From Strongyloides papillosus (Eukaryota; Nematoda; Chromadorea; Rhabditida; Strongyloididae): a stretch of 64,000 nucleotides of DNA. Below the pieces are notes generated by a model, which saw only the letters and a program-made list of their open reading frames with translations, was not told where the DNA came from and did not search any database. Below, in pieces: positions 1-64,000 of this stretch; position 1 is the stretch's first letter, and each line of letters begins with the position of its first letter. The stretch spans positions 682,001-746,000 of the forward strand of contig SRSI01000035.1 in NCBI GenBank assembly GCA_005656395.1, read 5' to 3'. The translations under genes and the position numbers were made by a program.

Positions 1-312
1 CTCTGTATCATCTTCAATAAGGAACGATATATAATTACTAATTTCAAAATTTATCTTTGGTTGATTACTCAAAATTGTCTTCATATTGTTGATAGAAACT
101 TTCTCATGATTACGTATATCGCTGCATAATATATCAGAATTTCGAATATCTTCAATATTAGATATTTTAATATCAAAATGACTTGATAAGTAGTCAAATT
201 TCTTATGAATTTCATAATCATTAGAATTTGTCTTACTTAAAAGTTTAGTAATATCTGATAATGAATCACAATCATTAATCAAATCTTTAGTCTCGACACT
301 TTCAGAAGACAT
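1..312 (-). CDS. 5' part of an unrecognised acidic protein gene, cut by the window edge
   Basis: An ATG at 312-310 on the minus strand opens a frame that stays open for 104 codons to base 1, so the gene continues beyond the window. In such AT-rich DNA a 104-codon frame without a stop is unlikely by chance. The protein starts MSSESVETKDLIND and is rich in Asp, Glu, Asn, Ser, Ile and Lys. It has no signal peptide and looks soluble and largely helical (repeated short Asp/Asn/Ser and Ile/Leu stretches). I recognise no domain, so no function is given. A separate coding-like exon on the same strand at 842-978 could be the 3' end of a neighbouring or duplicated gene. Alternative: the edge of a transposon ORF, which I consider less likely because no repeat copies were seen in the window. 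Confidence 0.6.
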   Translation of the reverse strand, partial: MSSESVETKDLINDCDSLSDITKLLSKTNSNDYEIHKKFDYLSSHFDIKISNIEDIRNSDILCSDIRNHEKVSINNMKTILSNQPKINFEISNYISFLIEDDTE

Positions 313-841
313 GGTAATGTAGAAAAATATTTAGAAAAGTTATATATGTTGGTAGGCCAATGTTTCTATGGAGACTTTTAGGTAATAAATATTTTAAAAT
401 AGCACGTTTATAAGACAACTAAGAAGGCGTTGCTGTTAGTAATAAAAAGTGCAAATTGTCGTTAAGAAGTATAATAAAAATTGATTGTGGTAAAAAGTCT
501 ATAAAAAAAATAAAAAATCATATGACTTTAATCGCATTATTCCTTTTAAGTATCATTGTGACTCATAGCGTAAATATGATATTCATTTATTTTTTTAATG
601 AAAGGTTATTTATTTCTGAATATCAATATACATATCGTTAAAAATTATTTGGTGTAATAAATCAAAACAATGTTAAACAAAAAATATACTGTATTTGAGG
701 AATGAATAAAATATGTAACAAATTTTAAATTTAATTTTGAGAAAAAAATTGAGAACTCATATAAAACATAATAAAATGAAATTCATCGCAATTGAAATAA
801 TCTTAAAGAACTATTAAATTTGCTCTTCATTATATAAAGTA

Positions 842-978
842 TTAATTATTATCTTTGTATAAATTTATTTCTTTACCTGAGTCATCAAAACCAAAGCGAC
901 GAAATATCACTGTTTCAACCCATTTTGCAATCTTAGTGCGTCTATCATTGTCAAATACTATATTTTCTATGTTTTCGA
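842..978 (-). CDS. Possible terminal exon of an unrecognised gene
   Basis: On the minus strand a 45-codon open stretch ends at a TAA (844-842). It reads VENIENIVFDNDRR and then an amphipathic, well-mixed composition ending KEINLYKDNN. A usable acceptor (tatatag) lies directly before it at about 979-986. Composition and the clean stop suggest a real or recently decayed last exon. No convincing upstream exon was found at 980-1500. It is on the same strand as the edge gene at 1-312, so it may be the tail of a tandem relative. Function unknown. Confidence 0.35.
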
Positions 979-979
979 C

Positions 980-1860
980 TATATAGGATCATTTTCATGT
1001 ATGCCTTTAAAACTTAGAAAGAAAATTGTTTTCTTATATCGTCAATTTTAAAAAGATATAAAAAATTCATATTTTTCAATAGAATAAAAGTTAATATACC
1101 CATTAAATAATCATATAAATACATTAAACCACTAATTTTTTTAAAATCACATTAATCATAAAACTTTATGATAGAAATTTCCTCTTTATTCAATTTTTTA
1201 AAATACTATATACAGTAAAAGCTCAAAATACGGGATCTTTGTTAAGTCGTCATCATTTAATGGAACAATAATAAGAATTCTGAAGTTTTGACAATAAAAA
1301 ACATTACAGTGATACTTGGTAAGACGTAGTAAAAATAAATTTTATTATTTATTAAAGTATTTAATTGTTTATAAAAGTTTGTAATGATTTCTAATGTCTT
1401 AGTTTTAAGACACAAGTAAATAAATTCTATTAATCGATAGTTTTTAAAAGTGAGTATAAATGCTTTTATAAGGTAATTATTGCGCAAAAAAGTATGAAAT
1501 TATAGTAAATAATGTAAAAATATTAAAAAATTATTAATTCAAAAAGTTTAGATAATAAAAATATTAAAGTATTTTGGACAACATATAAATAAATATGTAA
1601 TATAAGATTAACTAACACATTTAAGTAATTATACTAATTATATTCAGCATCATAAGTGTCAGAAAACATAATATTTATAATTCACATTGTCACTGAAAGT
1701 ATTAAAAAAGGTAATATTTGACAAATCATAACTTTGTTTTAAATCAATTGTAATCTATGGTGCTATATTCATTCTGTTAAGGTCTCAGACAGGTGTTCTG
1801 ACAACATACGATATATTTTGTTAGCAAATGACATTTTATCATAAGTTATAAGTTTATTAT
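980..1860. other. AT-rich stretch without recognised gene
   Basis: Only short stop-riddled frames and A/T runs. A 76-codon minus-strand frame at 1257-1487 has low-complexity composition and no family resemblance, and I do not call it. Confidence 0.5.
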
Positions 1861-1863
1861 TTT

Positions 1864-2290
1864 ACCAACTAGCCTTAGACCGCCTTTGGCAGGTCATAGC
1901 TGGTCCGCAGAGCATATTTTTTATAAAAGCATTTTTATACATAATTTTTAATAAAAAGTACGTGTATAAAAAATTGTTTCATTAAATTAGACATTTCTGT
2001 AAAAAAAAGACGACCGAAAATACGTTATTATAATGTATGAAATATTTCTAAGTATGAGAATCATTTCATAATGTTTACATTTATTGAAACAGTTTAGTTA
2101 AATAAAAAATCCACCCAACAAAATTAATCTTTTTATTTCGAAAAGGTGAATAGAAATAAATATTTGAATAATTCCAAGTAACAATTCAAGTGAATTTTTA
2201 TCATATTTTTGAATTTGGCACAAACAATTTGATATAATTGCTCTATTAACTACATATTTACCTTAATTTTAAAAATATATAAATAAAATA
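1864..2290. repeat. Compound repeat copy 1, hairpin-headed module
   Basis: This module starts with a roughly 40-nt hairpin (1864-1904): outer arms ACCAACTA/TAGCTGGT and inner arms GACCGCC/GGCAGGTC. It continues in AT-rich sequence to about 2290. A second copy at 42996-43410 keeps the same order with many substitutions, including changed bases in the hairpin stems. In copy 1 the following sequence jumps to the foldback module. In copy 2 it runs straight into the 520-bp tandem units, so copy 1 was interrupted here. Confidence 0.6.
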
Positions 2291-2840
2291 AATAACAATA
2301 CCAAAAACTTCGTTTTTGTAAAAAACATACTTTTATATTGAGATTCATTTTGCGCACTCAAAAGGATGAAAATAAATTTCGATTTTTATATTATCACTTT
2401 ACCTGGCAATATAAAAGTATCGCCGTCCGAGGCATTTGAATGCTTTATCGTTTGTGATTGAACTATAGTTGAAGCAAACATTTCTTTTAAATTATTTACA
2501 TTTTGATCTTTATTGGTTAGAAATTAAAATACTTACTTTTGTAGAGACTTGTTTATAAAAGTACTATTAGGTATATCCTTATTTTTTATCATTTTAATGA
2601 GAAAAGCTCTTATTATTTAATATTCAGTGATATATTTTTGTAGTCTTCAACAAATATTTAAATGCCTCGGACGGCGATACTTTTATATTGCCAGGTAAAG
2701 TGGTAATATAAAAATCAAAATTTATTTTCATCCTTTTGAGTGCGCAAAATTTATTTTCATACTTTTGAGTGCGCAAAATGAATCTCAATATAAAAGTATG
2801 TTTTTTACAAAAACGAATTTTTTGGTATTGTTATTTATTT
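2291..2840. repeat. Foldback (inverted-repeat) module, copy 1
   Basis: Left arm 2291-2437 is the reverse complement of right arm 2661-2840, about 150 bp with few mismatches. The spacer between them is about 220 bp. Shared landmarks include the GC-containing stretch around cgccgtccgaggcattt (2420-2437) and its complement at 2661-2680. The right arm holds an extra ~30-bp internal duplication of the 'ttttgagtgcgcaaaa' segment. A diverged second copy lies at 34091-34860. No coding capacity. Confidence 0.75.
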
Positions 2841-3530
2841 TCATAATTTTTCGTGACAAAAATTAAATATCTACAAACTCTACAATGAAAAATGTTTATA
2901 TTGTAAGTAGCCAAAAAATAGTCTCTAGGTACATCTTTTCAGTCATGACATTAATTAATTTTTAAATCACTTAAATCTATATTAAACGCAATAAAAAAAC
3001 AGTAAAAATTGTAAATTTGCAACAATAAAAAGATAATTTACAAAAATCTTCACTTAAATGGATTTTAGTTTTTAAAAATATACATTAAAAACGTTAAAAG
3101 TTAATATCGGAAGATTTTAAATCCAAAAAGTTAGAATTTTTTATAAAGTCTAACTTGTTTTTAATATTATTGTCACGAAAAACCTTCTGGCGATGCAAAA
3201 AAACTACGATTTTTTTATCTTTCTTGTAACATAATTATTCAACACAAAGTAATGACACACATACATACTAAATTTGTATGCGTGTGTGCTAAATCTATAG
3301 TTAATTTACAGCCCGGCCATTAATTCAAAAAAATCACCATTTTTGGCACTTTGGCCTTAATTATTTCTACTTTGGAGAAACTTTTTTGAAAATTTCTTTT
3401 TAAATTATGGTAGTCCATGTTGGGATCTACCTTCATGCAAAATTTCAGGGTCTAATTCTATAATTAAAGGGAGCAAAAATGCTAACGTTGCATTTTTCGT
3501 TGCATACATACATCTACGAGTCAATATAAA
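2841..3530. repeat. Compound repeat copy 1, linker module
   Basis: Non-coding sequence that aligns by eye with 34861-35117 plus 42057-42470 of copy 2. The run of five A at 3087-3091 is the unoccupied equivalent of the gypsy insertion site at 35117/42057, which gives direct evidence for that insertion and its 5-bp target duplication. Confidence 0.65.
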
Positions 3531-4970
3531 AGTATATAAAAAAGCAAAAAAGTTACCTAAAATAACTTATTTTATTTTTAAGCTACAAACTTTGTTATAG
3601 TTTTCATATTTTATGCCAATCGTTGAAATATGTACTAAATTTAGTTTTAATTACTTTAAACAACTTTCATAAAGTTACGACATAAGAAAATTTTAATTTT
3701 TACCCAAAAAACGATCATCACTTTTTTGTCCATAACTCAATTCATCTTTTATTCATCCTTTTGGTATTGGGTTTCTACCTCATTTCATACTCTAACCTTC
3801 TAAATAAATCATAAAACATAAAATTTTATTTACTTTTACAAAAGTTATTTGAAAGAGAAAACTATAAAAAAAAGTGTATAAAAAAGTGGTATTTTTAAAA
3901 CATAACTTGGTTAATTGTAGACTGAAGGATTTGTGCCCTAATTTTTCCCTTAACTTGAGAAAAATACGTCAAATGACTATTTGATCATAATAAACAATCA
4001 AGTTTGAAAAGAGTTATGTCTAGAACAAAATTGATTTTTACAAAAAAAGTAGAAAAAAAGCGGAAAAGTTGACATTTAAATTAATATAGCTTTTTTATTG
4101 TTAGACTATAAAATTTGTTAGACACTCATTTTTTTAAATTAGACTTAGTTCTATATAAAATATATTGCTTTATTTGTTTTCATCAAGTTGTGACTAAATT
4201 GTAGCAATTTAACTTTTAAATTTTCTTTAAAAAAAGTCACTACTTCTTGGACTGCTACTCGGCCAATTATAAATCAAATCTAATACCACTAACCTTCCGC
4301 ACGATTTTAGAATTTTACCTTTCGAATGAGATATAAAGCACTATATTTCGTTAACTTTATGACGAGTTAATCAAGTAGTAAAACTATCTAAAAAGGCCCT
4401 AAAAAAGTGTTTTTTAAAGATAACTCGGTCTATTATGACCTAAAACACTTAAGACCCATTTCCCCTCTTAAGTTAGAAAAACATATTTTTTAACTATATA
4501 ATCATAAAAATTGGTTGAATTTGAGAGAAGTTATGAAAAAGACAATTTTTTTTATTATATATGTAAAGTCGTTTTCTGGTGTCTTCTTAATATTTTGCAA
4601 GCATGTTATAATAAATAATATATTTATTAAATTAAGAAGTAGTAGAAAATTACTTAAAGATATTTTTGTATAATAATTTAAACAATTGTGTTTGAATCTT
4701 CTATTAAATAATAAAAACAAAAAACAGAAAATATTTCAAAATATCCTATTAAGACTTTTAATTAGAAAAAAGTCGTGAAATTAATATTTACACTTATATG
4801 GCTCGTTAATTTTAACTCAGACTACCAGACTTCTACAACTAAAAAAGTATTTTATATAGCCCTAATGTTGCTATGAATTTTTCTGTAACTTAACATGATT
4901 TTTTAAATATTTTAATTTCAAGTACAATATTTATTTCGAGAAAAGAAATATTGCAAAATAAGATTTTATA
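3531..4970. repeat. Degenerate tandem repeat, ~520-bp unit, copy 1
   Basis: Recurring landmarks mark a decayed tandem array: a 'cataactcggccaatta'-like phrase, a 'ccctaagttagaaaaa' phrase, and a 'gagagttatg..acaaaattgatttttac' phrase. They recur near 3730, 3900, 4250 and 4420, alternating about 170 and 350 bp apart, which implies a unit of about 520 bp. The same unit is found at 43430-44570 and 46650-47090, with a fragment at 15890-16140. No ORF of note. Confidence 0.55.
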
Positions 4971-4998
4971 TAATAAAATTTAAATAGCAATTGGAAAT

Positions 4999-5638
4999 TT
5001 ATGCTTTTCTTGGAGAGACATTTTCTTTAAATGCACCCATAACGTTTCCTGGTGGTGAGTATTTACAAACAGTAAAAACACCGATCGATGAGGCAGCAAC
5101 ACCACAACCAACTTTGGAAGAACCTTTCCAAACCAATTGTGTGAAATGTCCAGTACTATGTCCAAATCCTTGATTATTGAAGTTATAATCTTTAACTTCA
5201 TCGTACCAAATTTTTGCTGAAATATGAGCTAGGTTAGGCGATGTTTGTGAAAGATTTTCTCCTTGTTTACTTTGTTGATTCGTTGGATCATGTACCATAT
5301 GTCCTACTTTATTAGCAAGATGTTCGGCATATGCTTGTGCTTTTTTCTCAATAGCTGGATCAACTGTAAGTGGTTGAGCACCATGAGCTGCTCTTAATTC
5401 ATTACTTTCTTTCAATATCTAAAAAATATCTTAATATTTTAAAATAACCTACTCTGTCCTTCATGTCTTTGAAGCCGCTTTTAGAGTCACTTTCATAGTT
5501 GAATCCTTTCCATATTTTGTCGTTAATTGATTTACTAAATTCATCATTAGCTGGGGCACTGTGAGATTGAGCGTATGAAAGACTTGAAACTCCAATTAAG
5601 ATACTAAGAAGTAAAGCAGAAAATATTGAATTGTTCAT
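4999..5638 (-). CDS. Secreted CAP-superfamily (SCP/TAPS, PR-1-like) protein, two exons
   Basis: Exon 1 is 5638-5453, the intron is 5452-5419 (34 nt, gt..ag) and exon 2 is 5418-4999, ending TAA. The joined frame encodes about 201 residues. Residues 1-23 form a signal peptide (hydrophobic core LLLSILIGVSSL, Ala-rich cleavage region). A ~35-residue linker is followed by one CAP domain (about 60-195). CAP signatures are visible: ELRAAHG near the start, a His in GHMVHD, GENL, the CAP1 block GHFTQLVW and a CAP2-like block FTVCKYSPPGN. Two cysteines (GCGVA, TVCKY) can pair. CAP proteins are extracellular; roles include sterol or lipid binding, and in parasites host interaction, but which applies here is unknown. 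A TATAAAA-like box lies about 33 bp upstream (5677-5671). The first exon on its own reads through into the intron, so splicing is needed. Confidence 0.85.
5419..5452 (-). other. 34-nt spliceosomal intron of the CAP gene
   Basis: The minus-strand sequence begins gtaggtt and ends ttttttag. Removing it joins the signal-peptide exon to the CAP-domain exon in phase 0. This is very short even for animals with compact genes. Confidence 0.8.
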
Positions 5639-5670
5639 TTTTTATGATAATATTTCACAAAATTTATCAC

Positions 5671-5677
5671 TTTTATA
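5671..5677 (-). promoter_or_regulatory. Possible TATA box of the CAP gene
   Basis: TATAAAAG on the minus strand about 33 bp before the ATG. If used, the 5' leader would be under 10 nt. TATA-like strings are common at this base composition, so this is only suggestive. Confidence 0.3.
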
Positions 5678-5679
5678 TT

Positions 5680-6319
5680 GCTTTTGAAGCTCATTCTGCA
5701 TTTGTCTAAATAAAAAAAAATTTTGAGTAAACTACAGATCACACAATTTGTTTTCATAGACAAATAAAAAAGATTAAAATAAAATAATATTATATTTATT
5801 ATTTACTATTTATAATTATTTTTATTTATAAAACTTCTATATAAAAATAAATATAAACACAGAAAGATTGTATATTTTTGATAATCGTTTAATATATTTT
5901 TTAACGATGTCATTAAAAAAATTATCATTTAAACATTCGAATTATAATAACACAATTTTATAAATTTTTAATAACAAGATATTATAGAAATTTGCACTTT
6001 GACATTAAGTATACTGTAATTTACTTTAAAATATACAGTATTCAAGTTTTAAGACTACAATAGACAGATTCCAGTGGTGAATAAAATTTGCTAACGTGAT
6101 TAAAATTATTGTATAATTTTAGTCACATTTTTTTGTTTTTTACATCTTTAATTTCTGTTAACAAAATATCTAAAGTAGATGCAATAAATTTTTTGTTGCA
6201 AGAAATCTTTGAATTTAAAAATATACTTTCAAATTAACGATAAAAAATCTATGAATATGTACAGACATTTTTTTATGTCACTTATATCATAAATATTATT
6301 GGAAAATGGGATTTGACAG
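5680..6319. other. AT-rich intergenic sequence
   Basis: No gene, repeat copy or structure that I could support. Confidence 0.5.
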
Positions 6320-6885
6320 TCAACTACATTAAATATGCTACATTTTATAACATTTTGCGCCATCTTTTTGACCAATTTGCGCCATCTTAGTACATTTTTG
6401 CGACATGTATCTTTCATATCAAATAAATTATTCTTCAACATAATTTAGGTATGTTAAACAGTAAAATAATATTATTAAAATAAAGTGGAATTGAATTGAA
6501 AAAAGTGACTTTCGTTGTCTATTGAGTAACAAAAATGGTTTTTTTAAGAAACATTTATAATATAGGCAAGCGAAAAAGCATTCTTTTTTATTTTTTACTA
6601 ACTTATTTTTTGATTATTCCATTGGATTCAGTTCACACACGGTATCGCACTTTACAGCGACCCCTACCCTAATTTAGTTAAAAAAAAGACGATGGAAATC
6701 AACTTGCCCGTGGTCACCTATGATCAAGCCAAATGACATTATAAAAAAGAAAAAAGTATGAGTAACCATGGACAAGCGAATGTCTACCGTCTGAAAAAAG
6801 ATGTCACAAAAATGTACTGAGATGGCGCAAAATGTAGTAAGATGTAACAATTTTTACAAAGATGTAGCATATTTAATGTAGATAA
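6320..6885. mobile_element. Inverted-repeat MITE-like element, ~565 bp
   Basis: The left end (about 6325-6420) reads ctacattaaatatgctacat and then several 'ttgcgccatct'/'gtacatttttgcgacat' phrases. Its reverse complement occurs at about 6790-6885. Arms are about 95 bp with short internal repeats of 'gcgccatct'. The middle has higher GC around 6620-6790 but no ORF. No clear target duplication was found, so exact ends are uncertain. Confidence 0.6.
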
Positions 6886-7084
6886 GTCTTAAATTCTGGG
6901 GTTCAATATTATTTAACGAAAATAATTAAATTTATTTTATAAGATATAAATAACTGTTTAAAAGTATTTATACGTGGTTTGTCCCAAAAGTAATGAGAAT
7001 GATTATTTTCAAGAAAAGATTACCGCGTTGTCAAACCACACATCTGGGATTTAGAAGCATGATGTTAAAATAGCATTTGCTATT

Positions 7085-7330
7085 AAAATACAATAATTAA
7101 AAGATCGTATGAATTAGATTCTCTTGATAGAAGTAAATGGTTATCTGCTTCAGAAATTAATTTAGATATGCGATCAAAGTTGTACTTGGGTAATCTTGAA
7201 ATACGTGAAAAAAATACTTATGAAAAAGTGGTAGAATTAATGATGAAAAAACATGATTTAAAATTAAGGCACAATTTTTTTACTCACTTTTTATTGATGT
7301 TTCAAATGATGATAAGTTTGTAGAATCTGC
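7085..7330 (+). pseudogene. Coding-like relic, unrecognised
   Basis: From about 7100 the plus strand reads a coherent peptide of about 55 residues (ELDSLDRSKWLSASEINL, then LYLGNLEIREKNTYEKVVEL) before frameshifts and stops. The charged, helical composition resembles retroelement Gag proteins but shows no diagnostic motif. It may belong to the same decayed element as 7960-9030, which is on the opposite strand. Confidence 0.3.
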
Positions 7331-7959
7331 TAATAAGTTTAAATTTTGTTGAATCAAACCGGTATGAAAGCATCTACACAGAAAATTTTTTTTGTCATAT
7401 TTTAAAAAAAAGTACAAATGCGTCAAATAGCACTCACGAAAGACAAAAGAATACATTTTTTTTAGAAATTGTAATGTTGTATAAATTTTTGAATTTTTTA
7501 AAATAATTATCTAAGGTATTTCTGTAGATGCTTTTTAGTAAGATAATTTTGGGAAATTATCCCAATTGTACTTTTGTAATTTCTTTATTTCTGATCTTTA
7601 ATCTTTCGCGCGAAATTAGGTAGTTTAGACAATGGATTATATTTTACCAATCAAGAGATTTGGTATATAAGCTTAGAAATTTTAAAATAATTTCATTTTA
7701 CATTTCTGTTTTAATTGTATAAGGTATTTCATAATTTAACGTATTTGCCTATTTTAGGGATTTAAGTTAATACTTGTGCACTGATAAACTCACAGGGTTA
7801 CAAGTTAAGATTTGTGGTAATTGTAAATTATCTTAGTTCGTTATCTCCTTAATTAAATTTTAGTGGACCCAATTTTTTAAGGATTAAATTTGATCTATTG
7901 TACTGTGTTATTTTGGTGTTTGTGTTTTATAAAAAAAAATAAATTTGCATATCTGAAGT

Positions 7960-9030
7960 ATTTATCTGACTCTCAAAAAGGCCGAGGAACGCGCAAGAAA
8001 ATAATCTTTATAAAATTTAACTGATGGTGTTAACGTGAGATCAGACTTCTTCGTCACTTTCAGTGATATAACTGATGCAGTACCTGCAATATTACATTTC
8101 ATTTTTATTACATGAGATTTTTTCTTCTCGTTGATGAATATTAGAAAAAAAAATAATTTATTTGGTTTGTCAAAATTTGCAATTTTACAATATGCATAGA
8201 TTTTTCTATACAACTTGTTGCACTATAACCTTTTCTGTCACACTGAAAACAGGTAATTTTCTTTTCAACTTTACCAGCCAATTCCTCATTTTAAATCGAT
8301 TTTTTGCGTTGAAAATTTCTTTTATAAAATTTATTAGCAGTTTGAGTTTTTGTTTTATTAATCTGTGTGTTTTATGCATTATTACGACTAGTGGTCTCTG
8401 ATTTTATGCATGTTTCAAGATGTTGTAGCAAAGTCATATACGTGTTTTCTTACTTAACAAAGGTAGAGCTTTTTTCTTGATCTATTCATAACCTTCCCAA
8501 CGGAAAATAACAGGTATTATAAAAAGAGAATCTTTAGTAAGATATTTTGATTCGAGTTCAGTAACAAATGAACTAACATCTTGTACTATCTTGTAAAAAT
8601 CAGAGTCTGTATTTTACGCAAAAAGCAAAACTGTCATAAGTAACATTCTTTAACAAGCATGTATTGAGTAACTTCGAATGAGAGAATCTTTGATATTTTG
8701 ATATAACGTATCTTACAAAGAAAAAATTTGCCACGTAGATCTAACGAAATCAAAAATTTCACGTGCTATATAAGATTAAATATGAAATTTTTTTTACAGT
8801 TATCTATTTTAACTTTTTTGTTGGCTTCCTTCGACTTACTTTCCTTAAACATACTAATTAAATTTTCGTAATCTTCCAGAAATAGACGAGTGAATTTATT
8901 GGGAGATTGCGTTTTCATCGTTCGTACGCCATGTCACGATCTTTAGACTGTTTTTATAAATGAATTTAAAGTATTCACAACTACCATTGTTTCTCCTTTA
9001 CCCAGTCTTTTATGAAGCTGAGCTTAGTAG
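7960..9030 (-). pseudogene. Decayed retroelement Gag region with a zinc-knuckle relic
   Basis: Minus-strand frames interrupted by stops and frameshifts hold coding-like segments. The best is near 8220-8270, where CFQCDRKGYSATSC fits the CX2CX4HX4C zinc knuckle of retroviral-type Gag except that the His is Tyr. Upstream pieces (about 8830-8930) are charged and helical, as in Gag. Downstream, around 7980-8110, a short segment (MKCNIAGTASVISLKV) could be the start of a protease domain but shows no clear DTG. No LTRs were identified. Not functional. Confidence 0.4.
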
Positions 9031-11899
9031 AACTTTTGGTATATGACTACCTAAATTTGCCGAATAAAGTAAATAAATTAAACTAAAAATTTTTACTAAA
9101 AAACTAAAGTGAACATACAATTATAATAATAATAATAATCTTAATATTGATCAATCCTTAATTATTCTTAAATATCATTTGCTGATAAACTGATTTCATA
9201 GAATACCACAATTCCTATTTCAGACCCTAACATTATAGATGTCAAAAATTAAATAAAAATACTATACCTTCTTTTATTGCTGGAAATATTGTGAAAAATA
9301 TACAATTTTTTCTATCCCAACTTTATTAAATTTTAATTGTAGATAACGGCAATATATTTATTCGATAGATACTTGTTTACACTATAATAATAATGCATTT
9401 TTAAAAATTACCTCATTTAATTTGAATTCTTAAAAATTATTGATATTTGGCCATTTTATGGTTTTTTTCTCTACTTAAACATAGTTTCTTGAAATTTATG
9501 TTCATCATATTTTAAAAGTAGGTAGTAGAGATTTTGTTGTCTTTGTAAATCAATAACGATCATAATATTATCATTCATTATTTTAAAGTTACATTAATTT
9601 GAGATTAACATGTATATTTTAATTTTGTTAATTCATAACTCCGCCTAGAATGTGGATTTCTTTATGGGACCCATAGTAAACAATGGCATGTATCTGTACC
9701 TTGACAACAAAATGGCTAAATTTTAACATTTGTATTTAAAAATAGTCAAAATCATTAATGTGAATATCTAAAGAATCTTACCTAAACAATCCCTATAATC
9801 TTTTAAGAATATAATTTGATGTTAATTTTGTGTATTTAATTTATTATTATAATTAAGGCTTCACTTTATTGATAAAAATAAAAATATATATTGACATTAA
9901 TTAGTAAGTTAAAATTTATATATTTATAAAAGGTTATTAAGATGGCGATTAATTTAATTAAATATTGGACTCAAAAAATAAAAGATCCATAAAAATATGG
10001 ACTAAAATGTTATTGATTTGAGAATGAATTCCAATCAATAAAATGCTTAAATTATTTGAAAAATAATAGTTTTTTATACTTAATACTTCTTGTTATATCA
10101 CATTATCATTTAATGATTCAATTTGTTTTAGATGCAATATTTCAAATTCGCTCTTATAAATCACTATTAACGAAAATCAAAAAACATTACACACTATGCA
10201 TCATCTAATAACACAAAAAATCAAATAAAAAATTATTTAATTAATCCATTATGATAAGATTGATGTTTTTATTCAATCTTAATATATCTATGAAAATTCA
10301 AATTTACTATTTTTAGTAATTTGTTAAAAAACAATTTTATGAAAAAAAATATTATGACCTTTTAATGTTGATTTTCAAAAATAATTTTTTAATATATTAA
10401 AGAAATAGTTGTGTTTTCGGATAAATATGATATCGTAACGATTATTAGGTATGAAAAAATTATATTAGTTAAAATGTTTCATGTAAATTTTTAATAAACT
10501 TCTAAAAAAAGTAGTAAGTATTCACTAATAAATACAATTTATATCTTTAACTGATAAAAAATATACATTTAACTAATTATTAAAGAAATATTTTATTTTA
10601 TAAAATAATATACAAAAAAATAAAAAAGTTGTCTTCTTATAAAAGTATTTACTCAAATCTGATAAAAAGCTTGAATTTGTATTATGATCTTAAATTAATT
10701 AAATTACATAGTTTGCAATTAACTGTGCAATTTGGAAAATCATAAAGAAAAATGTATTGATAAATTATAAGATTATTATTTCGATATCAAAATAGATAAT
10801 TTCTTACTTTCAACGTGGAACTTTGTATGTATATTTATATGTACTCAAATAAAAAAAATTGTTATTTTAATAAAAATATTATATAGTAATTATGAATGTA
10901 ATTTTCATATACGTATGCTAAATTTCGTACGTAACACCACTTTAATAAATTTATATTACTTATGATATAATTGATACAAATGGAATTTCTAAATAATGAA
11001 AATTATATTTCATATGAAATGATTTGTTTCATAAATAATTCTTTTGTTATTTTGTATTTTTCAAATATCCATTAGTTTGGTAAATACAACTTGAATATAT
11101 ATTTAAAAATAATTCATTGATTTGTTATTATTATTCATATTCTTTACAATAAGAAATATATGTGGTAAAAAAGTAAATGTTTGTAGATAGAATTAATATA
11201 TTTTATTTAATTTTCTCAAAATTTTTCAACTTTTTAGAAATTTAAAAATAAGGAGAAAAGCGATAAATGCCAAGATTTAAAAATTACAAAGAATGTTGAT
11301 AAATTCTTAGAACAATTATTTTTAATTATTACGAAAATTTAAACTAGTTTTATGCCAATAAATTGTCATTATAAATTGAATTTATAACAAAATGAATAAT
11401 ATAATTGGTATTATTTTTAAGAAAACATTTTATAACAGAAAAGTTAATGTAAAACAAAACTTTAAACAATTGTTTTTTGAATAAAAAAAGATAAAGAACT
11501 AGATATAAAAATTAAAAAGTTCCAATTATTTAAAGTAATATAATGTTGTATAAGAACACCTTTTCCTTATAACTACGTAACAATATGTATATTTGGTGAA
11601 AAATCTTACATCAATGCTTTTGTAAATCAAAGTATTCAGAGTTAAAATTTCCTAGATTGAAAATATTTAAAATATATTGTTAGAATTTATAAAATTTAAT
11701 TAAATTGCTTTAAAACAGAAACTTGTTTTCAAAATATCAAAAAAAATATTTGTTTTTCTTCTTTGGGCTGCATTTAAAAACGATCATTTATGACTATGGC
11801 CATTTAAAAAACAATTTAAAATCAACATATATAAATTTTTACATTTACTTAAACTTTATATATTCAATACGCGCAGTTATTATTAGAAATATGAAATCA
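9031..11899. other. Extremely AT-rich, no gene seen
   Basis: Mostly A/T runs and short microsatellite-like stretches (for example ATA repeats at 9121-9140). A 60-codon frame at 11723-11905 lacks an ATG start and is low complexity. Nothing supportable. Confidence 0.5.
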
Positions 11900-13690
11900 C
11901 AATAATATAGAATTTATCAATGAGTTGAACCTTGTAAAATATGATAACAGAGATCCTTGGAGAGGAGATACCTACATGTTATATTATAAAAACAATAATA
12001 GTAATTTAATTTTTTTTATAATCTATAGACGATTTATTTTTAAAGTCTATATTTTTTCATAATCTTAAAGGTTAAATTTATATTGTGACAAAGTGTTGAA
12101 TTTTAGAGAGTATTTGTTATCTAAAGTACTATTTCTATTATTATATTCTAACAATAAAAACTATTACTAAAGATTCATCCGATTGAAGTTGTGCGTTTCA
12201 AACAATACTTGCAGTGTGGCCTTGTATATTGTGACACAGATTTTTACTTAAAGTTAAAGGTAGATTTTCAGAAAACTATTTTGTGACAATAGCGTCAATA
12301 TATGATGGGAATTTTAAATAATGCATGTTTTATATATTTTAAAAATTATAGAAAATATTTTCCAGTATGCAATTAAGTTGTTTTTGAAATTATGTTATTA
12401 AGGTAGTGTAGTATTAAATTATAAAGCAGGTTATTTGTAGTATAAATAATTTATTCTTAAAATATTTTAAAATAATTAATCATTTACCACAAATAGGGAA
12501 GACAATAAAGTTTGACTATGATTTTATTGATTCATTTATTACAAAAATAACGGTATTTAAACCAGATAAATATTATAATGTACTTATCAAATTGGTCATT
12601 GCATGTAGAATGTCTTTTTTACAAGTAACATCCATGCTGTGTTTTTAACAACTAAATGTAAGAATACCATTATAAAAATAGCTGCAATTGTTGAATATTT
12701 AAATATAAATTAGAGTGGGAAATTATTGAAAAGTTAAGACGTTGTTTTCAAAATAAATAAAATGATGTCTTAGTTATCAGAATTTGCATAACGTTTGTTA
12801 AAATTTAATATATAAATAAACGTATACTAATAAAAAACAACATATATAATTGCTTTCCATTTATGCTGCAATATAAACCTCAGTAATAAAAAAGTAATTC
12901 ATATGTCCATAACCATAAGAATTTCTAAAGACCAATGCTATGAAACACATATAGTTTTTTTTACGTAATGTTTTAAATATTTTGAAAATTAAAAATACAT
13001 AAAATTAACATTGTAAAATAATCATAAATATTTGAATACGTATTGTGAAGATAAAATATTTGATATTAATCCCTACTTTTAAGTTAAATAGTACAAATAT
13101 TTTGCTTTCTTCTATATTTTGTTTAATTGATTATTTTAAATACTTCCGTGATAAAATAGATTTTCTTATAAGGCATAATAAATTGTTTGAAAACCAAATT
13201 AATATACCAGAATTGTTTAAATTTGGTGCAATCCTAGTTAATCAAGCATAAAAATTTTTATCAAATACTGAAGGATAACACATAATGTTTTTATTAAAAG
13301 ACTTTTTTTAAAAAAAGTAGATGCCTCCATTCCAAGTTATAATAATGATTAAAGAAATGTACAAAAAAGTCAAATAATGATTTTATTTTAATAATGAGAA
13401 CAACAAAAGTTCTAAAATTGATAAAGTGAATGAATATTTGAATTTTATTTTTAATGAATAACAATCAAGTATTCAAAGCTATTTAATTTTTAAATTCAAT
13501 ATTGTTACAGGTCTAAAGATTTTAAAAACTACTTGAAAAATTTGAAATTTTCTTGATTCAAGTCGACAATGTAGAAATTATTCAACAAATAATTATACAT
13601 ATTTACAAAACAAAGAAAAACTTAAATGCAGTAGGAGTCAACGAAGTCGTTATAAAAATTTTAAAAAAGTGTAATTTTTAAATGTCAATG
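11900..13690 (+). pseudogene. Scattered coding-like fragments, possible decayed or intron-rich gene
   Basis: Several plus-strand segments have protein-like composition but are separated by stops or frame changes. They are 11905-12050 (contains DNRDPWRGDTYMLYYKNNN), 12300-12360, 12480-12655 (LPQIGKTIKFDYDFIDSFIT onward, ~60 codons open), 12660-12770, 13045-13251 (68 codons ending FKFGAILVNQA) and 13385-13675 (basic tail near KCSRSQRSRYKNFKK). Several have AG before and GT after them, so tiny introns are possible, but I could not assemble one continuous frame. No domain recognised. Best reading: one decayed host gene or an unrecognised element. Confidence 0.3.
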
Positions 13691-16600
13691 TATTTTTATG
13701 ATCTTCTATCCTCATGAAAGCATAAATGTTACTCTAAATTTTCTTCAAGTTAAGTGGAAAAAGATTAATTTATAGTATAATTATAAATGTTTTATATTGT
13801 AATTTCAAAAAATTTTAAAATTTGTCAATTTTTTAAAATTATATAACTTTTTCTAAATATAGTAACTTTTTATAATATTATACTGATTTAGTAGTTAAAA
13901 TTTTTTCTATTACATATTTAAGGTTCGTTATTAAATATCTATTGTAAGTAAAGTTATCATTACTTTAATACGAACATTTTTAACAACTATCAAGCATATA
14001 AATTTAAGTATTTAAAAATATTATTTTTTGTGATAATGAAAGGTAGCAAATATTTAATTTTATACAAAATATTATTAATTAGAAATTGTATTTGTAAATT
14101 TGCTTTTAGCTTATTGCAATATTTATTAAAAAAAGTGATTTCTACTATAAATAAACTAGTAACGTTTAGTATTTCATAACTTTATTAAAAATTGGTATTA
14201 AATAACTAATCTCGAAATACTGCGTAGGTCAAAAGTCACATCAATGTTTCCAGAAAATGTTTAATAATTTTTTTTGCACCTTACAAAATTGTATATTATT
14301 ATATCTACTCAAAAGCCTTGTTTTCTACAACATATTTCGAGATCATTTTAAGGTTTTAAGTTTAGAAAAATTTATAATGATTTATGTGAATGATATTTTT
14401 TTACATATTTTAATTAAAAAAATCAAATATAACTTTTTATTGTAAACATTAATTATTAATAATATTATAGTCATTCGACAAGCTAACTGTTTTTCTATAA
14501 GTATTTAAAGATTCTTTGTTAAAAGTTAGTTATATGTAAAGTCATATACGTTTTTATAATTAACATTTTTTTACATTTGATTAACAAGAATAAGTTTAGG
14601 AATTAAAAATAAACTACGATCTTGATAATAAATAGAAAAAACTATTTTAACTTATAAAGTGTCACATTTAACAATATAAATAAGTATTTACTTTCATTCT
14701 TTCATAAAATATTTAAAAGTTATAGAAATTTATATTAAATTTTTCTTTATTATGTGAACAAAAAAACATAGCATTAATTGTTCTATAACTTTACCTAATA
14801 TAGATTTTTGAAAGTGGATCTTTATATAATGTATAGAGAGAAAGTTAGGATATTAAATAACTATAATATTGTAAAGAATGATAAAAAGTTAGGATAGTTT
14901 TGTGCAGAAAAATCTTTATTTTCTTATAAAAGGCACAGAAAAATAATACTTTTATAAATCTCTACAACTTTCTCTGAATTTAAAATTCAAAAACGATACT
15001 AAAGATATTGTAGTAAACAAGTGAAAATATTAAATTCATATAATATCATAAAATTCTAAATGAACAAAAAAAAGTTGATGTTTAATTAAGACACCTGTGT
15101 TTTAAGACACCCTTGATACTCTAGATGTTGTAACATAAATCTTGTAATTACATTAATTTTTTATATGATTTGATTTGTTTTAATATTAAAATCTAATAAT
15201 ATCTTTCAAGCCAGGTCTAAGTTTAATTTGAACTACTAAAATAGTGGTTTATTAAAGCCTTATTTCTTCATTAATTAAATATATAAAAATTATAAAGTTT
15301 AAAAATGACATAATTTGTAACATTTTTTGGAAACAAAAATCATTTCATAACTGTAATATTATGACCTATCTCAATTATTTTTAATCATTACTGTTTCTCG
15401 TATGTTTATTATTAATTATTGGAGTAGTATTTAGTGTAAATGTCATATTAAGTTAAATATATTTTACATAATAAAATATTGATACTTTTTATAAAGACAA
15501 AGTGTATATTATTTCAATTCAGAGGCGGTATCAGACGTGGTGCCACCTTATCAACACAATTTACATTGAATCAGATTTTTAAAATTGATCTTTTTTTTTA
15601 CATTCGTTTAAATATATTTTTTTAGTAAATATTTCACTTTTTTTATTATTTATTTTTAATAATTGAGTTGTAGACACACTTTTGTCAGGTTACGTCTAGG
15701 TCATTGTGTCTTTTTTATTAATTTTAAAAATTTCATTGAACAGTGAAGATCTTTTTCAGATATCTACGTCCAATCTTTCAACGCGTTCTATTAATATATT
15801 TTTATTAAAGAAATAATCACAAGTTTTTTATCCATAATTTGACTAGTTATTAATTAATCCAAATATTAATGCGTTTCATCTTTATTGCTGAGTTGTGCCT
15901 TTTAAGTAAGTCATAAAACAAAAACTTCAATAAACTTTAAGAAAAGTTATTTATGACATAAATCGTACAAAAAAGTTATTAAAACAAACATGATTTTGAA
16001 AATAACTTGGCTTATTATAAAACAAAACTTTTTAGCTCTGCTTTTTCTCTCAAGTTAAAAAAACGTATATTTTGTTTATTTATTCATAAAAATCGGTTAT
16101 ATTTGAAAAAATATTTTTTGTGAAGACAAAATGTTTTCCTTATTCTTTTTTTTAAACATTACATACTAGAATACTATCGTGTTTTTTTAAGAGCCTTTTT
16201 AAAAACTTGCGATTTATCCTAGGATTACAACGGTAAATTAATGGTGATTTTTATAGTGTTAGGTTATTTTTCTTTAAGTATGCTTTATTTATTTTTTATT
16301 ATTACAATAGTAAAGTTTTTTAAACCAAATATAGTATAATTTATATTGTAAAAATATGAACTACAACTGAAAAAAAATTTTTTTGTTATAAAAGCAATTG
16401 TGCAATCATGAGTAATATAACAGACTTGTGTAGTTTTGACAATCAAATACTGTTTTTTTTTATTCACAAAGTATAAACAAACACCGTAATAATTATATAT
16501 AAAAATGTCGTACATTTCTATAAAGTATGTGGTTTGTATAACAAAGTTTTATATACAGAAAAAATTAAATAAAGACTTTTTTTTTATGAATTGACACATA

Positions 16601-16986
16601 ACTTTTATAATTATACATAAACATTTTTTAATGAAACTAGTATAAAAAGAATCTTGATGTTCTTATATAGTAAGTTAAGTAAGACTCATAATTGGAGAAA
16701 AATTTTATAACGCTTTTAAATTAATGCTAGTAACTTTTTTCTGTTGTATTATAACGGTTTTTACTTAATAAACTTTTTAGATAGTATAATATTTTATAAG
16801 TATTAATATTATATCTGGGAATTACGTACACCTTTTATTTATTTAAAACCACAAAAATACAATAAACTAAGATATAATAATTAATTAGTTAAATTTTTTA
16901 TACTTACCCAAGATTCTCCGTCTTGGTTTCTTCCTTAAGTTAAGTATATATTTTCTTTTACATTTTACTTACCCCTAAAATAGTAC
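13691..16986. other. AT-rich intergenic DNA with one fragment of the 520-bp repeat
   Basis: A fragment of the tandem unit seen at 3.5-5.0 kb and 43.4-47.1 kb is recognisable at about 15890-16140 (phrases 'ataacttggcttatta', 'ctcaagttaaaaaaac', 'aaaaatcggttatatttga'). The rest shows no gene. Frames at 14257-14445 and 16285-16515 are low complexity and not supported. Confidence 0.45.
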
Positions 16987-17302
16987 AGTTGGATACATAC
17001 TATCCAAAATCTCTCGCTATTTTTACAAAGGGAAAAACGCGGCAAAAACAGGTGTATAAAAATAAAAGAAAAAGATGACAAAAACATTATTTCGCAATAA
17101 TATAGAAAAACACGTCATCTATCTAATTTCTAGGTTTTTTAGAAAACACACCTCGCACACGTCGTTCTTACTTCTAGGGGATTCACAAAAATAAAGGTAA
17201 ACACCGTTGATGAATTGTAAGGGTTTATAATAACGTTATTGTATTGTTTGTACTTATAGGGGATATACTCCACTCTCATTTTATGTTAATAAAATTTTAA
17301 CT
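16987..17302 (+). repeat. 5' LTR (316 bp)
   Basis: Identical by eye to 20277-20592, offset 3290. Begins AGTTGG and ends TTTTAACT. GTAC duplication immediately outside. Confidence 0.9.
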
Positions 17303-17452
17303 CAGGAATCGTGTGGAAAAGGTTACCTAAGCAGTAGGAAGGGGTTGAAGGTATTTCAGAAATAGGCGCAGACACTCTCAGGCTACACAGAAGTATACAC
17401 TGGTTCGCTAACTCTAAATTTTAACTGGATAAATAGAGTTAGTACCTCCAGT

Positions 17453-18300
17453 CTTCCACACGGCTCTACACATACACAGAGCTTCACACACAATCCCGAC
17501 GTTGATGAAATAACCATCCTTACAACTCTTCGCACACACACAGAGTTATGGATGTAGTCCCGACGTTGATGAAAAGTAATCATCCAACAACTTTAGGCGC
17601 ATACAAAGTTACGGATACAATCCCGACGTTGATGAAAAACATCCAACAACTTTAAGAGCATACAAAGTTACGGATACAATCCCGACGTTGATGAAAAATA
17701 TCCAACAACTTTACGCGTGTACAAAGTTACGGATACATAGTTGAAGTAATAATTATATACACTTCTACAGCCGCCTATGTTCTTTAAACGAGAGTCAGCG
17801 CTTCAATTACGTAGTCATTAGACTTGTGCTTAGCACATTGAGATCAAACATACCAACAACCTCACTACACCTACTCTTCATCCAACATCTTGGATCAGCG
17901 ATGGTACCTCCAGGAACGTGAGAAAGGAAACTCCTGAAAACATTGCAAGAAAGTGAAACTAGTATTACTGAGAGAGAGAGTCCAACAGCTACGCCCGTCA
18001 AATATTACGGAAGAGTTTCTTACGCGAGAAAATAACTATCTGGCGACAATACCCTACACTTCCATCAACCAACAACATCAATGACTTGGAGAGTCATCAA
18101 CCTCAACAAATGATGTTATGGATGACAACTCCACACAGCTCTACACTTATACAGAGCTTCGTACACGATCCCGACGTTGACGAAACATACATCCTCACAA
18201 CTCTCTACACATACAGAGTTACGGATACAATCCCGACGTTGATGAAAGATAGACATCCAACAACTTTACAAATATACAAAGTTACGGATACGAGCGACAC
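17453..18300 (+). repeat. Tandem ~62-bp repeats in the Gag leader region
   Basis: A motif 'caatcccgacgttgatgaaa...atccaacaactttan..catacaaagttacggata' recurs at about 17490, 17550, 17617, 17677 and again at 18170 and 18230. The unit is about 62 bp with variable spacing. Superimposed is a larger duplication: 17453-18000 and 18120-18490 share the same order of motifs, including the stretch ending 'gggaactcctgaaaa'. The array encodes repeated IQ/VTDT-type peptides in the Gag frame. Confidence 0.7.
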
Positions 18301-18535
18301 ACTTCTACAGCCATATATGAACGAGAGTCAGCTTTTCGATTACATAGTTATCAAAACCACACTTAGTACATTAAGACCAGAATTACCGACAACCTTACTG
18401 CACCTACTTTCCATCCAACACCTTGGATTAGCTAGTGCACCACCACGAGCCCGAGAAAGGGAACTCCTGAAAATACTACAAGAGAATAGTACTGTGATTA
18501 CAAAAGGAGAGGAAGAAGGAAGGAACTACTCATGA
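18086..18535 (+). CDS. Gag-like protein remnant (149 codons) of the RT-less LTR element
   Basis: Open frame encoding about 149 residues. It contains two or three degenerate 20-residue repeats (motif TTL.(T/I)Y.VTDT), then a Leu/Pro-rich helical segment and a charged C-terminus (ARERELLKILQ). No zinc knuckle or known Gag domain is recognisable, so the assignment rests on position: after the 5' LTR and before the protease relic. The upstream duplicate at 17453-18000 is broken by stops. Whether this peptide is made, or the region only serves RNA packaging, is unknown. Confidence 0.45.
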   Translation: MESHQPQQMMLWMTTPHSSTLIQSFVHDPDVDETYILTTLYTYRVTDTIPTLMKDRHPTTLQIYKVTDTSDTLLQPYMNESQLFDYIVIKTTLSTLRPELPTTLLHLLSIQHLGLASAPPRARERELLKILQENSTVITKGEEEGRNYS

Positions 18536-18578
18536 CTCTAAGGCTGCCAATGTTCCGTTTCCAAGCACCAAGTTCATC

Positions 18579-19013
18579 ATGGGACACACTCTCATAGAAA
18601 GTGTAAGAACAACGGCACCCATTGATACCGGAATATACGTCACCCTCATATCTCCAACTCTTGCTGCGACGTTGAATTTCAAATCTCCAACTATCTCACG
18701 TACGATTTATTGCACAGGACAACGGAGAGAGATGAAGGGGATTCTACATCCTGTAACTATTGCGCTTTAAGGGCAAGAGAATGAATTCAAAGAAGGAGTG
18801 GTTATCAGTGACAAAGACTTCCAACACTACGAGGTGATCCTTGGTCCCCCTGCTTTATCAAAATCAAAGGTTATTATCAACACAGAAAAGGGAGAAATAG
18901 AGACTGGAGAATACTTAAAAATCACAAGCCAACTTCACACTTGGTGCACCAGTCTTAGAGAACCAAGAAGACCGGAAATAAAGGAGGAGTTGCAAAATCA
19001 CATCCCCAACTAG
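18579..19013 (+). pseudogene. Retroviral-type aspartic protease remnant
   Basis: Frame from 18579 gives APIDTGIYVTLISPTLA, where DTG followed by a hydrophobic strand is the retropepsin active-site signature. After a stop at 18768-18770 a second piece from 18798 reads ISDKDFQHYEVILGPPAL, matching the flap and 'ILG' region of gypsy proteases. The pieces are split by an in-frame stop, so no full protease is made from this copy. Confidence 0.65.
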
Positions 19014-19549
19014 AAACAAAATATCAAATCGACGTAGAAAAGGCATAAGAACTTGTTAATGCTGAATCAACAGCCCATAAATGTTACGGACGGAAGAAGC
19101 TTCTGCCTCATACACATCTTTCGCAGAAGAAATATGTCACAAACTCACGTTATTCTCGGAAAAGCTTGACCTACCTTCCACATTAAAAGGTAGATGCTTC
19201 AAAATTGAACGTGAAAGAATTCAACCCTGACTTTTGACCAATGAATAGCTGCACACGTGGAATACCATACGAAGGACAGCCTGTACACTCCATATTCTAC
19301 AGGATACCTCAACTCAACTGACAACCGAGCGAGCTGGAAGGTGAAGAATCTCAGCCAACAAAGAGAAGATGGAGAGAAACCCAAATACTTCACGACCTCT
19401 ACCTCCAAAAACGTCTACAAACGGAAGAACAAGACCAACAAACGACTTTCAAACACAGGGAGAGATAGGGAAGATACACAATAGTGAGAAATGGTGAAGA
19501 TGGTTTATGTATTCAGAAAGTAAGAATTTTAATTTCCGTTATTCTGGAA

Positions 19550-19960
19550 GATTAGGGGACAATACCACAAGTTATAACCGCGGCACATACTCATAACGAG
19601 CATTTTGGTAAAACAAGAACCCTCAGCTTCGTATCACAACGTGCATCCTGTAAAAACAAGTACACCAGAGTTCAGAAGTTTATAGAGACCTGTACACCAT
19701 GTCAAATGGTAAATCCTGCACACATGAATAAAACATTACGGAGCTTCTCACTCCATAAGGGCAAATAACCACAGAACAAATACATCACAGGCAGTTAAAA
19801 CAGTCCTCGACCATCACCATAACACACTTCACACGTCAACACTACATCATCCTGAAGGTAATCCACACAGTGAACGGATGATTCAGACAGTTTCAAAAAT
19901 ATTAACGAAACTCAACGTTGACAACAAGTCACATTAGAATCTAAACGTCGAGAAAAGTCA
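19550..19960 (+). pseudogene. Integrase remnant: HHCC zinc finger and catalytic-core tail
   Basis: Around 19570-19740 the plus strand reads a degenerate H2C2 zinc finger (HTHNEHFGK ... FIETCTPCQ), and around 19850-19935 an integrase-core tail (HPEGNPHSERMIQTVSKIL) with the E-R motif of the third catalytic residue. The first two catalytic Asp residues between them are missing, as about 110 bp replaces about 250 bp. Non-functional. Confidence 0.65.
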
Positions 19961-20263
19961 TTTATACCTAAAACGGTACCAGAGCCCAAGGACAAAATTG
20001 AACATATTATTACAGTGGACATCTCCAATCACCAATAATCCAAGACCTAGTGCTGAAGAAAAAGGAATTGAACCTTTAAACGGAGATTATATAGCCTCTG
20101 GTAGAAGGAAAACCTCCCGACACTAAAGCAACGGTACAAGCCTGGAAAACCTATTACTGGCGTTTCAAAGAACAGACATACACTTTAAATGTCTAATGTA
20201 CAACGTAATGGGAGATCGACTGAATACGTAGTCGAAGAATCTGAGGCTCCACATGCCCCCCCC

Positions 20264-20276
20264 GGAGAGATGGAGG
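20264..20276 (+). other. Polypurine tract of the LTR element
   Basis: ggagagatggagg abuts the 3' LTR start AGTT at 20277, as expected for plus-strand priming in LTR elements. Confidence 0.7.
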
Positions 20277-20592
20277 AGTTGGATACATACTATCCAAAAT
20301 CTCTCGCTATTTTTACAAAGGGAAAAACGCGGCAAAAACAGGTGTATAAAAATAAAAGAAAAAGATGACAAAAACATTATTTCGCAATAATATAGAAAAA
20401 CACGTCATCTATCTAATTTCTAGGTTTTTTAGAAAACACACCTCGCACACGTCGTTCTTACTTCTAGGGGATTCACAAAAATAAAGGTAAACACCGTTGA
20501 TGAATTGTAAGGGTTTATAATAACGTTATTGTATTGTTTGTACTTATAGGGGATATACTCCACTCTCATTTTATGTTAATAAAATTTTAACT
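20277..20592 (+). repeat. 3' LTR (316 bp)
   Basis: Identical by eye to 16987-17302. Followed directly by the GTAC duplication (20593-20596). Confidence 0.9.
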
Positions 20593-20828
20593 GTACAAAG
20601 ATAAAAAGAAAATAATACAATAGAATATGATAAAATTAATAGTGAATTAATATAATAACAATAAAATATAATATATTAATATACTCTAATAATTATATAA
20701 AAAATAAAATGATGACTAATAGGGTTACATTACTTTACATTAAGTGACAGGTTATTCTTTGTTAAATAAGACAATGAGAAAAAATAATAATGACAATAAA
20801 TCTAACTGATGCATGTAAATATTTATTT

Positions 20829-22102
20829 CACACTATGTTGTTTCCTCGGTCGAATACTTTGACCCCTGCCGCAGCGACGTTTTTCTAAACTTGTAAATAA
20901 CCCATTTGAAGCTAATAAAAGTTTATGAAACTCTTACAGGACATTGTTTATGCTGTGTAGAGGTAGATTATTTAAAAAAATTTTTAAAATTTCCAAAATG
21001 GAAAAATTTTTTTTGAAGCTTTATATCTCAAAATTTTATAAATTAATCTTATACGAAACTTATATATTCTGAAAGCCCTTGATCCCCTCTACAAGAATAT
21101 ACCCATCTCATATCAAACTGTCTATCCAGTTTTTAGATAATTAGCCTTAAATTAATTACCCATGTTTTTTTCAATATTTTTGTAATTAAAAAACAATTTT
21201 TAAAATTATTAGAACTTAAAAATTGTTTTTACACATATTACATTTTATAGTATATTTAAAATAATAAAGTTACTACAAAATACTATCTATAAATGATTGT
21301 TTTAGCCAAATATTTTAAGTAATAATTTTTAGAGAAAAACATTTTAAAACTTCTAATTATGAAATTTTTTAGGCTGATATTTGTATATTACAATCAGATC
21401 AAGCTTTAACTATATATATTTTTATTATTTCTTTCCAAAAAAGGTATTTCATGCTATAGCATGAATACATCTCAAATGTGCTCTACTATACCTCAAAATC
21501 ATATAATAATATTTAGATTTTCTATGTAAAAAACAGTTTTTTAGCACCTTGAGAAATTTTCCAATGCTAAAACCAAAGTATTTTATCATTTTTTTAAAAG
21601 TGAAAGTCGAATTTTTTTTTAATATAAATTAATCATTTAAGGAATTTTTCTTTACTTTTAACTTATTTACATAGCCTATAATATGTATTTAAAGAATTTT
21701 CAAGTTTTAATAATTTTAAAAATTGTCTTTTAATTACAAAAATATTGAAAAAAACATGGGTAATTAATTTAAAGCTAATTATCTAAAAACTGGATAGACA
21801 GTTTGATATGAGATGGATATATTCTTGTAGAGGGGATCAAGGGCTTTCAGAATATATAAGTTTCGTATAAGATTAATTTCTAAAATTTTGAGATATAAAG
21901 CTTCAAAAAAAATTTTTCCATTTTTGGAAATTTTAAAAATTTTTTTAAATAATCTACCTCTACACAGCATAAACAATGTCCTGTAAGAGTTTCATAAACT
22001 TTTATTAGCTTCAAATGGGTTATTTACGAGTTTAGAAAAACGTCGCTGCGGTAGGGGTCAAAGTATTCGACCGAGGAATTTAATACAAAACAACATAGTG
22101 TG
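20829..22102. mobile_element. Foldback element: ~1.27-kb near-complete palindrome
   Basis: The outer ~400 bp (20829-21230) is almost perfectly reverse-complemented at 21700-22102. Weaker complementarity continues inward to a perfect 18-bp palindrome at the centre (21448-21465, ttcatgctatagcatgaa), so the whole element is two ~635-bp arms with essentially no loop. Ends are CACACTATG...CATAGTGTG, with ATTT on both sides as a possible 4-bp target duplication (20825-20828, 22103-22106). The right arm has an extra ~10 nt near its end. A 65-codon frame in the right arm is only the translation of the arm and is not called. No transposase. Confidence 0.85.
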
Positions 22103-22106
22103 ATTT

Positions 22107-24490
22107 AGATATCTTATTTATTCAACATTCTTTTCTTTTATATCCAATAAATCATCATTGTGTTTTATGTCACTGATATAATTAATTATTCTTTATTCTA
22201 CAAAAACTTTATATTATTTATCAATGGTATTTAGACTGAATGATCATTTTGAAATAAATTCACGGTGTTTCAAATTTATTTAATCATTTTATAGATGCTT
22301 TTCTTCATTTTGTTGGTAATGAAATAACATTTTTGTATATTTATTTTAATTTCATTGTTTTTAAAGATATCATCAAGTATCAACTCGTATTATTCGTCAT
22401 AGCTTACACTTATAATCAGTTTATGTAAATTACTATAATAACGTTATTGAAAAGACTTCAAATTAACTTATTTTAGTTATTAAAAATTATGTCTTATTTT
22501 GAATTTTATAAAAAAAGCTAGATAAAATTTATGCTAATCTAAAATTATTTAGTACAAATACAATGTATTCAAAAAATAACTTTCAACATTATTAACTTTT
22601 ACAGATCTTAAAATAAAATTTACATTACAGTTATGTTATCCGACAGCTGTGTAAAGTACGCCTCAATTAATATGCATATAAGAGTTATTCTGTTATATAA
22701 ATGGGAATTTTTATAATTTCATGTATTATATATACTTATCTTATCATATATAATTTCATTCTTGATATTAAAAAGTTATATAACATTTAATCACTTTATC
22801 ATATACATAAATTGATTCTGGAGACTCCCCTTATTAGAGGAGATCTTCAAGATTACAATTTATTTATTACCTCCCAAGATTTAAAATCTTGGTCTTTCTT
22901 CTTTCCTACTTCAAATTTCTACACCTTTAAATACATAAAGCTTGTAGTTTCACAAAAGAAAAAATAAATTATAAAGACACAAAGAAAATTTTTATTTGTA
23001 TAGTATATTTTTTGCTTTTCATTTGTAAACCAATAATTTACATTTAAAAAATATAATTTTTAAGAAATAGTTACTAAAAATACTCAAACATATTATTAAA
23101 AAGTAATAAAAGTTTTGGTATAGTTTACGCAAAAATACGGGAAATTAGTACTGTAAATTCAATACCGGGTTAGAAATATATTTTATTACAAAAACGATGA
23201 CGTCAATTAAAGTGAGAAAAATACAATAATGAATATGTGATGATTTTTCTAAGATTTTATACCCCTAAATTCCATATAGGAACCCCGTTCCTTTACAAGT
23301 ACTTTATATATAATAATTTTTCAGATTACTTTTCGTTTATTGTTATTATACTACAAACACATTTTTAGTATACACAATAGGTTTCAAAACTACATTATAT
23401 TCCACAACCCATAGAGAAATGATATAGAGCTAATATTTTACCTGGAAAGATATTTTCATTAAGATTTATTCATCTATTAAATTAAATTTGAATATTAAAT
23501 ATACCACATATTGCCATAATACAAATTGGTTGGCTTTACAAAAAACAAATTGAAAAATTAAACAATAAGATAAATGTGATACAGTTACAATTAAAAAATA
23601 ATTTCTATTAAATATTTGAATTTAGTAAAACTATATCAAAAAGTTTAGATATTTTTTAATTTTCACTTGTCAGAAAGATGGAAGATAAGTTGAATTGTCC
23701 GAAAAATTTGAAAATTTATAATTTAAATGTATTAATTTATTTTGTATTCGTTAATTGACGTGTTATCAACTGCTTAATGAATCCCTTTTAACGCAAATAT
23801 CTCTGTTTATTTGGCTATTTTCATTTTTTTTGATTTTATGCTTTATAAGTTATAACCACCAGGAAAAGAAATTTTAGTTTTGACATTTTTCAATATATTT
23901 TTCATTTCTCACGGAATGACAATTGTCTTCATAATCTGCATTTTATGAATAAATGTATTAGTGAATTTTCCACGAATTAGATAACGTGTTAACAATCACT
24001 TGAATGCCGTGATTACCATATTTAATACTAACTATTAGTTTAATTAAAAAGTGTTTTGTCAGAAAAATATTGCAATTATTGAAACAGGAACTGTTTATTA
24101 ATTAATTATCTTAATTACAGTAACAACATTTAATAACTTACTTACCTATAGATTTATATACATCTTTTAAACCTGTTCAAGCAATTAGATCACAATAATT
24201 ATATTGTTAAATCATATTTTATGTCTTTCAGAATTCATTCATTTTCTCTTGATTTAAAAACAGATCGAATAGAAATTGCTTTATCATTTTTAATGATTGT
24301 TTTATTATAGCATCTTAGAAAGATAATACTAGATGACTACTAAACAGTGCTCAAAATCATCTCTAACAGATATGTTCTTTTAACAAAACTTAATGCAACA
24401 GCTTTAGATTAATTTTTTTTACTGATAATTTGTATTAATTTCATAGATTTTTATTTTTATCCATTTTAAAATTGTAGAATTTTTTTAGCT
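22107..24490. other. AT-rich intergenic DNA
   Basis: No gene or repeat that I can support. Confidence 0.45.
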
Positions 24491-24499
24491 TTAGTCTTC

Positions 24500-27400
24500 T
24501 TAATTAGATTAATAGAAAGATAGTTATGATATCCCGAACTCTCGCTTAGTAAAATGTGACTTTTAGATGGTGATTCTACTAATATTTGATTAATAAATTT
24601 TCCATTTGATATTGAAATACGTAAAAATAACTTCTTTGATATATCCCTTTAAATTATATTAAGTATGTCTCAGTACCAACTCCTGATTCACGTAGTCTAT
24701 CAATTTGAATTTTTGTCAGATCACTTACTAAATTCCTGAAGTAACTGCTATGAATGTTGCCAACTTTTACCAAAGACCATCAATGTCACTTTTTTTATCA
24801 TTTACAACATATTTTAGTAATATATCAATATTCCACGAAGTGCATCACATGTTTTCTGTAAATTATTTTGACGTTTACGAATTTCTGCCACAGCTATAGG
24901 CATAAAGTATTCCATATTATTTTTAGTAGTTTTAATAATTTTACTAAAAAATAGAAATTTTACTTTGTCTAAACGTCAATCTTATTTCATAAACAGAATG
25001 TGATTACTAAATGGTGACAAAGTATGTTTAATAATAAATTTTACATTTAAAAATAAAAATTATATACCTGTTGTTCATCTCTTCTATCAAATTGAAAATT
25101 TTTAGCAAATTTTCACGACGTACCAGTTAATTCTCAACACGCAATCAAGAAACCTTTTGGTAAAAAAATTTTGCAGATGACGTGTTACGTGATTCTTGAA
25201 CTTTTTGATGATTTCTTGTACGAGTGATAGTTTTCACACAAGACTACTCAATTTTCTTTATACAGCACATTCTTGAGTCAGTATCGTCAAAGATAAAAGT
25301 CACTTTCAGGAGTATAGTTACTTATTTATTTTAAAGAGTCTATGAAGTTAAATGATACACTTTACTTTGCGGAAAAAAGACTAAACAACGGTTTTTTTTT
25401 CATCTTTACTAAAAAATTTCTTGTATGCCATGTGAATATTACTGATCTTGATAATATTTTTCATTGATTACCGTATTTTTAGTATAAATAATTCTCTTTG
25501 AAGTAAAGCAATTATACCTTTATTTCTGAAATTGATTATGATGTGAATGAGTAAAAAATTGTCGATAATTTATCATTGTTCTGTTTGTATTATGATTTTA
25601 CCATTAATTTCAATGATAAGAGAAGAATCTGATTTAATTTTTATTGGTACTTTTTGTAGATTACTAGTAAATTGCGTGTTTGACGAAAGAGATGAGCCAT
25701 TTGATGAATTGTTAGGAAAGCTCTGAATAAAGATTCTTTATTGGTTGATAACTGATTCACAAAAGTTCAATTGAGAGATTAAAAGGGAGTAGGACTGTGG
25801 TAGAAGTCATTGATAAAAACAATTTCCGGAAACTCTTTTGATAATTTTTATTTAAAGTTGGTTTTTTCAATATTTTTCTGATTATTATATGGTTTTGCGG
25901 TAGCAGTATTAATTTTCTTTAAAACAAAAGTATTTTTCTCATTTTTATAATATACTACCTTTCTCATTTTTTCATGTCTTGAATTGTTAATATGAAACCA
26001 GAATCTTAATAGTTAGTGTCGATGGTTAACAAACATGTAATGTCGTCATCGTTGCCTTGAAGTTGAAGATGTCATGACCATCTGCATTTTAATAAGCCTT
26101 TGAAGTTTCATTAATTTAGATATATGATGGTATTTTTTGAGCCTGTACACGACCACAAGACGTATCTATATAATGATTTTAATATCATTTAAATATGTCA
26201 TTCTTAATTTAAATAAAAACTTTATCTTACCCGTATTATTTATTGTTCACATGGAATTTTCACTGAGATCTGGTAGTACATAAATAATGATTATTCTTTT
26301 CTACAACTATCGTTTCTCAACCACGTGGAAAACCGCTATCAATATAAAATTTTATAAAAATAACTACTTTTGATTCTTAGAAAGATTACTAGCTTTATTT
26401 AAATTAACCAAAAAAACGTTAAAGAAGAAATTACTTATTTTATCAAAGATATTAATTTAACTTATAAATAAATAACAACTATTGAACTAGTGAGATATGA
26501 TTAATTGATAAATTTTGGATATATCAATCCTGCAACGAAATATTATATTATTTTAAAAACATTTTTTGTACTATTTACGATATTGACAGTTGCGAGCATG
26601 TATACGCCCACTAAATGTATGTATGTCATGCTTTTAATATCATCAAAATATTTCATTTTTAATTTGAATAAAGATTTTATCTTGACTGTATTGTTTATCA
26701 TTGACAATTCTTGTTATAACTTCTTTGAAAAATTTTTTGAAATTGCTGATAAAATAATTCTCCAAAAAATGGCTATTTTTATTGGTATATCATCTATGAA
26801 TTTTTTTTTACATGATGAGAATTTCTTAGAATAACACCATTTGTTTCGCCAGGTGTTTTATGATTAACAATATTATAATATTGTTCCTTATTTTTTAGTT
26901 AATGAAGTATTAAAATTTGAAGATTTTTGTATTCTACAATGTTTGCTACAGTGATCACATGAGAGATGTAATTTGTATGAATTTCCATAGGTAGGTTCTG
27001 GCGATTGAATTTTGTATTATAAACATTTAATTTGTTCAATGCTTCAGTTTTTGAAATGAACTATATTCGAACTTTTAACTCAATTACCGGTAATGTACAC
27101 GAGAAATAATTAAGTTGTTTGAATTTCTTAAAGTATTGTAAAAATCTAACATAATAATCTCGGTATAGCAAATCAATTGTTTTATGACTTTCAATAGAAT
27201 AAGAAGCTATCAAAATTACTTTAAGTTGCTCAAATTTCCAGTGTAACGCACTAGCTTTATATGTGTTCATTTTGAATGATCTAAGTTGCAGAGTTGCTTT
27301 AACGGTTGATAATGAATGATTCTAATTTCTCTGTAGAATTTATATTATACCGATAGCTGTAAAATACTTTTAAAACGCACCCAAAAATATTGAATGTTTT

Positions 27401-28010
27401 TAAAAATTGCAGATGATAATTTAGATATGAGTGTCATTTTTACCTGTAAATTATTCACGAGAACATCAGATTCATTAATGGTATTTGTAAAGTTATTAGT
27501 GAATGTAACGAAACCAACCTTTTTTATAGGTTTCCAAAGTTGTCAACATAGAAATACATTTTTATTCTCCACTAGTATGGATACGATCATTGGAAAATTG
27601 TTTTTAACGAAAACTTCATCATTATTTCTTTGAAAAATGTAATTTCTCGAAAAATTTCTTTAGGTAACAGATTATCTCTTTATTCGGAGAAATCATCGCA
27701 TGCTTGTTGAAAAGATTGTTTAAAGTATTCTTTATCTTCTTCATCAACTTCAGAAAAACTATATACATAAGGCGTTTAATACAAGTTTTACTCCATTAAA
27801 AAGTAGGCAAGATGCAAGCTTGATTTCACAGTTTGAAACACGAAAATGAGCACAAAGGCTTTGAAAAGTGATTTCCAATTTATGAGGAGACAAAAATTCA
27901 CTATCAAAAGCAACGCGATCCTCTTTCTTTTTCAAGCTAATAACAATCTATCCAGTTAAAATTAGAATTTTAGGAGACTCAGTAGAGATGAAAAAGTTTT
28001 CAAATACTGA
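24500..28010 (-). pseudogene. Decayed minus-strand protein gene, family not recognised
   Basis: Good protein-like segments run in minus-strand order but in shifting frames with many stops. From upstream to downstream they are 27950-27760 (EDRVAFDSEFLSPHKLEI onward), 27765-27690 (SFSEVDEEDKEYFKQSF), 27640-27400 (KKVGFVTFTNNFTNTINES), 27270-27061 (ALHWKFEQLKVILIASYS), about 26720-26500, about 25690-25600 and 25200-25068 (KFAKNFQFDRRDEQQ). At 25067 a plausible donor (caacag|gtatat) and at about 24898 an acceptor (cctatag) flank the next segment (AVAEIRKRQNNLQKTCDAL). A segment near 26140-26260 is partly duplicated at 26600-26720. This looks like a former host gene of more than 1000 codons. No domain was identified, so no role is proposed. 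Confidence 0.45.
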
Positions 28011-28889
28011 GTTAAATTATTGATTTAAGAAAGTCCTTGTAAAATTGTGAAGAAGTAAATTTGTTGTAATTTTTTCTAGTCCTAATGTTGAAACAAACAC
28101 AAACAGTTAAAGATGTACGAATTTATGATAAAACTTTACATAGAGTAGAAATTTTATTTAGTCTAAAAATATATATCACTGAGAGATATTTGCAACTTTT
28201 TTATTTATAATTTTGGAGAAATATATCTTTCACAACTAAAAAATGTTGCAAGTTTTAAAGTAGTAAACTTATTATTTGAAATAAACATTTTCCTTAAATG
28301 CTTTTTTTAAAATAAATAAATTCTAAAGTGAAAGAAAAATATCACAAGTTTAATTCTTGATTTCTGAGATCGTTGGTTATATGAATATGATTTAATTTGC
28401 TTGTCGACTTTTTAGCGAGAAAAAATAAGGAAATGAAATACTTTATTTTTTTCACGAATTTTGTAACATAAAGTATTTTAAATTCTTCAAATATAAAAAT
28501 TTGTAGAAAAAAACTTTGTTAAAATCTCTTCAACAAAGCTAACTTTTCTTTTAAAGGTCTTGAAGTTAAAAGTTAAATGATATAGAAGTTAGAAATATAT
28601 TGTATAAAAAAAATAGTTTATTAGAAATGTCTCACAAAATTTCATATAATAATTAAGTTTTAGAATAAGCTATGATAATGCTAATTAATTTTTTTGTAGA
28701 TTACTTTCTTATCACTAAAGATCTATAGAAAAAGAAATATTTTTAGTTTGTATACACTTGTAAACGTATGATATTTTTTACTCTATTTAAAGACCTTTAA
28801 TTTCTTTTGTATTAATTTATACTTTTGATCATTTTGAATAATAAAGTGCTAATTTTTTACTATTAACTACTATCTTATTATTAATTATT
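28011..28889. other. AT-rich spacer
   Basis: No supportable feature. Confidence 0.45.
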
Positions 28890-29259
28890 TTAACCCTTTC
28901 ACTGTCAGAATTTTTTTCCTTGTATTACGCACTCTTCTATATATAGAATAGAAAGAGTACTTTTATATAGAATAAAAAGTTAACGAAAAATTGGTAGTAT
29001 ATTTCTTCAGTAAAATTAAAATAAATAGGCTAGAAATTAAATTTTTCTCTTTTACTTTTATTAAATTTTTTTTAAATTTAATTTTCAACTGTTTTTCATA
29101 ATTTATTTTTTGTTTCCATCTTTTTTTCATATAAATTTTTTTATAAGAAAAAAAAATGGTATCATTTCAAAACTCCCCGCTTATAGTGTAAATTACCACT
29201 ATGCATTAACATTTTTGTTTATGACGCGTATATGTGTCATCCGGTAGCAAAAGAGTTAA
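28890..29259. mobile_element. piggyBac-type MITE, 370 bp, copy 1
   Basis: Bounded by TTAA on both sides (28890-28893 and 29256-29259). The ends read CCCTTTCACTGTCAG inward from the left and CTCTTTTGCTACCGGATG inward from the right (reverse complement), typical of piggyBac termini with TTAA targets. The inner right end has a short near-palindrome around gacgcgtatatgtgtc. It is non-coding. A diverged copy lies at 62785-63148. Confidence 0.8.
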
Positions 29260-30100
29260 GCATATTAAACTATCAATCAACAATAAAACCATAACATTTC
29301 ATGGAAAAATTGATGTTTTTAATTGAATAATTATTTGATGTACCCTAACTTTAATATTTACTAGTAATATTATAGAACGTTATAGTAACAAAGTTGGATT
29401 TTTATTGATAAAATAATTATATTGATTGATTTAATTTAAAAAAAACTACATTTATAGAATTTAAAAAAGGTTATTTTAATTTTAGAAGTTCATAAGTCGA
29501 CATGTACTTAGAATATGTATGTTTATCATATTAACTCTTGACAATAAAAATGTTTTTTAGAAAAAAGTATAATAACATTGTTTTAACACTGGACTGAGCT
29601 AAGTTATTGTACTGTATGTGTGATATACTATTAAAGAATATCCTGTAGAAGTAAATTTTTAAATTTTTGAAGTTGTTAATAGTATCATATTCATTGTCAT
29701 TTGAAGAACGTTCAAGTACAAAATACCATAGCATAAAACACAAACTTCAGTTTATAAGTTATCAATTAAAGTAATTAACATGTAAACAACTTGTAAAAAT
29801 ATTACTATGACTGAAATTTGGGAATAATAAAAACAATATTTAAAATTTAAAAAGTTTCTATTAAACTAATTGTTCTAACACGAAAATTTAAAAACAAAAG
29901 TTGCAAATTCCTCTCAGTGATGTTCAAAGACAAAATACAATCATTATAAAGCAAGAAGGTGTACATAATAATTAGTTTTATATTTAAAAATAAAAATTAA
30001 ATTCCTAAAACTATAACCTTATATGCTAAATTTATTGTTAATACTTTTACGCTTTCTATTACATTTTCACTAAATTAACTTACTAAATTTCCAAAATTTA
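29260..30100. other. AT-rich spacer
   Basis: A 70-codon minus-strand frame at 29531-29743 was seen but has no family resemblance. Nothing else is supported. Confidence 0.4.
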
Positions 30101-30103
30101 TAT

Positions 30104-30421
30104 CTAAAACACCAATATTTCTTTCTTTACACCGTTAATCATAATTTTTGTAGCTAAACAATACGCTTTTAATATGGTAGCATTAATTATAAAATCTTTA
30201 TAGCTCACAACATTTTTACTTCCATCATTTCTCTCAAGAATTTTATCTCTAGATTTTAATCACTGACATTTAGAACTTTTAACATCTAATTCAACAATTC
30301 TTAGTACTGTTATATTATTTGAAGTTGTTATTGTATGTGTAATTAATTCCTTTCAAATGATTTTATTACTTATTTTAGTTTCATATATTTTTTTCGATCC
30401 TCTCATAATAACTTTGAACAT
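30104..30421 (-). pseudogene. Unrecognised ORF with two in-frame TGA codons
   Basis: From an ATG at 30421 the minus strand stays in one frame for 106 codons to a TAG at 30106-30104. It is interrupted only by two TGA codons (after SNKII and after SSKCQ). Composition is protein-like throughout (VIMRGSKKIYETK near the start, DGSKNVVSYKDFIINATIL near the end). Two stops in an otherwise clean frame suggest a recently inactivated gene or exon. No family recognised. Confidence 0.4.
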
Positions 30422-30682
30422 AAGTATATTAAATATAGTCTTCACAGAGAATAAAATGTTCAAAATATCTTGATAAACATTATATAAAATTTTTTCCTAG
30501 GCTTTCTAAGTACACATATTTTGGATAATTAAATGTTTTAAAATCGTTGACATTTTTAATTTTTTATCTTATGTTGTGATTATCTAGAATTTTCTGACAT
30601 TTTACTATTTAAAAATTTATACAATAAAATTTATTTTTAAAAATGGTTAAGCCTTTATATACTAAATTTTTTTTTGCTTTAT

Positions 30683-33090
30683 TTATGTATGAAAACTCAT
30701 AAAACAATTTGATTTAGGGGTTAAACATAAATGCACATTACATTTTAAGCATTTTATTTTTGGAATTTCATTACACTCCATTTTCTTACGTTTTCTCTTA
30801 TAAGAAAAAATTGGCCAATGTGCCGTCTCATCTTTACGAATTTCTTCCGTTGGAATTCTGCACTTGATCTTTTCTTTTTCTTCTCTTCTAATCGGTTATC
30901 TACAGAATTTTAAGGAGGACGTTTTTTTTCTAATAGCTGCCTTTCTCTCTTAACATAAGCAAGATCCAATTTTAATTTTGAGTTCCAGCAAGCCATGTTG
31001 GTCTTTATGATGTATATTCTGTAATGAACAATTCTTTCTATATATCAACTGAGCGTTAACCACAGTTAAATTAAGCAAATAAAATATTATGCGATGAAAC
31101 CACTTTTTTGATCGAATTTAATTTCGATAAAAAGATAGTAGTGAATCGACTAAGTCCACCCCACCCCTATGTTAAATGTATTTATTTATTAAATTTTAAT
31201 GAAACACATAAGTTATTTTTTTAAAATTTTTGTCATGTTTTTTCACCATAATCACTGGCACAGCTTCGCAAAATATACTAAGTAAATGAACGACTTTATT
31301 GTCGTACTACTTAATTGCATTTATATTTACGCCTTCCGTACATGTATAAAAAATTCATAACTTCTTCTTCCTTTATTTTTCGTTATTTTAATTTAATTTT
31401 TTTAATTTTAACTCTTATCTAAATACAATTTATCAAGTAAATTAATTTGGGAGTTTGTACTCTTCCATAAATTTCTATCTAGACAATCTCTTAACCATAA
31501 ACTTCTACTTTTCAGACAGTCAGTATATCTTAATGGAGGTCTTCCTTTCCTCCTCTTGAAGCCATAAGGAAAATTTAGTAAACTCATTTTCACTGGCTTG
31601 TCCAATTTTTGTCTTACAGTATGGCCAATAAATCTAAGTTTTAAACGAAACACCACATTTACTATAGGAGTAAGACCAATTGAATTATATAACTCTTTAA
31701 TATTTATGTGATCTAATATCGATTTTCTGGAGATGAGCCTAATCATTTTATTTTCGTTAGATTGCAGACGTAGGTATTGTGTTTTCAGAAGATTCCAACA
31801 TTGACAACTATATAACATACAAGGTCTGACTAATTGAACGTAAAGGTTAATTCTTTTTTTCAAGGGCTATTGAATGGTCTAGTAATAATCTTTTATGTTT
31901 ATGAAAAGATATCCAACCGCCTCTAATACGTTCAGAAAGAAAAGAGTTCCATGAATTATCATCTTTAGGAAGTGTATTTTTGTATATTTTTTCATTAATA
32001 CTAATTATCTTTCCCAAATATTTAAATTGAGAAACTTTCTCAATTTCTTTACTTTCGTTATTTTATCTGAAGAAAATTCACGATCTTTCATCCTGTTGGG
32101 TCCTATTGTTCCAAGACTATAACTACCCCTCTTTTTTAGTTCAACAAGTAGAGAAATACTCAAGGATCAAATATTGAAATATATTTTGTGAGATAGTTGT
32201 TTTGGTACAATTTTTGGCAATCTCAGCATTACTTTTCCACAATAACCTACATCGGGTAATTGTTGTTCGTGTGTCATTTTGCCAGTGTAAAATTCAAGAT
32301 TATAAATAATTCCAGATGAATCATTTAATAAAAAGACTCTATACTTCCACTTTTTGGTCTTTTTTTGCATGTACTGTTTTAGACTGTGATTCGATTTATA
32401 GGAGATTATTTGTTCATCAACACATAAATGTTCACCTATAAGAATGCAATTAAAATTATGAACTAATTTGTCATGAATAGGTCTTATTGTTTAATTTTTC
32501 TGTATTTTGTGAATCATTTTCATTACACTCTAAATTACTGCTAAAATGTAATTTAGATTTTATTTAATTCTATCGTGTATGACTCATCGTATTTGCAATG
32601 TTGAATATTCTTGTTTCTGATTTCCAGAGCATTTCAGTTATTGGTAATCCATGAATCGACATGAAAAAACAGAAACCGATGAACTATTCCATTTCACCAG
32701 ATGAAACGCATAAAAATTTTTTCTGAATTACATTACAGTGCATATGAATTTGTATAATCAACTGTCTTACTTATAATTTCTTTATCGTATAGTTTTCGAA
32801 AATAAACTATAGTAGAGTAGGGTGCTTCGGGATCATCAGGATATTTTCCTTCTCAAGAAAGATAATAATCATTTTTTGAATGAGATTCTGATTGCCAAGA
32901 AACTTCTTTAAATTTATCATCCTCTTGATCTGATGATAAATCGCCACTAAATTCATTTTCACCGTGAATCATATTTATATTTTTTCTAATAGAAGTTTTT
33001 GATGTATCGTCATCCGATTATGAATCTAAAAATGAATCCTCTGATTCCTCACCACTAATTCTTCTTATTCTTATTAGTCAAGTAATGGGG
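30683..33090 (-). pseudogene. piggyBac-family transposase relic, split by a LINE fragment
   Basis: Minus strand. 33090-32700 encodes an acidic N-terminal region (ISGEESEDS; SGDLSSDQEDDKF). 32450-32167 carries the DDE_Tnp_1_7 start (LCVDEQIISYK, KQYMQKKTKKWKYRVFLL, SSGIIYNLEFYTGK), where the Asp in CVDEQ fits a conserved catalytic-core Asp. The middle of the core is missing and replaced by the LINE piece at about 31160-32150. 31150-30990 resumes with the core end (WFHRIIFYLLNLTVVNAQ). 30890-30683 encodes the C-terminal Cys-rich domain (CLKCNVHLCL then NCFMSFHT) and a stop. Many stops and frameshifts make it non-functional. It is related in type to the TTAA MITEs at 28890 and 62785, but shared ends were not found. 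Confidence 0.8.
31160..32150 (-). mobile_element. 5'-truncated non-LTR retrotransposon (LINE) fragment
   Basis: Minus-strand ORF 31863-31408 (151 codons) plus an upstream piece in another frame (about 32070-31855) form the end of a LINE reverse transcriptase. Motifs include VSQFKYLGKIIS, an IRGGWISFHK segment, then LYVQLVRPCMLYSCQCWNL, RLQSNENKMIR and LRFIGHTVRQ, all typical of the thumb and post-RT region of Jockey/RTE/CR1-like elements. The two parts are joined by a frameshift near 31860. It lies inside the piggyBac relic, so it inserted after it, truncated at its 5' end as usual for target-primed integration. Exact ends and target duplication were not determined. Confidence 0.75.
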
Positions 33091-34090
33091 ATTATAATTA
33101 GTTTAATTTTGTCATTTTTTTTGACATGGTATGAAGCCATCTTCATTTTATAATAGGTAGCAATAATTGGGAAATTATTTTGTAATTCTAAAATATTTAA
33201 AAATTTTTGTTATAAAATAGATTAACATCGTAAAAATTTTAGAGGTTTAAGTGAAAGTGCTTGAGAAGCATTTTATCAGTCTCATAATTGTTGTTAAGGA
33301 TAGAAAGATTGTTATTTTTGTGGAAGGTAATTTTTAATATTTTTATTGTCTCTCTTATAATTTGAAGGTGAATCGCCAAATAAATAAAATTTAACTTATT
33401 GGTCTTTCATTTTCACAATCTTTGATAGCCATTTCCTTATAACAATTAAATATTTCACTAAAAATAAAAAAAATATAGATGTAATAGAGAAATTTTTTAA
33501 ATCTTACCAATATAGTTCATTGTGACTTACAAGTTACATCATTTTAATTTAATAACAAAATGTTTGATCAAATGCCAACGATAATTTCGTAGAAATTCTC
33601 TTTTTTATTTTAAAATTATTATTACATATATTACCTTTTACTATTTTCGTATATTGTAACTTGTAGGTTACAAAGCAATGTCATTAAAAATAAAATGACA
33701 GTTGTTTGTGCAGATACAAACAGATTAGCCATTTTTGATGTAAAAACCACCATCAAAAGTTTTAAAAAATTATTAAAAATATTAATTGATTATTATGTCA
33801 CTTCAAAGTCACAACGATATATAAAAAAATAATAATTTAAAATTATGTTACTTCAAAGTAACAATGGTATATAAAAGGTTAAATTAAATTAGTTCTGGTA
33901 AGAGCTGTTTGTTATAGTTTTATTTTTTATAATCAAATTTCTTCTCGTACATCTAAAATTTGTATCTGGAAAATAACAATTAGAAAAATAATTCAATTTA
34001 CATTTCAACAGTCATTTACTTAAAAAATTTTCTAAAAGAATAAAGAATTTCATGAATATAAAACTTTACACTTCAACTGTATTATCCTAA
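33091..34090. other. AT-rich region with four 18-bp palindromes
   Basis: No gene. Contains four copies of a palindrome with consensus TGTNACTTNNARGTNACA at 33521, 33655, 33796 and 33846 (annotated separately). Confidence 0.55.
33521..33863. promoter_or_regulatory. Cluster of four 18-bp palindromes, two with TATA-like boxes
   Basis: Copies at 33521-33538, 33655-33672, 33796-33813 and 33846-33863 share TGTNACTT and ARGTNACA half-sites around two variable bases. The fourth position varies (G, A, C, T) and in copies 3 and 4 its partner base changes to keep pairing. The last two are a ~50-bp tandem duplication, each followed 5-6 bp later by tatataaaa. Could be protein-binding sites of a transposon end or promoter. 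Function inferred only. Confidence 0.4.
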
Positions 34091-34860
34091 ATAACAGTAC
34101 CAAAAATCTTTGTTTTTGGTAAAAATATACTTTTATTATTGATTCATTTTATGTTCACGTAAAAGGATAAAAATAAATTTTGTGCACTCAAAAGTATGAA
34201 AATAAATTTTGACTATTGTATTATCAGTTTGCTTGGCATAATAAAAGTATGTCGCCGTTCCAGGCATTTGAATGCTATATCGCTTGTGATCGAACTATAG
34301 TTGTAGCAAATATTTTTTTAAAATTATTTACATTTTTGTTCTTTTTATTGTCAGAAATTTTTCAATGAAAAAGTTCTTATTATTTGATATGCAGTGATAT
34401 CTTTTTGAAGTTTTCGATAAACATTTAAATGCCTTGGACGGCGATATACTTTTATTATGCCAGGTAAACTGATAATATAATAATCAAAATTTATTTTAGT
34501 AAAATATTTTTATTGGTCTTATCGATCTTTAATAACAATAAAATAAATAAGAACAATAATAAGTTAATTACCTTAGAATCTTATTTAATATCTTTTAAAT
34601 TCCAACCAGTAAAACTCCTGATCTTTATTTGGTGGTTCTATAATAAATTGATTAGTATGTGTTAAAAATAATATAATGACATTGTCGACGACTTTCCAGG
34701 TTATTTATAGTCCTTTCCAGTCAAAATATCATCCTTTTTCTGTCTCTTTCTTAAACAGAGTTTACTTTTTCGTCCTTTTACGTACACATAAAATGAATCC
34801 ATAATAAAAGTATATTTTTACCAAAAACTAAGATTTTTGGTACTGTTATTTATTTTCGTA
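34091..34860. repeat. Foldback module, copy 2, split by a solo LTR
   Basis: Left arm 34091-34277 is complementary to 34420-34497 plus 34771-34860. The arm is interrupted by the 269-bp solo LTR at 34498-34766. Same landmarks as copy 1 (2291-2840) with many substitutions, so the copies are old. Confidence 0.7.
34498..34766. mobile_element. Solo LTR, 269 bp
   Basis: Begins AGTAAAATA and ends AGTTTACT, and is flanked on both sides by TTTT (34494-34497 and 34767-34770), a 4-bp target duplication. Removing it restores complementarity between the foldback arms. Its termini are of the same type as the LTRs of the element at 53698-59516 (AGTAAAA...TTTTACT) but the body differs, so it is a related but separate family. 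Produced by LTR-LTR recombination or one-ended loss. Confidence 0.75.
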
Positions 34861-35117
34861 ATTTTTCGTGACAATAAACAAATTATCTACAAACATTGTA
34901 GTGAAATATGTTTCTGTTAAAAAATAGCCAAATTTACAGTATATTTGTACGTCTTTTTAATTATGACATTTGATAATTTTTAAATCACTTAAACAATATT
35001 TCATATTTAGAAAAACAAAAATTTTTAAAAATTGTAAATTTATAATGATAAAATGAAGACAATTTACAAAAATCTTCTCTTAAACGGGGTTAAATCTCTA
35101 AAAATATACATTAAAAA

Positions 35118-35303
35118 TGTCAGCCATCAGCTCCATCAGCTTCTGGCTCGTGGTCATATTGAAAATAAAGTTATAACTTTATTATATAATAATAAAACAA
35201 TCATTTTACAATTTTAATGATATATATATTAAATGTTTATATTAAAATTTATATGTTATGTAAATTTTCATAGGTAGTTGATATAATGTGTCAACTGCCG
35301 ACA
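35118..35303 (-). repeat. 3' LTR (186 bp) of the degenerate gypsy element
   Basis: Reads TGTCGGCAGTT inward on the minus strand. Preceded by a polypurine tract (ctggaggggagt, complement of 35304-35315). The pol frame (stop 35270-35268) ends inside it. Confidence 0.85.
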
Positions 35304-35546
35304 ACTCCCCTCCAGAAAAAGAAGTTTTACATTTTTCTTTGTTCGTCTAATTATATTGCCATTTGTTTCTTCTATCTCTATGATACTTTTACCTATTTGT
35401 CTAATTGCTTTTCCTTCTGACCATTCATTATTGAGATCTGGTTTTTGGCGATAGAAACAGAAGCGATCTAATTTTATAACTTTATCTTCTTTGACATTAT
35501 CTACTTTACTCTCTAAACGGTATTCTAACATACGATCATAATCCCC
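35304..35546 (-). pseudogene. C-terminal end of the gypsy pol polyprotein, cut off by a transposon
   Basis: Minus-strand frame from 35546 to the stop at 35268 encodes DYDRMLEYRLESKV... and then a Lys/Glu-rich region with GKSIIEIEETNG and IIRRTKKNVKL, consistent with the small C-terminal domain after integrase. Taking out 35547-38217 and one copy of the CCC duplication makes this frame continuous with the integrase frame that ends at 38221, showing they were one gene. Confidence 0.75.
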
Positions 35547-35794
35547 CACACCGGTAAGATGACCGGATTTTATGCTTTTACGCGCATTTTGGCGGGTAGA
35601 GACGCATTTTTATAACTTCAGGACGCATCGTGAAAGTGATATTAAAACATTTTGTATCGTTATTTTTATTGAAAATTAAGTACTATAGAAAAATAAATAC
35701 GCTTTTTGTTGTGGCGCACACTTATGAAATAACTGACTATATAAAATTTATAAAACGGACTATAAAAAGATATATACCATTTCCCGGTCAAATT

Positions 35795-35941
35795 CAACAT
35801 TTTTCTAACCAAACGCAACATTTTCCTATTCAATCTCAACATTTTCCTATTCAAATTCAACATTTTTCTATTCAAATTCAACATTTTCCTATTCAAAGGC
35901 AACATTTTCCTATTCAAAGACAACATTTTTTTATTCAATTT
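35795..35941. repeat. Seven tandem 21-bp repeats, left TIR
   Basis: Units start at 35795, 35816, 35837, 35858, 35879, 35900 and 35921, spaced exactly 21 bp. They all begin caacatttt. Mirrored at 36474-36620. Confidence 0.85.
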
Positions 35942-36119
35942 CGACACTTCATAATCTTTTTAAAGATTAATTTTAATTTTTTTAGTTATAAGGTATGTTT
36001 TTTTAAATATTTTATATTAATATAAAATTATGTAAAACTTTTAATAAATTTTTAATTTATAAAAAGCATACAATTTTAAAAATTAATAAATTTGATTTCT
36101 TTTATGGCGATAGGGAAGT

Positions 36120-36400
36120 TTAGTAGCACAATTTGTAATATTTTTTGTAATGTATCTAAAGTATCCGTTACAATCAGTTGATGTAATATTATTTACTTCA
36201 GACATTATTACATCTGATAAAAACACATTTTCATTATTTCTTAATCTTTATCTGACGCAGTTTTTAATCATAGAATATGCATTTTCAATAGGATTAAGCA
36301 TGTATGAATATGGTGAAAGAAATTTAAAGTCAAAATTAAACATGATTGTAATTCTTTCAATTTCATCGCGTTTACTTCTTCATTAAAGTAAAATTTACAA
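36120..36400 (-). pseudogene. DDE_3-type (IS630/Tc1-like) transposase C-terminal relic
   Basis: Minus-strand translation around 36325-36276 gives SPYSYMLNPIENAF, the conserved 'PPYSPxLNPIE' block of IS630/Tc1-family transposases. It is followed after a stop by LRNNENVFLSDVIMSEVNN and NCNGY-like text similar to the C-terminal helix region. The N-terminal DNA-binding domain and the first two catalytic Asp are absent, so it is dead. Confidence 0.7.
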
Positions 36401-36473
36401 GAAAGAGTACTTAATTTTATAAAAATTACATTTTTTACCTTTAAAAAATTAAAAATAAAAGTAAATTGAAGCA

Positions 36474-36620
36474 TTGTTGAATTTGAATAATAAAATGTTG
36501 AAATTGAATTATAAAATGTTGAATTTGAATAGGAAAATGTTGACTTTGAATAAGAAAATGTTGAGATTGAATGGAAAAATGTTGAGTTTGGTTGAAAAAA
36601 TGTTGAATTTGACCGGAAAA
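36474..36620. repeat. Seven tandem 21-bp repeats, right TIR
   Basis: Units recur every 21 bp (atgttga... near 36474, 36495, 36516, 36537, 36558, 36579 and 36600), the reverse complement of the left array. Confidence 0.85.
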
Positions 36621-38220
36621 TGGTATATATAAAAAAGGTATACAATTAATATAACTTACCCTCTATATCGAGAGGTAAAAATACAATGACAACTGAATGT
36701 AACAATTATAAAAATATTAACCCTTATATACTAATTTAAATGATGACATAGGATGTCAACGCGATTTGATTATTCACTCTATACTTTTTTGAAAATTTAA
36801 AAATTCCAATTTTAAAGGTGTTTTTCACCTCAAAAAATACCCAAAAATGGCACTTTTTGGGACTTTACAGGAACTACCACGAGATTTCAAAAAGTATAAG
36901 ACAGATGTCATTCTATTCGTGAACTTCTTATCTATAGCATATTTTTTTTTCAAAGGATGTTTTACGACTGGGGAAAAAGTTATGAGGCAAAGAGTAAGTT
37001 TACCTCAAAAAGTACCAAATTTTATTGTAAAAATGATAAAAAATAATTGTTAAAATTATAAAACATACTTAAAATTAAAAATATATATTATAAAACTTTT
37101 AAAGAATGCAAACAAATAAAAAAAGCAAACAATAAACATGTAAAAAATGCCAACAGGCTCTTTATTAAAGCAAAGAGATTTTTGACTAAAAATGCTAACA
37201 ATTGTTAGTTATAAAGGCATAAACAATTAATTTTTCTTAACTATTTGATTTATTTAGCTATCTCAATATGCCTAGAAAAATAAAATTAACTTTATTAAGA
37301 TTTAAAACTAGCTGTCTCAATTTAAATATGCTAATGCACAAACAAAAAGAAGAAATGAACTTTTTAAAAGCCTTAGGACTTATATAAGTTGTAATTATGC
37401 ATTACTGATGAATTAACAAAATGTTTTGAATACCTACATAGATAGATTTAAGAATCTTTGCAAACATTCAACTGTAACTAAAGAATTATTTGTATTATTG
37501 AAATATTATATATTTGGTTTATCATTTAGTTGAATTTATTGGTGATTATGGGACTTCTTGCTATTTCAGTGAACATGAAATTAAAAGTTTATATGCTTGG
37601 CTTAACAATTATTCAATTTTTTTTCATTATATAACTTCTAATATTACAAAACCATGCAAAAAATGTTTTATTTAAAAAAAACAGCAAATAATTGCCATGA
37701 CTTTATAAATTAGTAATATTTCCAAAATTTTTGCATTTTTTTTATTTTTATATACTAGGTATATAAAATTAAATAACCATACTAGGAAAAATTACGTAAA
37801 AACTATTTTTTTCGTTCTTTATTATTAAAAATTTGGTACTTTTTGAGGTAAAATTACATTTTGCCTCATAACATTTTTCCCTGTTAGAAAATATCCTTCG
37901 AAAAAAATATGTTATAGATAAAAAGTTAAGGAATCGTAAGAGACCTATCTCATATTTTTTGAAATCTCGTGGTAGCTCCTGTAAAGTCCCAAAAAGTGCC
38001 ATTTTTGGCCATTTTTTGAGGTGAAAAACACCTTCGAAATTGAAATTTTTGAATTTTTAAAAAAGTATATTACTTAATTTTCAGTAAAAATAACAATAGA
38101 AAAATTTTTAATATCACTTTTACTATGCGCCTCGGAGATATAAAATCTTGTATAAACGACGCGGAAAAGCGTCATTTATGTAAAATCCCGTTTTTAATAC
38201 TACGAGTTAGCGGTGTGCCC

Positions 38221-40494
38221 TAGGAGTAATTGAAGCGGAGTCCATTTTTCATTTTCAATAGTTTTGTGAGATGTCATTCTAGTTTTAGCCAGAGCCATCT
38301 GTAGAGCTGTCGTTTTGGATACTTGTAAATGTTGGAGACGAGCGAGATTTGTTTTCAGTGTTTGTACTGCTCATTCTGCGGGTCCATTTGTTGCATGTTC
38401 GAATGGGACTGAAAAAAATATTCGAAACCCATGATTATCAGCGAAGTTTTGTAATTCTTGTGATTTAAATGATAGTTGGTTGTCAAAAACCATCTCTTTC
38501 CATAAATCAAACATTTGTGCAAGGTGAGTGAACATTGCTAAAACTGGTTTGACGCTCATATTAGGTACCCATTTTGCGAACAGGTAGTTTGAGTATGAAT
38601 CTTTGACAACTAAAAACCATTCACTATAATCATCACTAAAACCATAATCGACATGACATCTTTGAAAAGGTTTATCACAAGTAGGCCAGGATGTTCTTTC
38701 AGGTGTCTTTTTAATCTTATATTTTTTACAGGTGATACAAGAATCTAAACATTTTTGTATGATTGGCGTAATGTGTGGAGTGAAGAAACGTCTTTGTAAC
38801 CTATCAATGATTGCTTTTTCTCCAATATGATTGGTATAAAGTAGTTCTATTAATTTTGGATAGAATGAAGGAGGAATAGCAATCTTTCCACATTTAGTCA
38901 TCAATAAACCTGTTTCTTTACATGTTTTTAGTCTGTAGAAGTTTTTAAAACATGGTGATAATTCAGAGCTAGGAGATTTTTTGAATATGCCATCTTCCAA
39001 CCAAGTAAATACTGTTCTTAAAATTTTATTATTTATTTGTAGTTGTAGCCATTCGTTTTTTGATGGAAAACGATTTAACATTGTCGATTCTAGATTGCAT
39101 ATTATTGGACTATCAAATTCTTCTTGCAATTGTTCAGGTAATGGTCTAACACATCTTGATAACGCGTCTGCTAAGATGTTTTCTTTACCTCTCACGTATT
39201 TGAACGAAATATCATACGTCTGAATGAGAAGTGACCATTTCAGAAGTCTTAGGCTTAGATCGGACTTTTGAAACAGAACACTAAGCGCTGAATGATCTGA
39301 ATATACTATTATTGGGGCTCCGAATAATATTATTTTCAGATTTTCTAGTGCCGAAACAACTGCAAGTGATTCTAAATCAGTGGGAGGATAGTTTTTCTCA
39401 CTTCCTCGAAGACCACGGTTATAAAATGTTATTATTTTTTTATTTTGCATTAATACTGCTCCAATACCTGTTAAACTGGCATCTGTATATAATTCGAAAA
39501 GTGCCTCTCCAGATAGTGCTTTTTTTATGTCTGCAGCAGAGAGAATGGGAGCATTTAGTAATTCATTTTTTATTGTGACAAAATCATTTTCTAACTGTGG
39601 TGTCCAATTAAATTTTTCGTTTGATAGACTGTCATATAGTAACTTTGATAATGACGAAAATCTATAAATAAACCGTCTAAAATAGTTTGCCAGGCCTAAG
39701 AACGATTGTAATTGTTTCTTCGACCTAGGAGTAGGAAAATCCAAAGTCTTTTTGATCTTTATCGGATCTGCTGACAATCCTTTTTCTGAGATTATGAAAC
39801 CAAGGTATGGTGTCTCTGATTGGCATATTTTACATTTATTTTTGTTTATTTTCAGATTTGCTTTCTTAAGTCTGATAAAAACTTCATTTAAGAGAACCCA
39901 ATGTTCCTCCTCAGTTTCTGTAGCAATGAGTAATTCGTCCAAATAAATGAATATTTTATCTGGATCTAGATCTTCTAAAATGTCATTCATTATAGTCTGA
40001 AAAATGCTTGGACTTATAGACAGGCCAAAGGGAAGCACCGTGAACTGATAGTGTTTGTTGTCGAATGAAAACGCTGTCAGTTCTTGTGCTGAAGCATGTA
40101 ACGGTAACTGCCAATAACCTTTATGAAGGTCAATAGTTGTGAATCTTTTTTTTCCAGCCAATTTATATAATATGTTATCAATGTGAGGAAGAGGTCTAGC
40201 ATCTTGTTTGATATTTTCGTTTACAAGACGATAATCAATGCAGATTCTTAGGGATCCATCGGGTTTTACAATGGGTACTATTCTAGAGTTGTATGGACTT
40301 TTACTTTTAGTGATAATACCTTTAACATACATGTCTTTAATGTCATCTCTTAATATTTCTAATTTTGGTAGAGGTATTTGCCTTATTTTTGATTTAACCG
40401 GTGTGTTTGTCAGTAATTCAATTTTTATAGGTGTAATATTTTTTGAAGGAGTTAAATCTAAATCATTACCAATTATTTCTGTTATTTTTTTTTA
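38221..40494 (-). pseudogene. gypsy pol: reverse transcriptase, RNase H and integrase (degenerate)
   Basis: Main frame 40332-38371 is 653 codons, with an open upstream extension to about 40494. RT blocks are SLRICIDYRLVN, FTTIDLHKGYWQL, LPFGLSISPSIFQ and YLDELLIAT. The RT box reads YLDE instead of YxDD, so the second catalytic Asp is changed. RNase H shows LYTDASLTGIGAVL, YSDHSALSVLF and ENILADALSR. Integrase follows: zinc-finger Cys pair CLDSCITCKK, core Asp in CHVDYGFSD, core Asp in VFDNQLSF, and NGPAE with a TGA stop where an Arg codon is usual (CGA to TGA fits). The frame continues past the stop to 38221, where the transposon 35547-38217 cuts it. Upstream, a frameshift in an A-run near 40490 separates it from protease. 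Confidence 0.9.
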
Positions 40495-40594
40495 ATAAAT
40501 GTTCAGCTTTATCATGACTATTCAAATTATTAATTTGAAATTTCTTTTATAATTCTTTAAGTATAAAATCATGTGAAGTGAATAAATTTGTACC

Positions 40595-41910
40595 TTATAT
40601 GACTCCTGTATTTATATTTATATCAGCTATTATAAACGTTGTAGGAATTGTTGTATCTTTAAACGTGAGACTTAATTTGCATATACCTCGTACTGGTAAT
40701 AAATTTCCTTGAGCATCTTTAATTTTAATAAAATTTTTTTCTGATAAAAATTCTATGTGTTGAGATTGTTTTGCTATCTTTTTTAAAGTATCTGTTGCAA
40801 TTATTGAAATATTTGCTCCAGAATCAATTAATGCTTCAACTGAATAATTATTTAAAGAAATATTGATAGAAGCTACAGGGCCTTTAAGAGAGACAGGTGA
40901 ACAATCTTTAATTTCATTTATTTCACTATTTAACTCATTTATCAAAATTGAATTTTTATTATTAAATTTATCATTATTTTTGAATTTTTCTCTTTGTTGT
41001 TTTGGAACATCTGATTTGGTTTTTGTAGGTAATTGTGATTCCATTTCTTTAGTTAATGCAGATAGTAGGGTCTTTTGAAATTTTAGATATGCTTCGTGCG
41101 TATCTTCAGATTCCAGGTACTTTTCTGTTAACTCTGGGTGACGTTTGAGATGACGTACAGCTGACAAAACATATTTCATTTTTGATCTATAAGATAGTGT
41201 TTCTTTTAATTTTTCAAGTTCACGGATCCAAGCAGTAATTTTATTCATGTAAATGTTTGGAGTGTCTTTAGTAAACGGAGCTGCCGTTGCAAGTATCTGC
41301 TCCAGTTTAATTACACGTCTTTGAGGGGTCATGTTTGGGTCATAACGGGAAATTCATTCTTTAAGTACACCATCTAAAGTTACCATCTTTTCCGTTTCAA
41401 TGGCTTTATAAGCTATCAATGCAGGTCCTTCTAAGAACTCAGGAAACAATGCAATACCTTCTTGCTCTGTAAGTCCTGCAAACCTATTTTTAAATTTTTC
41501 TATAAAGGTAATAGGATTTTCTTTTTGTTGTAATATTGATAAAGGTGGTAATTTTGGTTTGGTAAAATTTAAATTTCCCATTGATGACGTTGTGTGAAGT
41601 GAATTTTCAGATACTGTTCTTATAGTTTCTATGAGCAATTGAGAAAACGTTTGTGGGGTGAACATATGTTCAGTTCCTCCTTTACTGTTATAACTGAGCT
41701 CATAGATGTTTTAAGATCAGCATATTCTTTTGCTAACATCATAGTCATTGCTTTGAATATAGTGACATTATCGTCAGGAAATATGGTTTTGATAGTTGAT
41801 AGAAGACTGTAAAGATCTAAATATCCTTTTGTATCTCTTTTTAGAGAATTTAGAGTCGGTGGAACCTCCATGTCAGCCATCAGCTTCATCAGCTTCTGGC
41901 TCCTGGTCAT
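40595..41910 (-). pseudogene. gypsy gag and protease (frameshifted); gag starts inside the LTR
   Basis: Three overlapping minus-strand frames: 41910-41629 (93 codons), 41665-41354 (103) and 41332-40595 (245). They represent one Gag-protease reading frame broken by frameshifts near 41640 and a stop near 41353. The Gag helical region contains ENPITFIEKFKNRFAGL, GIALFPEFLEGPAL and a second helical block (WIRELEKLKETLSYR). No zinc knuckle is visible. Protease carries ALIDSGANISIIATDTL, with DSG as active site. The ATG at 41910 is within the 5' LTR (41871-42056). The frame then crosses the LTR end and the primer-binding-site position, so the leader is coding. Confidence 0.8.
41853..41870 (-). other. 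Putative tRNA primer-binding site, inside the gag frame
   Basis: Directly after the LTR end (minus strand) the sequence is TGGAGGTTCCACCGACTC, beginning TGG, complementary to a tRNA 3' CCA end. It is translated as part of Gag. The priming tRNA is not identified. Confidence 0.5.
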
Positions 41911-42056
41911 ATTGGAAATAAACTTATAAATTTATTATATATTAATAAGACAATCATTTTACAATTTTAACGATATATATATTAAATGTTTATATTAAAA
42001 TTTATATGTTATGTAAATTTTCATAGGTAGTTGATATAATGCGTCAACTGCCGACA
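41871..42056 (-). repeat. 5' LTR (186 bp) of the degenerate gypsy element
   Basis: Same length as 35118-35303 with about ten differences. TG...CA ends, A5 target duplication outside. Confidence 0.85.
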
Positions 42057-42470
42057 AAAAACGTTAAAAATTAATGTCTGATACTTTTAAATTCAAAAAG
42101 TTTGAATTTTTTTTAAAGTCTAACTTATTCTTATTGTTGCTGTTACGAAAAACCTTTTGAAAATGCCAAAAAAATCATTATATTTTATCTTTATTATAAC
42201 GAAATTATTAAACACATAGTGATGCCACATATACATATGAAATTTGTATGTGTTTGTGTTAAATTCATTATTAATTTGCGGCCCAGCCATTAATTTGAAA
42301 AAATTGTCATTTTTGGCTCTTTAGACTCTATTTTCTCCACTTTGGAGAAATCTTTTTGACAAATTTTTTTTAATTATGATAGAGCATGTTGGAATCTACC
42401 TACATGCAAATTTTCAAGGTCTAATTCTGAAATCTAGGGGGTCAAAAATAGTTAAGAGTGCAATTTTTGA
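42057..42470. repeat. Compound repeat copy 2, linker module
   Basis: Continuation of the sequence interrupted at 35117; matches 3092-3490 of copy 1. Confidence 0.6.
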
Positions 42471-42477
42471 GTAAAGC

Positions 42478-42620
42478 AAAACTCATCCACCGGGTGAGTT
42501 TAGACGCATAATGTCTAAGTTCATCCACCGGATGAGTTTAGACACTTTTCCGTACAAATGTTTAAGCTCATCCAGTGGATGAGTTTAGACATTATGCGTC
42601 TAAACTCACCCGGTTGGTAA
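42478..42620. repeat. Nested hairpin, ~135 bp palindrome made of smaller palindromes
   Basis: 42490-42519 is the perfect reverse complement of 42584-42613 (30 bp), and the inner parts also pair to a centre near 42551. Each arm contains its own palindromes: CTCATCCACCGGGTGAG (42483), TTCATCCACCGGATGAG (42521) and CTCATCCAGTGGATGAG (42567). It can form either one long hairpin or a three-branched structure. Absent from copy 1 of the compound repeat. Confidence 0.75.
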
Positions 42621-42995
42621 ATTTAAATGGATAAATTCTCCCCTGAGTGAAATAAGATTTATAGTTTAATTAGAAAAGTGTATAGTAATTCAATAGTAGA
42701 TCTAAAATCTAGAAAAAGTGGGGTAACTGGGAAAAAAAGTTGAAAAAATGATAGAAGAATTAAGTAAATAATAGGGTAGAAAAGGGTGACAACGAAAGTT
42801 AGAAAAAGTGACAGAAAAGTTGGCGGCATTTTCTAATATTTTATTATACTGTTTAATATATTACATTTTACATTATAATAAAGCTTTAAATTTTATTATG
42901 TTTTTTATACATTATTATTTAAGTAAAATTAGATCTTTGACATCAATTTTTTAGTTTTTATATAATATTTAAAAACTATTAAACAACTTTTATTA

Positions 42996-43410
42996 ACCAG
43001 CCTTAGACCCGCCTTCGGCAAGTCATAGTTGGTCCGCAGAGCAAAATTTTTACTAAAGCATTTTTATACTAAATTGTTAGTCAAAATACGTGTATAAAAA
43101 AATTGTTTCATTAAATTATACATTTCTGAAGATATAAGATAACCGAAAATACATTGTTATAAAATATGAAATATTTCTGAGTTTGAGAATCATTTCATAA
43201 CGTTTACATTTATTGAAACTGTTTAGTTAAAAAAATCTACCTAACAAATAGAATCTCATTTATTATATAAAAAGTGAATAAAAATGTATATTCGAATATT
43301 TTCAAGTAACAATTTAAGTGACTTTTCATCATACCTTTGAATTGGTATAAACAATTTAATATTATTGCTCTATTAACTACTAATTTACATTAATTTAAGA
43401 AATATATAAA
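42996..43410. repeat. Compound repeat copy 2, hairpin-headed module
   Basis: Matches 1864-2290. The head hairpin (42996-43033) has inner arms cGCC/GGC and GAC/GTC and differs from copy 1 in stem and loop bases. It continues directly into the 520-bp tandem units. Confidence 0.6.
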
Positions 43411-44573
43411 GGAAAAAAATATCAAAACATTAATACCTAAAAATAACTTCTTTCGTTTTTAATCTACAAACTTCCTTATATTTTCCATATTTTATGCCAG
43501 TCTTTGATATATGTAGTAAATTTAGTTTTATTTACTTTAAACAACTTTGATAAAGTTATAACATCAGGAAAGTTTAATTTTAACTAAAAAAATGATCATC
43601 ACTTTTTAGTCCATAATTTGATTTATCTTTAATTAATCTTTTTAATACCGAGTTTCCCTCTCAATTTCATACTCGTACATTCTAAACAAATATAAAACAT
43701 AAAATTTTAATTCTTTTTACAAAAGTTATTTGAAAGAAAAAAACTATACAAAAAAAGTATATAAAAAATTAGTAATTTTTAACATAATTTGATCAATTGT
43801 GGACTAAAAGTTTTGTAACTTATTTTTCTCTTTAAGTTAGAAAAAAATACATCTGATAACTATTTAATAATAATAAATGATCGAGTTTAAAAAGAGTTAT
43901 GTCTGGAACAAAATAGATTTTTGCAAAAAAAATAGAAAAAAGCAAGAAAAATGACACTAAATTTGGTATAAATCGTTTTATTTATAAGCTGTAAACTTCG
44001 CAATAGTTTTATTTTTAAAGTTAGACTTTAATTTATATAAAAGAAAGCATGCCTACTTAATTTTATGAAGTTTCCATTAAGTAATAACTATTTAAATTTT
44101 CAATATTTATTAAAAAAATGGTCATCACTTATTGACCCATAACTTGGCCAATTTTCTATCAATCCCTAATGCTACTATGTTTCCCCCTTATTTCTGACTT
44201 GTACCTTTCAAATGAGTCATAAACCGAAACATTCCATTTACTTTTACAAAAAATATTCGAAAGGCAAAACTATACAAAAAAGTGTCTAAAAAGGTGATGT
44301 TTTCTAAGCATACCTTGACTAGTTATAAACCAAAAGTTTTGAGATCCACTTTTCCCCCTAAGTTAAAAAATAATACATCAAATAACTATTTGACCATAAA
44401 AATTGATCAAGTTTGAAGAGAGTTATGTCTGGAACAAAATTGATTTTTACAAAAAAAAATGGAAAGAAGGCAAAAAAGTTGACATTCAAATTAATACAAC
44501 TTCTTTCGTAGTTGAGCTATAAAGTTCGTTAGATACTTGTTTTTAAAGTTAGACTAATATCTACAGGGTGTCC

Positions 44574-46641
44574 AGAAAATCATCACCCCATTTTGATACA
44601 ATGTAACTTTTTTCGTTTGTAATATTTATTTACGATTTTATAATCATTGTAAAGTTTAACTCGTGCTAAATTAAATGGTTAATAAAAATTAAAAAATAAT
44701 TAATTTTAACAGGAGTTATTAACATTTATATGATGTCAATTTTTTTTAAGAAAAATTTTTGTTGTTTTTTAAATTTTTAACAGATTAAACCTTTTGTAAA
44801 TATGATGTTTGTTTACATTATTTATGTTCTTTTAAAGTGAAACTTATTTTATCTAACATATTTCAAAATTGGTGAAATTGGAATACTTTTAAACGTGTGT
44901 AAAAAAGCTATAAATACAATTAAAAAAAACTTCCCTTTCATTGCATAAATAAAAGTTGCATATGCTATCCAAAAAAATTATATTTAAAAGTGTAATTTAA
45001 AATATTTTTTTCGAAAAAAATATGATTTGTACTGATAATTATAAATTATTTCTACTTTTTCTAACATTGTATGCTATTTCTGCACAAAAATTCAAGTATA
45101 GCCAATTTGAGCGAACAATAGTTGTAGAATGTTATTACGTAAACAACTTATCAATTATTCTTACACAAAAATGTTATAAAAAATATTTCAAAACGAGAAA
45201 TGCTCCAATTCGTCAAACGATAAGAAATATTGTTAAACGTTTTAATAAACATGGATCTGTAAGTGACGTGAATCGTCCAGGAAGACCCCGTACAATGTCT
45301 TCAACTGAGAATATTGAAAAAATAAAACAAAATGTTTTAGCAGATGGAAATATTTCATTAAGAAAACGCGCCCAACAATTATGTATGGCCGAATCAACAC
45401 TTCATGATGTTATGAAGCATAAAATAAAATTTTTTCCCCTAATAAACCACAAACAGCACATGAATTATTACCTGTTGATAAAAACCAAAGAATAGATTAT
45501 GCTGAAAAAATTAAAGAATTAATTGAAAAAGACTGTAATTTTATTGATAAATTAATAATGAGTGACGAAGCAAATTTCTATTTAAATGGTTTTGTAAACA
45601 AACAAAATTACAGACAATGGAGTTTGAAAAATCCTAGAAAAATTATTAATAAAAAAATGAAGTCAAAAAAAGTTACAGTATGGTGTGGAATAACATCAAA
45701 GAAAATAATTGGACCATACTTTTTTGAAGATAAAAAAGGTAAATCATTAATGATAAATGGAAAACGATACCGAGAAATGTTAGAAAAATTTTTGGTTCCT
45801 GAGTTAGCAGCATTTCCAAAAGATACATGGTTCCAGCAAGATGGAGCTCCATCGCATACTGCTGCTAAGACTATTGAATTATTAAAAAAAATATTTAATA
45901 ATCGGGTAATATCAAGAAATTCACCTGTAAATTGGCCATCGAGATCCCCAGATCTAACAACACCCGATTTTTTTTATGGGGTTATCTTAAAAATCGTGTA
46001 TATCAAAATAATCCTAAAACATTAAGCCAATTGAAACTCAATATTAGAAATGTAATAAATTCCATTACAATTGATACATTAACAAGAGCTATGAATAGTG
46101 CCATTGATAGAGCAAAACTTGTTGAAGAAGAAAAAGGTGGTCATCTTAAAAAAGTAATATTTCATAATTGATATTTTTAAAATTAGAATTAATAATTTTA
46201 ATTGTGTTAAACTATGTCTTTAGTAATATTTGTAATTAAATACACAAAAACGTTTAATTACTATTAATTGCGCATGATAAAATGGACTTAATATTAATGT
46301 CTTTACAAATGTCTAAAAGTATTCCAATTTCACCAATTTTGAAATATGTTAGATAAAATAAGTTTCACTTTAAAAGAACATAAATAATGTAAACAAACAT
46401 CATATTTACAAAAGGTTTAATCTGTTAAAAATTTAAAAAACAACAGAAATTTTTCTTAAAAAAAATTGACATCATATAAATGTTAATAACTCCTGTTAAA
46501 ATTAATTATTTTTTAATTTTTATTAACCATTTAATTTAGCACGAGTTAAACTTTACAATGATTATAAAATCGTAAATAAATATTACAAACGAAAAAAGTT
46601 ACATTGTATCAAAATGGGGTGATGACTTTCTGGACACCCTG
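44574..46641 (+). mobile_element. Tc1/mariner-superfamily transposon with ~330-bp TIRs, 2068 bp
   Basis: Ends CAGGGTGTCCAGAAA and its inverse at 46641, with TA on both sides (44572-44573, 46642-46643). The terminal inverted repeats run about 330 bp (44574-44905 and 46310-46641) with only a few mismatches, so it is young or gene-converted. One transposase gene lies inside, with two frameshifts at homopolymers. A deletion derivative of a related family is at 50758-51656. Confidence 0.9.
45022..46171 (+). pseudogene. Tc1/mariner-like DDE transposase with DUF4817-type N-terminus, two frameshifts
   Basis: Three overlapping frames: 45022-45495, 45558-46025 (open back to about 45430) and 45932-46171. 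The N-terminal helix-turn-helix region is of the type annotated DUF4817 (YSQFERTIVVECYYVNN, RQTIRNIVKRFNKHGSV, GRPRTMSSTENIEKIK). The DDE core has Asp in IMSDEANFYLNG, Asp in WFQQDGAPSHTAAK and the third acidic residue as Asp in WPSRSPDLTTPDFF. The C-terminal region reads GYLKNRVYQNNPKTLSQLK and GGHLKKVIFHN. Frameshifts fall at a T-run near 45430 and a run of eight T near 45970, so either one-base indels killed it or the assembly has homopolymer errors. The ~45022 start includes a hydrophobic segment that is probably not native; the usual start would be near 45090. Confidence 0.85.
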
Positions 46642-47099
46642 TATATAACAGATACTATTTTATTTCATTTCATCAAGTTATGATTAAGTTATAGCTATTT
46701 AACTTTTATAATTTTTTTTCAAAATAGTCACTACTCTTTGGACCACAATTTAGCCAATGTTTAATATAATTCTATAGTATTGTGTTTCCCCACTATTCTG
46801 GAATTAGACCTTTCAAATAATATAAAAAGCATTATACTGTATTAATTTTAAAATAACGTTTTTTCCTGTACAAAAATTTGCTAAAAAAGACAAAAAAAAC
46901 AGTGTATTTTTGGAAATAATTTGGCTAATTATAGTCCAAAACATTGGAGATATATTTTCCCCCCTAAGTTAAAAAAGACACATTTTTTGACAATTTATCT
47001 ACAAAAATCGGTTGAATTTGAAGAGAGTTATGAGAGAGACAAATTTTTTTTCCTTATTTCTTTTTGTTATAGAAATGATACCTCATTATGTTATTAAAT

Positions 47100-47934
47100 G
47101 ATTTGACATTTATTTTTATTGATTTATTAATTTTTTAAATTAAGTATACTTAAGAAATTTAAGATCAGTAACATTTATTAATAAAATAAATGAATATTTT
47201 ATTTTTTTAGCACTACATCGGAAGGTTATAGTGTATATGCCAAAAGGACAGTTTTCATTTTTAAGTGAAGTGTAGTAAAAGTATATATATTTATAATTTT
47301 AGTGTCTGTGGGGTAAGTCCTTCTCTTTATAAAGATATCTTTCTTGAATTTAACATTTTCAGAGTTTACAGTATCATAAATGTAAAAGACAGTGCTTATA
47401 CTTTAATTTTAAACAAAACCATAAAATTTCTGATATTATACTAATCACAAATTTATTAAACCTTTATTTTAATCAATAGTATTACAATCATTCGATAGAG
47501 CTTCACTTTTTTTATCAAAATAATGATAACAAATTTCAAAAATAACCTCATCGTTCTTTAGTCTTGAAAAAAAAATTAAAAGTTTGACAAAATTCAAGGT
47601 TTTTTTTCTTTATTAAAAAATTAAACATAGCTATTGGATTTTTATTTCCATGAGATTTTAGGACCAGGTGCAAAAGAAGTTGGGCTTTTAGAATCAACAA
47701 ATAGAATTAAAATATCTATTATTAAAAAAAAATTATATGCTCATCTATACCAAAAATGATTCAAATATTTGAATATCTATAACTCATCTCAAAATCTATA
47801 TTTCGTTATGAAATTTTAAGATTTAAAATGGTATGTATCTGAGCTACAAAATGATTATAATACCACATTTGTAGCCTATCTACAAGAGAAATTTTAAGTA
47901 CGATTATCTGGGAAAATACTTATAGGACACCCTG
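47100..47934. other. AT-rich DNA ending in a diverged mariner-type terminus
   Basis: At 47934 reading inward (minus strand) the sequence is CAGGGTGTCCTATAAGTATT, followed by TA outside, typical of a Tc1/mariner-type end. The next ~150 bp inward match, with divergence, the sequence starting at 62404 (caggatggtctgcataag). The partner end was not located. A short coding-like stretch (EILGPGAKEVGLLES) occurs near 47655. Confidence 0.5.
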
Positions 47935-48034
47935 TATTTACATATTTTTTTAAAGTATCGTATTTTAGTTTTATTTTCATGCGCCCTAAATTTAAAATAC
48001 GGAAAAATCAATATTCAAGAATAGAATACACAGA

Positions 48035-48628
48035 AAAAAAAATGGGAAAAATTTTGACAAATCTACACACAAAAAATAAAAAGAACACAGGTTTGCATAA
48101 AATGTAACAAATTTGTCTCATCTAAAAACATTTTAATTTTCTTGATTTGCGACTAATTTTATCACAATTTTTTCGTATATAAAATTAAAAACAATAACTA
48201 GAGGATTATTTAAATAAGTTTCCATTTTTTAGTAAATTTTTTTTATTTTTAAACTTAAGTTGCTTTCAACAATACATTTTAAAATACAAGGTTAGAATTT
48301 AATTTTAAGTAAAATTACAAACACTTTCATAAAAAACATTTTTAACATATTACAGTACATTTTTTTATGTTTCAATAGTTTGAGTTATCATTAAATTATA
48401 TTTTATGTGAAATTTTCATATTTGATAGTCTAAATTTTTTCATAATGTCTTTAAAGATCATTTTTAAAAATTAAACTTATGAAAACCTATAAATAATATG
48501 GATTTTTATTTATAGTAAAAATAATAACTTTTTATATTTTAATTTAAAATAAGAACGAAAACTAAAATAAAATTTCTAATTAATAACCTTTTGTGTGAGT
48601 AAATAATTATTAGTTTTTACATTATTAC
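48035..48628. repeat. Single arm of a foldback family
   Basis: Matches, with divergence, the arms at 59521-59975 and 63365-63932. Shared landmarks are 'ttttcttgatttgcgactaattttatc', 'ttgtttcaatag' and the outer end 'ttattattac'. Here only one arm is present, ending at about 48628. Confidence 0.6.
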
Positions 48629-48726
48629 AAGCCGCAGCCTCGCTTCGCTCGTCGCTGCTTGCCCGCAGGGCTGAACCTTTTTTCCATAAACAGCAACTCT
48701 CTGCGCTCGTCGCTACTTACTCGCAA
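48627..48726. repeat. Small GC-rich island with a 30-bp direct repeat
   Basis: Two related ~30-bp segments (gcttcgctcgtcgctgcttg at 48641 and ctgcgctcgtcgctacttac at 48701) stand out as GC-rich in an AT-rich background, directly abutting the outer end of a foldback arm. Two overlapping frames of about 65 codons cross it on opposite strands with no family resemblance. Confidence 0.5.
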
Positions 48727-48729
48727 GAA

Positions 48730-50020
48730 ATTTTTAAAATATTTAGAATTTAAAAAACTCAAAATCTTTTGTTTTATAATAACACACATTTTAAAATTCC
48801 AAGTAATATATTTGTATCTCATAATATTAGTAATTATTATTCAAATTTTATAGGCTTTTGAACATTAAAAATTTATAAAACATATTTTATCAAAATTGTT
48901 TTATTAAATATCCTCATGATTTTAAATTCATTTGATATTCTAAGTTTGAATAAATTTTAACAAATTTTTAATATAAAAAACTAAGAATAATGTCTACGTT
49001 AGACTTCTAATTAGTACTAATATGCAAGTTTTAGATTATTAAAAATGATAAATTTTAAAAATATAGATTAGTTTTAAGTTTGGCTAATTTTTTAAAATAT
49101 TAATAATATTTGAGGCTGATCATAAGTATTTCATAATTATTTAACTTAAAATAATCTAATTTTTGCGATTGTTGTTTTATAATTTCGCATTTTGGTTACA
49201 TAATAAAAAATACTTTTACAAATTTAATGCGTACTTTTTATTTTGTTTTATATTTGTTTGAAAAAAAAAAACTTTTTAAAATGTATTATAAAAATAGGAA
49301 CGCAAATTTTTAATGTATTCAAAATGATAAAAATATTTCTCTAAATTGATAAGATTAAAAATAAATCAAAACAATTACTCAGACACTTTTAAAAAATATA
49401 AATATATTTAAATCAAAGTATTGGTAAATTTTTTAATTATTATAAAATTTACTTTTAAAATGCTTTGATGATTAGTTTCAACATTAAATTTAGGTAACTT
49501 TATTTTCCAGTTTTTATAAATCAAAGCAAAACTTTTAGATATTTTTACATTTTTTAAAAGATAAGTATGTGCATCACTATATCATAAATTTGTAAACATT
49601 TTTTCAAAATTTTAATATGCGTGGCTAGATTGCGTTATTTTGAGACAATTTGGTTTAGATCATTTTTACATAAAAATATTTAGAGGAAAAAATCTATTCT
49701 ATTCTAGAATAAATGATATTTAATAAAAATTTTGTTAAATCTCAAAAGCCAAATATAATTTGATATTAATTTTTTATTATATCTTAATAAATGTCATATA
49801 TTGCACGGATTAAAAAAAATCCCAATCTGCACACAAATTACATATAACTAAAAAAAACAATTTTTTCTCCTATCCTATCTACTATATTCTTAGGAATATA
49901 AATTGATATTTAAAATTGTTTAAAACAATTAATCCAATGACTTTTATGAATTGTTGCTTTTTGTTTTTCTTTCAAAAAATTAGTTGTTCTTGTAATTTTT
50001 TATTTTGGGGAGATTACAAA
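48730..50020. other. AT-rich intergenic DNA
   Basis: No supportable gene or element. Confidence 0.4.
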
Positions 50021-50039
50021 TTTAAATATTATTCTTACT

Positions 50040-50630
50040 GAAGTAGATGTATCTCAAGAGCAAAAATTCAAATGAAGCTAATATTTAATTTTTCTGTTCA
50101 AAATATTTAAAATACATTTTTATTTTAATAGAAAAAAGTGCACGTAACGAAAACTCTTTAAGAGGCAAAATTTTCCTCTGAGATATAGGGGAATTTTCGA
50201 TGACTTACTATTTTCTTGTATCGACTTTTTTGTGAATTTTATTGTTTGTGCGTATCAACCATAAGAAATTGCACGTACCTGTGAAATTTCTAGTTTTTAG
50301 GATCATTTTTAAAGAGTTTTAGGGAATCAAAACATCTCAAGATTATTCTCATTTATATAGATGTACCAAGAACGAAAATTTAAATAAAACAATATTTATT
50401 TTTTCTATTCAACATATTTAAAATATACATTTTTATTTTAATAAAAAAAGCGCATATAACGAAAACCATTTAAAAAGTAAACTTTTTCTTTGAGATATAA
50501 GGAAATTTTCGATGACTTACTAAATTTGGGATCGGACTTTTTTTGTAAATTTTATTGTTTGTACTTAAACAAACCATAAGAAATTGTATGTACATGTGAA
50601 ACTTTAATCTAAAAAATCAATATCTCAGGG
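50040..50630. repeat. Two tandem copies of a ~314-bp unit
   Basis: 50040-50350 and 50355-50630 share the order 'gatgtaycaag..aaattcaaa', 'taacgaaaac..ttta', 'gaaattttcgatgacttacta' and 'accataagaaattg' at about 80% identity. Non-coding. Confidence 0.6.
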
Positions 50631-50757
50631 CAAATTGAAGTACTAAATTTTGATATTCGGTACCTTTAAATTTATATATTTTAAGAATGTGACTTCGTAT
50701 GAAACTGATTTTTACCTGATTTTAATCTCATTTTCTTAAATATATATCTTAAATATA

Positions 50758-51656
50758 CAGGGTGGGCCAAAAGTCATGTCACATTTGAATGGAACAAATT
50801 ATAAATGTTATAACTTTTTTTGTAGGTGACATATTTAAATGATATTATACGCATTTTGTAGAGGATGATTTATAGAATAATATATCACAAGATCGTCCTC
50901 AAGAATGATCTTTACGAAAAGTTGTATTAAATTAAATAAAAATGTTTGTATTTTTGTTTATAAAGTACATCTTATAATATTTCAATTGATTAAAAAATAA
51001 ATGCTAGATGCTTAAAATGTTAGTTAAAAACATTTTTCTTCATAAAATATTTTGTTTATACAACATTAATTTCCTTCATATATTTCAAATATTTTTTATC
51101 GTTGTTACCTCTTTAAGAAAGTATTCTACTGTAGAACGGACAAAAATAGTTCGTGATTGCTACACCAACAGATGTTCAATCGTTACAACTCAAAATTATT
51201 CAAAACCTATTACAATGTGACCCAAGCTTCGTCAAGACATGCATTATTAAGTGTTGTAAATCATTTCAAAGAGTTAAATAAAACAATTTAATAAGAGTAA
51301 TAATTAATGTTTTATAATGAACAAGCTTGTGCAAGAAATTAAATGGTGATCATTTAAAAAATATCATTTTTCATACATAATTGTATGAAATATTGACTTA
51401 TTACGAATTGTATCCATGTGTTTTAAACTTAAAAATAAGTTTAAAATGAAAAAAATTAAGAAATACTTTTTTTAAATGTAAAATATTAAGAAATTAAAAA
51501 ACTTTTTTTAAGTTCATTCTTGAGAACGATCTTGTAATATATTATTCTCTAACAAATTCTCTACAAAATGTGTATAATACCATAAAAATATGTCGCCTAC
51601 AAAAAAAATTATAAAGTGTTTTATTTCAACTGTGTCGTGACTTTTGGCCCACCCTG
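50758..51656 (+). mobile_element. Mariner-like deletion derivative (MITE), 899 bp
   Basis: Ends CAGGGTGGGCCAAAAGTCA and inverse, flanked by TA (50756-50757, 51657-51658), with TIRs of about 190 bp. At 51115-51210 it keeps the start of a DUF4817-type domain (KYSTVERTKIVRDCYTN), and at about 51338-51375 the last residues of a transposase (GDHLKNIIFHT). These match the two ends of the transposase at 45022-46171. The catalytic core is deleted. Confidence 0.8.
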
Positions 51657-51659
51657 TAT

Positions 51660-52930
51660 ATTGAAAAAAACCAAAAAAATTAAAAATTATTTTTTTACTT
51701 AATTTTTTCCTCTTTGCGTATAGAGGATAATATGTGTCAATATAATATTAAGAATTTTCATATAAGCGGTATTTCTCTTAATTACAAATGAGTTTTAAAT
51801 TAATTTCTAAAAATCTTTAAATATTTAGTTACAAAGTCTTTGTGAATCATTGCATTGCTATTTATATTTATGTATTAGTTGTTTTTTACATTATATTTTA
51901 ATAATCTTTGTTATTTACCTCAATTAATAATTTGAATTTTAAAAATTTTCCTAATAAGCAAATTGGAAAAACGTCACTGGGCAAAAAATCTTGAAAATTT
52001 TCATAGGTTATTTCAGATTATCTCAAGAATGGATTCAGATAAATTAATCGTTAATATTTCAAAATGTGCGCATGAAGATTCCCTCGACCTGTTTTTGAGC
52101 TTTTGTCAATACCTGTTCGTTTTCTAAATTTTTTTTTAAAAAAGAATGAAGAAAAAATTTTTTTCAAAAAAAAATTGACTGAATATAATTAAGAATATCT
52201 CGATAACGGATGATTCGATAAATCTCATGTATATGCCATTCGATAGAGAATGTTTTACTGAAAAAATGTTGTAACTAATGTATTATGAAATTAAAAAGTT
52301 TTAGAATATTTATTACCGAGTAAACACACAATCTGATTTTTTTGGTATTTTTGCAGTCACTCGGGAAAAGAAAACTCATACTCAAACTTTATCAATTTTC
52401 TTGAAAATATACTTAAAATGTAGAGCAAAAAAATGCGCAAAATGGTTTTTTTTTGTTTTTCGAAAAATTTATTCTGTACTGAGATAATCCGTTTTGAAAT
52501 CCCAAATTTTTGTTGTAAAAAAGCATTCTTGAGAAATCTCGATATCTCGAGAATGGAAAAATAAAATCGGACAATTCTTTGCAGGCATGTTCTAGATCCA
52601 AAATTACATGTTTCTGCAAATTTTTAGATTAAAGCAACTGTTTTAAAGACTTCAGATAGGTGACCATATTTGCCTTTTTTCCATGTTTGGAAAAGTGTAA
52701 CTTAAGGATGAAACTTAAGAATGAAGTGATATTGTACAATTTGCTAAGAAATTAAATGTACTAAGTATATTTATCATCAAAACTTTAAAAATCGAAAATC
52801 ATTTTCAGACGAAATTTTCTCCTCTAATAGGTTGTTGATTGCTAGAAAATTTTTAAATTTCTAAACTTATTGTTGCTAGTAAATTGTTTAAATTGGTGAT
52901 TTTTATTTAAACATTTATAACTTCAAACAA
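51660..52930. repeat. AT-rich DNA with degenerate repeated phrases
   Basis: Variants of 'atctcgagaatggat..gataaat' recur around 52020, 52195 and 52545, suggesting an old tandem repeat of uncertain period. No ORF is supported; the 68-codon minus-strand frame 52413-52619 overlaps this repeat. Confidence 0.35.
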
Positions 52931-52934
52931 AATT

Positions 52935-53520
52935 AAATTTTTATAACGTTTTCAATAAAATAAAGATAAAAAACAAGTTGGGATCTAAAATGAGCACAAT
53001 GTTATAAAAAATATCAAAATTAAAAAAAAGCCACATTAATTTAAAAAGTCAAACATATATATTTTTGTAAAAAAATGGAAAATGTATGCGACAACCTAAT
53101 ATTTTGCGTCGTTTAAAATTTTTGCTATCACTTGATATTTTTAGAATTTGAATAATATTCAATTTTTTAAAATGGTGGGACATTTTTTTGCATTATAGAT
53201 AGAATTGTCAAAATTTGTTCTTTTTATTTTTTGTGTGTATCTGAAATGCAAAAAAATTTCCCACCTATTAAAAAAATCAACATTTATTCAAATTTTAAAA
53301 TTATCGAGTGGCAGCAAAAATATTTAAAACGATGAAAAATATTCGGTTGTCGCAGAATTTTGCTGTTTTTTTTACAAAATTATATATGTTTTATATTTTA
53401 AATATGTAACTTTTATTTAATCATAATGTTTTTGATATAATGCTAATCTTAGGATCTAATTTTATTTTAATATACATGAAACATGTTTTTAGAACTCAAT
53501 TTCGTGTAAAGTTGTTAAGT
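52935..53520. repeat. Foldback palindrome, ~590 bp
   Basis: Arms 52935-53215 and 53235-53520 are diverged reverse complements around a centre near 53225 containing tttttgtgtgtat. Landmarks include tgcgacaacctaatattttgcg and its inverse at 53335-53365, and 'gggatctaaaatg' with 'cttaggatctaat'. Shares 'ttcccacctatta' with the arms at 59521 and 63365, so it belongs to the same broad foldback family. Confidence 0.6.
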
Positions 53521-53697
53521 TTTAACAAAAATCATTGTCCTAAACAATTCACTGCCAACAATAAATATAAAAAATTCGTAATAATAATAACAAAAAGCCA
53601 AAAATTATTATTTAACCACACAAATCATTAATAATTAAAAATATTATTTTAGTATTTGTTTTCATATTAAGTTTAAATATGTAAAAGATATTGTTAA

Positions 53698-54135
53698 AGT
53701 AAAATTATTTAAGTTTTGTTGGTGCCTAGTTTCAGTTAAAAGATAGTATAGAAGGTTTAACACACACGCAAATTAGTATTTTATTATTATACACTTTTAC
53801 AATATAAAGACGAGCGCTAAAAATGGCCACCTAATGACAATTTGTTAATTATAAGATTCTTGGGAACTTACTTTTAGCTACACAAAGTACAATCTAAACA
53901 ATAATAAACAATATAATTAGAATCCTCTACGTCCCCTTGAATCTTACACTAAAATAAAAGGAATTAGGTTAGTATAATACTTAATACAATAAAAAAAACA
54001 ATGACATAGTGTTTTTACAAAATGACAACTATTTTGAAATCTTTTGTTTATATATTTAACTGTAAAGGATATTTTCTTTACAGGATCAAAACAAAGCCAA
54101 ATGAGAAGAAGAGTTAAGATTACTTCTCTTTTACT
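53698..54135 (-). repeat. 3' LTR (438 bp)
   Basis: Identical by eye to 59079-59516. The last codons and TAA stop of gag-pol lie in it (54135-54120). Confidence 0.9.
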
Positions 54136-57100
54136 CCTCCATCCTTGAAACTATTCTTCTCAATCCCATCTAACATAGCACGTTTACAGTTGCTAAAATG
54201 AACAATTTTCTTTTCTCCTTTATCATTAATAACAGTTATTCTATTTTCATCAACTTTTAATATTTTGTACGGACCACACCAGTTTAACGCTAACTTAGAT
54301 CCACATGTGAGATCAGGAAATTTTACATATACAAATTCATCAACTTTTAAATCATTTTCTCTATATTTTCCTTCTGGTCTACGGTCAATATTTCTATCTA
54401 TATTCCACTTAGCCTCTTTATAAGCTTCTTTAGCTACATCAATCAGCTCTACTAACTCCGGATTTTTATCAACACGATAATTCTTTTGAATGTTTAATAA
54501 GGTTTCAAGTCCAGTATTGGGGTGTCTCATGTAGTGCAAGTAGAAAGGTGTGAAACCATGACTTGAGCATACCGTCGTGTTATAATAATACGAAACTGCT
54601 TGTGTATAGATATCCCATCTTTCTCTCTTGGATTTACTCAACTTAGCAATAGTATTCTGTATCCACTTCAGAGCTCTTTCACAAATTGCATTACCTCTAC
54701 TATGATAAATTGTCGAGAATTCCTGTTTTATACCAATAGTTTTAAATACTTCTATCAATTTCTCATTTTTAAAATTTGGTCCATTATCTGTACGAATTGA
54801 CAATGGGTTTCCATGCTTCCATATTATCTCATCCATGATCTTTTGAAAGACTTCATCAAAACTATAAGATCTGCATGGTATGATTATTGTGAACCTTGTA
54901 AAGCTATCGATGAATACTAGCAGGTATTTATGACCATTTGATGACGTTGGAATTATTGGTCCACAGATATCTCCGGCAAGATTTTGAAATGGCATAGTAT
55001 ATTCAGTAACGTGTTGCATTTTAGGATGTAGTATATTTGGTGAATTTCTTTTCATACACTCGTCACATTTTAAAATATGCTTTTCAACTTTATCATGAAG
55101 TGATTTCATATACCCAACTTGATTAATTAAATGTTTAGTTTTGACTATTCCAAAATGACCTCTTAAATTATGTGCTAAACAAAGCATCTTATTATCCAGA
55201 CTTGACGGGATAATTCTCTTCAATTCCTGCCCTTCCTTGGGATGGTTTGTTTTGACATACACTACATCATCAATAACTACAACTTCTTTACCATCATAAT
55301 TTCCAATTTTTATACTTTCTTGAATGTGTTTGTCTTCTTTTTGATGTTTTATAAAATCAACATTTAAATTACCATTTAAATTTTCAACTAATTCCATAAG
55401 TGGGTGATTTGACTCATCATCACTCTCCACTGTTACCACCTTCTTCGGTCTTCCTCTTCTCCTTTTCTTCTGAGGGATTTCACTATTTTTACATGGTTTA
55501 ACATCATTTTCAGATCTTTCAGGCTTATTTTCTTGAGATTTCTTAGGTCTACCTCTCTTAGCTATTTTAACAACCTTTATACATTTCTTGGGCCTTCCTC
55601 TCGATCTTTTACCAGGATTAGCATTACCCTTTACAACAACATTTACTTCAACATTACACTCATTATAGTGCGAATCATACAAAATACTATCATCATCACT
55701 ATCTTCGTCAATATTATATACATTCATATCAATAGCACTTAGAAAATCAGCAACATTTACACATTTAATATTTGTTTCAACATCTGATCCGTCTTCATCT
55801 CCACTAAAATTGTTATCTTTTGGATCATAAACTTCTCTTGACAAATCATCCGATACAACATTTGAAGAACCTTTTACATAATGTACTTTAAAATCAAATC
55901 CAGCAAGATCATTTGTGAGTTCAAGATAACGATTGTCAACAGAATTCTTAAAAATACCAATAAGTGGCAAATGATCTGTACGAATATGGATTCTACTTCC
56001 TCCAAAATAATGTTTAAAATGACGGAAACAACGACTTATTGCCATCAGTTCTTTATAAGTTATACATCTTTTCCTTTTTGTAGGAGTTAATCTCTTGCTA
56101 TAAAATGATATCGGGACTTCTTTTCCATTCCTCATCTGGGATAACACTCCTCCTACAGAATGATCACTAGAATCTGTAGTAAGTATAAAATCTTCTTCTA
56201 GTACAGGATGGTGACAGAACTTCGGACTTGACATAGCTTGAATTAATTTATGATAAGATTGTTTTGCTACATCATTCCAAACTAATTTACGATATTTCTT
56301 CTTAAGTAGTTCATCCAAATGATATGTTAAGTCTGAAAAATTCTCTATGTAGTTTCTATAATAATTTGCTGATGCAATTAAAGATTTCAAAGATTTCTTG
56401 GATTCCGGGAAAGGTCTCTTCAAGAATGCTTTAATATTACTATCATGAGGAACACTTCCATCAACATTGATATGGAATCCTAAATACTTAATAGATTTTC
56501 CAAAGAAACTGCATTTTTCAAATGATATGCGAAAATCAGCATCTCTAATTCTCAATAAAACTTCTTTTACTTTACTAATATGGAATTCTAGACTTCCAGC
56601 TGTATGAACAACAATGTCATCAATATAGTTGGTGCAGTATTCTTCTAGACCATGAAGAACTTCCTCTCCTATTCTTTGGTATTCACTACTACTGTTAATA
56701 AATCCTTGGACCATTCGTCTAAATCTATATGTACCAAATGGAGTTTTGACGGCTAAATAAACTTGACTTTCTTCCGGTACTCCAACTTGGAAATATGCAT
56801 TGTTACAATCTAACTTAGTAAAATATGAACAATTCCTCATCTTTAAAATGGCATTAGGTACTAAAGGTGGAGAATAGTAAATTGGTTGAACAATTGCATT
56901 AATAGATCTCATATCTCCTATTATTCTTCTTCTACCATCAGATTTCTTCAACATAAATATCGGCATTGCATAAGGACTTGGTTTTCTTACAATTACGCCA
57001 CTAGCTTCCAAGTTATCAAGATACTCCTTCAAAATAGGTTTATCAACTTCTTGAATTGGAATTGTTGCTGGTCTTGGAAATTCACAATTATCTTTTAAAA

Positions 57101-59048
57101 CAATATTATGGCATTTAATTTTACCACTTCCAAGATCATACTCGTTTTTTGCAATGATATCATCAAATTCAACTTTTAACTTTACAACTTCTTCATGACT
57201 TTTATCAACTTCATCAATAATAGATACATTAATTTCAGCAACATTAGATTCATCAGGCTTATTAAATTCACGAAATACAATTTTTTCATTTTTATCATCG
57301 AACGTTACCACTAGTTGTTTAAAGACATTCCAGCCCAGTATTCCTTCGTATGCTCGGTTGGTGAAGTCAATATCACATAAATACGCAAAACAATTAATAA
57401 TTTTATCACCAATATTAAAATTGACTTCCTCTTTTGTTTTATATGAGGTTATTGCTCCATGATCATTCAACGTTCTTATTTTTAACTTATTTTTTTCATC
57501 TATTGTACATTCAGATCTGAATCTCATCGGTAATATCGTAATCTCAGATCCTGTATCTACAAGCATTTTTATTGAATCACTACCATTGACTTTTACTTGA
57601 ATTATGGGGAGGTCACTTCCAGGCTTCTCCAGGTTCACTTCTCCTCTTACAGAATCAGCAGAATTAGATTCTTTAACTTCCCCTTTTACTGTCTTATTAA
57701 CTTTTTCACTCTGATTTACCTCCTTCAGTGATTTATCTTTCTTTTTCTTCAGGCGACAATCGACCTCTTTGTGTCCTCTTTTCTTACAGAAATTACACTC
57801 TCCCTGGAATTTATCTCGTGCACCTTCAGATCTCTTGGACTTTGAACTGGCGTTAATGTCGTCCCAATAATCCTTAGCAACTAAAATTGTGTGGTCGAAA
57901 GGTTCATCTTCAGGTCTGTCATGTTTTATCAAACTCCTCATCAATCCTGCAGGTAGACATTCGGCAAGATGATTTCTTTTTCTTCTTAGACGCTCACGGT
58001 GACTTTCACTAGAATACACAACATCTATCAACCGTGATATTTCGGCTCCAACAGTTACAAGTTCAGAGCTCCTATTCAATTTTAGATTCATCAGTTTTTG
58101 TCTTGCTGCTGCTAAACTCTCCTCGCCCTTGTAATTCTCCTTCAGATATCTTATTAATTCTCCATAATTACTCTTGATATATGGTTGCTTTTGGATGTCA
58201 CTAGCAACTCTTCCCTTTAAATGAAGCTTCAGCATGTGCAATTTTAAATGTCTTGGAGTTCCATTGAGAATCAACATACTTTCGAATCTCTCCAGAAATA
58301 GTGAAAAGTCTTCTTTAGGATCGTAGGCATCAATTTTAACATTACAACTTGGTACGACATTGTAAACTGGAGCAGCATATGGAGGATATTGAGGTTGGTA
58401 GTTTACATTGTATTGACTAAAATTACTAAATTCATCACTATATCCTTCACGATTAGAATATCGTCTCTCATCATCTTCATCAGGTATATTTATTGGGTAA
58501 TATTTCCCAAACTTAGACTCTTTCTTCTTCAAATTCTGATTATCATTAACTTTGGACTTTACTCTTTCACCTCTTTGTGAGTTAACATCATCATTTACAG
58601 ACATAACATTAGGTATATACATTGGGAATCTTGGGATTGTCGGTCTTGGTACCATGTCTTCTTTAAAATAGATCCTTTCAAATCCCGCAAAAACTTGAGC
58701 ATTCATATGATAATCTCTTCTACTATTTGGTTGACCAGTCATCACAACATTTTGGGGTAGAGGGGATACATGACTTAAAGGTTGAGTCATCACTACACAG
58801 TCATCATCATTGGTACTACGTCGTCCAATGGATTCATCATATTTCACATCATCATTTCCAGAACTGTAAACTCCTGGATTATCAACATCATCAATTACAT
58901 CATCAGAAGTGCTACTCTCTTCACCTCTGGCTGTACGTCTAGCTCTTCGGATTATTTCATCATATTCAACAGATTTGGTTATCCGGTTACCATCTCTCAT
59001 TGAAGTTCTTATCGGCTTCAACTCCCGTTTACTTCTCGTTACTACCAT
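54120..59048 (-). CDS. Gag-Pol polyprotein with three AT-hooks between RNase H and integrase
   Basis: 1642 codons in one frame with no frameshift. Order, approximate residues: basic and Asp-rich N-terminus (1-220); Gag helical domain (230-400); zinc knuckle CNFCKKRGHKEVDC (~417-430); protease MLVDTGSEITILP (~493-505); RT with FTKLDCNNAYFQV and YIDDIVVHT (~807); RNase H with LTTDSSDHSVGGV (~954) and RTDHLPLIG (~1023); acidic linker; three AT-hooks with RGRPKK cores (~1147, 1162, 1194); integrase zinc finger (HNLRGHFG, CDECMKRN, ~1287-1331); core with GDICGP (~1360), RTDNGPNF (~1418) and CERALKW (~1453); GPY module NWCGPYKIL (~1588). Catalytic residues all look intact. AT-hooks bind the minor groove of AT-rich DNA, so here they may tether the integration complex (inference). 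The ATG at 59048 is 31 nt after the LTR. The stop is inside the 3' LTR. Confidence 0.93.
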   Translation of the reverse strand: MVVTRSKRELKPIRTSMRDGNRITKSVEYDEIIRRARRTARGEESSTSDDVIDDVDNPGVYSSGNDDVKYDESIGRRSTNDDDCVVMTQPLSHVSPLPQNVVMTGQPNSRRDYHMNAQVFAGFERIYFKEDMVPRPTIPRFPMYIPNVMSVNDDVNSQRGERVKSKVNDNQNLKKKESKFGKYYPINIPDEDDERRYSNREGYSDEFSNFSQYNVNYQPQYPPYAAPVYNVVPSCNVKIDAYDPKEDFSLFLERFESMLILNGTPRHLKLHMLKLHLKGRVASDIQKQPYIKSNYGELIRYLKENYKGEESLAAARQKLMNLKLNRSSELVTVGAEISRLIDVVYSSESHRERLRRKRNHLAECLPAGLMRSLIKHDRPEDEPFDHTILVAKDYWDDINASSKSKRSEGARDKFQGECNFCKKRGHKEVDCRLKKKKDKSLKEVNQSEKVNKTVKGEVKESNSADSVRGEVNLEKPGSDLPIIQVKVNGSDSIKMLVDTGSEITILPMRFRSECTIDEKNKLKIRTLNDHGAITSYKTKEEVNFNIGDKIINCFAYLCDIDFTNRAYEGILGWNVFKQLVVTFDDKNEKIVFREFNKPDESNVAEINVSIIDEVDKSHEEVVKLKVEFDDIIAKNEYDLGSGKIKCHNIVLKDNCEFPRPATIPIQEVDKPILKEYLDNLEASGVIVRKPSPYAMPIFMLKKSDGRRRIIGDMRSINAIVQPIYYSPPLVPNAILKMRNCSYFTKLDCNNAYFQVGVPEESQVYLAVKTPFGTYRFRRMVQGFINSSSEYQRIGEEVLHGLEEYCTNYIDDIVVHTAGSLEFHISKVKEVLLRIRDADFRISFEKCSFFGKSIKYLGFHINVDGSVPHDSNIKAFLKRPFPESKKSLKSLIASANYYRNYIENFSDLTYHLDELLKKKYRKLVWNDVAKQSYHKLIQAMSSPKFCHHPVLEEDFILTTDSSDHSVGGVLSQMRNGKEVPISFYSKRLTPTKRKRCITYKELMAISRCFRHFKHYFGGSRIHIRTDHLPLIGIFKNSVDNRYLELTNDLAGFDFKVHYVKGSSNVVSDDLSREVYDPKDNNFSGDEDGSDVETNIKCVNVADFLSAIDMNVYNIDEDSDDDSILYDSHYNECNVEVNVVVKGNANPGKRSRGRPKKCIKVVKIAKRGRPKKSQENKPERSENDVKPCKNSEIPQKKRRRGRPKKVVTVESDDESNHPLMELVENLNGNLNVDFIKHQKEDKHIQESIKIGNYDGKEVVVIDDVVYVKTNHPKEGQELKRIIPSSLDNKMLCLAHNLRGHFGIVKTKHLINQVGYMKSLHDKVEKHILKCDECMKRNSPNILHPKMQHVTEYTMPFQNLAGDICGPIIPTSSNGHKYLLVFIDSFTRFTIIIPCRSYSFDEVFQKIMDEIIWKHGNPLSIRTDNGPNFKNEKLIEVFKTIGIKQEFSTIYHSRGNAICERALKWIQNTIAKLSKSKRERWDIYTQAVSYYYNTTVCSSHGFTPFYLHYMRHPNTGLETLLNIQKNYRVDKNPELVELIDVAKEAYKEAKWNIDRNIDRRPEGKYRENDLKVDEFVYVKFPDLTCGSKLALNWCGPYKILKVDENRITVINDKGEKKIVHFSNCKRAMLDGIEKNSFKDGGVKEK
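55441..55610 (-). other. Three AT-hook motifs in the Pol linker
   Basis: RSRGRPKK, AKRGRPKK and RRRGRPKK within about 55 residues, each matching the AT-hook core (R/K)GRP flanked by basic residues. They follow an acidic Asp/Glu/Asn-rich linker and precede the integrase zinc finger. Confidence 0.9.
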
Positions 59049-59060
59049 CTTTTACTTTTT

Positions 59061-59080
59061 ACACCTCCAACTATGACCAG
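59061..59080 (-). other. Possible primer-binding site
   Basis: At the LTR end the minus strand reads TGGTCATAGTTGGAGGTG, beginning TGG as expected for tRNA priming. The first T overlaps the LTR. No tRNA match can be named. Confidence 0.35.
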
Positions 59081-59516
59081 TAAAATTATTTAAGTTTTGT
59101 TGGTGCCTAGTTTCAGTTAAAAGATAGTATAGAAGGTTTAACACACACGCAAATTAGTATTTTATTATTATACACTTTTACAATATAAAGACGAGCGCTA
59201 AAAATGGCCACCTAATGACAATTTGTTAATTATAAGATTCTTGGGAACTTACTTTTAGCTACACAAAGTACAATCTAAACAATAATAAACAATATAATTA
59301 GAATCCTCTACGTCCCCTTGAATCTTACACTAAAATAAAAGGAATTAGGTTAGTATAATACTTAATACAATAAAAAAAACAATGACATAGTGTTTTTACA
59401 AAATGACAACTATTTTGAAATCTTTTGTTTATATATTTAACTGTAAAGGATATTTTCTTTACAGGATCAAAACAAAGCCAAATGAGAAGAAGAGTTAAGA
59501 TTACTTCTCTTTTACT
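59079..59516 (-). repeat. 5' LTR (438 bp)
   Basis: Identical by eye to 53698-54135. TTAA duplication outside (59517-59520). Confidence 0.9.
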
Positions 59517-59975
59517 TTAACTATAAATAAAAATCCATATAATATCATAACTTTTCATAGATTTAATTTTCTAAATAGAACCACTAAAGTCATACAAAAA
59601 CTTTTCGGCCTCCAGAAGAGTGTAATTTTATAATAAAAAATGTAATTATTAATAACTCAAACTATTAAAACTTATTAATAAAAATATTTTCGTATGTTCA
59701 GAATTGCTTTTTATAAAAGCATTTATAATCTTACATAAAGTTAAATTCTAATTTTATATTTAAAAAAGTATTGTAGAAGACAATCTATGTTTTAAAATAA
59801 CAATAATATAGTAAGAAATTAAAACTTATTTCAAAAACTACTTTATTATTGCTTCCATTTTTAAGTACGATATAGTTGCGATAAAATTAGTCGCAATTCA
59901 AGAAAATTCAAATTTAAATAGGTGGGAAAAATTCATTACATTTTACGCAAAAATGCTCCCCACTTTTTTTTGTTT

Positions 59976-61540
59976 GTATTATTGTAAATATTTTTTCAAT
60001 AAAACAATATCATTGTCAAAAATTTTAGCGAAATTGAATACTTTTTAGTTGCTAGAAACATAATGAAAATAGTCAATATTTCAATAATTATGTTTTTTTT
60101 TAATTTATTTGCAATAGATGGTATTATACACATTAGATAGATTTTTTTGCTCTATCAAAATAATGATCGTGTATTTTAAAGAGCTATTTTATCAAAATAT
60201 TATTGTAAAAAATTTTCGGAAACTTATGGTTACTTTTTGTATTAAAAGTTTCAATATAGTTATTGAAATTCTATGTTCATGATATTTAAAAATTAAATAT
60301 GAAAAAAGTTGTTTTTTTGTTATCAGCAAAGGTCATAAAAATTTCTTTTTATATAAAAAAATTACATTAATTTGATGTTGAAAAATGTACCTATATTTTA
60401 AAGATCTAAGAATTTCCTCAAGATCTGAGTATTTTTGTGAAATCTGTAGAACAATAATAACATATGTTTTAACTACAAAATAGTTATCATAATACTATGT
60501 TTGTTTTTAAAGTAAACAGGATTAGGTATGTGACTATTTGGAAGCCCTACTCAAGCCATTCTATATTTTATTTTATTATATAAAGCTATTTTGAGTGGAT
60601 TTTTGATTTTAAAAAGACAAAAGAGAGATATTATGGAAAATGAATTGTTTATAAATTAAATTTTTCTATAATTAAATTTGGTAAGAAAAAAAATGATAAA
60701 ATACGTTATTTAAAAAGTAATTATTGTTGAACAAAATTCTAAAGTTATTGTTGTGTGGAATTTGATAATGTGTAAAATGAAGTAATCAATGTTTTAGAGT
60801 ACTATAAATTCAAAATAGATATAGCGGTTTTGTAATTCATACATTGAGTAAACAGTATACAAATGTACGTAATATTTAAAAATGATGAAAAAGCTTAAGT
60901 ATACTGTCAATTTAATTTTCTTAAATAATAATTATATCATTATTTTATTATTATATGCTATTGTTAATTATATGTTTTCTTATAGGTGCATATACCAATA
61001 AAATAAAGTTTACTATTGATTGTTTCGAAAATCATTTTTTGATCTTGCAAAAACAGAAGTGAAATCTAGATCTCAAATAAACTACTTGAAAATATAAAAT
61101 ACTTTACAAACTTGACATTATTTATAAATTTTTTTTATTATTTAGTAAATCTTCTATTGTTAAGTATTAGGATTTTATACACTCATATTAAATTAATCCC
61201 TGTAAGCTTATATTTTATTGTTTTTATAATTTTTATGTTGTTGTATTTGAGTCGATCAAAATCTTTTCTATATATTGAAATTGATTGTTTGCTCTTTTTT
61301 TAATATAAGTTAATAATAGACAGAATTATGTAAATTTTATTTATTTAATAAAAATCTGATTACAATAATACTAATGTTTTATTAATCTACAGCAAAATAA
61401 TATCAATATTTGTTCGTAATCATATTTAATGTTTTTGATTAACCAAAAATTAAATATTTATTTTCTAATAATTTTGTATGGTAACATTTCAGTATTTAAG
61501 GAAATTTTTTTTTCAAAATATTAAAGTAAAATATTTAAAA
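59976..61540. other. AT-rich sequence with a ~180-bp direct repeat
   Basis: 60117-60300 ('tattatacacattagatagat' onward to 'ttctatgttcatga') recurs in the same orientation at 63163-63350. A weaker relative is near 47480-47560. No gene. A 63-codon frame at 61112-61303 lacks ATG and is low complexity. Confidence 0.5.
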
Positions 61541-61947
61541 ATGAAAGTATTAAAATCATTAACAGTATTTATAATTATTTTAATATCTGAAAGTTTTGGA
61601 TGGCTTACAGAGTATCAAGTTAATGTTATTGTGATTCCTAAATGTTTATGTAACCGTGAAAATGTTGAACTAATATTAGGACCAGATATTCTTGGAAGAC
61701 ATTACGATACTATGACGGCAGAATGTGGAGTTAGGCACACTCTTACTGCAAAAATACCATGGGATTATGTATATCGTAAGTATAAATATAAAAAAAATAA
61801 TTAACTTATTTAAAAGCTATGGTTGCTGTATTCAATCATACTGAATGTCGTAATAAAAAAGAAAGAAATGTAATGAAAGTTTATTATAGTTGTAAAGGTT
61901 ATTATTACCAAGCCGGTGCTTATTGGTATGATTGTGATGAAAAGTAA
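61541..61947 (+). CDS. Small six-cysteine secreted protein, two exons
   Basis: Exon 1 is 61541-61775, the intron is 61776-61816 (41 nt, gtaagt..aaag) and exon 2 is 61817-61947 with TAA. The exons join in phase 1 into 121 codons. I start at the ATG at 61541 because the next residues form a signal peptide (MKVLKSLTVFIIILISESFG, cleavage probably before WLTEY). An upstream in-frame ATG at 61478 would place basic residues before it and bury it. The mature ~100-residue protein has six cysteines (KCLC, AECGV, TECRN, YSCKG, YDCDE), enough for three disulfides, and a Tyr-rich C-terminus. No membrane segment, no known domain. Secreted effector, defence or matrix roles are all possible. It lies between the arms of the inverted-repeat structure 53578-63932. 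Confidence 0.7.
61776..61816 (+). other. 41-nt intron of the six-cysteine gene
   Basis: Begins gtaagt and ends ttaaaag. Removal continues the frame in phase 1 and adds four of the six cysteine-bearing motifs' downstream partners. Confidence 0.65.
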
Positions 61948-62179
61948 ATTATTTTAAATTAAAATTAAATATCTTTCTAAAGAAAGAAATAGTTTTTAAT
62001 TTCTTACAAGATTTTCAAACACTTTTTTCTGCAATTTTTAATAATTCAAAATAATAAAAAGTAATTTATCATATCAAAAAACACTTATTTTCAATTAAAA
62101 CTACTTTAATTTTGAAAATAATAATTTTTTTTTAAATTTACAGATTTTTTAATAAATTTTATAAAAAAATTGTCAATTT

Positions 62180-62300
62180 TTAACAAGATGAGCAAAAAGA
62201 TTTACAAATGGAAATTTTTTTATTAAAAGTAGTAGTTAACCTCGTAGAATCACAACTTCTAAAGAAAGCAGAACTGTCAAAAAACTTTTTGACGAGGTAA
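62180..62300 (+). pseudogene. Short coding-like stretch
   Basis: An open ~38-codon stretch (DEQKDLQMEIFLLKVVVNLV onward) preceded by AG and followed by GT could be an orphan exon or relic. No ATG and no family. Confidence 0.25.
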
Positions 62301-62403
62301 AAATTTTAGCAAAACAAACAATTAACATAAAATTGAAAATTTTTATTTTTTTTAAATTTTAGTATTAAATAGTAAATCGCTAAACTGTTAGTTATTCTCA
62401 TTC

Positions 62404-62560
62404 AGGATGGTCTGCATAAGTTTTTCCAGATATTTGCACATATAACTTTGCGTATAGATAATCTAAAAATTTTTTATTACAACCATTTTGTAGCTGAGAT
62501 ATACACCACTCTAAATTTGTAGATTTTATAACGGAATGCGGACTCTAGGCGGAATTATAG
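62404..62560. repeat. Diverged mariner-type terminus
   Basis: Starts caggatggtctgcataag and aligns for ~150 bp with the reverse complement of 47934-47780, including 'cattttgtagctgagatayac'. Probably an old element end; partner not found. Confidence 0.4.
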
Positions 62561-62784
62561 AATTCCGAAATTTAAGTGCATTTTTCAAACTTTATTATCT
62601 GTAATGTTTTTATTTGAAAAAGATATCCTTATGATTTTTGAAGATTATATAAATCTAACTTTTTTGTACGTAGTCCCTAAATTTCATAATGATTGAAATT
62701 CAACAAAAATATGTATAATTATTAAAAAAATAAAAAAACACGATTTTTTGATGTTTTTTAACAATAACATTTTTACCAGATAAT

Positions 62785-63148
62785 TTAACCCTTTTGCTGT
62801 CGGGATTTTTATTCTTTGTATTATGCATTCTTCTGTATGTAAAATAGAAAAGAACTTTTATATAAAATAAAAAGTTAACAAAAAATTGGTAAAGTATTTC
62901 TTAAGTAAAATTTAAAAAAAAAAACAACTAAAAACTAAATTTTTCCTTGTAACTTTATGAAATTCATTTTTAAATATAATTTTTAGGTGTTTTTTTTAAT
63001 TTATTTTCTCTTTCTTTTTTTAATACAAGTACTTTATAAAAAAAATAACATTATTCTAAAATTTCCCGCATAAAGTATAAATTGCCACTATGCATTAACA
63101 TTTTTGTTTATGACGCATATACACGTCATCCAGCAGTGAAAGAGTTAA
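62785..63148. mobile_element. piggyBac-type MITE, 364 bp, copy 2
   Basis: TTAA at both ends (62785-62788, 63145-63148). Termini CCCTTTTGCTGTCGG and, inverted, CTCTTTCACTGCTGGATG. Aligns along its length with 28890-29259. Confidence 0.8.
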
Positions 63149-63932
63149 ATTAATTTACTTAAAATAGTACTATACGCATTAGATAGATATTTATTTGCTC
63201 TATCAAAATAATGGTATTTTATTTTAATGAATTATTTTGTCGAAATATTATTGTTAAAAATTATCAAAAACTTGCCTTATACTACGGTTATTGTTTGTAT
63301 TACAAGTTTTAATACAGCTTTTGAGATTCTATGTTCATGACACTTTGGAATTGATATAACACACAAAAAAATGGGACACACATTTGCGTAAAATGTAATG
63401 AATTTTTCCCACCTATTAAAATTTGAATTTTCTTGATTTGCGACTAATTTTATCGCAATTATATCGTACTTAAAATTTAAAGCAATAATTTAGTAGTTAT
63501 TAAAATTGGTTTCAATTTTTTACATATTATCGTTATTTTAAAACATAGATTGTCTTCTACAATATTTTTTTAAATATAAGATTAGAATTTAACTTTATGT
63601 AAGATTATAAATGCTTTTATAAAAAACAATTCTGGGCACACCAGAATATTTAAATTAATAAGTTTTAATAGTTTGATATATTATAAATTATACTTTTTAT
63701 TATGAAATTACACCCTTCTGAAGGCCGAAAAGTTTTTGTATGACTTTAATGGTTCTATTTAGAAAATTAAATGTATGAAAAGATATGATATTATATGGAT
63801 TTTTATCTATAGTTAAAAATATCTTTTACATATTTAAACTTAATATGAAAACAAATACTAAAATAATATTTTTAATTATTAATGCTTTGTGTGGTTAAAT
63901 AATAATTTATGGCTTTTTGTTATTATTATTAC

Positions 63933-64000
63933 AGTAAGATTGGAATAATGTATGGTATAGAAAATGAGTATAAATACGAGGGAAAACTGATGAAAATGGT
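63933..64000 (+). CDS. Possible start of an exon at the right edge
   Basis: After an acceptor-like attattacag (to 63934) the plus strand stays open to the window end, reading KIGIMYGIENEYKYEGKL. It could be an internal exon of a gene continuing beyond the window, or the first exon from the ATG at about 63949. Too short to judge, and the acceptor is the outer end of a repeat arm. Confidence 0.3.

Follow-up and report, generated by a model that had tools for sequence, protein, structure and literature searches.

A Ty3/gypsy retrotransposon of Strongyloides papillosus carries three AT-hooks on a conserved arm of its polyprotein positioned beside integrase, and the readable copies of its family lie in DNA that is markedly richer in A and T than its own surroundings. 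We consider it about an even chance (probability roughly 0.5) that this arm stays on integrase and tethers the integration complex to AT-rich DNA, as a LEDGF-like module working in cis.

The element and its AT-hook arm

The window is a 64,000-nt stretch of S. papillosus (SRSI01000035.1:682,001-746,000, forward strand), and all coordinates below follow its numbering. The element is young, and its features are as follows.

53698..59516, minus strand: whole Ty3/gypsy element, LTR to LTR (maximal direct repeats 53698-54135 and 59079-59516)
59079..59516, minus strand: 5' LTR, 438 bp, AGTAAAA...TTTTACT, 438/438 identical to the 3' LTR
53698..54135, minus strand: 3' LTR, containing the last codons and stop (54120-54122) of the open reading frame
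59517..59520: target-site duplication TTAA, upstream of the 5' LTR
53694..53697: target-site duplication TTAA, downstream of the 3' LTR
54120..59048, minus strand: single gag-pol open reading frame, ATG to stop
57756..57797, minus strand: CCHC zinc knuckle of Gag (motif read)
57543..57560, minus strand: aspartic protease active site VDTGSE (motif; Pfam gag-asp_proteas above cut-off in 55872-57641)
56613..56630, minus strand: reverse transcriptase active site NYIDDI (motif; Pfam RVT_1, E 3e-26)
55836..56183, minus strand: RNase H, from motif LTTDSSDH to motif VVSDDLSR (Pfam RT_RNaseH)
55377..55835, minus strand: RNase H-integrase linker, aa 1073-1225, mostly of low-confidence (disordered) prediction
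55584..55601, minus strand: AT-hook 1, RGRPKK, aa 1151-1156
55539..55556, minus strand: AT-hook 2, RGRPKK, aa 1166-1171
55440..55457, minus strand: AT-hook 3, RGRPKK, aa 1199-1204
55041..55211, minus strand: integrase H2C2 zinc-binding domain (Pfam Integrase_H2C2, E 1.4e-11, residues 56-112 of the piece 54123-55376)
54678..54971, minus strand: integrase catalytic core, D1361 through D1422 to E1458 (Pfam rve, E 5e-14)
54258..54278, minus strand: GPY-like (GPY/F) motif CGPYKIL in the C-terminal part of integrase (motif only)

The open frame (54120-59051, minus strand) has no internal stops and gives 1642 aa from its first ATG at 59048; amino-acid numbers of hooks and motifs refer to the stop-to-stop frame. 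Protease, reverse transcriptase, RNase H and integrase follow in that order within one pol, which together with the H2C2 finger, the D,D-35-E core, the LTRs and the short target-site duplication resembles yeast Ty3 and animal gypsy. The integrase residues H, H, C, C (zinc finger) and D, D, E (core) are invariant across 22 aligned rows. There is no room for an env gene downstream of pol, since the pol stop falls within the 3' LTR, and no C-terminal chromodomain, the chromovirus criterion, was found in 54123-55376 (Pfam, E up to 1).

The three exact RGRPKK motifs span 54 residues (aa 1151-1204). The RNase H end, VVSDDLSR, occupies aa 1065-1072 and the H2C2 histidine pair is at aa 1294 and 1299; the hooks are therefore located between RNase H and integrase. 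In the first-pass annotation three such hooks lay within about 55 residues, after RNase H and just ahead of the integrase zinc finger, and both statements proved accurate, with Pfam AT_hook (PF02178) scoring 21.9 bits on the linker against a cut-off of 17.4. The linker has an acidic first half and a basic second half, which bears the hooks and contains 25 K/R vs 8 D/E. Between the two full copies of the family it differs by five synonymous and four amino-acid-changing substitutions, and so is weakly constrained overall. A very recent DNA duplication was rejected as the source of the three hooks because their codons differ, in all cases synonymously, and capture of a host gene was rejected because AT_hook is the only Pfam family above cut-off in the linker, a BNIP2 match falling below its own.

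In the predicted structure, residues 47-155 of the modelled piece, including all three hooks (residues 91-144), have pLDDT below 50, and confident structure begins at about residue 171; the model thus has all of them in a disordered arm ahead of the folded integrase. The confident part matches the integrase chains of prototype foamy virus (PFV) and Ty3 domain by domain in Foldseek, with whole-chain TM-scores of 0.3-0.5. Of the solved structures, PFV integrase ranks first both in sequence and in Foldseek E-value, and we know of no AT-hooks ahead of its zinc finger. The element's integrase also matches the Ty3 chain 7q5b by sequence and Foldseek; it differs in the long low-confidence three-hook stretch before the folded integrase, and Ty3 itself, going by the title of 7q5b, targets a TFIIIB-bound tRNA gene.

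Hooks across copies, relatives and other gypsy elements

The hooks are present in both full copies of the three-hook family and are kept in three of its four closest relatives, with three in S. papillosus, two in Parastrongyloides, and one plus SGRPKG in S. stercoralis; the fourth, P0004, has only RGRLKK at the hook position. The hook-bearing stretch is otherwise 43-51% identical in relatives P0002-P0004. The nearest named relatives of the element protein belong to Strongyloides and Parastrongyloides, in keeping with the first-pass hint at nematodes, and a protein search with a second three-hook family found only two relatives; both searches may favour hook-bearing matches. Loss of the hooks from other copies, raised at first pass as the sign of a recent accident, was thus not what we observed, and the second full copy and the relatives rule out an accident of a single copy.

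Among 17 gypsy families of this genome, picked by integrase similarity, ten hooks fall in the RNase H-integrase linker (2023 aa) and five in the integrase C-terminal tail (1598 aa). All 15 are thus in the tails on either side of integrase (3621 aa together), with none in the 10811 aa of reverse transcriptase/RNase H, zinc finger and core. In this set, hook-bearing linkers tend to be long. Of 12 Strongyloididae proteins whose zinc finger could be read, 11 also have hooks; these were retrieved with hook-bearing queries, the zinc-finger regular expression having no match in 83 of 153 proteins. Other gypsy elements carry hooks at the integrase C-terminus (26 of 38, a figure biased by the hook-bearing query and by word seeding, which favour hook-bearing matches), and a metagenomic relative, P0141, combines a linker hook with PF00385, presumably the chromodomain, in its precomputed list. 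The first-pass view of the layout as unusual was consequently too strong within the Strongyloididae group, where linker hooks are common, and the layout is not unique to the window element.

A genome-wide Pfam AT_hook scan gave at least 26 places, a lower bound since it missed the window's own hooks, and 16 of the 26 share an open frame with an integrase zinc-finger or core motif; a DNA pattern scan (187 matches vs 141 in a reversed control) had too high a background to be used for counting. No readable zinc-finger frame came out of four of the 18 census pieces (L115, L116, L121, L122). Hook presence was the criterion for choosing loci L034-L059 and several rows of the tree, so that counts in the tree are not frequencies; its linker columns were not removed by hand and its rows include no named reference elements.

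Chromoviruses carry a chromatin- or DNA-reading module beside integrase. The window element differs from them in having no Pfam chromodomain and in placing its module ahead of integrase, not behind it; to our knowledge, the self-encoded targeting modules familiar in gypsy integrases are C-terminal, chromodomains above all.

Base composition around insertion sites

Sites of the three-hook family were counted where both ends are present. Across eight such sites, GC content was 14.7% within 60 bp vs 25.0% at 400-1500 bp, lower in 8/8 (paired test, one-sided p=0.004), and exact 4-bp duplications flank all eight. With two older interrupted copies added (C25:684174-685787 and C19:437683-441117), whose flanking duplications are inexact (GTAT/GTTT and GTTG/TTGT; exact in 8/10 overall), the values were 15.8% vs 26.1%, lower in 10/10 (p=0.001). 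This addition strengthens the paired test and weakens the comparison between families.

The between-family comparison covers three families only, and its differences are weak. GC within 60 bp was 14.7% with three hooks (8 sites), 19.3% with two (10 sites) and 24.9% with none (6 sites). Three-hook and hookless sites differed at p=0.016 one-sided (0.045 two-sided) with eight sites and p=0.036 (0.072) with ten, and at p=0.10 at 20 bp. The three-hook and two-hook families did not differ significantly (p=0.08; 0.15 with ten three-hook sites), and the two-hook and hookless families gave p=0.07. Two-hook sites (13) were not clearly below random window points at 15-60 bp (p>=0.15), with p=0.03 at 100 bp; this random background was drawn from one 64-kb window, and the paired tests are the better guide. 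Another three-hook family offered two 3' flanks, of 25% and 12% GC in 60 bp, and an LTR search with a second hookless family gave six matches, few of them close.

The expectation that insertion sites would be AT-richer therefore held against their own surroundings; against hookless elements it reached only p=0.016-0.036 one-sided, and against the two-hook family it did not hold. Since solo LTRs make up most of the sites, part of the AT bias may come from survival in gene-poor DNA. The position of readable copies in unusually AT-rich DNA hints that the hooks help to choose the landing site, and the first-pass interpretation is, overall, partly supported.

Proposed role of the arm

From few sites in three families, we infer tethering by the following route. 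The three hooks would form a flexible, basic, putative DNA-binding arm directly before the N-terminal domains of integrase. Once the polyprotein is cut, the arm most likely remains on integrase, although RNase H could keep it instead. On the mature integrase, the arm would grip the minor groove of A/T runs and hold the integration complex on AT-rich DNA, which would bias insertion toward AT-rich, perhaps nucleosome-poor, DNA and so cause the observed site composition. It would act in cis as LEDGF/p75 does in trans for lentiviral integrase: AT-hooks connect lentiviral integrase to DNA, as we propose for this element, but LEDGF is a host protein, whereas here the hooks are part of the element's polyprotein. 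According to passages of PMC11054761 and PMC4176367, the HIV-1 fusion P5-IN carries a LEDGF AT-hook peptide in place of Sso7d, itself fused to the integrase N-terminus; the former describes the outcome as highly similar to that with Sso7d, whose fusion enhances both solubility and concerted integration. P5-IN is man-made, whereas the hooks of this element are natural.

The hooks might mainly act as signals for nuclear import or retention of the integration complex, with AT-rich sites arising from chromatin access and not from hook binding. K/R clusters like that of the linker's second half can serve as such signals, and several copies of the hookless family exist too, with exact 4-bp duplications at 5/6 sites, so insertion is possible without hooks. 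Basic residues alone would suffice for import, yet many families and species retain the G-R-P core itself, and all differences among the three hooks are synonymous; we regard this explanation as unlikely. Less probable is that the hooks are a tolerated spacer in a drifting, disordered linker gaining basic repeats, the AT-rich sites reflecting a tendency common to gypsy integrases or the persistence of insertions outside genes. The variation from none to three hooks among relatives, the RGRLKK of one of them, the length of hook-bearing linkers, the few sites and the weak between-family tests fit such drift; in 200,000 shuffles of the 153-aa linker, however, one RGRPKK arose in four and two in none, and the confinement of hooks to the two integrase tails and their frequency in Strongyloididae proteins (11/12, hook-bearing queries) also argue against it. 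To binding of AT-rich cDNA or RNA of the element itself (at LTR ends, in packaging or in reverse transcription), a role in assembly and not target choice, we give similarly poor odds: the LTR ends are A/T-rich (AGTAAAA...TTTTACT) and the arm is flanked by two cDNA-acting enzymes, RNase H and integrase, but the AT-rich sites would be left unexplained and a very similar LTR end, ATTTTTACT, occurs in the hookless family.

Beyond the proposed tethering in this one family, we tentatively suggest that Ty3/gypsy elements may repeatedly have acquired AT-hook arms beside integrase, on its N-terminal side in the Strongyloididae group and on its C-terminal side in other lineages. Such an arm would be a self-contained targeting module that needs no chromodomain, in which hook number would tune the AT-richness of sites and which would be a natural, cis-encoded counterpart of LEDGF. 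If true, an arm that reads the DNA groove from the N-terminal side of integrase and is conserved across a family of parasitic nematodes would add a class of targeting module and be the natural equivalent of the engineered P5-IN fusion; with families of 0, 1, 2 and 3 hooks in a single genome, the influence of a tether on where elements insert could be counted directly.

The element and its hook-bearing arm

The first-pass annotation placed the coding region of this Ty3/gypsy retrotransposon at 54120..59048, and these coordinates are exact, with an ATG at the upper end and an uninterrupted ORF. The parts of the element and the repeat copy related to its flanks are the following:

54120-59051, minus strand: gag-pol ORF, no internal stops, first ATG at 59048
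53698-54135 and 59079-59516: LTRs, 438 bp each, identical at 438/438 positions, termini AGTAAAA...TTTTACT
outside the LTRs: target-site duplication, TTAA
about 63360-63932: other copy of the flanking repeat, inverted

The single frame encodes a CCHC knuckle, an aspartic protease, RT, RNase H, an H2C2 zinc finger and the integrase core, and its stop codon lies within the 3' LTR, so that no env gene fits behind pol. Its two flanks match a single repeat (97.5% over 120 bp, 90% over 465 bp), and the element sits inside it. The nearest pol protein, 96% identical, is from Strongyloides papillosus. Elsewhere in the window, inverted repeats of 41 bp with a GGGTGGGCCAAAAGTCATG-like core lie 835 bp apart (50749-50789 and 51625-51665); they resemble the termini that a small mariner-type element would have.

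The linker between RNase H and integrase (aa 1073-1225) carries RGRPKK three times, at aa 1151, 1166 and 1199, within a span of 54 residues, and these hooks score 21.9 bits against the Pfam AT_hook model (cut-off 17.4). When the 153-aa linker was shuffled 200,000 times, one RGRPKK appeared in 4 of the shuffled sequences and two in none. The three hooks differ from one another in their codons only synonymously. The first half of the linker (aa 1073-1147) is acidic, with 19 D/E and 3 K/R, and residues 1148-1212 are basic, with 8 D/E and 25 K/R. In an AlphaFold2 model covering the linker and integrase (583 aa; alignment of 22 rows; mean pLDDT 65.7, pTM 0.47), pLDDT falls below 50 at residues 47-155, a range that includes all three hooks (residues 91-144 of the piece), and confident structure begins at about residue 171, in a folded region preceding the zinc finger. 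The top Foldseek matches were integrase chains of PFV (E 3e-24) and Ty3 (E 3.5e-20); whole-chain TM-scores of 0.3-0.5 and an rmsd of about 18 indicate that the match is by domain, as in 3l2q_B (160 columns, rmsd 2.0). The sequence alignment of the integrase piece with PFV integrase starts at residue 43 in both and, if extended to residue 1, would put the hooks just upstream of the PFV integrase start.

Loss of the hooks in other copies of the family would mark them as a recent accident; the second full copy, on contig C60, retains all three in an open frame of 1643 aa. Its linker is 98% and its integrase 99% identical to the window copy, and its LTR pair shows 98.4% identity over 445 columns. 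Across aa 726-1643, 49 of the base differences between the two copies are synonymous and 12 change an amino acid; in the linker the numbers are 5 and 4, respectively. Among the four closest relatives from outside the assembly, P0001 (S. papillosus) has three hooks, P0002 (Parastrongyloides) two, P0003 (S. stercoralis) one plus SGRPKG, and P0004 (62% identical) has RGRLKK, with no hook by the search pattern.

Distribution of AT-hooks among families and organisms

We searched the assembly (58.2 Mb, 79 contigs) and sampled 30 integrase loci, chosen by similarity to the window integrase, which form 19 families. Two families, represented solely by fragments that lack RNase H, were excluded from the count: L015, which is hookless, and L025, with one hook ahead of the zinc finger. 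The 17 counted families carry hooks in the linker in seven cases, in the C-terminal tail in three and nowhere in seven; this corresponds to 10 hooks per 2023 aa of linker and 5 per 1598 aa of C-terminal tail, with none in 6601 aa of RT/RNase H or in 4210 aa of zinc finger and core. A second sample, 18 pieces hand-picked among 150 zinc-finger places listed and scored on linkers, yielded 14 readable linkers, two of them with hooks and both from one family. On a 53-row tree, whose rows were partly selected for having hooks so that row counts are not frequencies, 16 of the 18 linker-hook rows fall in one 22-row group (support 83/97, not starred) and the linker-hook state requires at least seven changes; C-terminal hooks, present in 9/43 scored rows, require at least eight.

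In other LTR families of the genome (L021/L031, L030, L032, L038/L039, L045 and L050/L051), one to three hooks follow the integrase core, within the C-terminal tail, and the AT-hook module is therefore found on either side of integrase. The window holds a second, broken gypsy element:

38371-41353, minus strand: RT-RNase H-integrase frame of 706 aa and, separate from it, a frame of 252 aa that matches a protease weakly, below the Pfam cut-offs

Its RNase H-integrase linker contains no AT-hooks.

Readable zinc fingers were available for 12 Strongyloididae proteins, a sample found via hook-bearing queries, and 11 of these have linker hooks. Outside the family, linker hooks occur in 1/101 proteins of a first set (P0039, two hooks) and 1/38 of a second (P0141). 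C-terminal hooks are commoner there than linker hooks in both sets, at 4/101 and 26/38, the second search being hook-biased. A hook-like match lies ahead of RT in P0106 (1/101), and the hook position could not be placed in 3/38. P0141, a metagenomic gypsy protein, combines its linker hook with PF00385, the chromodomain, in its precomputed domain list. The layout, described in the first-pass annotation as unfamiliar, is thus not unique, given P0039, P0141 and other families; in the sequences sampled, linker hooks do look concentrated in Strongyloididae.

Base composition of insertion sites

The LTR search of the three-hook family, to which the window element belongs, gave 19 matches. Eight sites come from two full copies, five solo LTRs and a sixth solo LTR that is interrupted; all have exact 4-bp duplications (8/8), and mean GC was 14.7% within 60 bp and 25.0% at 400-1500 bp, lower near than far at 8/8 (paired one-sided p=0.0039, the minimum attainable at n=8). 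Adding two older, interrupted copies whose two ends are both present (23.3 and 17.5% within 60 bp; exact duplication absent), and excluding partial or diverged LTR matches, gives 15.8% near and 26.1% far, lower at 10/10 (one-sided p=0.001). Two 3' flanks of a further three-hook family have 25% and 12% GC within 60 bp.

GC within 60 bp was 19.3% in a two-hook family (10 both-flank sites; 21.0% on adding three 3' flanks), after removal of one site whose flanks copy those of another, and 24.9% in a hookless family (6 sites out of 9 matches). With eight sites, the three-hook family lies below the hookless one at one-sided p=0.016 (60 bp), 0.012 (100 bp) and 0.10 (20 bp). In the 10-site set, the difference from this hookless family at 60 bp (15.8 vs 24.9%; 10 vs 6 sites) has p=0.036 one-sided and p=0.072 two-sided. 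Three-hook versus two-hook gave p=0.08 (8 sites) and 0.15 (10 sites), and two-hook versus hookless p=0.07. Relative to random window points, GC at 60 bp was lower around three-hook sites (p=1.6e-5) and not around two-hook sites (p=0.15), which were lower at 100 bp (p=0.03); hookless sites were not lower (p=0.68). This trend, based on three families, is compatible with the tether idea.

The window as a whole has 25.4% GC; the stretch 18001-20000 reaches 41%, with a strong AT skew of 0.27. No Pfam domain matches the 187-aa frame located at 17972-18535 (E up to 0.01).

Possible role of the arm

The GRP core of an AT-hook enters the minor groove of A/T runs. We consider target tethering the likeliest role of the arm, at roughly even odds (about 0.5). 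That the hooks serve nuclear import is unlikely; binding of the element's own cDNA or RNA, and a merely tolerated spacer, are both somewhat less probable again.

A full-text search of mainly open-access literature found no description of AT-hooks in a gypsy polyprotein, and an earlier description is possible; the AT-hook literature it did find, within that scope, concerned LEDGF and retroviral integration, Sleeping Beauty and unrelated topics. AT-hooks are brought to lentiviral integrase via the host protein LEDGF/p75 (PMC4176367), and Sso7d at the integrase N-terminus improved solubility and concerted integration, with highly similar results for a 20-residue peptide of the LEDGF AT-hook region fused to HIV-1 integrase (PMC11054761). 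The intasome structure of such an engineered fusion, P5-IN, is among the PDB entries listed (8w2r). Whereas the lentiviral hooks reside on a host protein, here the polyprotein itself encodes the arm, ahead of integrase, and such an element-encoded arm may tether integration to its target.
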